Shown here in pieces: positions 1 through 49,573 of a DNA stretch of 49,573 bases. The notes below the pieces were generated by a model, which ran no database searches, had not been told where the DNA came from, and worked only from the letters and a program-made list of their open reading frames with translations. The DNA is taken from the NCBI GenBank assembly GCA_037139415.1, contig JBAXGN010000032.1, positions 1 to 49,573 on the forward strand, written 5' to 3'. The position numbers and the translations under genes are program-made. Source of the DNA: Verrucomicrobiota bacterium. GTDB lineage: Bacteria > Verrucomicrobiota > Verrucomicrobiia > Limisphaerales > Fontisphaeraceae. How positions within the stretch are numbered: the first letter of the stretch is position 1; every line of letters starts with the position of its first letter.

Positions 1-190
1 TTTCTTATCCTCTCAGCTATCGTCGGCCACTTACACGAAAATATTTATAGCCTCAACGAATCCATTTGGGGTTGGGCCAGGATGGGTTCCGTATCCCCTA
101 CCCTGCCCGCGGGGAGGGAATTTTCTCCCCGACCCAGGTGGCCGTTTTGGTTTCGCTTTCTTATCGCCACGGATTTGCTAGGTTGTGCGC

Positions 191-1165
191 ATGCCGGATA
201 GTGCGGTTACAACATCTGAAGCGCCAGACGCAATCCACGATGCCCTCGTGGAGGAATTCCTGCGTCATCTGGCCCATGAGCGCGGCGCTTCGATTTACAC
301 CCAACGCAATTATCGTCAGGCCCTGGTGGAGTTTCATCGCTGGCGGAGCGCGGCGCACCACCAGCCACCGCACTGGGAGGCCTTGCAATCGGATGATTTC
401 CGCGCCTTTTTGCGGCACCTCGGACGCGAGGATTTCAGCCGGGCGGCGGTGCAACTGCGCTTTTCCGCATTGCGCACCTTTTACCGGTATTTGATCCGTA
501 AAGGGTTGGTGGAAATTTCGCCCATCCGCAAGCTGGCCATGCCCAAGCCGGTCAAGCGGTTGCCCCAATTCATTTCCGTGCAGCAGATGGGGGATCTGCT
601 GGACGCGCCATTGAAGGATCTGGCGCAATTGCAAACGCACGCGGAAGCAAAGCCGGAGGCCGCTCCGTTTCTGCGCGATGTCGCCATCCTGGAAACCATC
701 TATTCGTGCGGGTTGCGGATCAGCGAACTCTGCGGGTTGCGGGTGGCGGACCTGGATGCCCGCGAACAAGTCGTGCGCGTGCGCGGCAAGGGGAAAAAGG
801 AGCGGCTGTTGCCCATTGGGGAACCGGCGCTCAAAGCGATTGAGCATTACTGGCGGGCGCTGACGCGCCGGCCGGATGGCCCGGACCCGGTGTTCTATGC
901 CAACCCGATCAAAGGGCGTCCGCTTTACCCCCGTTTGGTGCAACTGCGGTTGAAACGCTACTTGGAAATTGCCGGGTTGGACCCGAATCTGACGCCCCAC
1001 AAACTCCGCCACAGCTACGCCACCCACCTGCTCAATGCCGGGGCGGATTTGCGCAGCGTGCAGGAATTACTGGGCCATGCGCACCTGGTCACCACGCAAG
1101 TTTACACGCACGTCTCCACCGAACGGCTCAAACAGGCTTATGATGCGGCGCATCCCCGGGCCTAA
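191..1165 (+). CDS. xerC: Tyrosine recombinase, XerC/XerD family
   Basis: Site-specific recombinase of the type that resolves chromosome dimers at dif. The 324-residue protein has an N-terminal SAM-like DNA-binding domain (about residues 15-105) and a C-terminal catalytic domain. All catalytic residues are visible: R176 in CGLRISELCGL, K200 in RGKGKKER, H270 and R273 in HKLRHSYATHLL, H296 in LLGHAH and nucleophile Y305 in TTQVYTHV. The end, YDAAHPRA, is typical of XerC, but XerC versus XerD is not settled from sequence alone. I chose ATG 191 because an AGG lies 8 nt upstream; GTG 185 is the in-frame alternative. The length matches chromosomal Xer proteins rather than phage integrases, and no att-like repeats or phage genes lie nearby, so a housekeeping role is inferred. 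Confidence 0.93.
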   Translation: MPDSAVTTSEAPDAIHDALVEEFLRHLAHERGASIYTQRNYRQALVEFHRWRSAAHHQPPHWEALQSDDFRAFLRHLGREDFSRAAVQLRFSALRTFYRYLIRKGLVEISPIRKLAMPKPVKRLPQFISVQQMGDLLDAPLKDLAQLQTHAEAKPEAAPFLRDVAILETIYSCGLRISELCGLRVADLDAREQVVRVRGKGKKERLLPIGEPALKAIEHYWRALTRRPDGPDPVFYANPIKGRPLYPRLVQLRLKRYLEIAGLDPNLTPHKLRHSYATHLLNAGADLRSVQELLGHAHLVTTQVYTHVSTERLKQAYDAAHPRA

Positions 1166-1187
1166 TCGACGGGTGGGAACCGGGCGC

Positions 1188-1820
1188 TTATTTCACCAAG
1201 TTGTTCTTAATGGCATAGCGGACCAGCGCCGCCGTGGTATCCAGGCCCAGCTTCTCCAACAAACGGGCGCGGTAGGTGCTGACGGTTTTGACGCTAAGCG
1301 AAAGTTCTTCGCCGATTTCAGATACCGCCTTGCCCGCCCCCATCAGGCGCAACACTTGAAACTCACGGTCGGAAAGGGCTTCCACGCGCGGCGGCCCGGA
1401 GGGGTTCACGTTCTGAAGAGCCATGGCCTCAGCCATTCTGGGGCAGATATACCGCCGGCCATCCAGCACCGTGGTAATGGCCGTGCGCAATTCATCCGCC
1501 GACCCGCCCTTTTCAACATAACCCGAGGCCCCACTGCGCATGACGCGTTGCGCGAAATCAACATTCGCCGCGCCGGTGAGGAATAACACTGGCGTGGTGG
1601 GACGCTCGCGCTTGATGTCATCCAGAATATCCATCCCGCTCCGATCCGGCAAATCAATGTCCAGCAGAATCAGATCCCAGGATTGCTTGCGCACCCAGAC
1701 CATGGCCGCTTGCGCGGTCTCTGCCTCGACCACGTTCACCACGCCAAAGGTCTGGCGGACAAATTGCCCCAGACCAATACGGATAAGCGCGTGATCATCT
1801 ACGATAAGAACCTGTCGCAT
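1188..1820 (-). CDS. NarL/FixJ-type response regulator
   Basis: Two-component response regulator of 210 residues. The N-terminal receiver has the acidic pair D8/D9, phospho-acceptor D54 (ILLDIDLP), T82 and K104 (YVEKGG). The C-terminal LuxR-type helix-turn-helix (about residues 149-193, LSDREFQVLRLM through VSTYRARLLEKLGL) should bind DNA as a phosphorylation-dependent dimer. It converges with the xer gene and has no cognate kinase beside it. The kinase-rich cluster 2 kb away on the same strand is a possible partner, but that is inference. All key residues are intact, so it is expected to be functional. Confidence 0.93.
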   Translation of the reverse strand: MRQVLIVDDHALIRIGLGQFVRQTFGVVNVVEAETAQAAMVWVRKQSWDLILLDIDLPDRSGMDILDDIKRERPTTPVLFLTGAANVDFAQRVMRSGASGYVEKGGSADELRTAITTVLDGRRYICPRMAEAMALQNVNPSGPPRVEALSDREFQVLRLMGAGKAVSEIGEELSLSVKTVSTYRARLLEKLGLDTTAALVRYAIKNNLVK

Positions 1821-2070
1821 ATTCTAGTCTAACCGGGGTCAAACATACGCCATTGGTGCGAAGATTCAAGTGAATTGGCAGGCGACATGGTGGCGTGGCG
1901 GCAAGCGGCGGCGGATTTTCAAGGGCTTTCCAGGTTTCATTTCCTTACCGGATACGGCATGCGGTGCGGTGTTTGTACGATTTCAGCCTACACGCTTTTG
2001 TGTGTATGTCCCATACCATTTGGCGGTTTGCACCGATTTTAATTCCATGGCGTTGGCGTAGATTGCTTTC

Positions 2071-2808
2071 ATGAAGATGAATTTAAATAGTTGTAATCGG
2101 CCAGCGATGCAAATCAGCCGCTGGATGACCCCAATCGTCATGGGCATGGCTCTGGCGTGCTCGTCGTTTGCCGCAGCGGCGCCACAGGGATACCAGCTCC
2201 GCGCCGGGGATGTGTTGACCTATCGCGTGGAAGTGGTGCAATCGTGCAACCAGACCGCGGCGCCAGTGAGCGTGACCGTCAATGAAGAGGGGCGGATTAT
2301 TATTCCCGCGCAGGAATCAAAGCCGGGGTTCGTGGCGGTGAGTGTGCGGGGCAAAACCGTGGCGGAAGTGCGTGCCGAGGTGCGGCTGGCGCTGGCCCGG
2401 GAGTATCAAGAAACCAATGCCTTCGATCTCACGTTGACCACCAGTCACACGACCGAGCCGCAAATCACGCTTTGCGGGGATATCCAAGCCACGGTCCATC
2501 TTGATCACGGCGTCAACACCCATTTGGCCCAGGCAATCCAGTTTTTTGAACCGAGTGAGTATGCGGACCTCAAGCATGTCACCATTTCCCGGCAACAGAC
2601 GGATGGCTCGGTGCAGGTGATCCAAGTCAATGTTCGGAATGTGTTGAAAAATAAGACGCCGGATGTGGCCTTGCAATCAGGCGACATTGTTTATGTTCCC
2701 AAGACGGTTTGGCCCGCTGGCCGCATCGAGACGCTGGACAACCGGCGGATGCCCACCGCCAGTCCCCTCTTGATTTGGCCCAACCTCAGGTTGATGGCCA
2801 GCAGGTGA
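2071..2808 (+). CDS. Polysaccharide export (Wza/SLBB-like) periplasmic protein
   Basis: Exported protein of 245 residues with a long hydrophobic signal segment (about residues 17-37, ending ASFAAAA-like). It is followed by a Poly_export-type region that starts YQLRAGDVLTYRVEV and includes VTVNEEGRIIIP and VRGKTVAEVRAEVRLAL. An SLBB-like second half ends in LQSGDIVYVPKTVW. In the Wza family these modules form the outer-membrane/periplasmic part of capsule exporters. This copy is shorter than Wza (about 380 residues), has no obvious lipobox and stands alone without a Wzc kinase or glycosyltransferase operon. A specialised or orphan envelope role is possible. The family call rests on the repeated YxLRxGDVL and SGDIVYVP signatures. 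Confidence 0.7.
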   Translation: MKMNLNSCNRPAMQISRWMTPIVMGMALACSSFAAAAPQGYQLRAGDVLTYRVEVVQSCNQTAAPVSVTVNEEGRIIIPAQESKPGFVAVSVRGKTVAEVRAEVRLALAREYQETNAFDLTLTTSHTTEPQITLCGDIQATVHLDHGVNTHLAQAIQFFEPSEYADLKHVTISRQQTDGSVQVIQVNVRNVLKNKTPDVALQSGDIVYVPKTVWPAGRIETLDNRRMPTASPLLIWPNLRLMASR

Positions 2809-2842
2809 TAAGCCAGTAGTCTGGTCGTCCGCCCTGCCCCGC

Positions 2843-3562
2843 TTACTCGAATCCACGCCGGGCGGCTTCTTGCAGAATGGCCTCGGTGGCCGAAGCCCCC
2901 ACCCGCTCAACCCCCAGTTCCCGTACCGCCAGCAATTCATCCAAGGTGCGAACCCCACCGGAGGCCTTGATTTTTACCGATGGCGGGCAATGTTGGCGCA
3001 TGAGCGCGAGATGGGGCAGCGTGGCCCCCTTGTAACTGAACATGCCGTTGGCTTGTTTGACGAATCCAAAGCCCGTGGACGTCTTCACGAACGCCACCCC
3101 GATGGCCGAGCAAATTTCGCAAAGCTGGATGATGTGGGCATCCTGCAAATAGTCATTCTCAAAAATCACCTTCAGAATGGCGCCTTGCGCCACGACGCCC
3201 TCGTTCACCGCTTTGATTTCGGTTTGCACATAACCCCAATCACCGCCCAAGGCCTTGCCGATGTTGATCACCATGTCAATTTCCGTACCACCCAGTTGAG
3301 CCGCCTCCACCGCTTCCACAACCTTGTTGCGGGTGGTGCTATTGCCGTGCGGAAAACCGATCACCGGACAGACACCGGTTTCAGAGCCGGTCAAAATCTC
3401 GCGGGCCAGCGGGATGGCATACGATTTGACACAGGCGGTCGCACAGCCCAATCGGCGGGCCAGTTCGCACCCGGCGCGGATTTCCGCATCGGTCATGGTT
3501 GGATGCAACAGCGCGTGGTCAATCATTCTGGCCAGTTCGCGCACGGAAGGAGGATGGGGCAT
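2843..3562 (-). CDS. deoC: Deoxyribose-phosphate aldolase DeoC
   Basis: Cleaves 2-deoxyribose-5-phosphate to glyceraldehyde-3-phosphate and acetaldehyde in nucleoside catabolism; class I aldolase, cytosolic TIM barrel. The 239-residue length fits the short bacterial DeoC type. Catalytic residues are visible: Schiff-base K160 in FVKTSTGF, K199 in KIKASGG and D96 in EIDMVINIG. The start MPHPPSVRELARMIDHALL matches the family's conserved beginning (IDHTLL). It lies 34 bp downstream of the hybrid kinase on the same strand, so it may receive read-through. No other nucleoside-catabolism gene (deoA, deoD, deoB) is adjacent. Confidence 0.95.
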   Translation of the reverse strand: MPHPPSVRELARMIDHALLHPTMTDAEIRAGCELARRLGCATACVKSYAIPLAREILTGSETGVCPVIGFPHGNSTTRNKVVEAVEAAQLGGTEIDMVINIGKALGGDWGYVQTEIKAVNEGVVAQGAILKVIFENDYLQDAHIIQLCEICSAIGVAFVKTSTGFGFVKQANGMFSYKGATLPHLALMRQHCPPSVKIKASGGVRTLDELLAVRELGVERVGASATEAILQEAARRGFE

Positions 3563-3596
3563 AAAAGTGAGGTTGAGGTTAATCAGGATTTATAGT

Positions 3597-5738
3597 TTAC
3601 AGGTCAGTGGGAACCGAAGGAGGCCGACCATCCAGGCAATCTCGCACAATCCGGGCCAGAGTGATGGGACGGTATGGTTTGGGCAGAAAATAATTACCCG
3701 GGGCGTTGGCCATGGTTTTACCGGCCATTTCCACACTGTAGCCACTCGTAAAAACGACTTTCAAATCGGGCCGCTCAGCAAGCAGCCGTTTAGCCAGTTC
3801 CTCGCCGCTCATGCCGCCCGGCATCATCAGATCAGTTAGCAGCAAGTCAATGCTCGCCTGATGCTGCTGCCAAACAGCCATGGCTTCCGGCCCGTTATTG
3901 GCGTCAAACGTCTGATACCCAAAGCTGCGCAAAATTTCACGCACCAGCAGACGCAAGGCCGGTTCATCCTCCGCGATCAGGATGGTTTCCGTGCCCCCTG
4001 GAACACCCACAAACGAGGTGGAAGCCGTAGCCATGGTTGTGTGATCAACCATTTCGGGCAGGTAAATGCGGAAGGTGGTCCCGACATTCACCCGACTTTC
4101 CACTTCGATCCAACCTTGATGTTGCTTGACAATGCCATAGATGGAGGCCAGACCAAGTCCGGTGCCTTTGCCGACCTCTTTGGTCGTAAAAAACGGCTCA
4201 AATAAGCGGGCCTGCGTGGCTTCATCCATGCCGAGCCCGAAATCGGTGACCTGCAAACAAACGTATTTGCCCGAGCGCGCCTCCGGGTGACGGCGGGCAA
4301 CCAAGTCATCCAGCGTTTCGAGACGGGTGCTAAACACTAATTTGCCGCCTTTGGGCATGGCATCACGCGCATTGACGGATAGGTTCATGATCACCTGTTC
4401 GAGCATGCCCAAGTCCGCCCAAACATAAATCGGATGCGGGGTGAACTCACAACGTACCTGGATGTTTTCGCCCACCACTCGACTCAACATTTTCACCACA
4501 TTCCCCATCACCTCGTTCAATTCCATCGGCTCGGGGTTCATCACCTGCTTGCGGCTGAAAGCCAGTAATTGCGCGGTCAAGCGCGAGGCGCGTTCTGCTC
4601 CAGATAGAATATTTTTCACCGCCTCATTTTGTTGCGGGGGCAGGTTGGCAGCCTGCATTAGCATCGTTGCATATCCCTGGATAATGGTCAGGATGTTATT
4701 GAACTCATGCGCCACACCAGCCGAAAGCTGGCCCACCGCCGCCAAACGTTCCTGCCGCACTGCCGCCTGCTGGCTTTCGCGCAATTGCTCATTGATCTGC
4801 TGCAAATCGGTAACCAACCGGGCGTGATGCGCAGCCATCGAGATGTGCTCGCTGAGCGCCTTTAGGAACTCAATCTCATCGTCCTTGAACGCATCCACTT
4901 GGCGGCGCATGAGGGAGAGAATCGCAAAGGTCTTTCCCTCCACAGCCAAGGGAACGGCGACCGCCGAGCGAAATCCAAACCGGGCCATGTCCCGAGCCTT
5001 AGGGAGGATCTCCGTTTGTAAGTCCCGGTGATGTACAATTGTCCCGTTTAGACATGGTTGCAGGTCGGTCATGGCCAGAGGAATGGCTGTGGACGACATC
5101 CCGATCTGATTACTGACGACCTCGCTGTGCGGCCCGTGCGCCACCAACCGCAGTGATTGTTGCCCCGAGTCGTAATAAAACACGCGGCCCAAATCAATCG
5201 CCAAATGCTCTTCCAGATGGGCTAGGGCCACCTCGAAGATGCTGACCATGTCCTGCCGCTCCGCGATGGCGCGGGTAATCTGATTCAGCAGACTGATGCG
5301 CAGGAATTGCTGGCGCAGGCGCAATTCGCTCTGCCGCAGCGCTTCCGCCGCCCGATGCCATTGCAGCGAATAACGGATCGCACGCTCCAGTTGCGCGGCG
5401 TCCAAACCGCTCTTGACCAGGTAATCCGAGGCACCCGCTTGCATGGCCGCCATGTCCACCTCGCGATCCCCCTGCCCGGTGAGAAGAATAATGGGGATAC
5501 GAATGCCTTCGCTCCGGGCCGTCCGTAACAGATCCAGCCCGTTTGTCGCTCCCAAACGATAATCACAAAGACATAGGTCCACTTCTTCGCGGCGTAACAC
5601 CTCCAGTCCTTCCGTTCCGGTTCGTATCCAGCGAACATTAAACCTTTCCCGCTCCACTTCCTGCAGCAAGTCCCTCGTGATGAGGTAATCATCCTCATCA
5701 TCATCAATTAATAATATCCTGATGGAAATGGGCGGCAT
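3597..5738 (-). CDS. Hybrid sensor histidine kinase (REC-GAF-HisKA-HATPase-REC)
   Basis: Cytoplasmic multi-domain kinase of 713 residues with no membrane segment. Order: N-terminal receiver (about 6-125, acidic cluster D12-D14, phospho-acceptor D59 in LCLCDYRLG, K110), GAF domain (about 150-308), HisKA with H345 in GVAHEFNNILTIIQGY, HATPase_c with N-box VIMNLSVNARDAM and G-boxes TDFGLGMD and GKGTGLGLASIYGIV, and C-terminal receiver (about 585-705, LLLTDLMMPGG). The layout suggests a phosphorelay in which the N-terminal receiver takes an upstream phosphate and the C-terminal one stores or drains the kinase's own. It is the last gene of a minus-strand cluster (kinase, receiver, receiver, hybrid kinase) and starts 1 bp after the preceding gene's stop, so translational coupling is likely. 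Confidence 0.95.
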   Translation of the reverse strand: MPPISIRILLIDDDEDDYLITRDLLQEVERERFNVRWIRTGTEGLEVLRREEVDLCLCDYRLGATNGLDLLRTARSEGIRIPIILLTGQGDREVDMAAMQAGASDYLVKSGLDAAQLERAIRYSLQWHRAAEALRQSELRLRQQFLRISLLNQITRAIAERQDMVSIFEVALAHLEEHLAIDLGRVFYYDSGQQSLRLVAHGPHSEVVSNQIGMSSTAIPLAMTDLQPCLNGTIVHHRDLQTEILPKARDMARFGFRSAVAVPLAVEGKTFAILSLMRRQVDAFKDDEIEFLKALSEHISMAAHHARLVTDLQQINEQLRESQQAAVRQERLAAVGQLSAGVAHEFNNILTIIQGYATMLMQAANLPPQQNEAVKNILSGAERASRLTAQLLAFSRKQVMNPEPMELNEVMGNVVKMLSRVVGENIQVRCEFTPHPIYVWADLGMLEQVIMNLSVNARDAMPKGGKLVFSTRLETLDDLVARRHPEARSGKYVCLQVTDFGLGMDEATQARLFEPFFTTKEVGKGTGLGLASIYGIVKQHQGWIEVESRVNVGTTFRIYLPEMVDHTTMATASTSFVGVPGGTETILIAEDEPALRLLVREILRSFGYQTFDANNGPEAMAVWQQHQASIDLLLTDLMMPGGMSGEELAKRLLAERPDLKVVFTSGYSVEMAGKTMANAPGNYFLPKPYRPITLARIVRDCLDGRPPSVPTDL

Positions 5739-5739
5739 G

Positions 5740-6192
5740 TCAGGTGGCGCTGGCGCGGAACGGCAGCCGGACGATATCCGACCAGTATTGAACGAAGGTT
5801 CGCATCATCGGGAGCAACGCCTCCGGCGAGGGCGGCTTCACAATAAAGGACGTGCTCCCCAAGTTGTAGCTGGCGGCAACCTCCCGCTCCTGGCGGGACC
5901 CGGTCAACACCACGACCGGAATGATGCGCAGGCGTGGATCGGCCTTGAGCTCTTTCAGAACTTGCGGGCTGTTTGCCAACTCCAAATCCCAATCCAGCAG
6001 GATCAAGTCAGGCAAGGGGAACTGCGCCGCATTGGTGTAAGGCCCACGATGGTGCAGATAATCCAGCAGCGTTTCGCTGGTAGAGACCACCGTCCAATGG
6101 CAGATCTGCGGCAATTGGGATAAAGCATGAGAAACCAACAGCGACTGGCCGGGATTGGACTCCAATAATAATAAACGCAAGGCACGCCTCAT
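5740..6192 (-). CDS. Single-domain response regulator (Rcp1-like) with altered acidic pocket
   Basis: Stand-alone receiver of 150 residues with no output domain, of the type used as a phosphotransfer shuttle (Rcp1/CheY-like). Phospho-acceptor D67 (LILLDWDLE), T97 (VVLTGS) and K119 (IVKPP) are present. The usual N-terminal acidic pair is E11-S12 (LLLESNPG), so one Mg2+-coordinating acid is missing. The start overlaps the previous gene's stop by ATGA, and the stop is 1 bp from the hybrid kinase start, a tightly coupled arrangement. It resembles its neighbour at 6189-6647 along its whole length, including the C-terminal QYW-I-LP pattern, so the two probably arose by duplication. Weak or phosphorylation-independent signalling is possible. 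Confidence 0.88.
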   Translation of the reverse strand: MRRALRLLLLESNPGQSLLVSHALSQLPQICHWTVVSTSETLLDYLHHRGPYTNAAQFPLPDLILLDWDLELANSPQVLKELKADPRLRIIPVVVLTGSRQEREVAASYNLGSTSFIVKPPSPEALLPMMRTFVQYWSDIVRLPFRASAT

Positions 6193-6647
6193 ACTTCAGC
6201 ATTCTCCCGTGGCAGTTCCACAATTTCAAACCAATATTGGCCCAGCACCCGCATGATTTCCACCAACCCTTCAAAGGTCACCGGCTTGGTGATGAACGAA
6301 CTGACCCCCAGATCGTAACTGCGGAAAATATCCTCTTCCGCTTTGGAGGTGGTCAGCACGACGATGGGGATTTGTCTCAGATTCGGGTCGGCTTTGATTT
6401 CGCGCAAGGCCTCGCGGCCATCTTTTTTTGGCATGTTCAAATCCAGCAGGATAATGCCGGGCCGCGGCGATGTTTCCGGATTGGCAAACGCGCCCTGTTG
6501 TCTGAGGTAGTCCAGTAATTCTTCGCCATTCTCCACGAAGCGAACGTCATTGGCCAAACGGCTTTCCACCAGCGCGTCTTTGGCCAGCAAACGATCGTCG
6601 GGGTCGTCTTCGGCGATCAAGATCGTAATCGGTCGCGGGTTGCTCAT
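6189..6647 (-). CDS. Single-domain response regulator (Rcp1-like)
   Basis: Receiver-only protein of 152 residues with a canonical active site: E13/D14 acid pair (IAEDDPDD), phospho-acceptor D69 (IILLDLNMP), T100 and K121 (FITKPVTF). The long alpha-helical insert after the second strand (ELLDYLRQQGAFANPETS) is typical of Rcp1-type regulators paired with phytochrome-like kinases. The kinase encoded 19 bp upstream has exactly that kind of HisKA (ASHDLQEPLRKV), so this is its probable partner. It overlaps the degenerate receiver downstream by 4 bp. Confidence 0.93.
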   Translation of the reverse strand: MSNPRPITILIAEDDPDDRLLAKDALVESRLANDVRFVENGEELLDYLRQQGAFANPETSPRPGIILLDLNMPKKDGREALREIKADPNLRQIPIVVLTTSKAEEDIFRSYDLGVSSFITKPVTFEGLVEIMRVLGQYWFEIVELPRENAEV

Positions 6648-6666
6648 AAATTTTTGATAACAGTAG

Positions 6667-8832
6667 TCAAACTTGTTTCAGAGGTAAAGTAATAATGAAC
6701 GTGGCCCCGGCCCCCGGCTGACTGTGCGCGGTAATGTCGCCTTGGTGCCGTAACGCGATTTTGCGGCAGATCGCCAGTCCCACACCGGAACCTTCGTATT
6801 CGCCACGCCCATGCAACCGCTGGAACACCACAAAAATCCGGTTCAGGTATTTTTCATCAAACCCAATGCCGTTATCCGCCACCTCGATTCGGCAATAACT
6901 GCGCCCCGCCAAGAACCGCTCACCCATGGTCGCGTCCGCCACAAACGTCTGGCTCCGCACCTGAATGACCGGGACGTCCTGCGGTTGGTGAAACTTCAAT
7001 GCGTTCCCAATCAGGTTTTGCAGCAGTTGGCGCATTTGCATGGGATCGGCCTCCAAGGTAGGCAGGGGACCCGCTTCAACCCGGCCTTTGGTGCGTTCAA
7101 TCGCCAGTTCCAAATCTTCCAAAACACCTTTGATCACCTCGTTTAAATCCACCAACACAAACGGCTGAGCACGGGTCGAAACGCGGGAATAGGACAGCAA
7201 CGCATCAATCAGATTCTGCATGCGTCCGGCGGCGTTTTGCATGCGCTCCAGGTAATCCTTGCCCTCGGGGGTGAACGCATCGGCGCACTTGGCTTTGAGA
7301 CGGTCGCCAAACGCACGCACTTTGCGCAAAGGTTCCTGGAGATCATGTGACGCCACATACGCGAACTCCTGCAACTCGCGATTATTTTGCTCCAGTTGGC
7401 TGGTAAACTGGCGCAGCTTTTGTTCTGCCAGCTTGCGCTCGGTAATATCCGTGAATAATCCCACCAACCCGATGACCTCACCCTCGTCATTGATCACCGG
7501 GGCCTTGACCACCTCCACAACGCGTTCCTGCCCATGGATCAGGTTCTTTTCCTCGATCGTGACTGGTTTGCGATGCGCCATGACCCGCATATCGTCCATT
7601 CGATACTTGTCTGCCAGCTCTTTGGGAAAGAAATCAAAGTCGGTTTTACCCACGATTTCAGCAGGTTTCTTCCCCAAATCCCCCGCAAATGCCTCATTGG
7701 CACCCAGAAATACCAACTCCCGGTCTTTGAAGAAAATCCGCTGCGGCAGGCTCGAAATCAGCGTGCGGTTTAACTCCTCGCTCTCCCGCAATTCCAGTTC
7801 GGCCGCTTTGAGCGCCGTGATATCCCGCGAAATGCCAATGAGCCCGGTAACCCGGCCACTAGAGTCTTGCAGAGACGCCTTGGAAACCAACGCCCACGTT
7901 GTATCTCCTGTCTGGTTGGTTTGGCGTTCCACCTTGTTGATGATGGGTTGCCCGGTCTCCATGACGCGCCGTTCATCCTCGGCGAATTCGTGCGCGCGTT
8001 CGGCGGGATGAAAATCAAAATCATTTTTGCCGATCACCTCTTCATGCCGTTGCACTCCCAGCCGCCGCAGCATTTCCCAACTGCACCGGATGAACCGACT
8101 TTGCCGGTCCTTGAAATAAATGCGGTCGGGCATGGTGTCCAGCAGAGCGGTCAGCAAGTGCCGCTCGTGGGACAAAGCCAATTCGAGTTTCGCAAGTTCC
8201 AGCAGATATTCCCGCATCAGACTGATGACCCGCAGCCAGATGAGTAACAGGGCTGGCACACCGGCCATGAGTACAAGCAACGCGCCGGTCATTCGTTGCC
8301 ACTGCCACTCAATCTCCTGTTGTTGTTCAAATGCCAATCTGGACCGCGTCTGCCGAATCAATCGCGAAAACTTCTGCTGCTGTTTATTATAATCCGCACT
8401 ATCCAAGAGTTGGGACGCCGCCTCGGGGTGCCCTTGCTTGAGCAAAACCATCGCTTGCTTTTCCTGTGGGCCGATCGGTCTATGAAAAATCTGCAGGGAT
8501 TTTGCATCGGTCACGAACAGGTCCGGGCCGATACTTTCCGCCAGAATCAGGGCCTTGTGAAACTTGATGTCAGCTTGAAGGTACGAGCGCTCCCATTCCT
8601 CATCCTTGCTCTGGATAAATATGCGTGCCTGAGTGCTGAGAAGGATATCCAGATTCTGAAGGCTTTCCAACGCTTCGCGAAGATAGGGTTGCCGCTGAGC
8701 GTGATTCTGGTAATCCTTGAACGCCTGCCAGATTTGCCAACCCGGAAATGCCAATACGCCAACCGTCAACACCAATGCCAAAGTCAGGATTCTAAAAGGA
8801 AACTCCTTTGGACCTGTGCGCATTTTATTCAT
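6667..8832 (-). CDS. Membrane sensor histidine kinase with two PAS domains
   Basis: Inner-membrane kinase of 721 residues. It has a transmembrane helix at about 14-35, a periplasmic helical sensor of about 145 residues (CHASE3/four-helix-bundle-like, with LLSTQARIFIQSKDEEW), a second helix at about 182-204, PAS domain 1 (about 222-345, PDRIYFKDRQSRF) and PAS domain 2 (about 350-470, PQRIFFKDRELVF). A phytochrome-type HisKA follows (YVASHDLQEPLRKVRAF, the H of SHDLQEP being the phospho-acceptor), then HATPase_c ending GSGVGLAICRKIALRH. No receiver is fused, which fits the two separate receivers directly downstream. It heads the four-gene signalling cluster and is divergent from the ThuA gene. 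The ligand is unknown. Confidence 0.94.
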   Translation of the reverse strand: MNKMRTGPKEFPFRILTLALVLTVGVLAFPGWQIWQAFKDYQNHAQRQPYLREALESLQNLDILLSTQARIFIQSKDEEWERSYLQADIKFHKALILAESIGPDLFVTDAKSLQIFHRPIGPQEKQAMVLLKQGHPEAASQLLDSADYNKQQQKFSRLIRQTRSRLAFEQQQEIEWQWQRMTGALLVLMAGVPALLLIWLRVISLMREYLLELAKLELALSHERHLLTALLDTMPDRIYFKDRQSRFIRCSWEMLRRLGVQRHEEVIGKNDFDFHPAERAHEFAEDERRVMETGQPIINKVERQTNQTGDTTWALVSKASLQDSSGRVTGLIGISRDITALKAAELELRESEELNRTLISSLPQRIFFKDRELVFLGANEAFAGDLGKKPAEIVGKTDFDFFPKELADKYRMDDMRVMAHRKPVTIEEKNLIHGQERVVEVVKAPVINDEGEVIGLVGLFTDITERKLAEQKLRQFTSQLEQNNRELQEFAYVASHDLQEPLRKVRAFGDRLKAKCADAFTPEGKDYLERMQNAAGRMQNLIDALLSYSRVSTRAQPFVLVDLNEVIKGVLEDLELAIERTKGRVEAGPLPTLEADPMQMRQLLQNLIGNALKFHQPQDVPVIQVRSQTFVADATMGERFLAGRSYCRIEVADNGIGFDEKYLNRIFVVFQRLHGRGEYEGSGVGLAICRKIALRHQGDITAHSQPGAGATFIITLPLKQV

Positions 8833-8966
8833 GGTGTTAGTGCTGGTGTGAACGTAGCGACGGAAGGTTTATTTTGCAACCCTATTCATGCATTTCGCAA
8901 TTGCATTGAATATTCCTTCTCCGGTAGCATCCAACCTGAAACCGATAGAAACGTGCGATATAGACT

Positions 8967-9809
8967 ATGAAAAACAACTTATTCGGCAACCTGCTCTTGG
9001 CGGGCGCTGTTACCTTGGCGGTCTCCGCCCAAGCTCAAACGAAACCTCTGAAGGCCCTGCTGCTCACCGGCGGCTGCTGCCATGACTATAAAAATCAGAA
9101 AGAAATCATCTCCAAAGGCATCAGCGCCCGCGCCAATGTCGAATGGACCATTGTTCTGGAAGAAGGTGGCACCACCCATAAGGACATTGCCAACAGCACC
9201 TATAACAAGCCGGATTGGGCCAAAGGCTACGACATCATCGTTCACAACGAGTGTTTTGCCTCCGATACCGACCCCGCTTATATTGAAAAAGCCCTCGCGC
9301 CACATCGGGATGGCGTTCCCGGCATTATTTTACATTGCCAGATGCATACGTTTCGCGATTACAAGGAGGACAAGTATCGTGAATTTCTCGGGGTGACCTC
9401 CAAGCGGCATGGGCCGCAACATCCCTTGGATGTCAAGGTTGTGAAGGCGGATCACCCGATTATGGCGGGTTTCCCGGCAGATTGGAAGACCGGCAACGAG
9501 GAGTTGTATGCCATTGAAAAAGTATGGCCAAATACCATTACCCTCGCCACCGCGAATGACAAAGTCAAAGAAAAGGCACCGCCCGGCCAGAAGGCCCCCG
9601 ATAAATGGAATACTACGGAAAAATCCCATACCCTGATTTGGGTCAATACCTACGGCAAAACGCGTGTTTTTGGCACCACCCTTGCGCACGCGAACAAAAC
9701 CATGGAAGACCCGGTTTTCCTCGATCTGATGACGCGTGGGCTGCTCTGGGCTTGTGATAAGCTCGATGATAACGGCAAGCCCAAGCCCGGTTATGAAGCC
9801 AAGAAATGA
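8967..9809 (+). CDS. Secreted ThuA-domain protein
   Basis: Exported protein of 280 residues. The signal peptide (about 1-23, MKNNLFGNLLLAGAVTLAVS then AQAQ) precedes a class-I glutamine-amidotransferase-like ThuA domain: KALLLTGGCCHDYKNQ, YDIIVHNECFA, GVPGIILHCQMHTFRDY, HPIMAGFP and GKTRVFGTTLAH. ThuA domains occur in trehalose utilisation and, in Verrucomicrobia and Planctomycetes, in many secreted sugar-associated proteins; the reaction here is not established. Its stop overlaps the start of the glycosyltransferase by ATGA, so the two are co-translated, an unusual pairing of an exported and a membrane-bound enzyme. Confidence 0.88.
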   Translation: MKNNLFGNLLLAGAVTLAVSAQAQTKPLKALLLTGGCCHDYKNQKEIISKGISARANVEWTIVLEEGGTTHKDIANSTYNKPDWAKGYDIIVHNECFASDTDPAYIEKALAPHRDGVPGIILHCQMHTFRDYKEDKYREFLGVTSKRHGPQHPLDVKVVKADHPIMAGFPADWKTGNEELYAIEKVWPNTITLATANDKVKEKAPPGQKAPDKWNTTEKSHTLIWVNTYGKTRVFGTTLAHANKTMEDPVFLDLMTRGLLWACDKLDDNGKPKPGYEAKK

Positions 9810-10822
9810 CGGCTGAGCGTCATCCCAAAGTCAGCATCATCATGCCGACGCTGAACGCGGAGGCGATTCTGGACAACTGCCTGGCGTCCATCGCCAGGCA
9901 GACGTATCCGCGCGACCGGTTTGAAATCATCCTGGCCGACGCTTTTTCCAAGGATCGCACCCGGGAGATCGCCTTGCACTACGGCGCAACCGTGGTGGAT
10001 GACCACGGCAAAAACATGGAGGAGGGCAAGCGCCTTGCGCTGAGTCACGCCACCGGCGAGTACATCGTCTTTATTGATGCGGACAATGAGTTAACCCACC
10101 CGGATTACCTGGAATTGGCCGTGCGAGCCCTGGCTGACCATCCCCAGGCACTGGGCGTCGAGGCGTACTATCTGCCGTCCGCCAAGATGAGTTCCTTCTG
10201 TGCCTACGTGACGCACCTACTGCATATTAGCGACCCGATCTGTTGGCTAATGGCCACCAACCCGGTTCGCGTGGCGGTGGCGGGTGACGTGGAACGTTGG
10301 ACGCTCCCGGGTAACTCGCTATCCTATCCGCTTGGTGCCAATGGCTTTGTGTTTCGCCGAGCTGATCTCGAATCCGTCAAGGCCGGAGAACATTTCCAGG
10401 ATACGCATATCGCCCTCCACCTCATGCGGGCCGGCAAGCGTGAATGGCTGCGCATCCACGGTCGCGGGGTACATCATTATTATGTGCAAACCCTCACCGG
10501 ATTTTTACAGAAACGGCGACGGGCAACCGTCCACTTCCTAAACGTGCAGCAAGAAGTACAGGTCAACTGGATGAAAGAAAAACCGCCGGTGCCCGCCTGG
10601 CTGGCGGCGGTTTATTGCGTTTCGGTGGTTGGGCCGGCGTATCACACGGTCAGGGGTTGGGTACGCGACCTGGATTGGCGCTGGGCTTGGCATCTTCCCG
10701 CGAGCGTGGCTTCGATTTTGGGAGTGTTCTGGGGAATTTGGACACATCGCCAGTGGGGCGGGAACGGCGGTAAAAAAACGATCGCCGATTTGCAGGTCAA
10801 ACAAACCCTCAAAAACAAGTAA
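9806..10822 (+). CDS. Family 2 glycosyltransferase with C-terminal membrane helices
   Basis: GT-A fold glycosyltransferase of 338 residues. The start VSIIMPTLNAEAILDNCLAS is the classic GT2 nucleotide-sugar site, with the DxD-type motif in YIVFIDADNE near residue 92. A central region (NSLSYPLGANGFVFRR, then HFQDTHIALHLMRAGK) fits the acceptor part. Two hydrophobic helices near the C-terminus (about 257-280 and 290-312) should anchor it in the inner membrane. It transfers a sugar to a lipid or polysaccharide acceptor; donor and acceptor cannot be read from sequence. It is translationally coupled to the upstream ThuA gene by a 4-bp overlap. Confidence 0.9.
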   Translation: MTAERHPKVSIIMPTLNAEAILDNCLASIARQTYPRDRFEIILADAFSKDRTREIALHYGATVVDDHGKNMEEGKRLALSHATGEYIVFIDADNELTHPDYLELAVRALADHPQALGVEAYYLPSAKMSSFCAYVTHLLHISDPICWLMATNPVRVAVAGDVERWTLPGNSLSYPLGANGFVFRRADLESVKAGEHFQDTHIALHLMRAGKREWLRIHGRGVHHYYVQTLTGFLQKRRRATVHFLNVQQEVQVNWMKEKPPVPAWLAAVYCVSVVGPAYHTVRGWVRDLDWRWAWHLPASVASILGVFWGIWTHRQWGGNGGKKTIADLQVKQTLKNK

Positions 10823-10881
10823 CCTGCGCTACCCGGCCGGTTCGAACCTCGATCCTTCAGTTTCGGTATTTCCAACTCCGA

Positions 10882-11409
10882 CTACCACGCTCCATCCACC
10901 AGCACGGACGCGGCGTTGTGAGCCAAGTCATCAGCCAGCACCGGGATGGCCTCGCGTTCGCCGCTGGCCAGATCTGCTCCAACGCTCAACGCGGAACGGC
11001 CAACCACCGATTTTTCCAGAATCACCTTGCCGGTAGCCCGCTCAAATAACGTGATTTTGGCAACCATCGCGAGCCGGTAGTCACGCACAGTTGCCGTATC
11101 GCTGGGTTGGTAGCTAAGCGGTGCCCGCCGAAATTGAGAGATGACACCTTTGACGACATAATCCGCATTACCAGAGGTGTCCAGACGATACGTGCCATCC
11201 TGCTGGAGGGTGCGACGCAATGATTGGGTGACCGCGTCGGAAAGCCGCGCTTCAAGCGTTTCGTTGGTAAACGGCAGCACTTGGATGGATTTTTCACCCG
11301 CTTTGAGTCCATTGGTTGGACCTAGCCGATACCCCGAACATCCCATGCATAAGGCCAGCAGGAGCAGCATGGACAACCAGACCAGTTGGCGGACAGGTAT
11401 CATGTGCAA
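10882..11409 (-). CDS. LptE-like outer-membrane lipoprotein
   Basis: Small exported lipoprotein of 175 residues. The signal sequence ends LLALCMGCSGY, with C24 the likely lipidated Cys; the lipobox is imperfect because Cys is at -3. The mature protein shows the LptE (LPS-assembly lipoprotein) pattern: GYRLGP, then KSIQVLPFTNETLEARLSDA, SLRRTLQQDGTYRL, ADYVVKGVISQFRRAPLSY, RDYRLAMVAKITLFERATG and a C-terminal region with LADDLAHNAASVLVDGAW. In E. coli LptE plugs LptD for LPS insertion. It lies 14 bp after the BamD-like gene, so the two form a short envelope-biogenesis operon. LptD is not in the window, so the role is inferred from the family. Confidence 0.78.
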   Translation of the reverse strand: MHMIPVRQLVWLSMLLLLALCMGCSGYRLGPTNGLKAGEKSIQVLPFTNETLEARLSDAVTQSLRRTLQQDGTYRLDTSGNADYVVKGVISQFRRAPLSYQPSDTATVRDYRLAMVAKITLFERATGKVILEKSVVGRSALSVGADLASGEREAIPVLADDLAHNAASVLVDGAW

Positions 11410-11423
11410 AGGCAGTGGATCAG

Positions 11424-12434
11424 CTACTTTTTCGGCGCGACTTCGGCTGCTGATGCAGGAGGCGTCGAGTGTTTTTTCAACTCCTCAAGCCGTTTTTTGG
11501 CTTGGGCATCGTAGATGGAATTGGGTGCCCGTCGCTGGGCTTCGTTATAATAAATCTCGGCGGCGGCATAGAACTTCCGTTTGTCGTAGAACTGGGCGAT
11601 TCCGAAATCTCCCCGCGCCTGTTCCAATTTCAACACCTCGATGATTTCGTTGGCGCGCTTGCAGCGCGAGTCATTGGGAAACATAGTCTTGAAATCCTCG
11701 AACGTCTTGATGGCGTCGGAGGCGGCATTCTGATCATACTCGGCCTTTTGTGCCTGCTTTTCGTACGCCAGCCCCGCTTTGAATAGGGCGTCAGAGGCAA
11801 TCGCGGTCTTGTCGTTATAACGATCAGCCGCCCGCTCATACGCCTTTACCGCCAGCGGGTAGTCTTTTTGCTTTTCCCGGGCGGTGCCGATGTTCATCTG
11901 GGCTTGTGGTGCGACTTCGCTATAGGGACCGCTCTTAATGATTTTTTCGTACATCGTCACGGTCTTATCCATGGAAGAAAACAACGGCAGCACCCCCCAT
12001 TTCCAGAACCATTGGCCGGCCAGGTAACGGTTGGCAATCTCGCACTGGCGCTTGAGAATCTCCTGGTGATTGGCCAGTTTGGGATATTTATCAATGCACT
12101 TTTGGTAAGCCTCAAACGCCTGTTCATCCTTATGACGCGCTTCGTAGGTCCGGCCAATCAAATACTGGGCATTGGCCGCAAAATCCGAAAGCGGCCACTG
12201 GCTGACGACGCGGCGGGCGGCGCGCAGAGCGGTTTTATAATCCTGCTTGTCGAAGGCGGCCTGCGCCACATCGTACTGGTCTTTGGCGCGCCCTTTCATC
12301 CAAGTACTGGTGGTTCCGTACTGTTCATACACCCAACCCTCACCGGGCCGATAGATCAATGGCGCCGGGGACGGGTACGGCAGCGCCAGCAGAAATAACG
12401 CCGCCAGCAAAATACGTTTTGTCCAACAATTCAT
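11424..12434 (-). CDS. BamD-like tetratricopeptide outer-membrane biogenesis protein
   Basis: Exported TPR protein of 336 residues. The start chosen is ATG 12434 (MNCWTKRILLAALFLL), which places a normal signal peptide first; the upstream in-frame ATG at 12485 would add 17 polar residues ahead of it. Repeats run through the protein: AQAAFDKQDYKTALRAARRV, SDFAANAQYLIGRTYEARH, QAFEAYQKCIDKYPK, AVKAYERAADRY and AIKTFEDFKTMFPNDSRC, the YfiO/BamD/YbgF pattern. There is no lipobox Cys after the signal peptide, unlike true BamD, so a soluble periplasmic adaptor is equally possible. The last third (IAQFYDKRKFYAAAEIYYNE) is the most BamD-like. It is followed after 14 bp by the LptE-like gene. Confidence 0.8.
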   Translation of the reverse strand: MNCWTKRILLAALFLLALPYPSPAPLIYRPGEGWVYEQYGTTSTWMKGRAKDQYDVAQAAFDKQDYKTALRAARRVVSQWPLSDFAANAQYLIGRTYEARHKDEQAFEAYQKCIDKYPKLANHQEILKRQCEIANRYLAGQWFWKWGVLPLFSSMDKTVTMYEKIIKSGPYSEVAPQAQMNIGTAREKQKDYPLAVKAYERAADRYNDKTAIASDALFKAGLAYEKQAQKAEYDQNAASDAIKTFEDFKTMFPNDSRCKRANEIIEVLKLEQARGDFGIAQFYDKRKFYAAAEIYYNEAQRRAPNSIYDAQAKKRLEELKKHSTPPASAAEVAPKK

Positions 12435-12566
12435 GCGGACAACCGTAAACAACCGCCCTCGGCAAGTCAAGACAGGCGCAGACAATAAAAAAGCGTCGCG
12501 GGTTCATTTTACGCTATCACTTTACGCTTGTTTTTTTCACCCCTTATGGAATTCTAGGCGGGTCAC

Positions 12567-15500
12567 ATGAGTTTAGTCCGCACCAAGTGTTTCGTGTTCC
12601 TGCTGGCGGTGTTTGGCGGGTTATTCGTAAATTCAGGGCTCAGCCAATCCTCGCCGGACGCAGTGGTGGATGTAACCAGCGTTCCCTCGGACACGCCGCC
12701 CTATATCACCTTGCGTTGGTCGCATCGTCAGTCAGGTTACATCACGAATTATACCGTCGCGCGCAAAGCCAAAGCCGATACCAGTTGGACGGTCCTGACC
12801 AATCTATCCGCCACAACCACCAGTTTTGCGGATTACACGGCAGCTCTGAATACACCCTATGAGTATCGCGTGGCGCGATATTATACCAATTTCAGCCCGA
12901 CAGATGTTTACGGGTACCTCTATGCCGGTGTGCGCGTGCCCATGACGGAAGCGCGCGGTACGCTGCTCATGTTTGTGGATCAGAGCATGACCAACTCATT
13001 GGCACCTGAGATTGATCTAACCTTCCGCGACCTGATCGGGGATGGCTGGCAGGTGTTGCGCTATGACGTCCCACGGATGGTTGCCCAGCCCAATAATACC
13101 AATGCCAATATTTGGGCGACGCGCTCCAACGAGATTGCGTCCGTCAAAAGCCTCATCGTTTCCAACTACCAAGCCAATCCGACGACCGTGAAGGCGGTCT
13201 ATCTGCTGGGACGCGTACCGGTTCCTTATTCCGGATACCTGGCTCCCGATGGACATGGCGACCATTATGGCGCTTGGCCCGCCGACGTGTACTATGGGGA
13301 TGTCAATGGTACTTGGACCGATTCCTCCATCAATACTACCAACTCCAGCGATAAACGTGGGTGGAACCAGCCCGGAGATGGCAAGTTTGACCAATCCAGC
13401 CTGCCCAGCGATCTAAAATTGCAAGTGGGACGCGTGGATTTTGCCAACATGACAACCTTCCCCACTGCGTCAGTGACGGAGACGGACTTGCTGCGGCGTT
13501 ACCTGCGGCGCGCACATGATTTCCGGTGGCGACGGGGAACATTTACCAACGTGCCCCGCCGGGGACTGATTGATGATAACTTTGGCTGGTTCGGCGGTGA
13601 GGCATTTGCGGCGACGGGCTGGGGCACGGGCTACAGTTGGTTTAGCAGTGCCAATGTCGCTTCTTTGGATTGGTTTACCACCCTGCGCACGAACCAATAC
13701 CTGCTGGCTTATGGTTGCGGCGGCGGCAGTTCCACCAGCGCCAGTGGTGTTGGTTCCTCCACGGATTTCGCCAACATTAGTTCCCGCGGCATCTTCTGTG
13801 AAATCTTTGGCAGCTACCATGGCGATTGGGATTATAATAACAACTTCATGCGCGCCGCCCTCTGCGGAACCCCGGAGACGGAAGGACTCACCATTTTCTG
13901 GGGTGGTCGCCCTTATTGGTTTGTCCACCACATGACGCTCGGGGACCACATCGGTTACTGCGCAATGATTTCCCAGAATAACAATTCTCTGTATGATTAC
14001 GCATACACTTCCTCCCCGCGCGGGGTTCACATGGCTCTGCTCGGCGACCCGGCTTTGCGCCTCCACCCGGTGATTCCGCCCATCAATGTGCATGCTCAAG
14101 CTTCCACCACCCAAATCCAACTGGACTGGGCGGCCTCCGCCGACACCAATCTGCTCGGCTACCATGTGTTCCGCGCCAGTTCATTGACCGGAACTTTTAC
14201 CCGGCTGACCTCCTCCGTGGTGGCGACCAATGCTTTGACCTATACGGATACGTCGGTTATCAGTGGCCAGAGCTATACTTATCTCGTACGCACGTTAAAG
14301 CTGGAAACCAGTCCGGGCGGCTCTTATGAGAACCTTAGTCAGGGTGTGGCGGTCACAGCGACGGCATCCACCCTTGGTGCTCCCGTCGCGCCGCAAGGAT
14401 TATTGGTCTTGGCCACCAACAGTCAACCTGGGCTCACTTGGCAGGACAATGCCAGCAATGAAACCGGATTTGAAGTTCAGCGTCAGGCGGGTGCGGCCAC
14501 CAATTTCCTCTCCATTGCCACGCTGCCTCCCAATGCAATCCAATACACTGATCCGGGCCCGCTGCTGCCAGGCGCCACTTGGCTTTATCGTGTTCGGGCT
14601 TTGGGCACTTCCGCTACTTCAGAATGGAGCAACGTCGAAAGTGTGTTTGCCCAACCGGCTCAAATCCAGTTGCTCAACCGCGCTTTTCTGGCGGAGAAAA
14701 CTTCAGGTACTGCGACCGTCATGCTGCAACGTCTCTACGGAAGCGTTGGCGCCGTCAGTGTCAATTTTGGTCTGACTAATTCCACGGCCACCGGAGCGGT
14801 GCATTATACGCAGTCCACTGGCATGGTAAGTTGGGCGGATGGTGAACTCGCCAGCAAAAACGTGCTCATCCCGTTGCTGAGTGACGGCCAGTCAAAGCTG
14901 ACGCGGTCGTTTAGCATCACGCTCAATACCCCAACCAACGGCGCCTACCTCTACACGAATGTGGCGGAAGTAGCCATCAACGATGCCACCACGCCGCAAA
15001 CGTCGCCCTGGCTGGTGACGAACTGGTATAACACTGCATATTTCGTGCCGGGTAAGGCGGGCGAGGCCGAAGGAGCGTGGGGACTCAGCACCATGGGCGG
15101 CGGCATGGGCAGCGGCAGCAGTGGCGTATCCGATGCCGGAACTTTCGCATACCAGACGGTGAGCGGATATGGTTCCATTGTGGCCCGAGTACGGGCGCGC
15201 CAACCCTCCATCACCGGCGCACAGGCTGGAGTAATGATTCGCAGCGGCCTGTCCAATGCTGCTGTCTTCGCTTTTTCCACACTCAACCAAGGTACCGGTG
15301 CCCGCTTTATGGCGCGCGAAACAGTCAATGGTTCGGTGACCAACATTACCATCACCAACAACACGTTTACGGTGCCATACTGGGTGCGACTCACGCGGAT
15401 GGGCTCGAATTTCACCAGCGAAGCGTCTGCCAATGGCACCAACTGGACCACCATCAACACGCGTGCAATGGCGGTTCCCCCAACAGCTCAATGGGGATTC

Positions 15501-18500
15501 GCCGCTGCCGGTGTCGCTACCGATTACCGGTTTGTATTGTCGCAATTTGACAACCTTACGCTGAACACCAATGTTGAACCGCTCCTATTCACGCTAGCCA
15601 TCAGCGCCTCGAACACCTTCGTGCGCACCAACGCCATTCGGCAACTCAGTGTCAGCAAAACAGATCAATACGGCATCACCTGGCCGGTCACGTCCGCTGT
15701 TTGGAGTGTCACTGCCGGATCCATTAATACCACGGGCCGTTACACTGCCCCTGCGTTTTCCGGACCGGTCACTGTTACAGCCTCCGTGGAAGGGTTGACT
15801 AACACGCTGGCGTTGACAGTGGTACCCCAAGCCATGGTCGTCATGCCGGAAACGAACTTTGCCGCTGCTGGCAATTACGGTGGCCCCTTCTCACCCTCTT
15901 CTGCAAACTATACCTTGTATAATGCCGGCGGTTCCACCCTCAATTGGAATATGGGCGTGGATGAAACTTATTACTTGAACATTACCACTGGTTCGCTGGC
16001 CTCCGCGTCGTTGACCAATTTCACGTTATCCTTAAGTGCGGCGGCCAATTCCCTGGCGGCGGGTGCTTATACCAATTCCATCAATATCACCAACCTCTCG
16101 CAATCCGAACAGCTCACCCGCCTGGCCACCTTGAATATTGCGCCCGCGACCATCGGTGCGGTCACTGCCAGCAATGGCTATGGCAGACTTGCTCCCAACG
16201 GCTGCGCGAATGTCTATATCACCCTGAAAAACAACGGTTCTTCCACGCTTACGGGTGTCAGCGCCACGCTTGGCGCCAACGCCATTCCTGGTCTGAGCAT
16301 TCCCGTCGCCACTGCTTCATGGCCATCCATTGCAGCGGGACAAACCACCACCAACACCACGCCATTCCGCGTGTGCGCTTCACCGACCTTCATTTGCGGC
16401 ACTTCCAAAAATCTCCAACTCGCTTATCAATCTTCCGCTGGGGCTGGAATTTTACCGGTAAGCATTGACTCTGGGGGTGGCTATCAGATGACGGTCAACA
16501 CCGGCGCCACCTATGTGGCGGGCACAAGTAATATTAACGTAACATGTGATGATTGCGGTGCTGCCATCGCCCTGCCTTTCCCAGTCACTTTCTATGGCAA
16601 CACCTATACATCCATCTGGGTATCGGCGAACGGTTTGATCGGTTTTGGCGTTGCCAACACTTCCACCTACCTGGGCTGCCTGCCTTCCGCTTCGGCAAAT
16701 GGTGTCTTGGCTGCCTTCTGCACGGACCTGCGAACGGATCAAACGGGACAGGGTATTTTCTCCAGTACCACCGGGACCGGATCGAATCGCGTTTACAACC
16801 TGGAATGGCGCGCGGGCACCTTTTCCGGAAACCTGGCGGTGAATTTCACCATCCGGCTCTATGAAGGTCGTCCACGCATGGAGATTGTCTATGGCACCAA
16901 TGCCGCGACCAGTACTGCCGGTACGGTGGGTATTCAGGAGAGTATGAGTAGTTATCTTGCTTATACTTGCTCGGCTGGCGTGGTCAGCAATGGATTATCC
17001 GTCGCCTTTGAGATGGTTTCCTGCCTGGAAACCAGTGTCGTCGAATTTGCGTCAGCCAACCAGACTATGCCCGAGCCTTTAACGAACATGGTCCTCTATC
17101 TGACCGTCAACCGCAGCGCCGGTCGAGTGGGCGACATTCAGATGGATTACGAGGTGGGAGCCAGCGGCAGCACGGCCACACCCGGCATCCAGTACCAGCC
17201 CGCCACGGGAACTTTATACTGGGCAGACAATGACACTGCGCCAAAAAACATTCCGGTCACACTTCTGGCAGAACACTACCCATCGGGAAATCGCACCGTA
17301 TCTGTCTTGCTAAAAAATCCTGGCGGCTACGTTCAAGGCGGCGCTCAAACGAACTTGAACATTACGCTGCTGGATGATGATTCCGTCAGTAACACACCAC
17401 CCGTCATCAACGTCGTGAATAGTGCAACGACGGAGGAAAATACACCCCGCACCATCCCCTTTGTGATTACTGACGCTGAGTCGCCTTCCGCTATGCTGCT
17501 GGTCACTGCCAGCGTCGTGGACACCACTCTGATCACCAACCTGACGCTGACTGGCGTGGGCAGCAACCGTTTTCTTAATATGTTCCCCGGAACCAACTGT
17601 AACGGCGGCACGCTCCTCACCATCACGGTGAGCGATGGCCTGGCCAGTCGCTCGACCAACATCGCGTTGACTGTGGTTCATGTGAACCAGCCACCTGTGG
17701 CTAATATCACCGCACCCGCTTCAAACACCACGGTTACCAACGCCAACGTGACCATCACCGCTGATGCCAGCGACCCGGAAGGGGCCTTATCGCGCGTTGA
17801 GTTTTACGGCGACGGCCAGCGGCTCGTCGTGATTTCCAATGCGCCCTATACCTTCTCGTGGTCCAACCTCGTTGCCGGTTACCACCAGGTTCAGGCGTGC
17901 GCGGTGGATACCGATAACCTGGGTAGCTGGAGCACGCCAGTATTCCTTCAAGTATCTGGCAACCTGACCAATCTGGTCAGTCCTGGCGCTTTATGGCGCT
18001 ACCACGATCAAGGGGTGGACCTGGGTACCACTTGGGTGGCCACGAATTATTCCGATGACGCCTGGCCGCAAGGGCCTTCTCCACTGGGTTACGGGGATGC
18101 CAATGGTGTCTGGCCGGCCACCACCAATTCCTATGGACCCGATCCCAACAATAAATACCCGTCGGCATATTACCGCCGCGTCTTTCAAGTTACCAACGCC
18201 GCGCTCTGGCGAAGCCTGCTGCTCAACATTCAGCGGGATGACGGTGCCATCATTTACCTCAATGGCACAGAAATTTACCGTAACAACCTGCCCACTGGCA
18301 CAGTGACGTACAGCACCTTGGCCACCACCACCATCAATGGGTCCGCTGAAACCAATTGGTATGCCACCAATGTGAGTCAGAGCTTGCTTTTTGAAGGTAC
18401 GAATTGGTTGGCAGCGGTGGTGCATCAAAGTGCCGTCAACAGTTCGGATCTGTTTTTTAACCTTCAGCTTTCTGGGCAACAATTGCAACCACCCCCAAAA

Positions 18501-18707
18501 GTCACTTTGGGTGGCGGTACGAATGGCTTCAACTTTAGTTGGCCCGATTGGGCGGCAGGCCTCTCGCTTTGGTCCGCCACCAACCTGGCTCCCCCGGTGA
18601 ACTGGACGTTGCTCACCAACGGCATCATCGTCAGCAACGGGCAGACCATTCTAAATCTCCCGCCCGAAACGCGACGCACCCGTTACTTCCGCCTGATTAG
18701 CCAGTGA
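12567..18707 (+). CDS. Giant secreted multidomain protein (C25-like region, Fn3, Calx-beta)
   Basis: Exported protein of 2046 residues with an N-terminal signal (about 1-27). Visible order: Fn3 (about 30-110); a large alpha/beta region (about 125-500) with KAVYLLGRVPVPYSG, WPADVYYGDVNGTW, LKLQVGRVDFANM, FGSYHGDWDYNNNFMRA and GGRPYWFVHHMTLGDHIG, which resembles gingipain/peptidase C25-like proteins; two more Fn3 (about 502-595, 603-690); Calx-beta (about 697-795); a LamG-like module (about 850-1000); an Ig-like segment; a second Calx-beta (about 1490-1600); cadherin/Ig-like repeats; and a galactose-binding-like module (about 1800-1975). The end, RTRYFRLISQ, has no PEP-CTERM or Por-type sorting tag. 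The canonical C25 His/Cys dyad could not be assigned, so protease activity is uncertain. Heavy Asn/Thr use is typical of adhesin-like surface proteins. Confidence 0.8.
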   Translation: MSLVRTKCFVFLLAVFGGLFVNSGLSQSSPDAVVDVTSVPSDTPPYITLRWSHRQSGYITNYTVARKAKADTSWTVLTNLSATTTSFADYTAALNTPYEYRVARYYTNFSPTDVYGYLYAGVRVPMTEARGTLLMFVDQSMTNSLAPEIDLTFRDLIGDGWQVLRYDVPRMVAQPNNTNANIWATRSNEIASVKSLIVSNYQANPTTVKAVYLLGRVPVPYSGYLAPDGHGDHYGAWPADVYYGDVNGTWTDSSINTTNSSDKRGWNQPGDGKFDQSSLPSDLKLQVGRVDFANMTTFPTASVTETDLLRRYLRRAHDFRWRRGTFTNVPRRGLIDDNFGWFGGEAFAATGWGTGYSWFSSANVASLDWFTTLRTNQYLLAYGCGGGSSTSASGVGSSTDFANISSRGIFCEIFGSYHGDWDYNNNFMRAALCGTPETEGLTIFWGGRPYWFVHHMTLGDHIGYCAMISQNNNSLYDYAYTSSPRGVHMALLGDPALRLHPVIPPINVHAQASTTQIQLDWAASADTNLLGYHVFRASSLTGTFTRLTSSVVATNALTYTDTSVISGQSYTYLVRTLKLETSPGGSYENLSQGVAVTATASTLGAPVAPQGLLVLATNSQPGLTWQDNASNETGFEVQRQAGAATNFLSIATLPPNAIQYTDPGPLLPGATWLYRVRALGTSATSEWSNVESVFAQPAQIQLLNRAFLAEKTSGTATVMLQRLYGSVGAVSVNFGLTNSTATGAVHYTQSTGMVSWADGELASKNVLIPLLSDGQSKLTRSFSITLNTPTNGAYLYTNVAEVAINDATTPQTSPWLVTNWYNTAYFVPGKAGEAEGAWGLSTMGGGMGSGSSGVSDAGTFAYQTVSGYGSIVARVRARQPSITGAQAGVMIRSGLSNAAVFAFSTLNQGTGARFMARETVNGSVTNITITNNTFTVPYWVRLTRMGSNFTSEASANGTNWTTINTRAMAVPPTAQWGFAAAGVATDYRFVLSQFDNLTLNTNVEPLLFTLAISASNTFVRTNAIRQLSVSKTDQYGITWPVTSAVWSVTAGSINTTGRYTAPAFSGPVTVTASVEGLTNTLALTVVPQAMVVMPETNFAAAGNYGGPFSPSSANYTLYNAGGSTLNWNMGVDETYYLNITTGSLASASLTNFTLSLSAAANSLAAGAYTNSINITNLSQSEQLTRLATLNIAPATIGAVTASNGYGRLAPNGCANVYITLKNNGSSTLTGVSATLGANAIPGLSIPVATASWPSIAAGQTTTNTTPFRVCASPTFICGTSKNLQLAYQSSAGAGILPVSIDSGGGYQMTVNTGATYVAGTSNINVTCDDCGAAIALPFPVTFYGNTYTSIWVSANGLIGFGVANTSTYLGCLPSASANGVLAAFCTDLRTDQTGQGIFSSTTGTGSNRVYNLEWRAGTFSGNLAVNFTIRLYEGRPRMEIVYGTNAATSTAGTVGIQESMSSYLAYTCSAGVVSNGLSVAFEMVSCLETSVVEFASANQTMPEPLTNMVLYLTVNRSAGRVGDIQMDYEVGASGSTATPGIQYQPATGTLYWADNDTAPKNIPVTLLAEHYPSGNRTVSVLLKNPGGYVQGGAQTNLNITLLDDDSVSNTPPVINVVNSATTEENTPRTIPFVITDAESPSAMLLVTASVVDTTLITNLTLTGVGSNRFLNMFPGTNCNGGTLLTITVSDGLASRSTNIALTVVHVNQPPVANITAPASNTTVTNANVTITADASDPEGALSRVEFYGDGQRLVVISNAPYTFSWSNLVAGYHQVQACAVDTDNLGSWSTPVFLQVSGNLTNLVSPGALWRYHDQGVDLGTTWVATNYSDDAWPQGPSPLGYGDANGVWPATTNSYGPDPNNKYPSAYYRRVFQVTNAALWRSLLLNIQRDDGAIIYLNGTEIYRNNLPTGTVTYSTLATTTINGSAETNWYATNVSQSLLFEGTNWLAAVVHQSAVNSSDLFFNLQLSGQQLQPPPKVTLGGGTNGFNFSWPDWAAGLSLWSATNLAPPVNWTLLTNGIIVSNGQTILNLPPETRRTRYFRLISQ

Positions 18708-18750
18708 CAATAATTCGACGGCGGCGACCCTCGGCAGGATAAACAAAAAA

Positions 18751-18772
18751 CCCGCTGACGCAAGCCAGCGGG
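18751..18772 (-). terminator. Rho-independent terminator after rpsI
   Basis: A perfect 7-bp stem (CCCGCTG with CAGCGGG, 8-nt loop) is followed on the minus strand by a run of six T (plus-strand A at 18745-18750). It lies 21 bp past the rpsI stop. The plus-strand side has only a weak TTGTTT tract, so any use by the convergent giant gene would be weaker. Confidence 0.8.
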
Positions 18773-18793
18773 GTTGTTTGTACCAAAAGCAGT

Positions 18794-19195
18794 TTAACGC
18801 TTGCTGAACTGGAAGCGCTTGCGGGCACCCGGTTGCCCGTATTTCTTGCGTTCCTTCATGCGTCCGTCGCGCGTCAATAATCCTTCACCGCGCAGCACCG
18901 CTTTGAACGTGGGATCCATGGACAACAGAGCGCGGGCAATACCCATGCGCACCGCGCCGGCCTGCCCCACCACTCCGCCACCGTCCACCTTGATGCGAAG
19001 GTCCACCTTCGCAGCGGTATCCGTGACCAACAACGGCTTCAGTGCGTGACCACGGTGATTTTCCACCGTGAAAAAGTTTTCCAGCGCCCGGTCATTGACC
19101 GTGATTTTTCCGGACCCCAGCGCAAGGCGCACGCGTGCCACCGAGGTTTTGCGGCGACCGGTCCCGAGATATTCCTGAATCTTTGCTTCTGACAT
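18794..19195 (-). CDS. rpsI: 30S ribosomal protein S9
   Basis: Small-subunit ribosomal protein of 133 residues. It shows the S9 signature from [16 protein letters not shown] at the start, through [19 protein letters not shown], to the C-terminal tail [17 protein letters not shown] that reaches the P-site tRNA. The length matches bacterial S9 (about 130). It follows rplM by 31 bp in the universal rplM-rpsI order and is closed by a strong terminator. Confidence 0.98.
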
Positions 19196-19226
19196 AATCT
19201 GAATGGCTTGGGTTGTGAATGATTGA

Positions 19227-19661
19227 TTAACCGGTGATCTTCATGACTTCCGGCACTTGCGCGGCATGCGGATGGGTGCCGCCTTTGTACACTTTCAGCT
19301 TGGTGAGCAGCACGCTTCCCAAACGGTTCTTGGGCAGCATCCCTTTCACCGCATGCATGACCAGAAACTCGGGATTGTGAGCGCGGATTTCCGCCGCGCT
19401 ACGATGGCGCTCGCCACCTTTCCACCCGGAATAGGACATGTAATCTTTGGCCTCTTCCTTCTTGCCGGTCAGGCGTACTTTCTCGGCATTGATCACGACG
19501 ACAAAGTCGCCCGCATCCAGGTGAGCCGTAAAAACGGGTTTATCTTTTCCACGCAGAGCGTTGGCCACTTGGACCGCCAAGCGGCCCAATACCACACCAT
19601 TGGCATCCACAACGTGCCACTTGCGCTTTTCCAAATCAACTTTCGGCAAATATGTTTTCAT
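19227..19661 (-). CDS. rplM: 50S ribosomal protein L13
   Basis: Large-subunit ribosomal protein of 144 residues, starting [20 protein letters not shown]. It has the L13 core [47 protein letters not shown] and [14 protein letters not shown] chose ATG 19661 because GAAGG lies 5 nt upstream and the protein then has the normal length; an upstream in-frame start would add seven non-conserved residues. First gene of the rplM-rpsI operon with a credible promoter just upstream. Confidence 0.98.
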
Positions 19662-19691
19662 CAGGACCTTCAATAAAATCAAGGAGCGGAG

Positions 19692-19719
19692 AAAGTATCA
19701 GACGGCACACGTTAGTCAA
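19692..19719 (-). promoter_or_regulatory. Candidate sigma70 promoter for rplM-rpsI
   Basis: On the minus strand TTGACT (19714-19719) is separated by 16 nt from TACTTT (19692-19697). Transcription would start about 25 nt before the rplM ATG. The -35 box matches 5 of 6 consensus bases, the -10 box only 3 of 6 but with the key T, A and final T. Confidence 0.45.
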
Positions 19720-19823
19720 TACACAATTCTAAAGAAATTTTATCGACCGGGACGAGCTGACTTCCCACCGCCCACCAATACACAGAACTTCTTCACAAAC
19801 AATGGGTTACTTTCACCCGCTGG

Positions 19824-20318
19824 TCAGGAAGTCGTTTCGGCCGGGGTTGCGGTGGCGACCACCAAGGTCTTCGGAACAGCCGGTTTCGCCTCAGCCGGCG
19901 GCGCGACTTGAACGATTGCGGCGACGGGCGGAACCAGATCGCGCTTGGGGGTCGGTTTCCGTTTCACCACCTCACGCTTTGGCTTGGTAATAATAATCGT
20001 TCTTGTTTCGCTCTTCGCCACCGGCTTCGTTGGCGCCGGATTGGCTGGCTTGGGCAGGGACTTGACCGCTGGTTTGGCCGCCGGGACAGTCTTCCGCACC
20101 GCCAATGCCTGCCGCGCCGTGGCGAGTGCGACCTTGGCTTTCTTGATGGCTTTCTTGTCGTGTTTTGCCTGTTTCCGAGCCTGTTTCCATGCGGCTTTGG
20201 CACGCCGGGCGTTTTCCTTGGCGACTTTGGCTTTCTTCTCCGTCATGTTCAACTGTCGTTCGGCACTACGAATGAGACGCTGAAGCGACTCCACGGATGT
20301 TGTTTCAATCTGCACCAT
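19824..20318 (-). CDS. Lys/Ala-rich histone-tail-like protein of unknown function
   Basis: Protein of 164 residues. The first third is a predicted coiled coil (residues about 5-45, SLQRLIRSAERQLNMTEKK). It is followed by repeating Lys/Ala helices (AKENARRAKAAWKQARKQAK, KKAIKKAKVALATARQAL) and a Pro/Ala/Lys-rich disordered tail. Composition resembles bacterial histone H1-like proteins and other basic DNA-binding tails, but no defined family motif is visible, so nucleic-acid binding is only suggested by charge. Consistent reading to the stop, with codon use that looks like real coding, supports a gene. It lies upstream of rplM on the same strand, about 100 bp from the rplM promoter, and is probably transcribed separately. 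Confidence 0.6.
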   Translation of the reverse strand: MVQIETTSVESLQRLIRSAERQLNMTEKKAKVAKENARRAKAAWKQARKQAKHDKKAIKKAKVALATARQALAVRKTVPAAKPAVKSLPKPANPAPTKPVAKSETRTIIITKPKREVVKRKPTPKRDLVPPVAAIVQVAPPAEAKPAVPKTLVVATATPAETTS

Positions 20319-20774
20319 AAAAATTTACTCTGAATAGGTCTTGCCGTAACAAAAGTGGATGGCCGGGCCACTTGCGGCATGACGGTTCAATCAATAGCCT
20401 GTGAGCAATAATAATTATGTTGTGATAAAAAAGTGAGCGCATGGTACCCCCCTCACCCCACAAGTCGTCAAGATCAATACGCGCAAAAAAACTGAGGGGA
20501 AAGGAAGTCCGTCATAAAAAGAAGGCCGATTTTCAAACAGGACGAACCAGTGCTCGCGCGTCAATGCCATCTTCAATGCCATGATGATGATGGACTATCT
20601 GAGAGGACGTGATAAACATCCAAGGCTGCATCAAGCGCGTTGGTGCGTTACGAAAACCCCGAACCGCCGCTTCCAGCTTGAACCAAACCGAGCTTGATGC
20701 AGCCCTGATAAACATCAGTTTCCACAATTTTCCGCTTTTGATCGGGAGAAAAATAATGCATACTTTGCGTTGGT
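20319..20774. other. 456-bp intergenic region with a MITE-like element
   Basis: Region between the divergent Lys/Ala-rich gene and the first CNNM gene. I see no supported gene here. An open frame beginning at 20609 merely reads through the inserted repeat and into the CNNM gene in another frame. The stretch holds the short copy of the inverted-repeat element (20621-20706) about 70 bp before the CNNM start codon. The A/T-rich part at 20400-20435 could carry promoter signals, but none is convincing. Confidence 0.6.
20621..20706 (-). mobile_element. MITE-like element, short copy (86 bp)
   Basis: Inverted termini GGCTGCATCAAGC (20624-20636) and GCTTGATGCAGCC (20692-20704) are perfect over 13 bp. 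The element is bordered by a perfect 10-bp direct repeat GATAAACATC at 20611-20620 and 20707-20716, as expected of a target-site duplication. Read on the minus strand it matches both ends of the 290-bp copy at 30811-31100, with only single-base differences in each end and about 204 bp less in the middle. It has no coding capacity, so it would need a transposase in trans. Confidence 0.7.
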
Positions 20775-22028
20775 ATGACGCGGGTTGTGGTTTTATGGAT
20801 GCTCTGGCTGGGCTTTGCAGCGTCGAGCGTATTCTTCGCGCTGGCGGAGACTGCGCTTTTCTCGCTTGGCAAGTGGCAGGTTCGGCAGTTGGCGTTGCGA
20901 CATCCGCTGCGTGGCGAGCTGGTGCAAAAGCTGCTCAGCGTCCCGCATGATTTGCTGGCCACGATTGTCCTGGGCAACACGTTCTCCAACGCCTTCATGG
21001 TGGGGCTGATCGTCTGGCTGACACCGCACAACGATTGGACGATCTACCTGGTCATGGCGGCGCTGTTCGCGCTGATTCTGCTGGGCTGTGAGGTGGCCCC
21101 AAAAACCCTGGCCGTGCGTGACCCTGTGCGATGGGCGTTATTAGTGGCACCCACGGTGCAATGGCTGCTTCGTGGTAGCCGCCCCTTCCGACGGATCGCA
21201 CAGGGGCTGAATGATTTGATCGTGGCCATCGCGGCCCGGCGTGCCATCAAGCCACACACCGGCGTGACGGAAGAGGAATATCAGGAACTCGTGGAAATGG
21301 CGTTTCAGCAAGGTTCACTGGGCGCCTCGGAAAAAGAAATCATTCTGCAAATTATCGCGCTGGATCGCAAAACCGCCCACGATGTCATGCGACCGCGCTC
21401 CCAGATGGCCTGCATTGCCGACGACTTGAGCGTCGAGGGTATGATCGCTGCCGCGCGCAAGTACCGGCATAAACGACTGCCCATTTATGATGAAACTCCG
21501 GACACCATCGTGGGCATTCTGAACACCCAAGCGCTGCTTTTAAATCCCGGCGTGGATTTGGCGGAGGTGATCGAGTTCCCGTCGTGCGTGCCGGGCTCCA
21601 TGAACCTGCTGCAACTGTTCAAAAGCCTGCAAAAGCAGCAACGCGGTCTGGCCATCGTGCTCGATGAATTCGGCGGCACGGCGGGAGTGGTTTCCATGGA
21701 GGATATTCTGGAAGAAGTCGTGGGGGAAATTCGCGGAGAAGTCGAGCCGCAAGGGTTTGTGATGGAAAAGCTGGGAGAGGGCCGCTGGCGAGTCAACGGC
21801 ACGATGCGGCTGGATGATTTTCGACGGGAATATCCGGCCTTGAATGATTATCCCGGGGTGGACACCCTCGGGGGACTGGTCTGCGCGCTGGCCGAAGTGG
21901 TACCCGGCGAGGGGGAGATTTTTCAACATCATGGCTTACGGTTAAAAGTGCTGGTGGCTGACGAACGTCGTGTGCGTGAACTGCTCGTGGAAACAATCGG
22001 ACGGACACCGAAAGGAACCGCCGCATGA
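20775..22028 (+). CDS. CNNM/CBS-pair/CorC membrane protein (first of three)
   Basis: Membrane protein of 417 residues of the HlyC/CorC (CNNM, formerly DUF21) family, linked to Mg2+ or Co2+ homeostasis. Order: CNNM domain with three to four helices (about 1-180; FFALAETALFSLGKWQVRQL, LLATIVLGNTFSNAFMVGLI, GCEVAPKTLAVRDP), a CBS pair (about 200-320; HDVMRPRSQMACIADD, RLPIYDETPDTIVGILN, LAIVLDEFGGTAGVVSMEDI) and a C-terminal CorC_HlyC domain (about 330-410; VNGTMRLDDF). Overlaps the next gene by ATGA. The MITE-like insertion lies about 70 bp upstream of the start. Confidence 0.9.
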   Translation: MTRVVVLWMLWLGFAASSVFFALAETALFSLGKWQVRQLALRHPLRGELVQKLLSVPHDLLATIVLGNTFSNAFMVGLIVWLTPHNDWTIYLVMAALFALILLGCEVAPKTLAVRDPVRWALLVAPTVQWLLRGSRPFRRIAQGLNDLIVAIAARRAIKPHTGVTEEEYQELVEMAFQQGSLGASEKEIILQIIALDRKTAHDVMRPRSQMACIADDLSVEGMIAAARKYRHKRLPIYDETPDTIVGILNTQALLLNPGVDLAEVIEFPSCVPGSMNLLQLFKSLQKQQRGLAIVLDEFGGTAGVVSMEDILEEVVGEIRGEVEPQGFVMEKLGEGRWRVNGTMRLDDFRREYPALNDYPGVDTLGGLVCALAEVVPGEGEIFQHHGLRLKVLVADERRVRELLVETIGRTPKGTAA

Positions 22029-23011
22029 AAATACCCCTGCTGTTTGCCCTGTTTTTCTTCAATGCGCTGGCGTCGTTTCTGCTCTCCGGGATGGAAGCGG
22101 GGGTACTGGTGCTGAATCGGATGCGCGTCCGGCAATTGGCACGCAAAGGGCATCAGCGGGCCAAGCTGCTGCATACCTTCCTGGAAAAACCGGAGCACTT
22201 CCTGTGGACAATCCTGGTGGGCAATACGCTGGCAAATTTCATCATCATCACCTTGGTGGTCGGGGTGCTGATCCATCAATTCAATGAGCGTCCGGCGCTG
22301 CTTCTGGTGGTGTTTATCCTGTTGGTGTTCCTGCTCTACGCCGTCTGTGATCTGCTGCCTAAAATGCTGTTCCGTGCTTTTCCCAACCGTTTATGCATGA
22401 TCACCGCGCCCTTGTACCAGTTTATGGCCACCACCCTGGCACCCTTGGTCGGCCCGTTGCAAGTGCTCACCAACCATCTGTCCCACTGGTTCGGAAAGCA
22501 GGGTTTCACCGTCAGCCTGTTCGGCCATCGCGACGAATTGCGCCTGATGATGCAGGAATCCGCCCCCGCCCTCTCCAGCGAAGAGCGCCAAATGATCAAG
22601 CGCGTGCTCGAACTGCAAAACATCACCGTGAGCCAGATTGCCATTCCGCTCGACCGCACTGTCACCGTGACCACCACCACCCCGATGCGGGAAGTCATGG
22701 AAATCTGGCGTGAAAAAAAGATCAACCGCATTCCCGTGCGCGACGCGGGCGGCGGCACCCGCCAGATCGCCGGCATCATCAGCCTGCGGGCAGTCTTGTA
22801 CCGGGAAGACGTGCAACCCGACCGCCCGGCCAGCCAATATGTGAAGCCGGCGATGTATTTGGACGAGGATACCCGCCTGGAAGTGGCGCTGGGGCGGCTG
22901 CAACGCAGCGGGGAACGCATGGCCATTGTGCTCGCGCGGGATAAACGCGAAATCGGGGTGGTGACGTTGCAGGACATTTTGCGCGTCGTGTTTGGCGAAG
23001 TGAGCATTTGA
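22025..23011 (+). CDS. CNNM/CBS-pair membrane protein lacking CorC domain (second of three)
   Basis: Membrane protein of 328 residues, paralogous to its neighbours. It contains the CNNM membrane domain (about 1-170; LSGMEAGVLVLNRMRVRQLA, WTILVGNTLANFIIITLVV, YAVCDLLPKMLFRAFP) and a CBS pair (about 195-325; TVTTTTPMREVMEIW, RIPVRDAGGGTRQIAGII, IVLARDKREIGVVTLQDILR). It ends right after the second CBS, so the C-terminal CorC_HlyC domain found in the flanking paralogues is absent. The clean stop and 9-bp gap to the third gene suggest this is natural domain loss, not a recent frameshift. It may act as a hetero-oligomer with the full-length partners; that is inference. Confidence 0.88.
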   Translation: MKIPLLFALFFFNALASFLLSGMEAGVLVLNRMRVRQLARKGHQRAKLLHTFLEKPEHFLWTILVGNTLANFIIITLVVGVLIHQFNERPALLLVVFILLVFLLYAVCDLLPKMLFRAFPNRLCMITAPLYQFMATTLAPLVGPLQVLTNHLSHWFGKQGFTVSLFGHRDELRLMMQESAPALSSEERQMIKRVLELQNITVSQIAIPLDRTVTVTTTTPMREVMEIWREKKINRIPVRDAGGGTRQIAGIISLRAVLYREDVQPDRPASQYVKPAMYLDEDTRLEVALGRLQRSGERMAIVLARDKREIGVVTLQDILRVVFGEVSI

Positions 23012-23020
23012 CCTGAACGC

Positions 23021-24367
23021 ATGGACGATAACGGACTCATCTTATTTTTGAAAGGGATGGCGGTTTTCACGCTCATCCTGCTCAATGGTTTTTTCGTGGC
23101 GGCAGAGTTTGCCTTCGTGAAGCTGCGGGATACCCAACTGGAGCCACTGATCCTCAAGGGGCATCGCCGGGCCAGCATCGCGCGCCGCATCATCCACAAT
23201 GTGGAACAATGCCTGAGCGCCACGCAGTTGGGCATCACGCTGTGCGGGATGGGCCTGGGCGCACTGGTGTACCCGGTGTATGAAGCACTGCTCGCGCCGG
23301 TGTTTCTGTTGCTGGAGGTGCATTCCGAAGTGACCCGGCGCACCACCGCCATCATTTTCGGTTTTGTCATCAGCACGGTGTTGTTGATTGTGATTGGCGA
23401 ATTGGTGCCCAAAGCCCTGGCCATTCGCAAAACCCTGCCCACCGCGCTGGCGGTGGCGAAACCATTGGAATGGTTTTTCAAGCTGACTTACCCCTTCATC
23501 TGGACGCTGAATCACCTGGCCAATTGGTTCCTGCTGCAACTCGGCATCCAGCCCGTGCCGCATGGTGCCGCGCACTCGGAAGAGGAAATCCGGCTGCTGG
23601 TTTCCTCCGCGCAACAACAAGCCGGCGCCACCAAGTTGGGCCGGGACATCGTGTTGAACGCATTGGAACTGCGGCGGCGCGTGGTGCGGGAAGTCATGCG
23701 CCCACGCCAGGAAATCACCGTCCTGAACACCGAAGCCACGATGGAGGAGTGCCTGGAGGTGGCGGATAAGACCCGATTTTCACGTTTCCCACTCTGCGAG
23801 CATGGCGACCTGGATCGCACCATCGGTGTCATCCACATCAAAGATTTGTACGCCATGCGCAAACGCGTGGCCACCGCCCGGGGCCTCATCCCGGTCAGCA
23901 AAAAAATCATCTATCTGCCACCCACGGCCCGGTTGGAAAGGCTGCTGGCTTTGTTCCTTGACCGAAAGCTGCACATGGCTGTGGTGGTGGATGAATATGG
24001 CGGCACCATCGGCATGATCACGCTGGAAAACATTCTCGAAGAGCTGGTTGGTCAAATCCAGGATGAGTTCGATCAGGAAAAACCGCTCTGGGTAAAAACT
24101 GACGTTCAAACTTGGGAGATCGAGGGGACGCTGCCACTGCATGAGCTGGCCGATCTCATTAATGAGCCGATGAGCGCCGAGGGAATTTCCACGGTGAGCG
24201 GCTGGGTCACCCAACGCCTGGGTGGTTTCCCGAGGGAAGACAACGTGGTGCCGGTGGGGCGCTATGAATTGCGCGTGCTGGAAGCGGATGCCACGCGCGT
24301 CGTCCGGCTGAAGGTCAGCCGGATTTCCGAGGCCAGCGCAACGCCGGAATCGGGCAATGCGAGCTGA
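23021..24367 (+). CDS. CNNM/CBS-pair/CorC membrane protein (third of three)
   Basis: Membrane protein of 448 residues with the most complete CNNM/CorC architecture of the three. CNNM domain (about 1-195; FFVAAEFAFVKLRDTQLEPL, CLSATQLGITLCGMGLGALV, VIGELVPKALAIRKT), CBS pair (about 215-345; REVMRPRQEITVLNTE, RFPLCEHGDLDRTIGVIHI, MAVVVDEYGGTIGMITLENI) and CorC_HlyC domain (about 360-435; WEIEGTLPLHELADLI). The family is associated with divalent-cation transport or resistance. Third gene of a tight three-gene operon, converging on the BatA/VWA gene 62 bp away. Confidence 0.92.
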   Translation: MDDNGLILFLKGMAVFTLILLNGFFVAAEFAFVKLRDTQLEPLILKGHRRASIARRIIHNVEQCLSATQLGITLCGMGLGALVYPVYEALLAPVFLLLEVHSEVTRRTTAIIFGFVISTVLLIVIGELVPKALAIRKTLPTALAVAKPLEWFFKLTYPFIWTLNHLANWFLLQLGIQPVPHGAAHSEEEIRLLVSSAQQQAGATKLGRDIVLNALELRRRVVREVMRPRQEITVLNTEATMEECLEVADKTRFSRFPLCEHGDLDRTIGVIHIKDLYAMRKRVATARGLIPVSKKIIYLPPTARLERLLALFLDRKLHMAVVVDEYGGTIGMITLENILEELVGQIQDEFDQEKPLWVKTDVQTWEIEGTLPLHELADLINEPMSAEGISTVSGWVTQRLGGFPREDNVVPVGRYELRVLEADATRVVRLKVSRISEASATPESGNAS

Positions 24368-24429
24368 TGATCTGCAGGCTACCACCGCGTAGGCGATGCC
24401 GTCTGGAAGGTGTGGGCTTGAGCCATGAT

Positions 24430-26532
24430 TCAACCCCGTTGGGGCGAACTGGAAAGCTTCTGCTCCATCGTTGAAACGGATAGTTCCGTCGGTTTACGCG
24501 GTGGCTGATTGGCCAACCAACCTTCCACCCCCAACGCCAGCAAGGCCAGGAGAAGAAACGGCAGGAAGGTGTCGAGCGACGATTGCATTTTGCGGGCTTC
24601 GGCGGCCACCGATTCGGCGTCTGAGAAATTACGAACCCCGTAGCTCAGGCCGGCCAGCGCCGGGACTTTATCGCTCGCAATAAACTGGCGCACGCCTTCC
24701 TTGCTGGAAGAACGCACCGCCACGCAGTACATTTTTTTCCCGGCGGTAACGGCATACACTCCGGTTCGCGGAAACACCGGGCGGTTGGCGGATTCGCCTT
24801 TCCATTCAATCACACTGCCGGAGATGGTCTTGATTTCCATCGCCGGAGAATCCTCGGGCACCTGCACCAAACGCTCACCCGCCACCAGCGACACAATGAG
24901 GTCGGGCATCTCTTCACCCGCCAGTGCCATATTTTGCAATAGCGCCAGGCTGCCGCCTTTCAGCGGCAGTGTGCTCCAGGTTGGGTCCATGGCTACACCG
25001 CTGTAAAACACCGTGCCCTTCCCTTTTTTACGTTGCGCGAGCAACACCCGCCCATCCTCCAACCCCATCAACGGATTGACCTGCTCGGTAACTTTCAAGG
25101 GCAGAAACTTGAACGCCTTGAGGCCGCGCAAAACGAGTTCACCGCGGGTATTGCGCAGATCGGCATACACCGGCGCATCCGGTTTGAAGGCGAGCATGGG
25201 CAAACCTTGCTCCAAGGCGATCAATGGTTCAGTGCTGGCGCCAATCCAATCCGTAGCCCCACGCGCCGGATCAGCAGAACTAGTGGACGGAACGATCAAG
25301 ACGTTGCCGCCCTGCTCAATAAAGTTCTGCACCGTTTGCCGCTCCGCCTGGCGTGCGGGCAGGTTGTGCCAGGGAATCACGAGCAACACCGGTTTGCGGT
25401 CCAAAATCGCATCGTTCATGGCCGCCGGTTCAACGTAATCAGGGACGAGGCCGGTGAATTTACCGTCGCCGGAAGGCGACAACGCAGTGGGAAGTAGTCC
25501 GAACTCCTCGCGCGCCCCGATGAACAGCGCCAGGCGTTTATCCATGCACGAAAACGCCAGACTGGCTTTGTTATCCGCCGCAAAACTGTCTCCTTCAAAC
25601 CAGACGTTGACCCAATGCAGCCCGGGATTGAGCGGATCGAGCAGCATGGCGGCTGATTTTTCCGAGCGCGCCGGAATATTGAACTCGGTCAGCCCCTTAT
25701 TGCCTTGATCATCAGACCAGTTAAGCCGTCCGCGCACTTCCAACTCGCCAGCATTGGCCAGATCCAGGGTGAGGGGAATTTTGCGGCCAGCGAGAATCTT
25801 GCGTTCAGGCAGGCGCACCCCAACCAGACTGGCATTACCCTCACGATCCGTTTGGGTGGGGATGCGATGTACAATCACCACCGTCCCCGCGCGGGGATTG
25901 CGCAGGCTGACGGATTTGGTCCATTCGACTTCTTGAAGGTCGGAAAAAATGTGAATTTCATAACGGGTGGCGGCACTGCTTTCCAACAGGGCGACGGCGC
26001 GGGACAATGCCTGGGCAGCGGAACCGGAAGCCTCCGTCTCCTTGATGTGCGAGAGTCCCGTTTTTAAAGCGGTTTTATCCGCAATCAAGCCCGGCGGCAA
26101 CGGCACCGAAACGTCCTCCACCAACAGCACAATGCCGGCGGAATCCTTGGGTTGCAGGCTGGCGATCAATGCCTGAGCCCCATCCACCGCAACTTTCAAC
26201 TTGGTCTGTTCGCCTTTGAACCTGCCGCTCATCGAACCGGAGTTATCCACCATGACCACCATGGCAATGCTTCCGCTGGAACCCGCGCCAAACCAAACGA
26301 TTTTGCTCAGCGCCAACAGCAGGAAAAGAATGAGCAGGGTGCGCAGGAGCAGGATGAGGTATTCCATGATCCGACGACGCGAACTGAGCTTGGGGTCAAT
26401 CCGGTGAAAGAACATCAGCGATGGAAATGGGCGCGGACGTTTCTTGATGCGGAAAAACAGGTGAAACAGAATGGGCAGCGATGCCAACGGCAGCAGCCAG
26501 AGAAAGAGCTGATGGATGATCGTAAAACTCAT
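24430..26532 (-). CDS. BatA-type membrane protein with VWA domain
   Basis: Inner-membrane protein of 700 residues. The N-terminal BatA/aerotolerance region (about 1-85; PILFHLFFRIKKRPRPFPSL, helices at about 6-27 and 58-80) is followed by a von Willebrand A domain with an intact MIDAS DxSxS at D96-S98-S100 (MVVMVDNSGSMSG). A long extracytoplasmic region and a final membrane helix (about 655-673, FLPFLLLALLALGVEG) follow. Such proteins accompany MoxR ATPases and DUF58 proteins and are thought to act as metal-dependent chaperone or signalling assemblies; the client is unknown here. The start is 4 bp after the DUF58 gene's stop, at the end of the minus-strand cluster. Confidence 0.9.
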   Translation of the reverse strand: MSFTIIHQLFLWLLPLASLPILFHLFFRIKKRPRPFPSLMFFHRIDPKLSSRRRIMEYLILLLRTLLILFLLLALSKIVWFGAGSSGSIAMVVMVDNSGSMSGRFKGEQTKLKVAVDGAQALIASLQPKDSAGIVLLVEDVSVPLPPGLIADKTALKTGLSHIKETEASGSAAQALSRAVALLESSAATRYEIHIFSDLQEVEWTKSVSLRNPRAGTVVIVHRIPTQTDREGNASLVGVRLPERKILAGRKIPLTLDLANAGELEVRGRLNWSDDQGNKGLTEFNIPARSEKSAAMLLDPLNPGLHWVNVWFEGDSFAADNKASLAFSCMDKRLALFIGAREEFGLLPTALSPSGDGKFTGLVPDYVEPAAMNDAILDRKPVLLVIPWHNLPARQAERQTVQNFIEQGGNVLIVPSTSSADPARGATDWIGASTEPLIALEQGLPMLAFKPDAPVYADLRNTRGELVLRGLKAFKFLPLKVTEQVNPLMGLEDGRVLLAQRKKGKGTVFYSGVAMDPTWSTLPLKGGSLALLQNMALAGEEMPDLIVSLVAGERLVQVPEDSPAMEIKTISGSVIEWKGESANRPVFPRTGVYAVTAGKKMYCVAVRSSSKEGVRQFIASDKVPALAGLSYGVRNFSDAESVAAEARKMQSSLDTFLPFLLLALLALGVEGWLANQPPRKPTELSVSTMEQKLSSSPQRG

Positions 26533-26536
26533 GGCC

Positions 26537-27424
26537 TCAGCTTCTGGTCACCCGCATGTGCATGGTATCCTCGATGGATTTGCGGGTCTCCACGAGATGA
26601 TAATCCGCCAGGCAATCCATGCAGCCCTTGCTCAACCGCTCGATAAACCGCTGCACCTCGTGCGCATAGGCGTCGCGAATTTCATCCGCCTGCACCACCA
26701 GTTTATGGCTGGTCTCCAACTCCTTGAGTTCCACCAATCCCGCAAACGTAAGGCGAATTTCCGCCGGGTCGAGCACATGCATAACGGTGACTTCATGGCC
26801 ATTATGGTGCAGGTGCCGGATGCCGCGCAACGTGCCAGCAGTATCATTCAATAGGTCGGAAATGAGAATAATCAGGCTGCGCGACTTGACCTGCTCAGCG
26901 ACCTTATGCATGGCTTCTTCAATCTTGCTGCGCCCGGACGGCTGGATGTCTTCGAGGCCAAGCAATAGCGGACGCAACCCTTCAAGGTTCCCGGTCGGCT
27001 GGAACATCCGATGAATATCATCGTTGAAAAACATCATCCCCACCGAGTCACTCTGGGAAACCAGGACATAGGCAAAACTGGCCGCCAAATAGCAGGCGTA
27101 ATCCATCTTGGTATGGATGCCTTCGTCCTTGAAATTCATGCTCTCCGAGGTGTCCAGCAGGACAAAGGCGCGCATGCTGGTTTCCTCTTGGTATCGGCGA
27201 ATCACATAACGATCCGTGCGCGCATACACCGCCCAGTCAATCAGGTTGGGCGGATCGCCCCGGGTATATTCACGGTAGTCCGCAAACTCCACGGAGGAAC
27301 CATGATGCGGCGATTTATGCTGCCCTTGGCGCCCGCCTTCCATGGGACGGCGCACCGAGATTCCGCTGTTGCGCAAGCGGTCGGCCAATTCCGGCGGCAG
27401 AAATTTATAGGCGGCGGTTTTCAC
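26537..27424 (-). CDS. DUF58 (VWA-like) protein partner of MoxR
   Basis: Cytosolic protein of 295 residues with the DUF58 signature FADYREYTRGDPPNLIDWAV followed by TDRYVIRRYQEE. A VWA-like fold follows (AFVLLDTSESMNF, a DxSxS-type MIDAS; LIILISDLLND). I chose GTG 27424, starting VKTAAYKFLPPELADRL, because it is the first start after the upstream gene's stop (10-bp gap). Longer in-frame starts overlap the MoxR gene by about 150 bp and lose similarity. DUF58 proteins are nearly always encoded next to MoxR ATPases and probably act as their adaptor. Confidence 0.9.
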   Translation of the reverse strand: MKTAAYKFLPPELADRLRNSGISVRRPMEGGRQGQHKSPHHGSSVEFADYREYTRGDPPNLIDWAVYARTDRYVIRRYQEETSMRAFVLLDTSESMNFKDEGIHTKMDYACYLAASFAYVLVSQSDSVGMMFFNDDIHRMFQPTGNLEGLRPLLLGLEDIQPSGRSKIEEAMHKVAEQVKSRSLIILISDLLNDTAGTLRGIRHLHHNGHEVTVMHVLDPAEIRLTFAGLVELKELETSHKLVVQADEIRDAYAHEVQRFIERLSKGCMDCLADYHLVETRKSIEDTMHMRVTRS

Positions 27425-27434
27425 CCGGCATCGC

Positions 27435-28994
27435 TCACTTGGAATAATCCGGTTCCTTGACCGTTTCGAGGAGCTTTTTGACGATGTCGTCCGTGTTGAC
27501 GCCTTCGCTGGCGGCGGCAAAGTTACAGAAAATACGGTGGCGCAGCACTGGCAGGGCATGCACGCGCAAATCAGCGCACGAAACACTGAACCGGCCTTGC
27601 ATCAGGACACGAGCCTTGGCAGCCAGCAGCAGGTATTGGCCGGCACGCGTTCCCGCGCCCCACCGCACCCAACGCTTGATAAAGTCCGGAGCCTCCTCGC
27701 CATCTGGACGGGTAGCACGGATTATCCTCATGGCATACAGGGCCACGTGTTCACTGACCGGCACCTGCCGCACCAAATCCTGGAATTCCATGATGCTCGC
27801 ACCATCCAGCACTTGTTCGATGGTCCACTTGACCTCACGCGTCGTCTCCAACAACACCCGCTGCTCGTCTTCCAAATCAGGATACCGCAAGTGTACGCAA
27901 AACATGAAGCGGTCCAACTGCGCTTCTGGCAACGGATACGTGCCTTCCTGCTCAATCGGATTTTGGGTAGCGAGCACCATGAACGGATTTGGCAGATCCA
28001 TGGTCTGGCCCGACGCGGTCACGCGCCGCTCTTGCATCGCTTCAAGCAACGCTGCCTGGGTCTTCGGCGGCGTGCGGTTAATTTCGTCCGCCAGTAGCAG
28101 GTTGGTAAAAATGGGCCCCTTGTGGAATCGAAAACTGCGCCGCCCCGTCACCGCGTCTTCTTCCAAAATATCCGTGCCAGTGATATCCGAAGGCATCAGG
28201 TCCGGGGTGAATTGAATACGCTTGCTGTCCAACGCAATGGCGGATCCCAGCGCCTTGACCATAAGGGTTTTGGCCAGCCCAGGCACCCCAATCAACAAAC
28301 AATGCCCGCGCGCAAACAACGCCGTCAAAATTTCATCCAATACCGGCTTCTGCCCAATGACAATCTTGCCAATCTCGTCCAGAATACGCTTATGTGCAGC
28401 ATTCAACTTGGCAATGGACTCGGTCGGATTGTCGAGCTTGATTTCCCCGCCTAGCTTGACCTCCATCGGTTTAACTTCCGGCGCCTTGGCGGGCGGCGGG
28501 GTGGGTGGCTTCGGTGCAGTTGCCGCCACTGTGGGCTCTGGTACCTTGCCGGTCTCGGCTTTGGCAAGCTCCGGCTTCGGTTCCGGTTTACTTTCCGTAA
28601 CCATCGGTGGTGGCGGTGTTGGTTCGCTGCTGGCAGGTTTGGTCTCGGGGACTGGCTCGCTCCCCTTGATTTTCACCTTGATCGGAGTTGCCTTGGCGCT
28701 TTCCGCCGGTGCCTCAGCCACAGAAAAGGTAAATTCAACTTCGCCCAGGCTGAACACTGCGCCTTCGACCAACGGCATTGAACGGACCACCTGTCCATTT
28801 ACCAGAATGCCATAGGTGCTGCCGTCATCCTGCAAGGTGAATTTATCGCCTTCCCGCACCACCACCGCATGATGGCGGGACAGGGATTGGGCGGGAATCC
28901 AGAGATCATTGGCCTCGGAGCGGCCAATCCGCGTGCGATCCTTCAGGTTCACCTGCGTCACCCGATCATTCAATTTGTATTTAAGGCTGGGCAT
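27435..28994 (-). CDS. FHA domain fused to MoxR-family AAA+ ATPase
   Basis: Protein of 519 residues. The N-terminal forkhead-associated domain (about 1-95; TRIGRSEANDLWI, SLSRHHAVV, GSTYGILVNG) carries the phosphothreonine-binding residues G24-R25, S39 and H42. A Pro/Lys/Glu-rich linker (about 98-180) follows. The MoxR AAA+ domain (about 195-515) has Walker A GVPGLAKT (236-243), Walker B LLLADEINR with D303/E304, sensor ATQNPIEQEGTYPLPEAQLD and a C-terminal lid. Ordinary MoxR proteins are about 330 residues without FHA. The fusion suggests recruitment by a phosphothreonine protein, hence Ser/Thr-kinase control, although no such kinase is in the window. A terminator and REP-like repeats separate it from DUF4159. 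Confidence 0.93.
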   Translation of the reverse strand: MPSLKYKLNDRVTQVNLKDRTRIGRSEANDLWIPAQSLSRHHAVVVREGDKFTLQDDGSTYGILVNGQVVRSMPLVEGAVFSLGEVEFTFSVAEAPAESAKATPIKVKIKGSEPVPETKPASSEPTPPPPMVTESKPEPKPELAKAETGKVPEPTVAATAPKPPTPPPAKAPEVKPMEVKLGGEIKLDNPTESIAKLNAAHKRILDEIGKIVIGQKPVLDEILTALFARGHCLLIGVPGLAKTLMVKALGSAIALDSKRIQFTPDLMPSDITGTDILEEDAVTGRRSFRFHKGPIFTNLLLADEINRTPPKTQAALLEAMQERRVTASGQTMDLPNPFMVLATQNPIEQEGTYPLPEAQLDRFMFCVHLRYPDLEDEQRVLLETTREVKWTIEQVLDGASIMEFQDLVRQVPVSEHVALYAMRIIRATRPDGEEAPDFIKRWVRWGAGTRAGQYLLLAAKARVLMQGRFSVSCADLRVHALPVLRHRIFCNFAAASEGVNTDDIVKKLLETVKEPDYSK

Positions 28995-29033
28995 AAATTT
29001 TGGTTAGCGTAAGCAACTTTTGAAAAAAAAGCA

Positions 29034-29066
29034 AAGGCTCTGTTTCGTTGCACGAAACCGAGCCTT
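29034..29066 (-). terminator. Rho-independent terminator between DUF4159 gene and FHA-MoxR
   Basis: AAGGCTC (29034-29040) pairs with GAGCCTT (29060-29066), and the stem continues inward with GTTTCGT/ACGAAAC around a TGC loop, with one mismatch. On the minus strand it is followed by TTTGC and eight T (plus-strand A at 29022-29029). It lies about 147 bp past the DUF4159 stop and 40 bp before the FHA-MoxR start, so it could end one transcript or attenuate expression of the next gene. Confidence 0.75.
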
Positions 29067-29120
29067 GATAAAGCGAACCCAACAGACCGATATTTAACTC
29101 GCATTGCTTCACCATCTGTC

Positions 29121-29205
29121 GTAACCGTCGAGCAAGGAGACTGGCAAATCCGAAATCCGAAATCCGAATTCTTTGGGTCCGCCTCCTTACCTCGGCGGCT
29201 ACGCG
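29121..29205. repeat. Outlying inverted pair of REP-like repeats
   Basis: A degenerate copy at 29121-29144 (GTAACCGTCGAGCAAGGAGA then CTGG) faces an intact inverted copy at 29179-29205 whose hairpin CCGCC/GGCGG (29179-29183 and 29194-29198) is perfect. The spacer holds three AAATCCGA-like units. Both match the repeats clustered around the transposase gene at 46.2-47.2 kb, and the paired layout resembles a BIME. It sits between the DUF4159 stop and its terminator. Confidence 0.65.
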
Positions 29206-29212
29206 GTGCGGG

Positions 29213-30721
29213 TTAATGCGTCATCGTGTACATCACCATGTTCACGCCAAGCTGGGCGGCGGATTCGGGATCGTACCCTTTGGCCAGAGGATGATCCATA
29301 CCCTGCCAGCCCATCTCGATATCAAACGGACTGTAGATCACCTTGATGTCACCGCCAATGGTGATGCCTTCCAGCAACGGAGATTTGAGATCCGGCATCA
29401 AACGCTGGACCGCCGGAGTATAATGTACTTCGCCAATCTTATAGACGGAGCTATACAACGGATGGCTGGGCGGGATGACTTTTAGCTCGGCATCCGGCAA
29501 AATACGGCGCAACTCGCGCTTGGCCGCGATATCAAACGTGCGCAACCCCAAACCGTTGTTGACGAACAAGGTGCCGCCGCGATTGAGAAACTGGCGGATG
29601 CTGCTGACGGCGGCATCATCCAGATAGAAATTATCCAAGCCGGTCAGGTACAAGAAGGTGTACGAGGAAATATCATCCTTGCCCGGCAACACCGGCACCC
29701 GTTTGAGGCTGACTTTGATGGACGTATCCTGGCGCATCCGGCGCAGGAGCGCGGCAGCACCGCCAGAATGCACGTTCCAAGCACCCTCATGTTTGATCTG
29801 GGCAAACACGAATTCATCCGTGGGATGCTTTTCATCCAGCGTACCGAATAACTCCGGTTTGGAGGATTCGCGGGCAACGTTGGCATAACCGATGGCATAC
29901 GAGACAATGTTCACGCCCAATTTGTTGGCGGAGGGGATATCGTAATAAACGGCCTGTTGAAGGAACGGCACCTCGCGGTCATCCCAGCCGCAACCCATGC
30001 CATACTTGGAGAGCAACACACCAATGCGAGAATTGATGTAAAGGCCCTCCAGCATCGGCTTGTCGGAGGTATTGTTCTTGGGATACTTCACTTTATCCAC
30101 GTCGGTCATCATGTGGTACACCGGGTGGTCATACGGCATCTCGCGCCAGGGGATTTCCGGGAAGGCCTGTTCCATGGACTTCTTGAACGAGGTATAGAAA
30201 TACGGCGAACCGGCTATGTTGTCGGCGATGATCATGCCGCCTCGCAGCACATAATTACGCAGTTGTTCCAACTGTTTCTCAGAAAACTTGAGGGTGCGAC
30301 TCCCGCTGAAGAACAATACCGGGCTCTTGATGGGATCCCAGTGAAACGCGGACAAGCTCATGGCCTCCGAACCATAGGGGGTGCCGACGGTACCGCTGGC
30401 TTTCTGCATGATCTGCTGCAAGTCGGCCGGGCACTGGTTCCAATCCGCAACCTGGGCGGCACGACCATTCTCGAACTTGTATTCGGCGGTGTCACCCCAG
30501 ATGACCTTGGTGAGCAGTTTGGGGGGAGAAGGATCGCGTTTGCGCTCAGAACGACGCAACGGGGTAGCCGGCAAAGGCAGTGGTGCCACGCCTTCACCAC
30601 CGTTGATGCGCCGCGGGGCAGCCTGAGGGGGGGGACCTAACGGCACTAACCATTCATTCTCACCAGCCAGCAACTCAAGGCCAGTCAATACAACCAACGC
30701 CAAGGCAATGCGCTTCTTCAT
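29213..30721 (-). CDS. Secreted DUF4159 tandem-domain protein
   Basis: Exported protein of 502 residues with a signal peptide (MKKRIALALVVLTGLELLAG). Two DUF4159 units follow: about 68-285 (LTKVIWGDTAEYKFENGR, LRNYVLRGGMIIADNIAG, DHPVYHMMTDVDKVKYP, GVLLSKYGMGCGW) and about 300-500 (FVFAQIKHEGAWNVHSGG, SIRQFLNRGGTLFVNNGL, IKVIYSPFDIEMGWQG). The repeated IxVIYSPxD/GVLLSKYGMGCGW endings indicate internal duplication, since single-domain versions are about half this length. DUF4159 proteins occur beside MoxR/BatA clusters in many phyla and have a glutamine-amidotransferase-like fold; their function is not established. It is the first gene of the minus-strand cluster, with its own promoter candidate. 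Confidence 0.85.
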   Translation of the reverse strand: MKKRIALALVVLTGLELLAGENEWLVPLGPPPQAAPRRINGGEGVAPLPLPATPLRRSERKRDPSPPKLLTKVIWGDTAEYKFENGRAAQVADWNQCPADLQQIMQKASGTVGTPYGSEAMSLSAFHWDPIKSPVLFFSGSRTLKFSEKQLEQLRNYVLRGGMIIADNIAGSPYFYTSFKKSMEQAFPEIPWREMPYDHPVYHMMTDVDKVKYPKNNTSDKPMLEGLYINSRIGVLLSKYGMGCGWDDREVPFLQQAVYYDIPSANKLGVNIVSYAIGYANVARESSKPELFGTLDEKHPTDEFVFAQIKHEGAWNVHSGGAAALLRRMRQDTSIKVSLKRVPVLPGKDDISSYTFLYLTGLDNFYLDDAAVSSIRQFLNRGGTLFVNNGLGLRTFDIAAKRELRRILPDAELKVIPPSHPLYSSVYKIGEVHYTPAVQRLMPDLKSPLLEGITIGGDIKVIYSPFDIEMGWQGMDHPLAKGYDPESAAQLGVNMVMYTMTH

Positions 30722-30783
30722 AGTTTAGTCGGTTCGGTCTAAATGCACTGTGAAACTATCCCCTTTGACGCTTAAAAGCAAGT

Positions 30784-30812
30784 ATTATATTCACAGTTTG
30801 ACGCAGTAACAG
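30784..30812 (-). promoter_or_regulatory. Candidate promoter for DUF4159 gene at mobile-element edge
   Basis: On the minus strand a perfect TATAAT (30784-30789) follows, after 17 nt, a CTGTTA box (30807-30812) that matches only 3 of 6 consensus -35 bases. The first two bases of that box belong to the MITE-like element. The DUF4159 ATG is about 63 nt downstream. Confidence 0.4.
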
Positions 30813-31100
30813 GGCTGCATCAAGCTCGGTTTGGTTCACGCTGGAAGCGGCGGTTCGGGGGTTCCCATGGCCGCGGAATTACCCGCAAGAAAGTGAATCC
30901 ATTTAAGCCGATTCCCTCAGCCGGATAATGATATCCTCTCCCCGAGGGAGAGGATATAGGTGAGACTTCCCCGAACAGCAGAATTTCGCTCTTTGAACCC
31001 ATGAACCTGGAAGTGAGGGTTCGTGGGGAGGGGTACGGAACCACAGACCCTGCCCACCTCGTAGTATTCGTAACGCACCAACGCGCTTGAGGCAGCCCTG
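30811..31100 (+). mobile_element. MITE-like element, long copy (290 bp)
   Basis: The left end AGGGCTGCATCAAGC and right end GCTTGAGGCAGCC then CTG are inverted repeats with one mismatch. The outer 48 bp on the left and about 30 bp on the right match the 86-bp copy at 20621-20706 with one difference each. Flanking 10-bp segments ACGCAGTAAC (30801-30810) and ACGTGGTAAT (31101-31110) agree at 7 of 10 positions, consistent with an eroded target-site duplication. The extra 204 bp inside has no credible gene but carries a perfect 12-bp hairpin at 30931-30957. It sits in the divergent promoter region of the DUF4159 and oxidoreductase genes. Confidence 0.7.
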
Positions 31101-31150
31101 ACGTGGTAATGGCTTGCCAAACATACGTTTTCAAAGGATCATCGGGCACC

Positions 31151-32212
31151 ATGAAAACACACACATCAACCTCCCGACGGTCTTTTCTGGGCCTGACCGC
31201 CGCCACGCTGGCTACCGTTAGCATGGTAGGTATTGCCAAATCTGCCACGGCTGAAAAAACGCGACTGCCCATCGGGTTCATGGGCGTGACCCATTCGCAT
31301 GGATTGGAGAAGCTCAAAGTGATCATGGCGTCGCCCGATTACGAACTGGTTGGGGTATGTGAACCGGACGAAGCGGCCCGCACGCTTTGCGAGAAACTGG
31401 GAGCCAAACTGGTCACGCAAACGGAACTGCTGGAACGAAGCCAGGTGGTGGCCGTGGAATCGGCAGTGCGTGATCATGCGCGGCAGGCAATGCTGGTCCT
31501 GAAAGCGGGCAAACATGTTCACGTGGAAAAACCGGCGGCCACCAACTTGGAGGATATGCGGACCCTGATCGCCTTGGCGAAAGAGAAAAAACGTCTACTC
31601 CAGTGCGGTTACATGTGGCGTTATCATCCCGGTCTGAACGCCATGCTGGAAGCCATGCGGCAAGGCTGGCTGGGGGACGTGTTCCTGATCCGGGCCAGCA
31701 TCGTCAATTCGCTGCCTGCCGTCCGCCGGGGTGAATGGGCGGAGTTTGCGGGTGGCTCCATGTTTGAACTGGGTTCCCACCTGGTGGATGCCACCGTGCG
31801 GTTCCTCGGCAAACCCAAATCCGTGACGCCGTTCCTGCGGCGGCATGGCCGGTTCAATGACGACTTCAAGGACAACAACGTGGCAGTGCTGGAATTCGAC
31901 TCCGCCATGGCGGTCCTCACCAATACGTCATTGCAGGGAGCGTCCACCCCGGCACGCGCGTTTGAAGTGCTGGGCACTCGTGGCTCAGCCATCCTCCAGC
32001 CCATCGAGCCACCAGAACTCAAGTTCGATTTTCTGGCGGCAGTGGGGCCATACCAGAAAGGCCGGCAAACCGTGCCGCTCACCTACCGGCGTTACGAAGC
32101 GGATTTCGTGGAGTTGGCTGCCGCGATGCGCGGCGAACGGGCATTGACGGTTTCCCTCGACCAGGAATTGCTGGTGCAGGAAACCGTGCTGCGCGCGAGC
32201 GGCATGTTGTGA
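31151..32212 (+). CDS. Tat-exported Gfo/Idh/MocA family oxidoreductase
   Basis: NAD(P)-dependent oxidoreductase-like protein of 353 residues. The N-terminus carries a twin-arginine signal (TSRRSFLGLTAATLATVSM), so I chose ATG 31151; an upstream in-frame ATG at 31103 would bury it. The Rossmann part begins IGFMGVTHSHGLEKL, which replaces the usual GxGxxG, and continues YELVGVCEPDEAA. The conserved HVHVEKPAA motif carries the EKP lysine, and the C-terminal substrate domain includes GSMFELGSHLVDATVRFLG. In Verrucomicrobia and Planctomycetes such exported members probably act on sugars or sugar acids. It precedes the sulfatase by 76 bp on the same strand, which fits sulfated-glycan degradation. 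Confidence 0.88.
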   Translation: MKTHTSTSRRSFLGLTAATLATVSMVGIAKSATAEKTRLPIGFMGVTHSHGLEKLKVIMASPDYELVGVCEPDEAARTLCEKLGAKLVTQTELLERSQVVAVESAVRDHARQAMLVLKAGKHVHVEKPAATNLEDMRTLIALAKEKKRLLQCGYMWRYHPGLNAMLEAMRQGWLGDVFLIRASIVNSLPAVRRGEWAEFAGGSMFELGSHLVDATVRFLGKPKSVTPFLRRHGRFNDDFKDNNVAVLEFDSAMAVLTNTSLQGASTPARAFEVLGTRGSAILQPIEPPELKFDFLAAVGPYQKGRQTVPLTYRRYEADFVELAAAMRGERALTVSLDQELLVQETVLRASGML

Positions 32213-32288
32213 AATAAGTGATGGACGCTTCATTGACGCATTCCGGGTTTGCATCCGGCGATTTTTCACGGCAGACTCCGGCTGCAAC

Positions 32289-33914
32289 ATGAAAACAAAC
32301 ATGACACACTTTGTTCGTTACAGTGTAATCGCCGCACTGGTCGGTATTGCTCTGGCACTCCAAGCCGCGCAACGCCCCAATATCCTGTACATCATGTCGG
32401 ATGACCATGCAGCGCATGCAATCAGCGCCTATAGCGGCGGGCGTCTGAACCAGACTCCCAATCTGGATCGCATCGCCAAAGAGGGCGTGCGGTTCGACGC
32501 GTGTTTTGTCGTTAATTCCATCTGCACCCCCAGCCGCGCCACGATCCTGACCGGCAAGTACAGCCACCTAAATGGCTGCCCGACCTTCAACCGTCTGGAT
32601 GGTGCGCAACCGACTGTCTCGAAGTTGCTCCAAGCCGGCGGCTACCATACCGGCATGATTGGTAAATGGCACTTGGGCAGTGATCCCACCGGCTTTGATT
32701 ATTGGAATATTCTCCCCGGCCAGGGGCGATACAACGATCCCATCTTTTATGATAAAGCGGGTGCGCGACTCTATCCCGGGTATGTCACGGATATCACCAC
32801 CGATCTGGCGATTGGCTTCATCACGAATCGCCCTCTGGATAAGCCGTTTTTCCTGATGTGCCATCACAAAGCGCCCCACCGGGAATGGACCCCGGATGAA
32901 AAACACCGCAAGCAGTTTGAAAACAAGGTCATCCCGGAATCCCCCACCCTGTATGACGATTATGCCACGCGCACCGATGCCCTCCACGAACAGGAACAGT
33001 CCGTGTTTCGCGACTTGACACGGCGCGACCTCAAATTAACGCCCCCCGAGGACCTGAAAGGCCCGGCGCTGGCCAAGTGGTACAACACCAAACCCATGGA
33101 AGTGGAGATCGAGGTGGATGGCAAAAAGAAAACCCTCACCGGCGATGCCTTGAATAAATGGAAATACCAACGGTATCTGCAGGATTACCTGGCCGTGGTG
33201 CAAAGCGTGGATGATAACGTGGGACGGCTCATGGAGTACCTGGAGAAAAACGACCTACTAAAAAACACTGTGGTTATTTACACCAGCGACCAGGGCTTCT
33301 TCCTCGGTGATCATGGGCTGTACGATAAGCGCTTCATGTACGAAGAATCGTTGAAGATGCCGTTCATGGTGCGCTGGCCGGGAATCATTACCCCCGGCAG
33401 CGTTCAGAAAGCCATCGCCATCAACCCCGACTTTGCCCCGACGTTCCTCGACATCGCCGGTCTGGCCATCCCGTCCGACATGCAGGGCCGCAGCCTGGTA
33501 CCCCTCTTCAAGGGTGAACCGCCTGCGGACTGGCGCGCGGGCATGTACTACCGCTACTACCACGACCCCGGTCATCATAATACCCGCGCGCATTACGGCA
33601 TCCGCACGGACACCCATAAGCTTATTTATTTTTGGAAAAAGGACCAATGGGAATGCTTCGACATGATCAAGGATCCGATGGAATTGAAAAATATCTACCA
33701 GGATCCGGCTGCCCAACCCATCGTTGCGAAGCTCAAGGAACAACTGTATCAGCTCAAAAAGGAGTTGAAGGACGAGGATCAATTTGCTGCCCAGCAACCT
33801 CCCGACGGAGTGGATGGTCCCCCACCCGCCTGGGCACCGGACTTTACTCCCCCACCAGGAACCGTCCTCCCAGGAGCGGGCAAGAAGAAGCAGGCTGGGG
33901 CTGGCAGTCAATAA
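32289..33914 (+). CDS. Secreted Cys-type sulfatase
   Basis: Arylsulfatase-like enzyme of 541 residues that hydrolyses sulfate esters, probably on a polysaccharide, outside the cytoplasm. A signal peptide (about 1-27, VIAALVGIALALQA) precedes the sulfatase fold: NILYIMSDDH with Ca2+ ligands D38-D39, and CTPSRATILTG with C79 as the residue converted to formylglycine. IGKWHLG, HHKAPHREW, YTSDQGFFLGDHGLYDKR and a C-terminal subdomain ending YQLKKELKD follow. The Pro-rich tail (about 500-541) is extra. The activating enzyme (FGE or anSME) is not in the window. Its neighbour is the exported oxidoreductase; ispD follows after 31 bp. Confidence 0.94.
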   Translation: MKTNMTHFVRYSVIAALVGIALALQAAQRPNILYIMSDDHAAHAISAYSGGRLNQTPNLDRIAKEGVRFDACFVVNSICTPSRATILTGKYSHLNGCPTFNRLDGAQPTVSKLLQAGGYHTGMIGKWHLGSDPTGFDYWNILPGQGRYNDPIFYDKAGARLYPGYVTDITTDLAIGFITNRPLDKPFFLMCHHKAPHREWTPDEKHRKQFENKVIPESPTLYDDYATRTDALHEQEQSVFRDLTRRDLKLTPPEDLKGPALAKWYNTKPMEVEIEVDGKKKTLTGDALNKWKYQRYLQDYLAVVQSVDDNVGRLMEYLEKNDLLKNTVVIYTSDQGFFLGDHGLYDKRFMYEESLKMPFMVRWPGIITPGSVQKAIAINPDFAPTFLDIAGLAIPSDMQGRSLVPLFKGEPPADWRAGMYYRYYHDPGHHNTRAHYGIRTDTHKLIYFWKKDQWECFDMIKDPMELKNIYQDPAAQPIVAKLKEQLYQLKKELKDEDQFAAQQPPDGVDGPPPAWAPDFTPPPGTVLPGAGKKKQAGAGSQ

Positions 33915-33945
33915 TCTGAAGCCGAGGCAGTATTTTCGAGAATCC

Positions 33946-34626
33946 ATGAACGCCGCCGTCATTGTTGCCGCGGGCAAAGGCACCCGCATGGGGCCAGACC
34001 GCGATAAGATATTTCTGGAATTGGCCGGACGCCCGGTCATCGCCCATACGTGGAACCGCTTTGATAGCGCACCTTGCATTGACACCATCGTCCTTGCCGT
34101 GCGCGAGGGAATGCAGTCTGCCTTCCAAGAGATTGCCGCCCAATACGGATTCCGCAAACCGTACCAAATCATCGTGGGCGGCAAGGAACGCCAAGACTCT
34201 GTGTGGAATGGCATTGCGGCTTTACCAGCCGGGACGGATCTGGTGGCCATTCATGATGGTGCGCGCCCTTGCGTCACCCATGCGCTCATCGCTGCCACCT
34301 TGCAGGCCGCCCGTGAAACCGGGGCGGCAGTAGCCGGACAAAAAATCACGGACACCATCAAAGAGACCGAGGACGGTTCAGTTATCGCCCGCACCGTGGA
34401 CCGTTCACGGCTTTGGTCCGTGCAAACGCCGCAGAGTTTCCGTGTGACCGTGATCAAGCAAGCCATCCGCACCGCCAAAGCGCAAGGACTGAACCTGACG
34501 GATGACACCGCGGCCTGTGAACTCATCGGCCAGCCGGTGCGGTTGGTGGCGGGTGAATCGCCCAATCCCAAAGTAACCGTGCCATCCGATCTGCCCTACA
34601 TTGAATTGTTGTTGAAAAACGGCTGA
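33946..34626 (+). CDS. ispD: 2-C-methyl-D-erythritol 4-phosphate cytidylyltransferase
   Basis: MEP-pathway enzyme that couples CTP to methylerythritol 4-phosphate in isoprenoid synthesis; cytosolic homodimer. The 226 residues fit the family (about 230). CTP-binding glycine-rich start AAVIVAAGKGTRMG with the downstream K of DKIFLELAGRPV, GGKERQDSVWNGIAAL, HDGARPCVTHALI, DTIKETEDG and TPQSFRVTVIKQA are all diagnostic. I chose ATG 33946 (MNAAVIVAAG); longer in-frame starts run back through the sulfatase gene. ispF is not adjacent. Confidence 0.95.
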   Translation: MNAAVIVAAGKGTRMGPDRDKIFLELAGRPVIAHTWNRFDSAPCIDTIVLAVREGMQSAFQEIAAQYGFRKPYQIIVGGKERQDSVWNGIAALPAGTDLVAIHDGARPCVTHALIAATLQAARETGAAVAGQKITDTIKETEDGSVIARTVDRSRLWSVQTPQSFRVTVIKQAIRTAKAQGLNLTDDTAACELIGQPVRLVAGESPNPKVTVPSDLPYIELLLKNG

Positions 34627-34668
34627 AGACCGCCAAATCATTCCGCGTTGAATATCGGCAGAGTGCGC

Positions 34669-34674
34669 TATATT
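34669..34674 (+). promoter_or_regulatory. Candidate -10 box for the P-type ATPase gene
   Basis: TATATT 31 bp before the ATPase start, with TTGAAT at 34648-34653 as a possible -35 box. The 15-nt spacing is short, so this is weak evidence. No CueR-type dyad or CsoR site is obvious. Confidence 0.25.
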
Positions 34675-34704
34675 GGGTCTGGCAACTAATTTACTGACTC
34701 GATA

Positions 34705-36990
34705 ATGCCTGATGCAAATCCAAATCAAACTCCAGTCCCTGTAGAATGGCTGGTAAGCGGGATGACGTGCAATAACTGCGCACGGCACGCCCAGGAAGCG
34801 TTGGCGGCAATCCCCGGAGTAGCTGGCGTCACCGTGCGTTTGGAAGCCGGCACCGCAACCATCCGCTGGCAACCATCCGCGACGCCGGATGAAAACTTGG
34901 TCCGCCAAGCGCTTCGCCAGGCCGGGTTTGACGGGAAACCAGTGGTGCATGCAGCGGGAAATTCGGCACCAAAAACCAAGCCCACTGCCATGAATGGCTG
35001 GCAGGTGAATGTGTTATTGGGTTCCACCGTCACCGTCATCTTGATGGCCTGCGAATGGGGACTGGGCGTTGGGATGCAGCGCTGGTTCCATTGGCTGGCC
35101 TTTGCGCTCGCGTTACCGGTCCAGTTGGTTTGTGGCGCGCGCTTTTATCAGGGAGCCTGGCGGCAGCTTAAAGCCGGCCACTCGAACATGGATACCTTGG
35201 TATCCCTGGGTTCCACGGTGGCGTTTGCCTATAGCGTTTGGGGATTAGTCCAGGGCGGGACGCCGCACCTGTTCTTCCTGGAATCGGCAGCCATTATCAC
35301 GCTGATCAGCATCGGCCATTGGATTGAGGCGCGCGCCAGCGCCAAGGTCGCTAGCGCGCTTGAGGCGATGCTGCACTTGACTCCTGCCACCGCCCGCCGA
35401 TTGCAAAACATGACCGAAACCGAGGTGCCGGTGGCAACGTTGCAAATGGGCGATTCCGTGGTGCTCAAGCCCGGTGACCGAGTTCCCGTGGATGGCACGG
35501 TGGCCTTTGGCGGTTCCGCCGTGGATGAATCCATGCTCAGTGGGGAATCCCTGCCCATAGACAAAAACCGGGGGGATAAATTATACGCGGGCACCCTCAA
35601 TCAGAGTGGCCGGCTGGTCATGCGGGTGACGGCCACGGGCGAAGCGACCGCGCTGGCCCGCATCATCACGGTGGTCGAACACGCCCAGCAGAGTCGCGCG
35701 GCCATCCAACGGCTGGGGGATCGCGTAAGCAGCGTATTTGTGCCAGTCGTTATTCTCATTGCACTGGCAACCGCCGCACTCTGGTTTTGGAATGCCGCCG
35801 GGATGCACACCGTGCAGCAGTGGGCGTCGCAATTTCTTTGGGCGGCCGAGCCCCACGGGAACATTTTTGCCGCCGCCATCATGCATGCGGTGGGGGTATT
35901 GATCATCGCTTGTCCGTGTGCCATGGGCTTGGCTACGCCGGTCGCCATCATGGCTGGCACCAATGCCGCCGCGCGCCGCGGCATCCTGATCCGGGATGGT
36001 CAAGCCCTGGAAAAATCCGGCCACATCACCGCCGTGCTGTTCGATAAAACCGGCACCCTGACCACCGGCAAAGTAAGCGTCGCCGCCGTGCAGGATTTGC
36101 GCGCAAAGGACGAACGCACCGTGCCAGTGGAAACCCTGGCCGCGTCCTTGGCTCAAGCCTCCACCCACCCGCTGAGTCAAGCCGTGGCCCGATTATTAAC
36201 CTCCCCTGCCCTCGCATTAAACGACTGGCGGGAAATTCGCGGGTGCGGCGTTCAAGCGGTGACGGCTGCCGATCCGGCACTAACGCTTCGCCTGGGTTCG
36301 CTGAGTTGGCTGGCCGAGAATGGCGTGGAACTGGCACCCGCCCAGTCCTTCACGGATACCTGGAGCCAACAAGGCGCTTCCCTGTTGGGGCTGGCCAGGG
36401 GAAATCAGTTGCTCGGCATCATCGCCCTGAGCGATACCCTTAAACCGGCTGTGGGGGACGTGGTCCGATTGCTGACCATCCAAGGGAAAAAAGTATTTCT
36501 AGTAACCGGTGATCATGCGAGCACGGCCACTGCGATTGCCCGGGAGGCCGGAATCCCGGCGACGAATGTCTTTGCCGGGGTGCGGCCTGAAAACAAGGCA
36601 CAGATTGTCAGCCACCTCCAGCAACAGGGAGAACGGGTGGCCTTCGTGGGCGACGGCATCAATGACGCCCCGGCCTTGGAGCACGCCGACCTCGGCATCG
36701 CGGTGAGCCGGGCCTGCGATGTCGCTCGCGACGCGGCGGACATCGTACTCATCAAGTCCGATCTGCACGGCATTCCCGAGGCGCTGGACTTGGCGCAAGC
36801 CACCTTGCGCACCATCAAGCAGAACCTGTTCTGGGCGTTTTTTTATAATGCCGCCGCCGTGCCGCTCGCCGCCTTGGGATTCTTCAACCCCATGGTCTGC
36901 GCCGCCGCCATGGGCCTATCGGACATCGCCGTCATCGGCAACGCCCTGCGATTAAACCGGCGGCATTTTCTCACGCCACCTAAAGCATGA
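34705..36990 (+). CDS. copA: P1B-type heavy-metal (probably copper) ATPase
   Basis: Metal-exporting P-type ATPase of 761 residues. One N-terminal HMA domain with C22/C25 (GMTCNNCARHAQEAL), about eight helices, the actuator motif with ESLPIDKNRGDK, the membrane CPC at 403-405 (IIACPCAMGLATPV), phosphorylation site D447 (FDKTGTLT), the HP motif in STHPLSQA, the hinge VGDGINDAPAL and the TM7 YN (FYNAAAVPLA) are all visible. These define the Cu+ subfamily. In TM8 the usual MxxSS reads MGLSD (M736, S739, D740), so the position of the second metal-ligand Ser is Asp; specificity could differ. No CopZ, CsoR or CueR gene is adjacent. Follows ispD by 78 bp. Confidence 0.92.
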   Translation: MPDANPNQTPVPVEWLVSGMTCNNCARHAQEALAAIPGVAGVTVRLEAGTATIRWQPSATPDENLVRQALRQAGFDGKPVVHAAGNSAPKTKPTAMNGWQVNVLLGSTVTVILMACEWGLGVGMQRWFHWLAFALALPVQLVCGARFYQGAWRQLKAGHSNMDTLVSLGSTVAFAYSVWGLVQGGTPHLFFLESAAIITLISIGHWIEARASAKVASALEAMLHLTPATARRLQNMTETEVPVATLQMGDSVVLKPGDRVPVDGTVAFGGSAVDESMLSGESLPIDKNRGDKLYAGTLNQSGRLVMRVTATGEATALARIITVVEHAQQSRAAIQRLGDRVSSVFVPVVILIALATAALWFWNAAGMHTVQQWASQFLWAAEPHGNIFAAAIMHAVGVLIIACPCAMGLATPVAIMAGTNAAARRGILIRDGQALEKSGHITAVLFDKTGTLTTGKVSVAAVQDLRAKDERTVPVETLAASLAQASTHPLSQAVARLLTSPALALNDWREIRGCGVQAVTAADPALTLRLGSLSWLAENGVELAPAQSFTDTWSQQGASLLGLARGNQLLGIIALSDTLKPAVGDVVRLLTIQGKKVFLVTGDHASTATAIAREAGIPATNVFAGVRPENKAQIVSHLQQQGERVAFVGDGINDAPALEHADLGIAVSRACDVARDAADIVLIKSDLHGIPEALDLAQATLRTIKQNLFWAFFYNAAAVPLAALGFFNPMVCAAAMGLSDIAVIGNALRLNRRHFLTPPKA

Positions 36991-37033
36991 ATCATGAGTT
37001 GACTTGTGTGCCACTTTGATGCTCATTGCGATC

Positions 37034-37345
37034 ATGACAGTGACGATGACATCACGCCAGACGCCAAAGCGGGAGCGGTTAGTGGCCCGTGTTTCCGCCG
37101 AAGATAAGGCGATTATCAGCCAAGCGGCGGCCATTGCCGGCCAATCGGTTGGCAGTTTCATCCTGTCGGAAGCGCGAAAAGCCGCCGTGCAGACCCTGGA
37201 TACCCGCCAGCGCATCCTGCTGAATGCCGAACAGTCGCGTCGGCTGGTCGAAGCCCTCCTCGCGCCACCACGTCCGCCCACCAATCGGATGAAGCGCGCA
37301 CTGGAACTCTACCGCAAAACGGTGATCTCCGATGTCAACGCTTGA
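37034..37345 (+). CDS. DUF1778 (TacA-like) antitoxin without recognised toxin
   Basis: Small protein of 103 residues. It has a ribbon-helix-helix-type start (KRERLVARVSAEDKAIISQA) and the DUF1778 core AAAIAGQSVGSFILSEARKA, followed by RILLNAEQSRRLVEALLAPP. In type II systems DUF1778 antitoxins bind DNA and a downstream GNAT acetyltransferase toxin. Here no acetyltransferase follows. The only overlapping frame (TTG 37342, 61 residues) has no GNAT features, and the remnant on the opposite strand lies beyond it. ATG 37046 is an equally good start. It could be a solitary antitoxin relic or a stand-alone regulator. Confidence 0.7.
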   Translation: MTVTMTSRQTPKRERLVARVSAEDKAIISQAAAIAGQSVGSFILSEARKAAVQTLDTRQRILLNAEQSRRLVEALLAPPRPPTNRMKRALELYRKTVISDVNA

Positions 37346-37419
37346 AGCGTGCCGTTTCATATCTGGCTCTTTTGGAAATGGAACAGGATTTCCGACATGG
37401 GCAAATTAAGGCGCGTCGC

Positions 37420-37623
37420 TCATGCCGGCTCGGCAGAACCGTTGGTCGGCGAAGGCATCGCGGCACGCATCAAGACAACATTGTTCTCAGAAGTGGCATC
37501 GTAATCCAATTCCCAAGAATCCCCTAATTCGCCAATCCCACCGGTCTTGTCGTCGTAGATGTAGAGTTTCCAAATACCGTAGGGATTGATACTGACCCCA
37601 GCTTGTAAAGCGGAAGGTTGTTT
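37420..37623 (-). pseudogene. 3' remnant of a P-domain (proprotein-convertase P) secreted protein gene
   Basis: Immediately after the stop of the PEP-CTERM gene, in the same minus-strand frame, 68 codons read without interruption to a TGA at 37420. They encode NPYGIWKLYIYDDKTGGIGE followed by LGDSWELDYD. This closely fits the end of a P domain (NPxGxWxLxxxDDxxGDxGxxxxWxL), common at the C-terminus of Verrucomicrobial secreted proteins. There is no start codon or signal peptide, and the adjoining sequence is the end of an unrelated gene, so this is probably the tail of a gene truncated by deletion or recombination. Stop-codon read-through into it is a less likely alternative. Confidence 0.6.
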
Positions 37624-38271
37624 TCATCGTCGCCATCGTCGCCAGAGCAGTCCGCCGAAAACGGCCAACCCGCCAAACACCGCCCCCCCCGGCTCCGGCA
37701 CGGGGGTGAAGACAAGGTTATCCATGTACCATTGTTTGGAGGGAATATCCACTCGCAACAAGTTTTCGGCAAAGCCGCCATCAAATAGGAAAGTCTGCAA
37801 TGATGTTGAGCCACCACCGGCGGTAGTAAACGCATTTGTGACAACCGAACCATCACTTTTGAAACCATTAAAAACTATTGTCACTGGTGTGTACGAGGGA
37901 AGATAGATGGACCCTAAATCCACTGACGATAAACCAAAAGTGGTTTCATTAGTGAGGCTGAAAGTAATGACATCTGGAAGATTAGGGGCACCATTAAAAC
38001 GCAAAAGTGGCGTGTTACTATACGTTGCAAATTTGACGCGGTAAAGATCATGATATGGTTGTTTTGGAGCAGGTGCAGTCTCCCTGACCCACATGCCGCG
38101 TTCATAATAATTTCCCACTACTATGGGAGAGCCCCCCCATGGGGTATCGAAGGTCATGACTTCACCTTGAGCGGCGGGTATTCCCGCAGTAGTGATGAAA
38201 CCAAACAGCAAGGACCTCAGCCAAACACTGGCCACCATCTTACCAAGAGAACGTGCATGTACATCATTCAT
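37624..38271 (-). CDS. PEP-CTERM sorted protein (second of a tandem pair)
   Basis: Exported protein of about 215 residues. It has a signal peptide (VWLRSLLFGFITTAGIPAAQ), a beta-rich body (FGLSSVDLGSIYLPSY, FDGGFAENLLRVDIPSKQWY) and the C-terminal sorting tag: VPEPGG, a hydrophobic helix (AVFGGLAVFGGLL) and WRRWRR. PEP-CTERM tags are processed by exosortase/archaeosortase-type enzymes and mark exopolysaccharide-associated surface proteins; no exosortase is in the window. I chose ATG 38271, 28 bp after the preceding gene's stop; ATG 38238 is the alternative. The body is clearly paralogous to the upstream gene. Confidence 0.85.
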   Translation of the reverse strand: MNDVHARSLGKMVASVWLRSLLFGFITTAGIPAAQGEVMTFDTPWGGSPIVVGNYYERGMWVRETAPAPKQPYHDLYRVKFATYSNTPLLRFNGAPNLPDVITFSLTNETTFGLSSVDLGSIYLPSYTPVTIVFNGFKSDGSVVTNAFTTAGGGSTSLQTFLFDGGFAENLLRVDIPSKQWYMDNLVFTPVPEPGGAVFGGLAVFGGLLWRRWRR

Positions 38272-38299
38272 ATATTCAACCACCGGTTGTTCAACCCGG

Positions 38300-39004
38300 T
38301 CATGTCGCCTTGCTTTCAGGTTTGCGCCGTTGACATCCCCGCCAGGCACCGAAGCCCAATATGCCCAACGCTACAAGCGCACCTGTCCCCGGCTCCGGCA
38401 CGGGAGTGAATACCAGGTTGTCCATGGCCCAGACTTTAGAGGGAATATCCACCCTGAGCAGATTCTCGGAAAACCCCCCATCAAAGGTAAAGGTTTCAAA
38501 TACCCGTGAACCATTACCTGCAGTGGTAAAGGTATTAGTAATCGCCAATCCATCCATCTTATACCCGATAAATTCGATCGCGAGAGTTCGGGCTGCTCCA
38601 GCATAGATGTCCGCCAAATCTACCGATACAAGGCCAAATGAACTGCCATTAGTCAGGCTAAGCCTCACGAAATCAGACATGACATCGTAACAGTTAAATT
38701 GAATATGCGTGGTTGTATTATTTGCATGTTGGGGATAGAGCGCCTCATTCACAGCGGACATCATTGTATATGGTGTTTCAGGTGGCAGCGGTGGCCCACC
38801 AATGACTTGGAACTGAAGACCGCTTTCGATGTAATGCATGAAAGACCCCCTGTTTTTTGCTGCCTCAAAGTCAACCACCACTGCACCGGAAGCACTGGTG
38901 CCATAGACTAGCAAGGTCACAGCCCATAACAACCCTCTGAATAGTGGGCCGGTGGAGCGTTGACATTGATTCATTGGCGGCTTCGGATTCTGATTAGTAT
39001 TCAT
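38300..39004 (-). CDS. PEP-CTERM sorted protein (first of a tandem pair)
   Basis: Exported protein of about 234 residues with a signal segment (LFRGLLWAVTLLVYGTSASG) and beta-rich body (FGLVSVDLADIYAGAAR, FTFDGGFSENLLRVDIPSKV). The C-terminal tag is VPEPG, a helix (GALVALGILGFGAW) and the basic end RGCQRRK. The second half matches the downstream paralogue closely, including DGGFxENLLRVDIPSKxW then MDNLVFTPVPEPG, so the pair arose by tandem duplication. The first halves have diverged more. I chose ATG 39004; ATG 39019 is in frame. It follows the large LamG/PA14 protein by 55 bp on the same strand, so the three may form an operon. Confidence 0.85.
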   Translation of the reverse strand: MNTNQNPKPPMNQCQRSTGPLFRGLLWAVTLLVYGTSASGAVVVDFEAAKNRGSFMHYIESGLQFQVIGGPPLPPETPYTMMSAVNEALYPQHANNTTTHIQFNCYDVMSDFVRLSLTNGSSFGLVSVDLADIYAGAARTLAIEFIGYKMDGLAITNTFTTAGNGSRVFETFTFDGGFSENLLRVDIPSKVWAMDNLVFTPVPEPGTGALVALGILGFGAWRGCQRRKPESKAT

Positions 39005-39059
39005 ATCGTCACCTTTCACAGGTAAAACAAAGCATCATTCATGCCGAATGGCGGATTTG

Positions 39060-42000
39060 CTAGGGATTACTCCCAAACAGGGTCAGGTTATTGATCATGG
39101 GATATTGATTCGTGGCCTCACGACTCAAACTCAGGCGGAACTCGATATATCTGCCAGCCACATTGGTGAACGCGACGTTGTTGGTCACCGGCAGAAACGC
39201 CCCGGATAGCGCACCGCGATCATCATTCGCCCGCACAAACACGTTAATTTCACACCCATTAGTCAACGCGGCATTCCAGGAGATCAGGTTCCACTTCAAC
39301 CCATTCACCTGGCTATCATGAATGACGGTCCAATAACCTTTGAACGGCTGTAACGAAGGATTCACCACCCGGTTATTCAACCCGGTCATGTCACTGTAGT
39401 TATAGGGATGAGCGGGATTCTGATAATCCAAGGTGTGCCCATTGCCATCCCCCAAATGTACCACCCTATCCACCGCGCCGAGACGGTTGGTCAAGCCATC
39501 CCTCACCACTTGCGGCCCCGCATTCGGATCAATCCGCATCACATTGTCCGAATAGAAACTGCTCACCCAAATATTGCCATCGGCTGCCACCGAAACACCC
39601 GTTGGCCCCAGTCCCACTTGGGCAAAATCATTGGTGGCAAATGCGGTTTGGGGTGACGCGGTTGCCGTCTCTTTCCACTGGAGACGAATCTCTGGATTTC
39701 CCCCCGTGTTCTGGTATTCCAAAGTGATGCGGAAGTTGCTGTTCCACGTAATATCCCCGCTCAATTCCAGCACGCCGGGGTCCGGGCTGGTCCAGTTATC
39801 CAGATACACCCAGGAATTGTTGTCCAGGTCAGTGATTTTAAGCCGGTATCCGGCTCCGGCATTCGCACTTACATAGAAGGTGTATTCCACGTCGTTGGTG
39901 AGGTTGGCCGAGTAGCCGCTCCAGCGCACTGAAAAGTTGGTGGACACGATTCCTTGCGGCAGCCAGTTGGTCCCGTTGTAATTCACCGTCCCCTCCAACC
40001 GGGAGGTGGCTATTTCACCCATGGCATTGGTGTTCTGATAATATTCCGCCAGCAACCCTGGCAGGGTCAAATCAATATTGCCCAGCCACGTCGCATTGGT
40101 GTTCAAGTGGCCGACCGTGCGGCTGAGTGGAAGATAGCTATGCGCCACCCAAACCTGGCCGTTGGTGTCCACCGTCAAGCCTTGAGAATCCGCGTTGCCA
40201 TGATAAAAAAGCGTATCGGGCGTGGTGGACACAGTGCCATTGGTCTGCCAGCGAAAGACCGAATTGCCAGAGGTTTGCCAGACATAAGGGAACACCGGGT
40301 CCAACGCAATACCGTATGGAGCCGTTCCATCCGCGTATAAATAGGTCCAGTCATTGGTGGTGGGCGGGTAGTTGGTGGAAGGACGCAGCCACATTGCCCC
40401 GCCCCACAGCGAGGCAGACCATAGATTCCCCAATCCATCTATCACCCCGCCGTAACCGCCCGCGTATGGATCAAACGCCGAGTCAGGTACAGGCTGGCCA
40501 GTTAAACCATTGATTTTTTGGTGGGTTTGTGGGGTGTCTCTGCCGCCCACCCAAATGTCATTAAACCGGTCCACGGCGATGGTCCGCGTGCCAATGCAGG
40601 CTACGCGAGTATATTCCGTAATGGCTTCATCCTCGGCGGTGGTCACCCCGCCATAAGTATCCACCTCATTGGCGTTAGACCATGGCAGGACGTTCGCCAG
40701 TCCCGTTGAAGTCCGGATATATCCATCGCCATCCCGATCCAGACAGGTGTTGTACGCCGCATCCGCAATCATAACGTATTGCCCTTTGGGATTCGCAACA
40801 TAATTGGTTCCACTCTTATCGTAGCGCGTGCCACCTAAAATAAGACCAATGCGCGTAATTGAACCACTGGTGAAACTGAGATTGTCTTCGCGATTGGCCA
40901 CCCACACGTTGCCGTATTGGTCCACCGTGGTTCGAGAAGGACTAGGGTTTGGTACGGGTGCTGTTAAATATTCCCCAATCACCTGCCCATTCGTGGTGTT
41001 AATCCGCGCCACAGTGCCACGATCAGAACACGCCACATTGATAAACGGGAACATGGGCGGCAGGTTGGTCTTGAATTGCACCTGATTACTGACCGCCTCC
41101 AGACCGCTCATCAACCCCAGGTTGAAATCCGCATTGGAGGAATAGACCTGCGCGTAATCGGAATAGTCCAGAATCAAAGCGGTTGCCTGGTTGGTTGCCC
41201 GCCACCGCCCATAATTGGCTATGAACTGGAGAGTGGCGGTTTCAGCGCCTTCAACGGTTGTATCTTGAAGCGGCGTTAGAATCACATCCACACTGGCCTG
41301 GTTCGCCGGAATGGTCACCGTCAGGTTGGTTCCGTTGGTGGTGATGGATGATAGCGTATAATCCGTTGCATAAACCGCCGTCCCCGAAGCAAGTAGTTCC
41401 ACTGTCAGCGCCTCATTGGTAGAGACCGGGTAGTTTCCCAGACGGAAGATACGGAATGTAGCGGTGTTGGTCGCCGGAGGTTCCATCGCCACTCCATCCA
41501 CAAGTTCTAGCCCCACCAGTTGATCATCCGCTGGATTATTCGTTGCTGTATGGCTTACGAGAAGTTCAAAGGCATCAGTAAATCCCCCGACGTCCGAGTC
41601 GTTGGTGGTGCCGAGAATGAAGAAGACCACCGGGCTGGGCGGGTTGGAGAGGGTGAAAAGGTCCGTGATATAGCCGTTGGTTACCCAGGTCCATTGTGAG
41701 TTGGTGACGTGGTTCATCACCAGGTTGGTGGTCATGAACAGGTCATAGAGGAAATTGGTCATGCCGTTGCTGATGGTGGTGCTGAGCAGGTTCGAGCCAA
41801 AGATGGGAATGGTCAGCATCAAACCATTGGTGGGGCCGGGACCGAAGGTGGGACCGCCGCCACTGGTGCCGCCACCGCCGCCAAACGAGGGTGGCGAAGG
41901 AGGGCCGCTGTCGTCCATCGTGTACAGGGTGTTCATGGTCAACCCCGCCCGGCGGGCCAGTATTCGTTGCCGCCGGGATTGATCTTCCTCAGGCGTGATC

Positions 42001-42848
42001 GGCCCCAGGTTCATGCGCGGTGATTGCTGGGCGAAGTCCCATGCGTAATGCGCCTCGGTGCATTGCCCGCTCCACGCCACCAGTTCGTTAAAGCATCCCT
42101 CAGCCGGGTGCCGGCCTTTGCTGGTCGAGCCGACGAATAAACCCCACCGTTCCATGGGCACCAATTGATCCATCGGCCCCGGTCCCGTGCTTTGGTCGTA
42201 TATCTGGCCGTCCACCATCAACCGGAATACGTTGTTGCTTGCGGAGACGACCACCCCCAGTTGATGAAACGCCCCGGCTTCCCATTGGATGGGCGCGGAC
42301 AGGAGCAGCTCAGGATCATCTCCCGCAAAGGCGTGGATTTGCAGGCGGGTGCCTTGGGGATTGACGCTCAGGGTCCATCCGCAGGCGGGTGTTCCCGCCA
42401 CGTCCGTCACCTCGATCAGCACGGCGCGGTGACCGGGACCTTCGCCGCTGGACCAGCCGGGCGCGTAGTACCATCGGAATGAGCCTTCGAGGGGGTTGAA
42501 GTTGCGCTTGGGGCCGCTCAAGGCCGGAATATAGCAATAAGACGCTGGTGCTTGATCGCCACCGAGGGCTACCGAATACCCCGCCCAGGAATCAAGCCGG
42601 GTGACATTGCGCAGGTAAAGATTGTGCGTGGTGAGTTCCGGGATGAAGAGGTTGCTGGCCCGGTTGGTGGGGAACAATTCAAAACGCTGACGGTAGTTTT
42701 CGTGCTCGGGAAGGAAAGGGGTAAGGGGGCGGGGACGCGCGATTACTGACAAAGCCGAAAGACAAAGCAACACCGTCAGAGTTGCAGTAACCCTTCCCAA
42801 TTTGATTCTCGGCCACCAACCATGGTTTGCCGCCGAATTCGTTTTCAT
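39060..42848 (-). CDS. Large secreted protein: LamG, Calx-beta, Vgb-like propeller with PA14
   Basis: Exported protein of 1262 residues. It has a signal peptide (about 1-38, RVTATLTVLLCLSALSVIA) and a LamG/concanavalin-like module (about 80-270, WAGYSVALGGDQAP, FHQLGVVVSASNNVFRLMVD). A Gly/Pro-rich linker, a Calx-beta-like segment (about 440-550, EALTVELLASGTAVYATDYT) and Vgb/NHL-type propeller blades (about 575-910: TTVDQYGNVWVANRED, IAVDRFNDIWVGGRD, LTVDTNGQVWVAHSY) follow. A PA14 domain (about 915-1065, PGLLAEYYQNTNAMGE, FRITLEYQNTGGNPEIRLQW) comes next, then a last blade (VSVAADGNIWVSSFYSDNVM) and a C-terminal beta domain. PA14 and LamG bind carbohydrates in other proteins. I chose ATG 42848 to start the signal peptide. 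Confidence 0.8.
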   Translation of the reverse strand: MKTNSAANHGWWPRIKLGRVTATLTVLLCLSALSVIARPRPLTPFLPEHENYRQRFELFPTNRASNLFIPELTTHNLYLRNVTRLDSWAGYSVALGGDQAPASYCYIPALSGPKRNFNPLEGSFRWYYAPGWSSGEGPGHRAVLIEVTDVAGTPACGWTLSVNPQGTRLQIHAFAGDDPELLLSAPIQWEAGAFHQLGVVVSASNNVFRLMVDGQIYDQSTGPGPMDQLVPMERWGLFVGSTSKGRHPAEGCFNELVAWSGQCTEAHYAWDFAQQSPRMNLGPITPEEDQSRRQRILARRAGLTMNTLYTMDDSGPPSPPSFGGGGGTSGGGPTFGPGPTNGLMLTIPIFGSNLLSTTISNGMTNFLYDLFMTTNLVMNHVTNSQWTWVTNGYITDLFTLSNPPSPVVFFILGTTNDSDVGGFTDAFELLVSHTATNNPADDQLVGLELVDGVAMEPPATNTATFRIFRLGNYPVSTNEALTVELLASGTAVYATDYTLSSITTNGTNLTVTIPANQASVDVILTPLQDTTVEGAETATLQFIANYGRWRATNQATALILDYSDYAQVYSSNADFNLGLMSGLEAVSNQVQFKTNLPPMFPFINVACSDRGTVARINTTNGQVIGEYLTAPVPNPSPSRTTVDQYGNVWVANREDNLSFTSGSITRIGLILGGTRYDKSGTNYVANPKGQYVMIADAAYNTCLDRDGDGYIRTSTGLANVLPWSNANEVDTYGGVTTAEDEAITEYTRVACIGTRTIAVDRFNDIWVGGRDTPQTHQKINGLTGQPVPDSAFDPYAGGYGGVIDGLGNLWSASLWGGAMWLRPSTNYPPTTNDWTYLYADGTAPYGIALDPVFPYVWQTSGNSVFRWQTNGTVSTTPDTLFYHGNADSQGLTVDTNGQVWVAHSYLPLSRTVGHLNTNATWLGNIDLTLPGLLAEYYQNTNAMGEIATSRLEGTVNYNGTNWLPQGIVSTNFSVRWSGYSANLTNDVEYTFYVSANAGAGYRLKITDLDNNSWVYLDNWTSPDPGVLELSGDITWNSNFRITLEYQNTGGNPEIRLQWKETATASPQTAFATNDFAQVGLGPTGVSVAADGNIWVSSFYSDNVMRIDPNAGPQVVRDGLTNRLGAVDRVVHLGDGNGHTLDYQNPAHPYNYSDMTGLNNRVVNPSLQPFKGYWTVIHDSQVNGLKWNLISWNAALTNGCEINVFVRANDDRGALSGAFLPVTNNVAFTNVAGRYIEFRLSLSREATNQYPMINNLTLFGSNP

Positions 42849-42907
42849 AATTTGACTTACCTGCCCGTGGTTTGCCACGCTCAGGCACTGAATTAAAGAA
42901 CAATCCC

Positions 42908-42931
42908 TATGAAAAGTTTTGCTTTTTCATA
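42908..42931. promoter_or_regulatory. Palindrome in a divergent promoter region
   Basis: TATGAAAA (42908-42915) is a perfect inverted repeat of TTTTCATA (42924-42931) around an 8-nt loop. It lies about 60 bp before the start of the large secreted-protein gene and about 125 bp before gatC. It could be an operator or a hairpin in the 5' leader. No T-tract follows, so it is unlikely to be a terminator. Confidence 0.3.
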
Positions 42932-43054
42932 AGAGATGGTTTGCAGACTACGCTAATGTAAGTGTTCGTCAATAGCATTTGAAAATAATCATCTCTTTCC
43001 GTTGCGCGAGGAAACCGCTCGACAAAGGGGAATTCGCCACGTTAGCCTTGCCGC

Positions 43055-43342
43055 ATGGTTGCTGATGAATTTGATGTGAAATATGTGGCCCACCTGGCCC
43101 GGCTGGCGTTGACGCCGGAGGAACAGGCCAAGTTGGGGGCGCAACTGGAAAGCATTTTGACGTATGTCAACCAGTTGAAGGAAGTGGATGTGTCGGGCGT
43201 GGAACCCACCGCGCACGCGTTTCCGCTCACCAATGTGACGCGCCCGGATGTGGTGCGGCCCTCGCTGCCCAATGAGGACGCCCTGCGCAACGCCCCCGCC
43301 AAGGCCAACGGGCTGTTCCTGGTGCCTAAAATCGTCGAATAA
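43055..43342 (+). CDS. gatC: Aspartyl/glutamyl-tRNA amidotransferase subunit C
   Basis: Small subunit (95 residues) that holds GatA and GatB together in the GatCAB complex, which converts Glu-tRNA(Gln) or Asp-tRNA(Asn) to the amide form. Typical GatC features are [48 protein letters not shown] and the C-terminal [20 protein letters not shown]. First gene of gatCAB, 8 bp before gatA. Its presence suggests the organism lacks GlnRS and/or AsnRS. Confidence 0.96.
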
Positions 43343-43350
43343 TCCCGCCC

Positions 43351-44805
<1,455 letters not shown>

Positions 44806-44811
44806 TTTACC

Positions 44812-46236
44812 ATGGAATACGAAGCCGTCATCGGGCTGGAAACGCACGTTCAGCTCAAAACCAAATCCAAAATGTGGTGCGGGTGCGCCAATGAGTTCGG
44901 CGCGGACCCCAACACCAATGTTTGCCCGGTCTGCCTGGGGATGCCCGGCGTCCTGCCCGTGGCCAACGACGAGGCCCTGCGCCTCACCGTGCTCACCGGT
45001 TACCTGCTCAATTGCGAAATTCCCCGCTACGCCAAGTTCGACCGGAAGAACTATTTCTATCCGGACATGCCCAAGAATTACCAGGTCACGCAATACGACA
45101 AGCCTTCCACCACCACCGGCTGGGTCGAGTTCGAGTATGCCGGGGGCATCAGCCGCGTGCGCATCACCCGCGCCCACCTCGAAGAAGACGTCGGCAAGAG
45201 CTTTCACTTCGACCATCACAGCGGCGTGGACTTCAACCGCGCCGGCGTGCCGTTGCTGGAGATCGTCTCCGAGCCCGACCTCACCAACTCGGACATGGCG
45301 TATGAATACCTCAATGCCCTCAAGGAAATCCTGATCTACGGCGGCATCAGCGATTGCGACATGGAAAAGGGCATGGTCCGCTGCGACGTCAACGTCAGCG
45401 TGCGGCCCAAGGGCGAGACCAAGCTGGGCGCCAAGATCGAAATCAAGAACATGAACTCGTTCAGCGGCGTGCGCCGCGCGCTCGAGTATGAAATCCCGCG
45501 CCAGATCGCCGTCGTTACCCAAGGCGGCAAGCTCAGCCAGGAAACCCGCCGCTGGGATGACGCCGCCGGCATCACCGAACTCATGCGCACCAAGGAAGAC
45601 GCCCACGATTACCGCTACTTCCCCGAGCCGGACCTCATGCCCTTTGAGCCCACCGACGCCTGGCTGGCCGAGGTCAAGGCCCGCGTCGTGGAACTCCCCG
45701 CCGCCCGCAAGCGCCGGTTCATCAGCCAATACCAGTTGCCCGCCGGCGATGCCGAGGTGTTCAAGAACGACGTGCCGCTGGGCGATTATTTCGAAACCCT
45801 GGCGCGCGGCGCGAAGCACCCCAAGGCCATCGCCAACTGGGTCATCAACAACCTGCGCGCCAAAATGTCCGAGACCAGCACCGGCCTGGCCGAACTCAAA
45901 TTCCCGCCGTCAGCCATCGCGGAACTGGCCGAGCTGGTGGACAGCGGCAAGATCAGCACCAAGATCGCGCAAGAAGTCTTTGCCGACGTGTTTGCCACCG
46001 GTGAAGCCCCGGCCAGCATCGTGGAAAAGAAAGGCCTCGTGCAGGTGAGCGACACGGGCGCCATTGAGAAATTCTGCGATGAAGCCATCGCCGCCAACCC
46101 CAAGGCCGTGGCCGATTACAAAGCGGGCAAAATGGCCGCGCTCAATTCCCTCAAGGGCTTGGTAATGAAATTCAGCAAAGGCAAGGCCAACCCGAACCTC
46201 GCCGGGGAAACCCTCGAACGCAAACTAACCACGTAG
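44812..46236 (+). CDS. gatB: Aspartyl/glutamyl-tRNA amidotransferase subunit B
   Basis: tRNA-binding, ATP-dependent amidotransferase subunit (474 residues). The start EAVIGLETHVQLKTKSKMWC with the zinc-type cysteines in MWCGCANEF and CPVCLGMPG, YPDMPKNYQVTQYDKP, EDVGKSFHF, NRAGVPLLEIVSEPD and the C-terminal YqeY-like tail (VADYKAGKMAALNSLKGLVM) are all standard. The tail helps recognise the tRNA. The stop codon TAG (46234-46236) lies inside the first REP repeat, which also supplies the last codon ACG in part. Last gene of gatCAB. Confidence 0.97.
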   Translation: MEYEAVIGLETHVQLKTKSKMWCGCANEFGADPNTNVCPVCLGMPGVLPVANDEALRLTVLTGYLLNCEIPRYAKFDRKNYFYPDMPKNYQVTQYDKPSTTTGWVEFEYAGGISRVRITRAHLEEDVGKSFHFDHHSGVDFNRAGVPLLEIVSEPDLTNSDMAYEYLNALKEILIYGGISDCDMEKGMVRCDVNVSVRPKGETKLGAKIEIKNMNSFSGVRRALEYEIPRQIAVVTQGGKLSQETRRWDDAAGITELMRTKEDAHDYRYFPEPDLMPFEPTDAWLAEVKARVVELPAARKRRFISQYQLPAGDAEVFKNDVPLGDYFETLARGAKHPKAIANWVINNLRAKMSETSTGLAELKFPPSAIAELAELVDSGKISTKIAQEVFADVFATGEAPASIVEKKGLVQVSDTGAIEKFCDEAIAANPKAVADYKAGKMAALNSLKGLVMKFSKGKANPNLAGETLERKLTT

Positions 46237-46340
46237 CCGCCGAGGTAAGGAGGCGGATTCCCCATTCCCCTTTCCACGTAGCCGTCGAGATAAGGAGACG
46301 GAGTTCGGGAATTAACGTCTAAAAATCCGTCTCCTTACCT
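46232..46340. repeat. REP cluster downstream of the transposase gene (left cluster)
   Basis: Copy 1 at 46232-46256 (CGTAG then hairpin CCGCC, 10-nt loop, GGCGG). Copy 2 at 46277-46301 (CCGTC/GACGG). A partial inverted copy at 46327-46340 (CCGTCTCCTTACCT). Copies 2 and 3 face each other across a 25-bp spacer, as in a BIME. The stem's inner pair changes from C-G to T-A between copies, so the hairpin is conserved by compensation. The cluster occupies the gap between gatB and the transposase stop. Confidence 0.8.
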
Positions 46341-46433
46341 TCCAAGATACAGAAGTGTTGAAAAAATGCAGAACATGTTGAATATAAGTATCTTTTGCCC
46401 CAGCAAGCGCGGAGCGATTGATTTGCTCGACGG
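46341..46433. other. Short spacer between left REP cluster and the transposase stop
   Basis: About 90 bp of A/T-richer sequence with no gene, clear terminator or further repeat copy that I can see. It may hold the 3' end of the transposase transcript. Confidence 0.4.
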
Positions 46434-46988
46434 CTACATGGGTGGTTCGGCTTCCCGGGTGGTCACATAGAACTTCCAGTAGCGCTCCCAGAATTCTTCA
46501 TCCAGGGGATGCATCCGGGGATAGCCCGGCACCATTGCGCCGCTGAACGGCCACTTTCGGGCAGCGGCTACCAACTTGGCGCGCGCCGGATTTTCCAAGA
46601 CATAGAAGCATGTGGCGGCAAACGCATTTCGGCGGCGCTCTTCCTCTCGCAGCACATGGTCATGCGGTTGGGGTTGCCACTCCCGACCTTGGCCAAGCGC
46701 AGGCTTCAACTCGGCGCGCAGGAACTTCATTGCATTGAGTTGGTCGCTCTCCCGGCGCAATCCCATCCAAACCAAATGCAAGTGATCTGGCATCAGGCAA
46801 TAGGCCGGGCACCAGACCATATAGCGCACCGCCGTATGCAGCAGGATTTCACGGAAGGTGGCGTGAAACGCGGATGTCAGCCATCCGCGTGAACGTTCCT
46901 CCAAGGTGTTGGTCCAAAGAACCACCGCGTGCCCTTGGTAATACTGCCGTTCCAATCGCGGCAGGTTGCTTTTAGGTTCAAATGGCAT
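46434..46988 (-). CDS. REP-associated tyrosine transposase (RAYT, Y1/IS200-like)
   Basis: Y1-type single-strand transposase of 184 residues. The HUH metal site is in YCLMPDHLHLVWMG (H69, H71) and the probable nucleophile is Y129 in TCFYVLENPARAKLV, the pattern in which RAYTs carry YxxxNPxRA. I chose ATG 46988 (MPFEPKSNLPRLERQYYQG); the frame stays open to 47147, but that extension only translates the 36-bp REP repeats into NPSPYLGGY units. RAYTs cut and join single-stranded DNA at REP hairpins. REP-like hairpins flank it on both sides (46232-46340 and 47042-47233), so this is a complete REP/RAYT locus. No IS ends or target duplications were seen. Confidence 0.88.
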   Translation of the reverse strand: MPFEPKSNLPRLERQYYQGHAVVLWTNTLEERSRGWLTSAFHATFREILLHTAVRYMVWCPAYCLMPDHLHLVWMGLRRESDQLNAMKFLRAELKPALGQGREWQPQPHDHVLREEERRRNAFAATCFYVLENPARAKLVAAARKWPFSGAMVPGYPRMHPLDEEFWERYWKFYVTTREAEPPM

Positions 46989-47041
46989 GGTCGTACCGTA
47001 GCCAAGCCCATGGGGAAAGCGGAAGAAAAAAATACACCAAG

Positions 47042-47233
47042 CGTAGCCGTCGAGGTAAGGAGACGGATTCCCTTTCCCGTAGCCGCCGAGGTAAGGAGAC
47101 GGATTCCCTTTCCCGTAGCCGCCGAGGTAAGGAGGCGGATTCCCCATTCCCCTTCCGCGTAGCCGCCGAGATAAGAAGACGAAGTCCGCGAATTCAGGTT
47201 AAAAAACTCCGTCTCCTTACCTCGACGGCTACG
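47042..47233. repeat. REP cluster upstream of the transposase gene (right cluster)
   Basis: Direct copies start at 47042, 47078 and 47114, an exact 36-bp period (25-bp REP plus a GATTCCCTTTCC-like linker). A degenerate copy lies at 47158-47182 and an inverted copy at 47209-47233. The last two face each other over a 26-bp spacer and can form one long imperfect hairpin. Stem status: CCGTC/GACGG intact at 47042, C-A mismatch at 47078, CCGCC/GGCGG intact at 47114, degenerate at 47158, intact in the inverted copy. It lies between the transposase and kinase starts, in their divergent promoter region. Confidence 0.82.
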
Positions 47234-47287
47234 CGACGTCAAAATAAATCCTTGCTATGCGGCCCGGAACGGCGCAACCCTACACCC

Positions 47288-49402
47288 GTGAGCCGCGTTC
47301 CTGATAACCGTAAGGAAACTGGCCTGCGCCAACCGGCGGAGGTCAAGGCCGATGCTGTGGCGAAGGAACGTCTGGAGCACCTCGCCTCCGAAGTCGCCCT
47401 GAAGACGATTCACGAGCTGGAGGTGTATAAGATCGAGTTGGAAGCGCACAACCGGGAATTGCGCTACACCCAGCAGGAAGTCGAATCCGCCCGCGACAAA
47501 TACTTTGGCTTCTACGACCAGGCCCCCATCGGTTACCTGACCTTGAGCGAAAAGGACTTGATCCTGGAAGCCAACCTCAAGGCCGCCGAACTGCTGGGCG
47601 TGCCCCGGAACGAGTTACTCCGGCAACCGCTCATCCGGTTCATCCTCCCCGACGACCAGGCCCGCTACCGCCAGCATAAAAAACGACTCTGGGATACCGG
47701 CGCGCCCCAGCAGTGCGACCTGCGGTTGCTAAAGGAAGACGGCACCGAATTCTGGGTGCATCTCAAAGGCGTCGCCGCGTCGGAGCCAGATGGCACCCGC
47801 GTCTGCCGCCTCATCCTGAGCGACATCACCGAGCGCAAGCGCATGGAAGAGACACTGCGGGAGAGCGAGCAGCGGTTCCGAACCCTGACGGAACTGGCCC
47901 CGATTGGCATTTACCGGTCCACACCGGACGGCCACTGCACATACGTCAACGACTGCTGGTGTGAAATAAGCGGCCTAAGCCTGACCGAGGCGCTCGGGCT
48001 GGGCTGGGCCAAGGCGCTACATCCTGAAGATCGGGACGTCGTCTTTGCGCGTTGGCAGGAGATGGTGGATTCCGCCAGCCACTGGGGAATGGAATACCGT
48101 TTCCAAACCCCAGCCGGAAAAGTCACCTGGGTGTACGGCCAGGCCGCCCCGCAGCGCGACGCACAGGGCAAGATTATCGGCTATGTCGGCGTCAATTACA
48201 ACATCACCGAGCGCAAACAGGCAGAGGCCGAGCGGGAACGGTTGGAAACCCAGACCCGGCAACTCCAGAAGGCCGAGAGCCTGGGCCGCATGGCCGGGGC
48301 CATCGCCCACCACTACAACAACCAGCTCCAGGCCGTGATGTTGAACCTGGATATGGCCATGGAAGCACTGCCGCCCCAGGCCGAACCCGCGGAAAGCCTG
48401 GCCGGCGCCATGCAGGCCGCCCGCAAAGCGGCGGAAGTAAGCCGCCTGATGGTGACTTACCTCGGGCTGGACCAGGTCAAGCACGAGCTGCTGGACCTCT
48501 CTGAAACCTGCCAGAATTACCTGCCCCTGCTGCGCGCCAGCCTGCCGCACAGCGTGAGGATCGACACCACGTGTCTCATCCCCGGCCCCGTCATCCGGGC
48601 CAACGCCAACCAACTTCACCAAGTGCTGACCAACCTGGTCACCAACGCCTGGGAAGCCATGGGTGAGACCCGGAGCGCCATTCATCTGGCCATTAATACT
48701 GTTCCCGCCACGGCTATCCCCGCCGCCCACCGCTTCCCCATCGGTTGGCAGCCGGATGCGCCGGCCTATGCCTGCCTGGAAGTCGCCGACACAGGCAGCG
48801 GCATTGCGGACAAGGACATCGAAAAACTCTTTGACCCGTTTTTTACCACCAAATTCATCGGCCGGGGTTTAGGCCTGCCGGTCGTGCTGGGCATTGCGAA
48901 GACCCACCACGGGGCGGTCACCGTGACGAGCGAACTTGGCCAGGGCAGCCGCTTCCGCCTCTTCCTGCCGTTGTCCACCGAGGCGATTGTCCGCCCGCCA
49001 GCCCCAACCGTTCCCGCCCGGAAGTCGCTCCTGACGGGCACCATTCTGCTGGTGGAGGATGAACAAACCTCACGCACCGTGGTTGCCCTCGCCCTCAAAC
49101 GGATGGGCTTTAAAGTGCTGGCGGCAGCGGATGGCGTCGAGGCGGTGGAATTATTCAAGCAGCACCAGGCCGAAACCGACTGCGTGCTCTGCGATCTCAC
49201 CATGCCGCGCATGAACGGTTGGGAAACCTTGGCAGCCCTCCGCCAGATCGTGCCCATCATCCCGGTGATCCTCGCCAGCGGCTACGATGAAGCGCATGTC
49301 ATGAAAGACGAACATGCGGAAAAGCCCCAGGCATTCCTGGGCAAGCCGTATGAATTGGACGCCCTGCGCACCACCCTTGAACGCGTGCTGGGGCAGGCGT
49401 AA
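47288..49402 (+). CDS. PAS-PAS hybrid histidine kinase with C-terminal receiver
   Basis: Cytoplasmic hybrid kinase of 704 residues without membrane helices. Order: N-terminal helical linker; PAS 1 (about 70-185, YDQAPIGYLTLSEKDLILEA); PAS/PAC 2 (about 195-315, ELAPIGIYRSTPDGHCTYVN); a HisKA-like region with the H-box AGAIAHHYNNQLQAVMLNLD; HATPase_c (VLTNLVTNAWEAM, VADTGSGIADKD, GRGLGLPVVLGIAKTHHG); and a receiver (about 580-700; ILLVEDEQTS, CVLCDLTMPRMNG, LGKPYEL). I chose GTG 47288. The frame stays open back to 46982, but that part is translated REP repeats and no ATG follows until inside the PAS region. It stands alone, next to the REP cluster. Confidence 0.88.
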   Translation: MSRVPDNRKETGLRQPAEVKADAVAKERLEHLASEVALKTIHELEVYKIELEAHNRELRYTQQEVESARDKYFGFYDQAPIGYLTLSEKDLILEANLKAAELLGVPRNELLRQPLIRFILPDDQARYRQHKKRLWDTGAPQQCDLRLLKEDGTEFWVHLKGVAASEPDGTRVCRLILSDITERKRMEETLRESEQRFRTLTELAPIGIYRSTPDGHCTYVNDCWCEISGLSLTEALGLGWAKALHPEDRDVVFARWQEMVDSASHWGMEYRFQTPAGKVTWVYGQAAPQRDAQGKIIGYVGVNYNITERKQAEAERERLETQTRQLQKAESLGRMAGAIAHHYNNQLQAVMLNLDMAMEALPPQAEPAESLAGAMQAARKAAEVSRLMVTYLGLDQVKHELLDLSETCQNYLPLLRASLPHSVRIDTTCLIPGPVIRANANQLHQVLTNLVTNAWEAMGETRSAIHLAINTVPATAIPAAHRFPIGWQPDAPAYACLEVADTGSGIADKDIEKLFDPFFTTKFIGRGLGLPVVLGIAKTHHGAVTVTSELGQGSRFRLFLPLSTEAIVRPPAPTVPARKSLLTGTILLVEDEQTSRTVVALALKRMGFKVLAAADGVEAVELFKQHQAETDCVLCDLTMPRMNGWETLAALRQIVPIIPVILASGYDEAHVMKDEHAEKPQAFLGKPYELDALRTTLERVLGQA

Positions 49403-49490
49403 CTCCGCACTCCGCATTCCGAAATCGAAGGTTCCCCATTCCGCACTCCGCATTCCGCATTCCGAAATCCGCAATGGAAGGTTCCTTCCC
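49403..49490. repeat. Low-complexity CCGCATTCC/CCGAAATCC repeat tract
   Basis: Short irregular units such as CCGCACT, CCGCATT and CCGAAATCC recur right after the kinase stop. Related AAATCCGA units occur between the REP-like pair at 29145-29170. The tract has no coding potential and may be a dispersed intergenic repeat of this genome. Confidence 0.5.
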
Positions 49491-49496
49491 CGTACC

Positions 49497-49538
49497 GCAG
49501 GTTTCCTAACCTGCCGTATCGCCGACTTCCCAGTCGGC
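49497..49538. repeat. Double-hairpin repeat at the window end
   Basis: Two adjacent perfect stems: GCAGGTT/AACCTGC (49497-49503 with 49508-49514, 4-nt loop) and GCCGACT/AGTCGGC (49521-49527 with 49532-49538, 4-nt loop), 6 bp apart. No T-tract follows the second stem, so a repeat element is more likely than a terminator. It lies about 95 bp past the kinase stop. Confidence 0.5.
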
Positions 49539-49573
49539 AGACCGTTTGGCATTTCCCAACGCTTGCGAATTTT

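Follow-up and report, generated by a model that had tools for sequence, protein, structure and literature searches.

Locus and coordinates of the short copy

The window, that is, the whole stretch of DNA analyzed here (49,573 nucleotides of contig JBAXGN010000032.1 from a Verrucomicrobiota bacterium), contains a short repeated element next to a CNNM/CBS/CorC_HlyC gene, which is a neighbor outside the element and is followed by a second CNNM gene. On the other side of the element, the L13 and S9 ribosomal genes are located on the opposite strand. The element ends 68 bp ahead of the CNNM start codon, in agreement with the distance of about 70 bp given in the initial annotation. The coordinates of all features are listed in Table 1.

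Table 1. Features of the two element copies in the window and of the neighboring CNNM gene
Feature	Position	Strand	Remark
Left target-site duplication ATAAACATC, short copy	20612..20620	.	same 9-mer at both edges; length fixed by family
87-bp MITE, short copy	20621..20707	+	alignment with other copies
Left terminal inverted repeat CAAGGCTGCATCAAGC	20621..20636	+	15/16 vs right repeat
Right terminal inverted repeat CAGGGCTGCATCAAGC	20692..20707	-
Right target-site duplication ATAAACATC, short copy	20708..20716	.
CNNM/CBS/CorC_HlyC gene	20775..22028	+	3′ of short copy; outside the element
Left target-site duplication ACGCAGTAA, long copy	30801..30809	.	7/9 vs right side
Long copy (291 bp), same family; ends CAGGGCTGCATCAAGC / CAGGGCTGCCTCAAGC	30810..31100	+
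Right target-site duplication ACGTGGTAA, long copy	31101..31109	.

The sequence GATAAACATC occurs at 20611–20620 and again at 20707–20716, separated by a gap of 86 bp, and the 13-mer GGCTGCATCAAGC at 20624–20636 (plus strand) forms a perfect pair with its inverted partner at 20692–20704 (minus strand). The initial annotation had described an 86-bp element with 13-bp perfect inverted ends and a 10-bp target duplication. Its letters and inverted ends are indeed present, but the borders had to be redrawn: because the other copies align with the 16-bp ends CAAGGCTGCATCAAGC and CAGGGCTGCATCAAGC, the element measures 87 bp and is flanked by a duplication of 9 bp. The G of the right-hand GATAAACATC is the final base of the terminal repeat and lies outside the duplication. 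Flank identity over 15 copies of the host genome is 0.75 at 9 bp and 0.27 at 10 bp, which rules out a 10-bp duplication for the family and indicates that the extra matching G (and T) 5′ of the left 9-mer is due to chance. The left end of the short copy starts with CAAGGC, the right end with CAGGGC.

An element of 87 bp leaves no room for a transposase gene, and only mechanical open reading frames overlap the two window copies. The short copy retains about 34 of the first and about 51 of the last bases of a 225/226-bp form, and its internal junction occurs a single time in the genome at up to three mismatches. Taken together, these features indicate that the short copy arose from a longer one by internal deletion, which may have preceded or followed insertion. 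Within the window, exact inverted pairs of 13-mers at most 160 bp apart were found at two places only, the short copy and 47087–47224. A longer relative in the window had been proposed as well, and this copy was recovered (Table 1). The window also carries the repeats GTAGCCGTCGAGGTAAGGAGACGGA, both direct and inverted, at 46241–47224 and at 29179; they belong to the type of GTAG-tagged palindromes that PMC3733652 describes.

Copy number, target-site duplications and distribution

Searching the host genome (7.9 Mb) for the exact 13-mer gave 33 matches, compared to none for the reversed-pattern control. With a 15-bp end and up to two mismatches, 133 matches were obtained versus seven in controls, and a BLAST search of the host genome with the long copy returned 63 pieces. 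Two-ended copies were defined by ends 60–700 bp apart, no more than four mismatches over both ends and 30 bp of flank. By this definition, the fetched loci contain 15 copies from the host genome and 41 from other records. The host copies span 87–457 bp, and nine of them are 225 or 226 bp long. The search for the 13-mer with inverted partners suggested in the initial annotation thus revealed a multi-copy family.

Duplications were counted excluding one-ended copies, copies at contig ends and a 3.6-kb unit described below (L124). The 9-bp flanks match at seven or more positions in 12 of the 15 host copies and in 33 of the 41 copies elsewhere (perfectly in four and 18, respectively), while mismatched flank pairs reach this level in 0 of 210 (host) and 3 of 1640 (other records) cases. 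At 9 bp, flank agreement in the other records is 0.82; in the host and the other records, agreement at the remaining lengths from 5 to 13 bp ranges from 0.21 to 0.36, and mismatched flank pairs agree at 0.24–0.26 of positions. No peak was observed at 5–8 or 10–13 bp among the two-ended copies. Copies without a clear duplication, which the initial annotation had named as evidence against its reading, were limited to three in the host genome (L019, L022 and L044, with at most four of nine matches) and eight of the 41 elsewhere. The flanking repeat differs from site to site rather than recurring in every copy and thus does not belong to the element. The view of a MITE-like, non-autonomous element with a duplicated target therefore holds: the short copy is a transposase-less MITE of a multi-copy family, and the 87-bp copy as such is ordinary. 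We also looked for an empty site, and found that the DNA of relatives at the short-copy site aligns solely within the CNNM gene; no contiguous empty site was recovered at a further copy, L113.

Across the order, the 16-bp end is found at up to one mismatch in 69 of 320 genomes, mostly with one or two matches each, a number that may be due to chance. End-rich genomes are the host (69 matches), G179 (80), G286 (22), G264 and G272 (19 each), G097 (18) and G287 (15), with 0 or 1 match of the reversed-pattern control in each of them. Two genomes of the same family as the host (G001 and G002) have no 16-bp end at this threshold. Among 146 relatives, no full-length match to the 226-bp form was detected, and the partial matches mostly cover an interior motif near positions 62–107. 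In other genera, elements with the same ends and 9-bp duplications have unrelated interiors that are often built of other inverted repeats. G179 contains a 155-bp type in about 40 copies; its congeners G178 and G053 mostly carry the interior of this element without the family ends, and with L113 as query most matches in these two genomes cover the interior alone. In an alignment of 20 copies (L244–L263), several rows from G178 show another outer inverted sequence, CACTGC..TTGAATTAAG. A scripted check found both ends of this outer pair in one of the seven rows tried, so a second end set in G178 is a lead only.

The exact 16-mer is present in 35 stretches of viral contigs, and the 18-mer in 89 stretches of the genome_contigs collection. 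Among the 80 of the latter listed, 69 are titled Verrucomicrobia, Verrucomicrobiia, Pedosphaera, Limisphaerales or Akkermansia, and 11 carry other titles, compared to seven or eight expected by chance as estimated from the collection size. A tblastn search with two partner transposase frames against the viral stretches and the genome_contigs loci gave a match in L318 only. Records titled Akkermansia muciniphila (L267, L318 and others; CAMAUY, CAMDJH) carry the MITE family. Contig 289 of CAMDJH is DNA of G287, which is placed in the order of the window, and the Akkermansia muciniphila title is therefore probably wrong.

A much larger unit was observed in G097 (L124, positions 482–4109). It measures 3628 bp and has exact 16-bp family ends and identical 10-bp flanks, AACGAAGAAC. 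One of its frames encodes an exosortase (PF09721), and another, of 183 aa, has an end that resembles a PEP-CTERM signal. No transposase was found among its frames of at least 90 aa.

Candidate helper transposases and alternative explanations

Two relics adjoin the exact family ends. In G026, CAGGGCTGCATCAAGC is located about 100 bp ahead of a degraded DruA-like frame, which scores 16.5 bits in Pfam (below the cut-off of 27) and is 43–59% identical to longer DruA frames over the aligned part. In G287, the last stop codon of an ISAs1 relic ends at 1085, and 68 bp on, at 1153, lies a right end that is exactly CAGGGCTGCATCAAGCTC. A search of the 320 genomes with the G026 peptide revealed DruA frames in 53 of them, and related ends are found upstream of DruA frames in G117 (CAGGGCTGCATCAATT), G055 (CAGGGCTGATTCAAGA), G154 (CAGGGCAGATTCAAGA) and G288 (CAGGGCAGTTTCAAGA). 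Loci whose upstream sequence was shorter than 330 bp or repeated were left out. In the 74 DruA loci used, CAGGGC occurs anywhere in the 330-bp upstream stretch of 32, compared to eight of 74 on the other strand. It lies 203–222 bp ahead of the HHYL-type codon of DruA, a range picked post hoc, in 26 of these loci and is missing from this range in 48.

DruA and ISAs1 are encoded in one frame at L234 (G036) and L182 (G055) according to Pfam and NCBIfam, with an ISAs1 part that matches NF033564 above its cut-off; the DruA domain (PF14236) is N-terminal in the partner transposases. DruA–ISAs1 elements bounded by terminal inverted repeats (TIRs) have ends of the CAGGGC type, with duplications of 9 or 10 bp at their edges. 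The L234 unit (1936 bp) has ends that are alike at 13 of 16 positions and the duplication GCGAACCCG (9/9), and the L388 unit (G097, 2296 bp) is flanked by TGTGTTCGA (9/9). The L228 unit (G055, 2476 bp) has identical 16-bp ends and no flanking duplication. In L234, L388, L318 and L228, the ISAs1 reading moves to the +1 frame in the overlap between frames. This frame change, which has C6 runs close by (for instance in TTTCCCCCC), could reflect programmed frameshifting or decay.

The initial annotation had also suggested looking for an autonomous transposon with the same ends; our search yielded none with exactly these ends, both of them intact. Within the stretches fetched, the exact end was found in none of 30 DruA loci and, apart from L401/L411, in none of 25 ISAs1 loci. 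A 1467-bp end pair on host contig C28 was rejected as an autonomous element, as it holds unrelated frames. Two DruA–ISAs1 halves at contig ends of the host genome (L156 and L392) have the ends CAGGGCGTTTGGYTGGCAG and a 10-bp duplication. The end of contig C160 and the start of contig C47, the latter with ISAs1 pieces of the host genome, carry the flank TGGCAGCGCC on both sides; these halves look like one DruA–ISAs1 insertion. Duplications of 10 rather than 9 bp were found for the host DruA–ISAs1 element, for the copies of G152 and for the L124 unit. Since the sole DruA–ISAs1 element seen in the host has other ends, the helper may have been lost from this genome, be missing from the assembly or have escaped recognition.

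Based on these observations, we propose, with a probability of roughly 85%, that the family consists of non-autonomous elements moved in trans by a DruA (PF14236)–ISAs1 DDE transposase that generates 9-bp duplications, and that the 87-bp copy derives from the 225/226-bp form. The 16-bp ends (consensus CAGGGCTGCATCAAGC) would serve as binding and cleavage sites for a transposase supplied in trans. This protein would bind the ends and excise the element in a cut-and-paste manner, and insertion via a 9-bp staggered cut would give rise to the 9-bp duplication. Loss of about 139 internal bases would convert the 225/226-bp form into the 87-bp copy.

The helper could instead be a different transposase that duplicates 9 bp, for example of the IS4, IS1 or IS256 type, in which case the DruA–ISAs1 links would be coincidental neighbors. 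The lack of an intact helper with the exact ends and the presence of further transposases in the host genome favor this explanation. Nevertheless, we consider it unlikely, given that the exact 16-bp ends adjoin a DruA-like relic and an ISAs1 relic in two different genomes and that related ends and DruA frames are separated by a constant distance. In addition, among the host transposases of the family covered by the search (PF01609), none of the five loci has such an end pair. Much less weight still is given to a REP/REPIN-type palindrome that a RAYT-type transposase or recombination has spread, chance accounting for the flank matches. The copies are short and palindromic, most have two ends and their fold is stable; these features and the GTAG-type palindromes elsewhere in the window would fit such an origin, but the flanks vary by site, and 9-bp duplications accompany 45 of 56 two-ended copies compared to 3 of 1850 mismatched pairs. 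REP/REPIN palindromes are not known to have target-site duplications, and a REP/REPIN identity is contradicted by those found here; we regard it as next to impossible.

A further explanation concerns function rather than origin: the inserted element could regulate the CNNM gene, either by a promoter change, as considered in the initial annotation, or as a leader hairpin. Its position 68 bp ahead of the CNNM start would fit this, and both of its strands fold better than all of 200 shuffles (z of –5.1 and –5.8). On the other hand, this hairpin is a by-product of the inverted orientation of the terminal repeats, a scan of 20300–20800 for a single promoter type gave no sigma-70-like match, and other copies of the element are found at unrelated sites. 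A regulatory role therefore appears very improbable, and it would be compatible with the transposon reading in any case.

Implications and comparison with known systems

These data provide defined end sequences and duplication lengths for DruA–ISAs1 transposons. With the ends defined, the role of the DruA domain, which is also found in Druantia phage defense, becomes testable on short DNA substrates, and the combination of conserved ends with unrelated interiors offers a simple case for non-autonomous elements gaining DNA. We tentatively suggest, as a speculation we would not favor at present, that DruA is the end-recognition domain of an ISAs1-type transposon group and naturally binds the MITE ends. 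A small set of conserved ends, composed of CAGGGC and a group-specific part, would then allow a single class of helper to mobilize many unrelated interiors across the order. If true, the movable interiors would include the 3.6-kb unit with the exosortase gene, and the DruA of Druantia defense would be related to, or derived from, a transposon protein that binds ends.

Target duplications of the ISAs1 family are 8–10 bp long. The system described here resembles ISAs1 insertion sequences in that the partner transposases match the NF033564 profile and that duplications of 9 bp are formed. It differs in that the MITE encodes no transposase, and in that the partner frames have an N-terminal DruA domain, with the C-terminal part of the ISAs1 domain located in another frame.

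Bacterial MITEs, as described in PMC10969869 and PMC3733652, are 50–500 bp long, have inverted ends and direct repeats at their edges, lack a transposase, occur in multiple copies and are presumed to be mobilized in trans. The window family shares its small size, inverted ends, direct repeats, copy number and lack of a transposase with them, whereas its ends are common to several genera while the interiors are not, and its helper class would be DruA–ISAs1. PMC10969869 makes no mention of ISAs1. Similar to the Tn3-family TIME elements, which according to PMC4133298 are transposase-less and have conserved ends with foreign DNA between them, the window family shows varied interiors and includes the 3.6-kb exosortase unit. 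The Tn3-type ends of TIMEs are 38 bp long with 5-bp duplications, in contrast to 16 bp and 9 bp here (PMC4133298).

For the Druantia side, DUF4338 is described as a GNAT-like acetyltransferase domain in PMC10853773, and DruA is listed with unknown function in PMC7251935. No paper dealing with Druantia and ISAs1 together was found among the open-access papers searched; as this search was made without ISfinder, we do not claim that DruA–ISAs1 elements are undescribed. The partner transposases start with the same domain as that of Druantia DruA (PF14236), but in them it is fused to a transposase within TIR-bounded elements.
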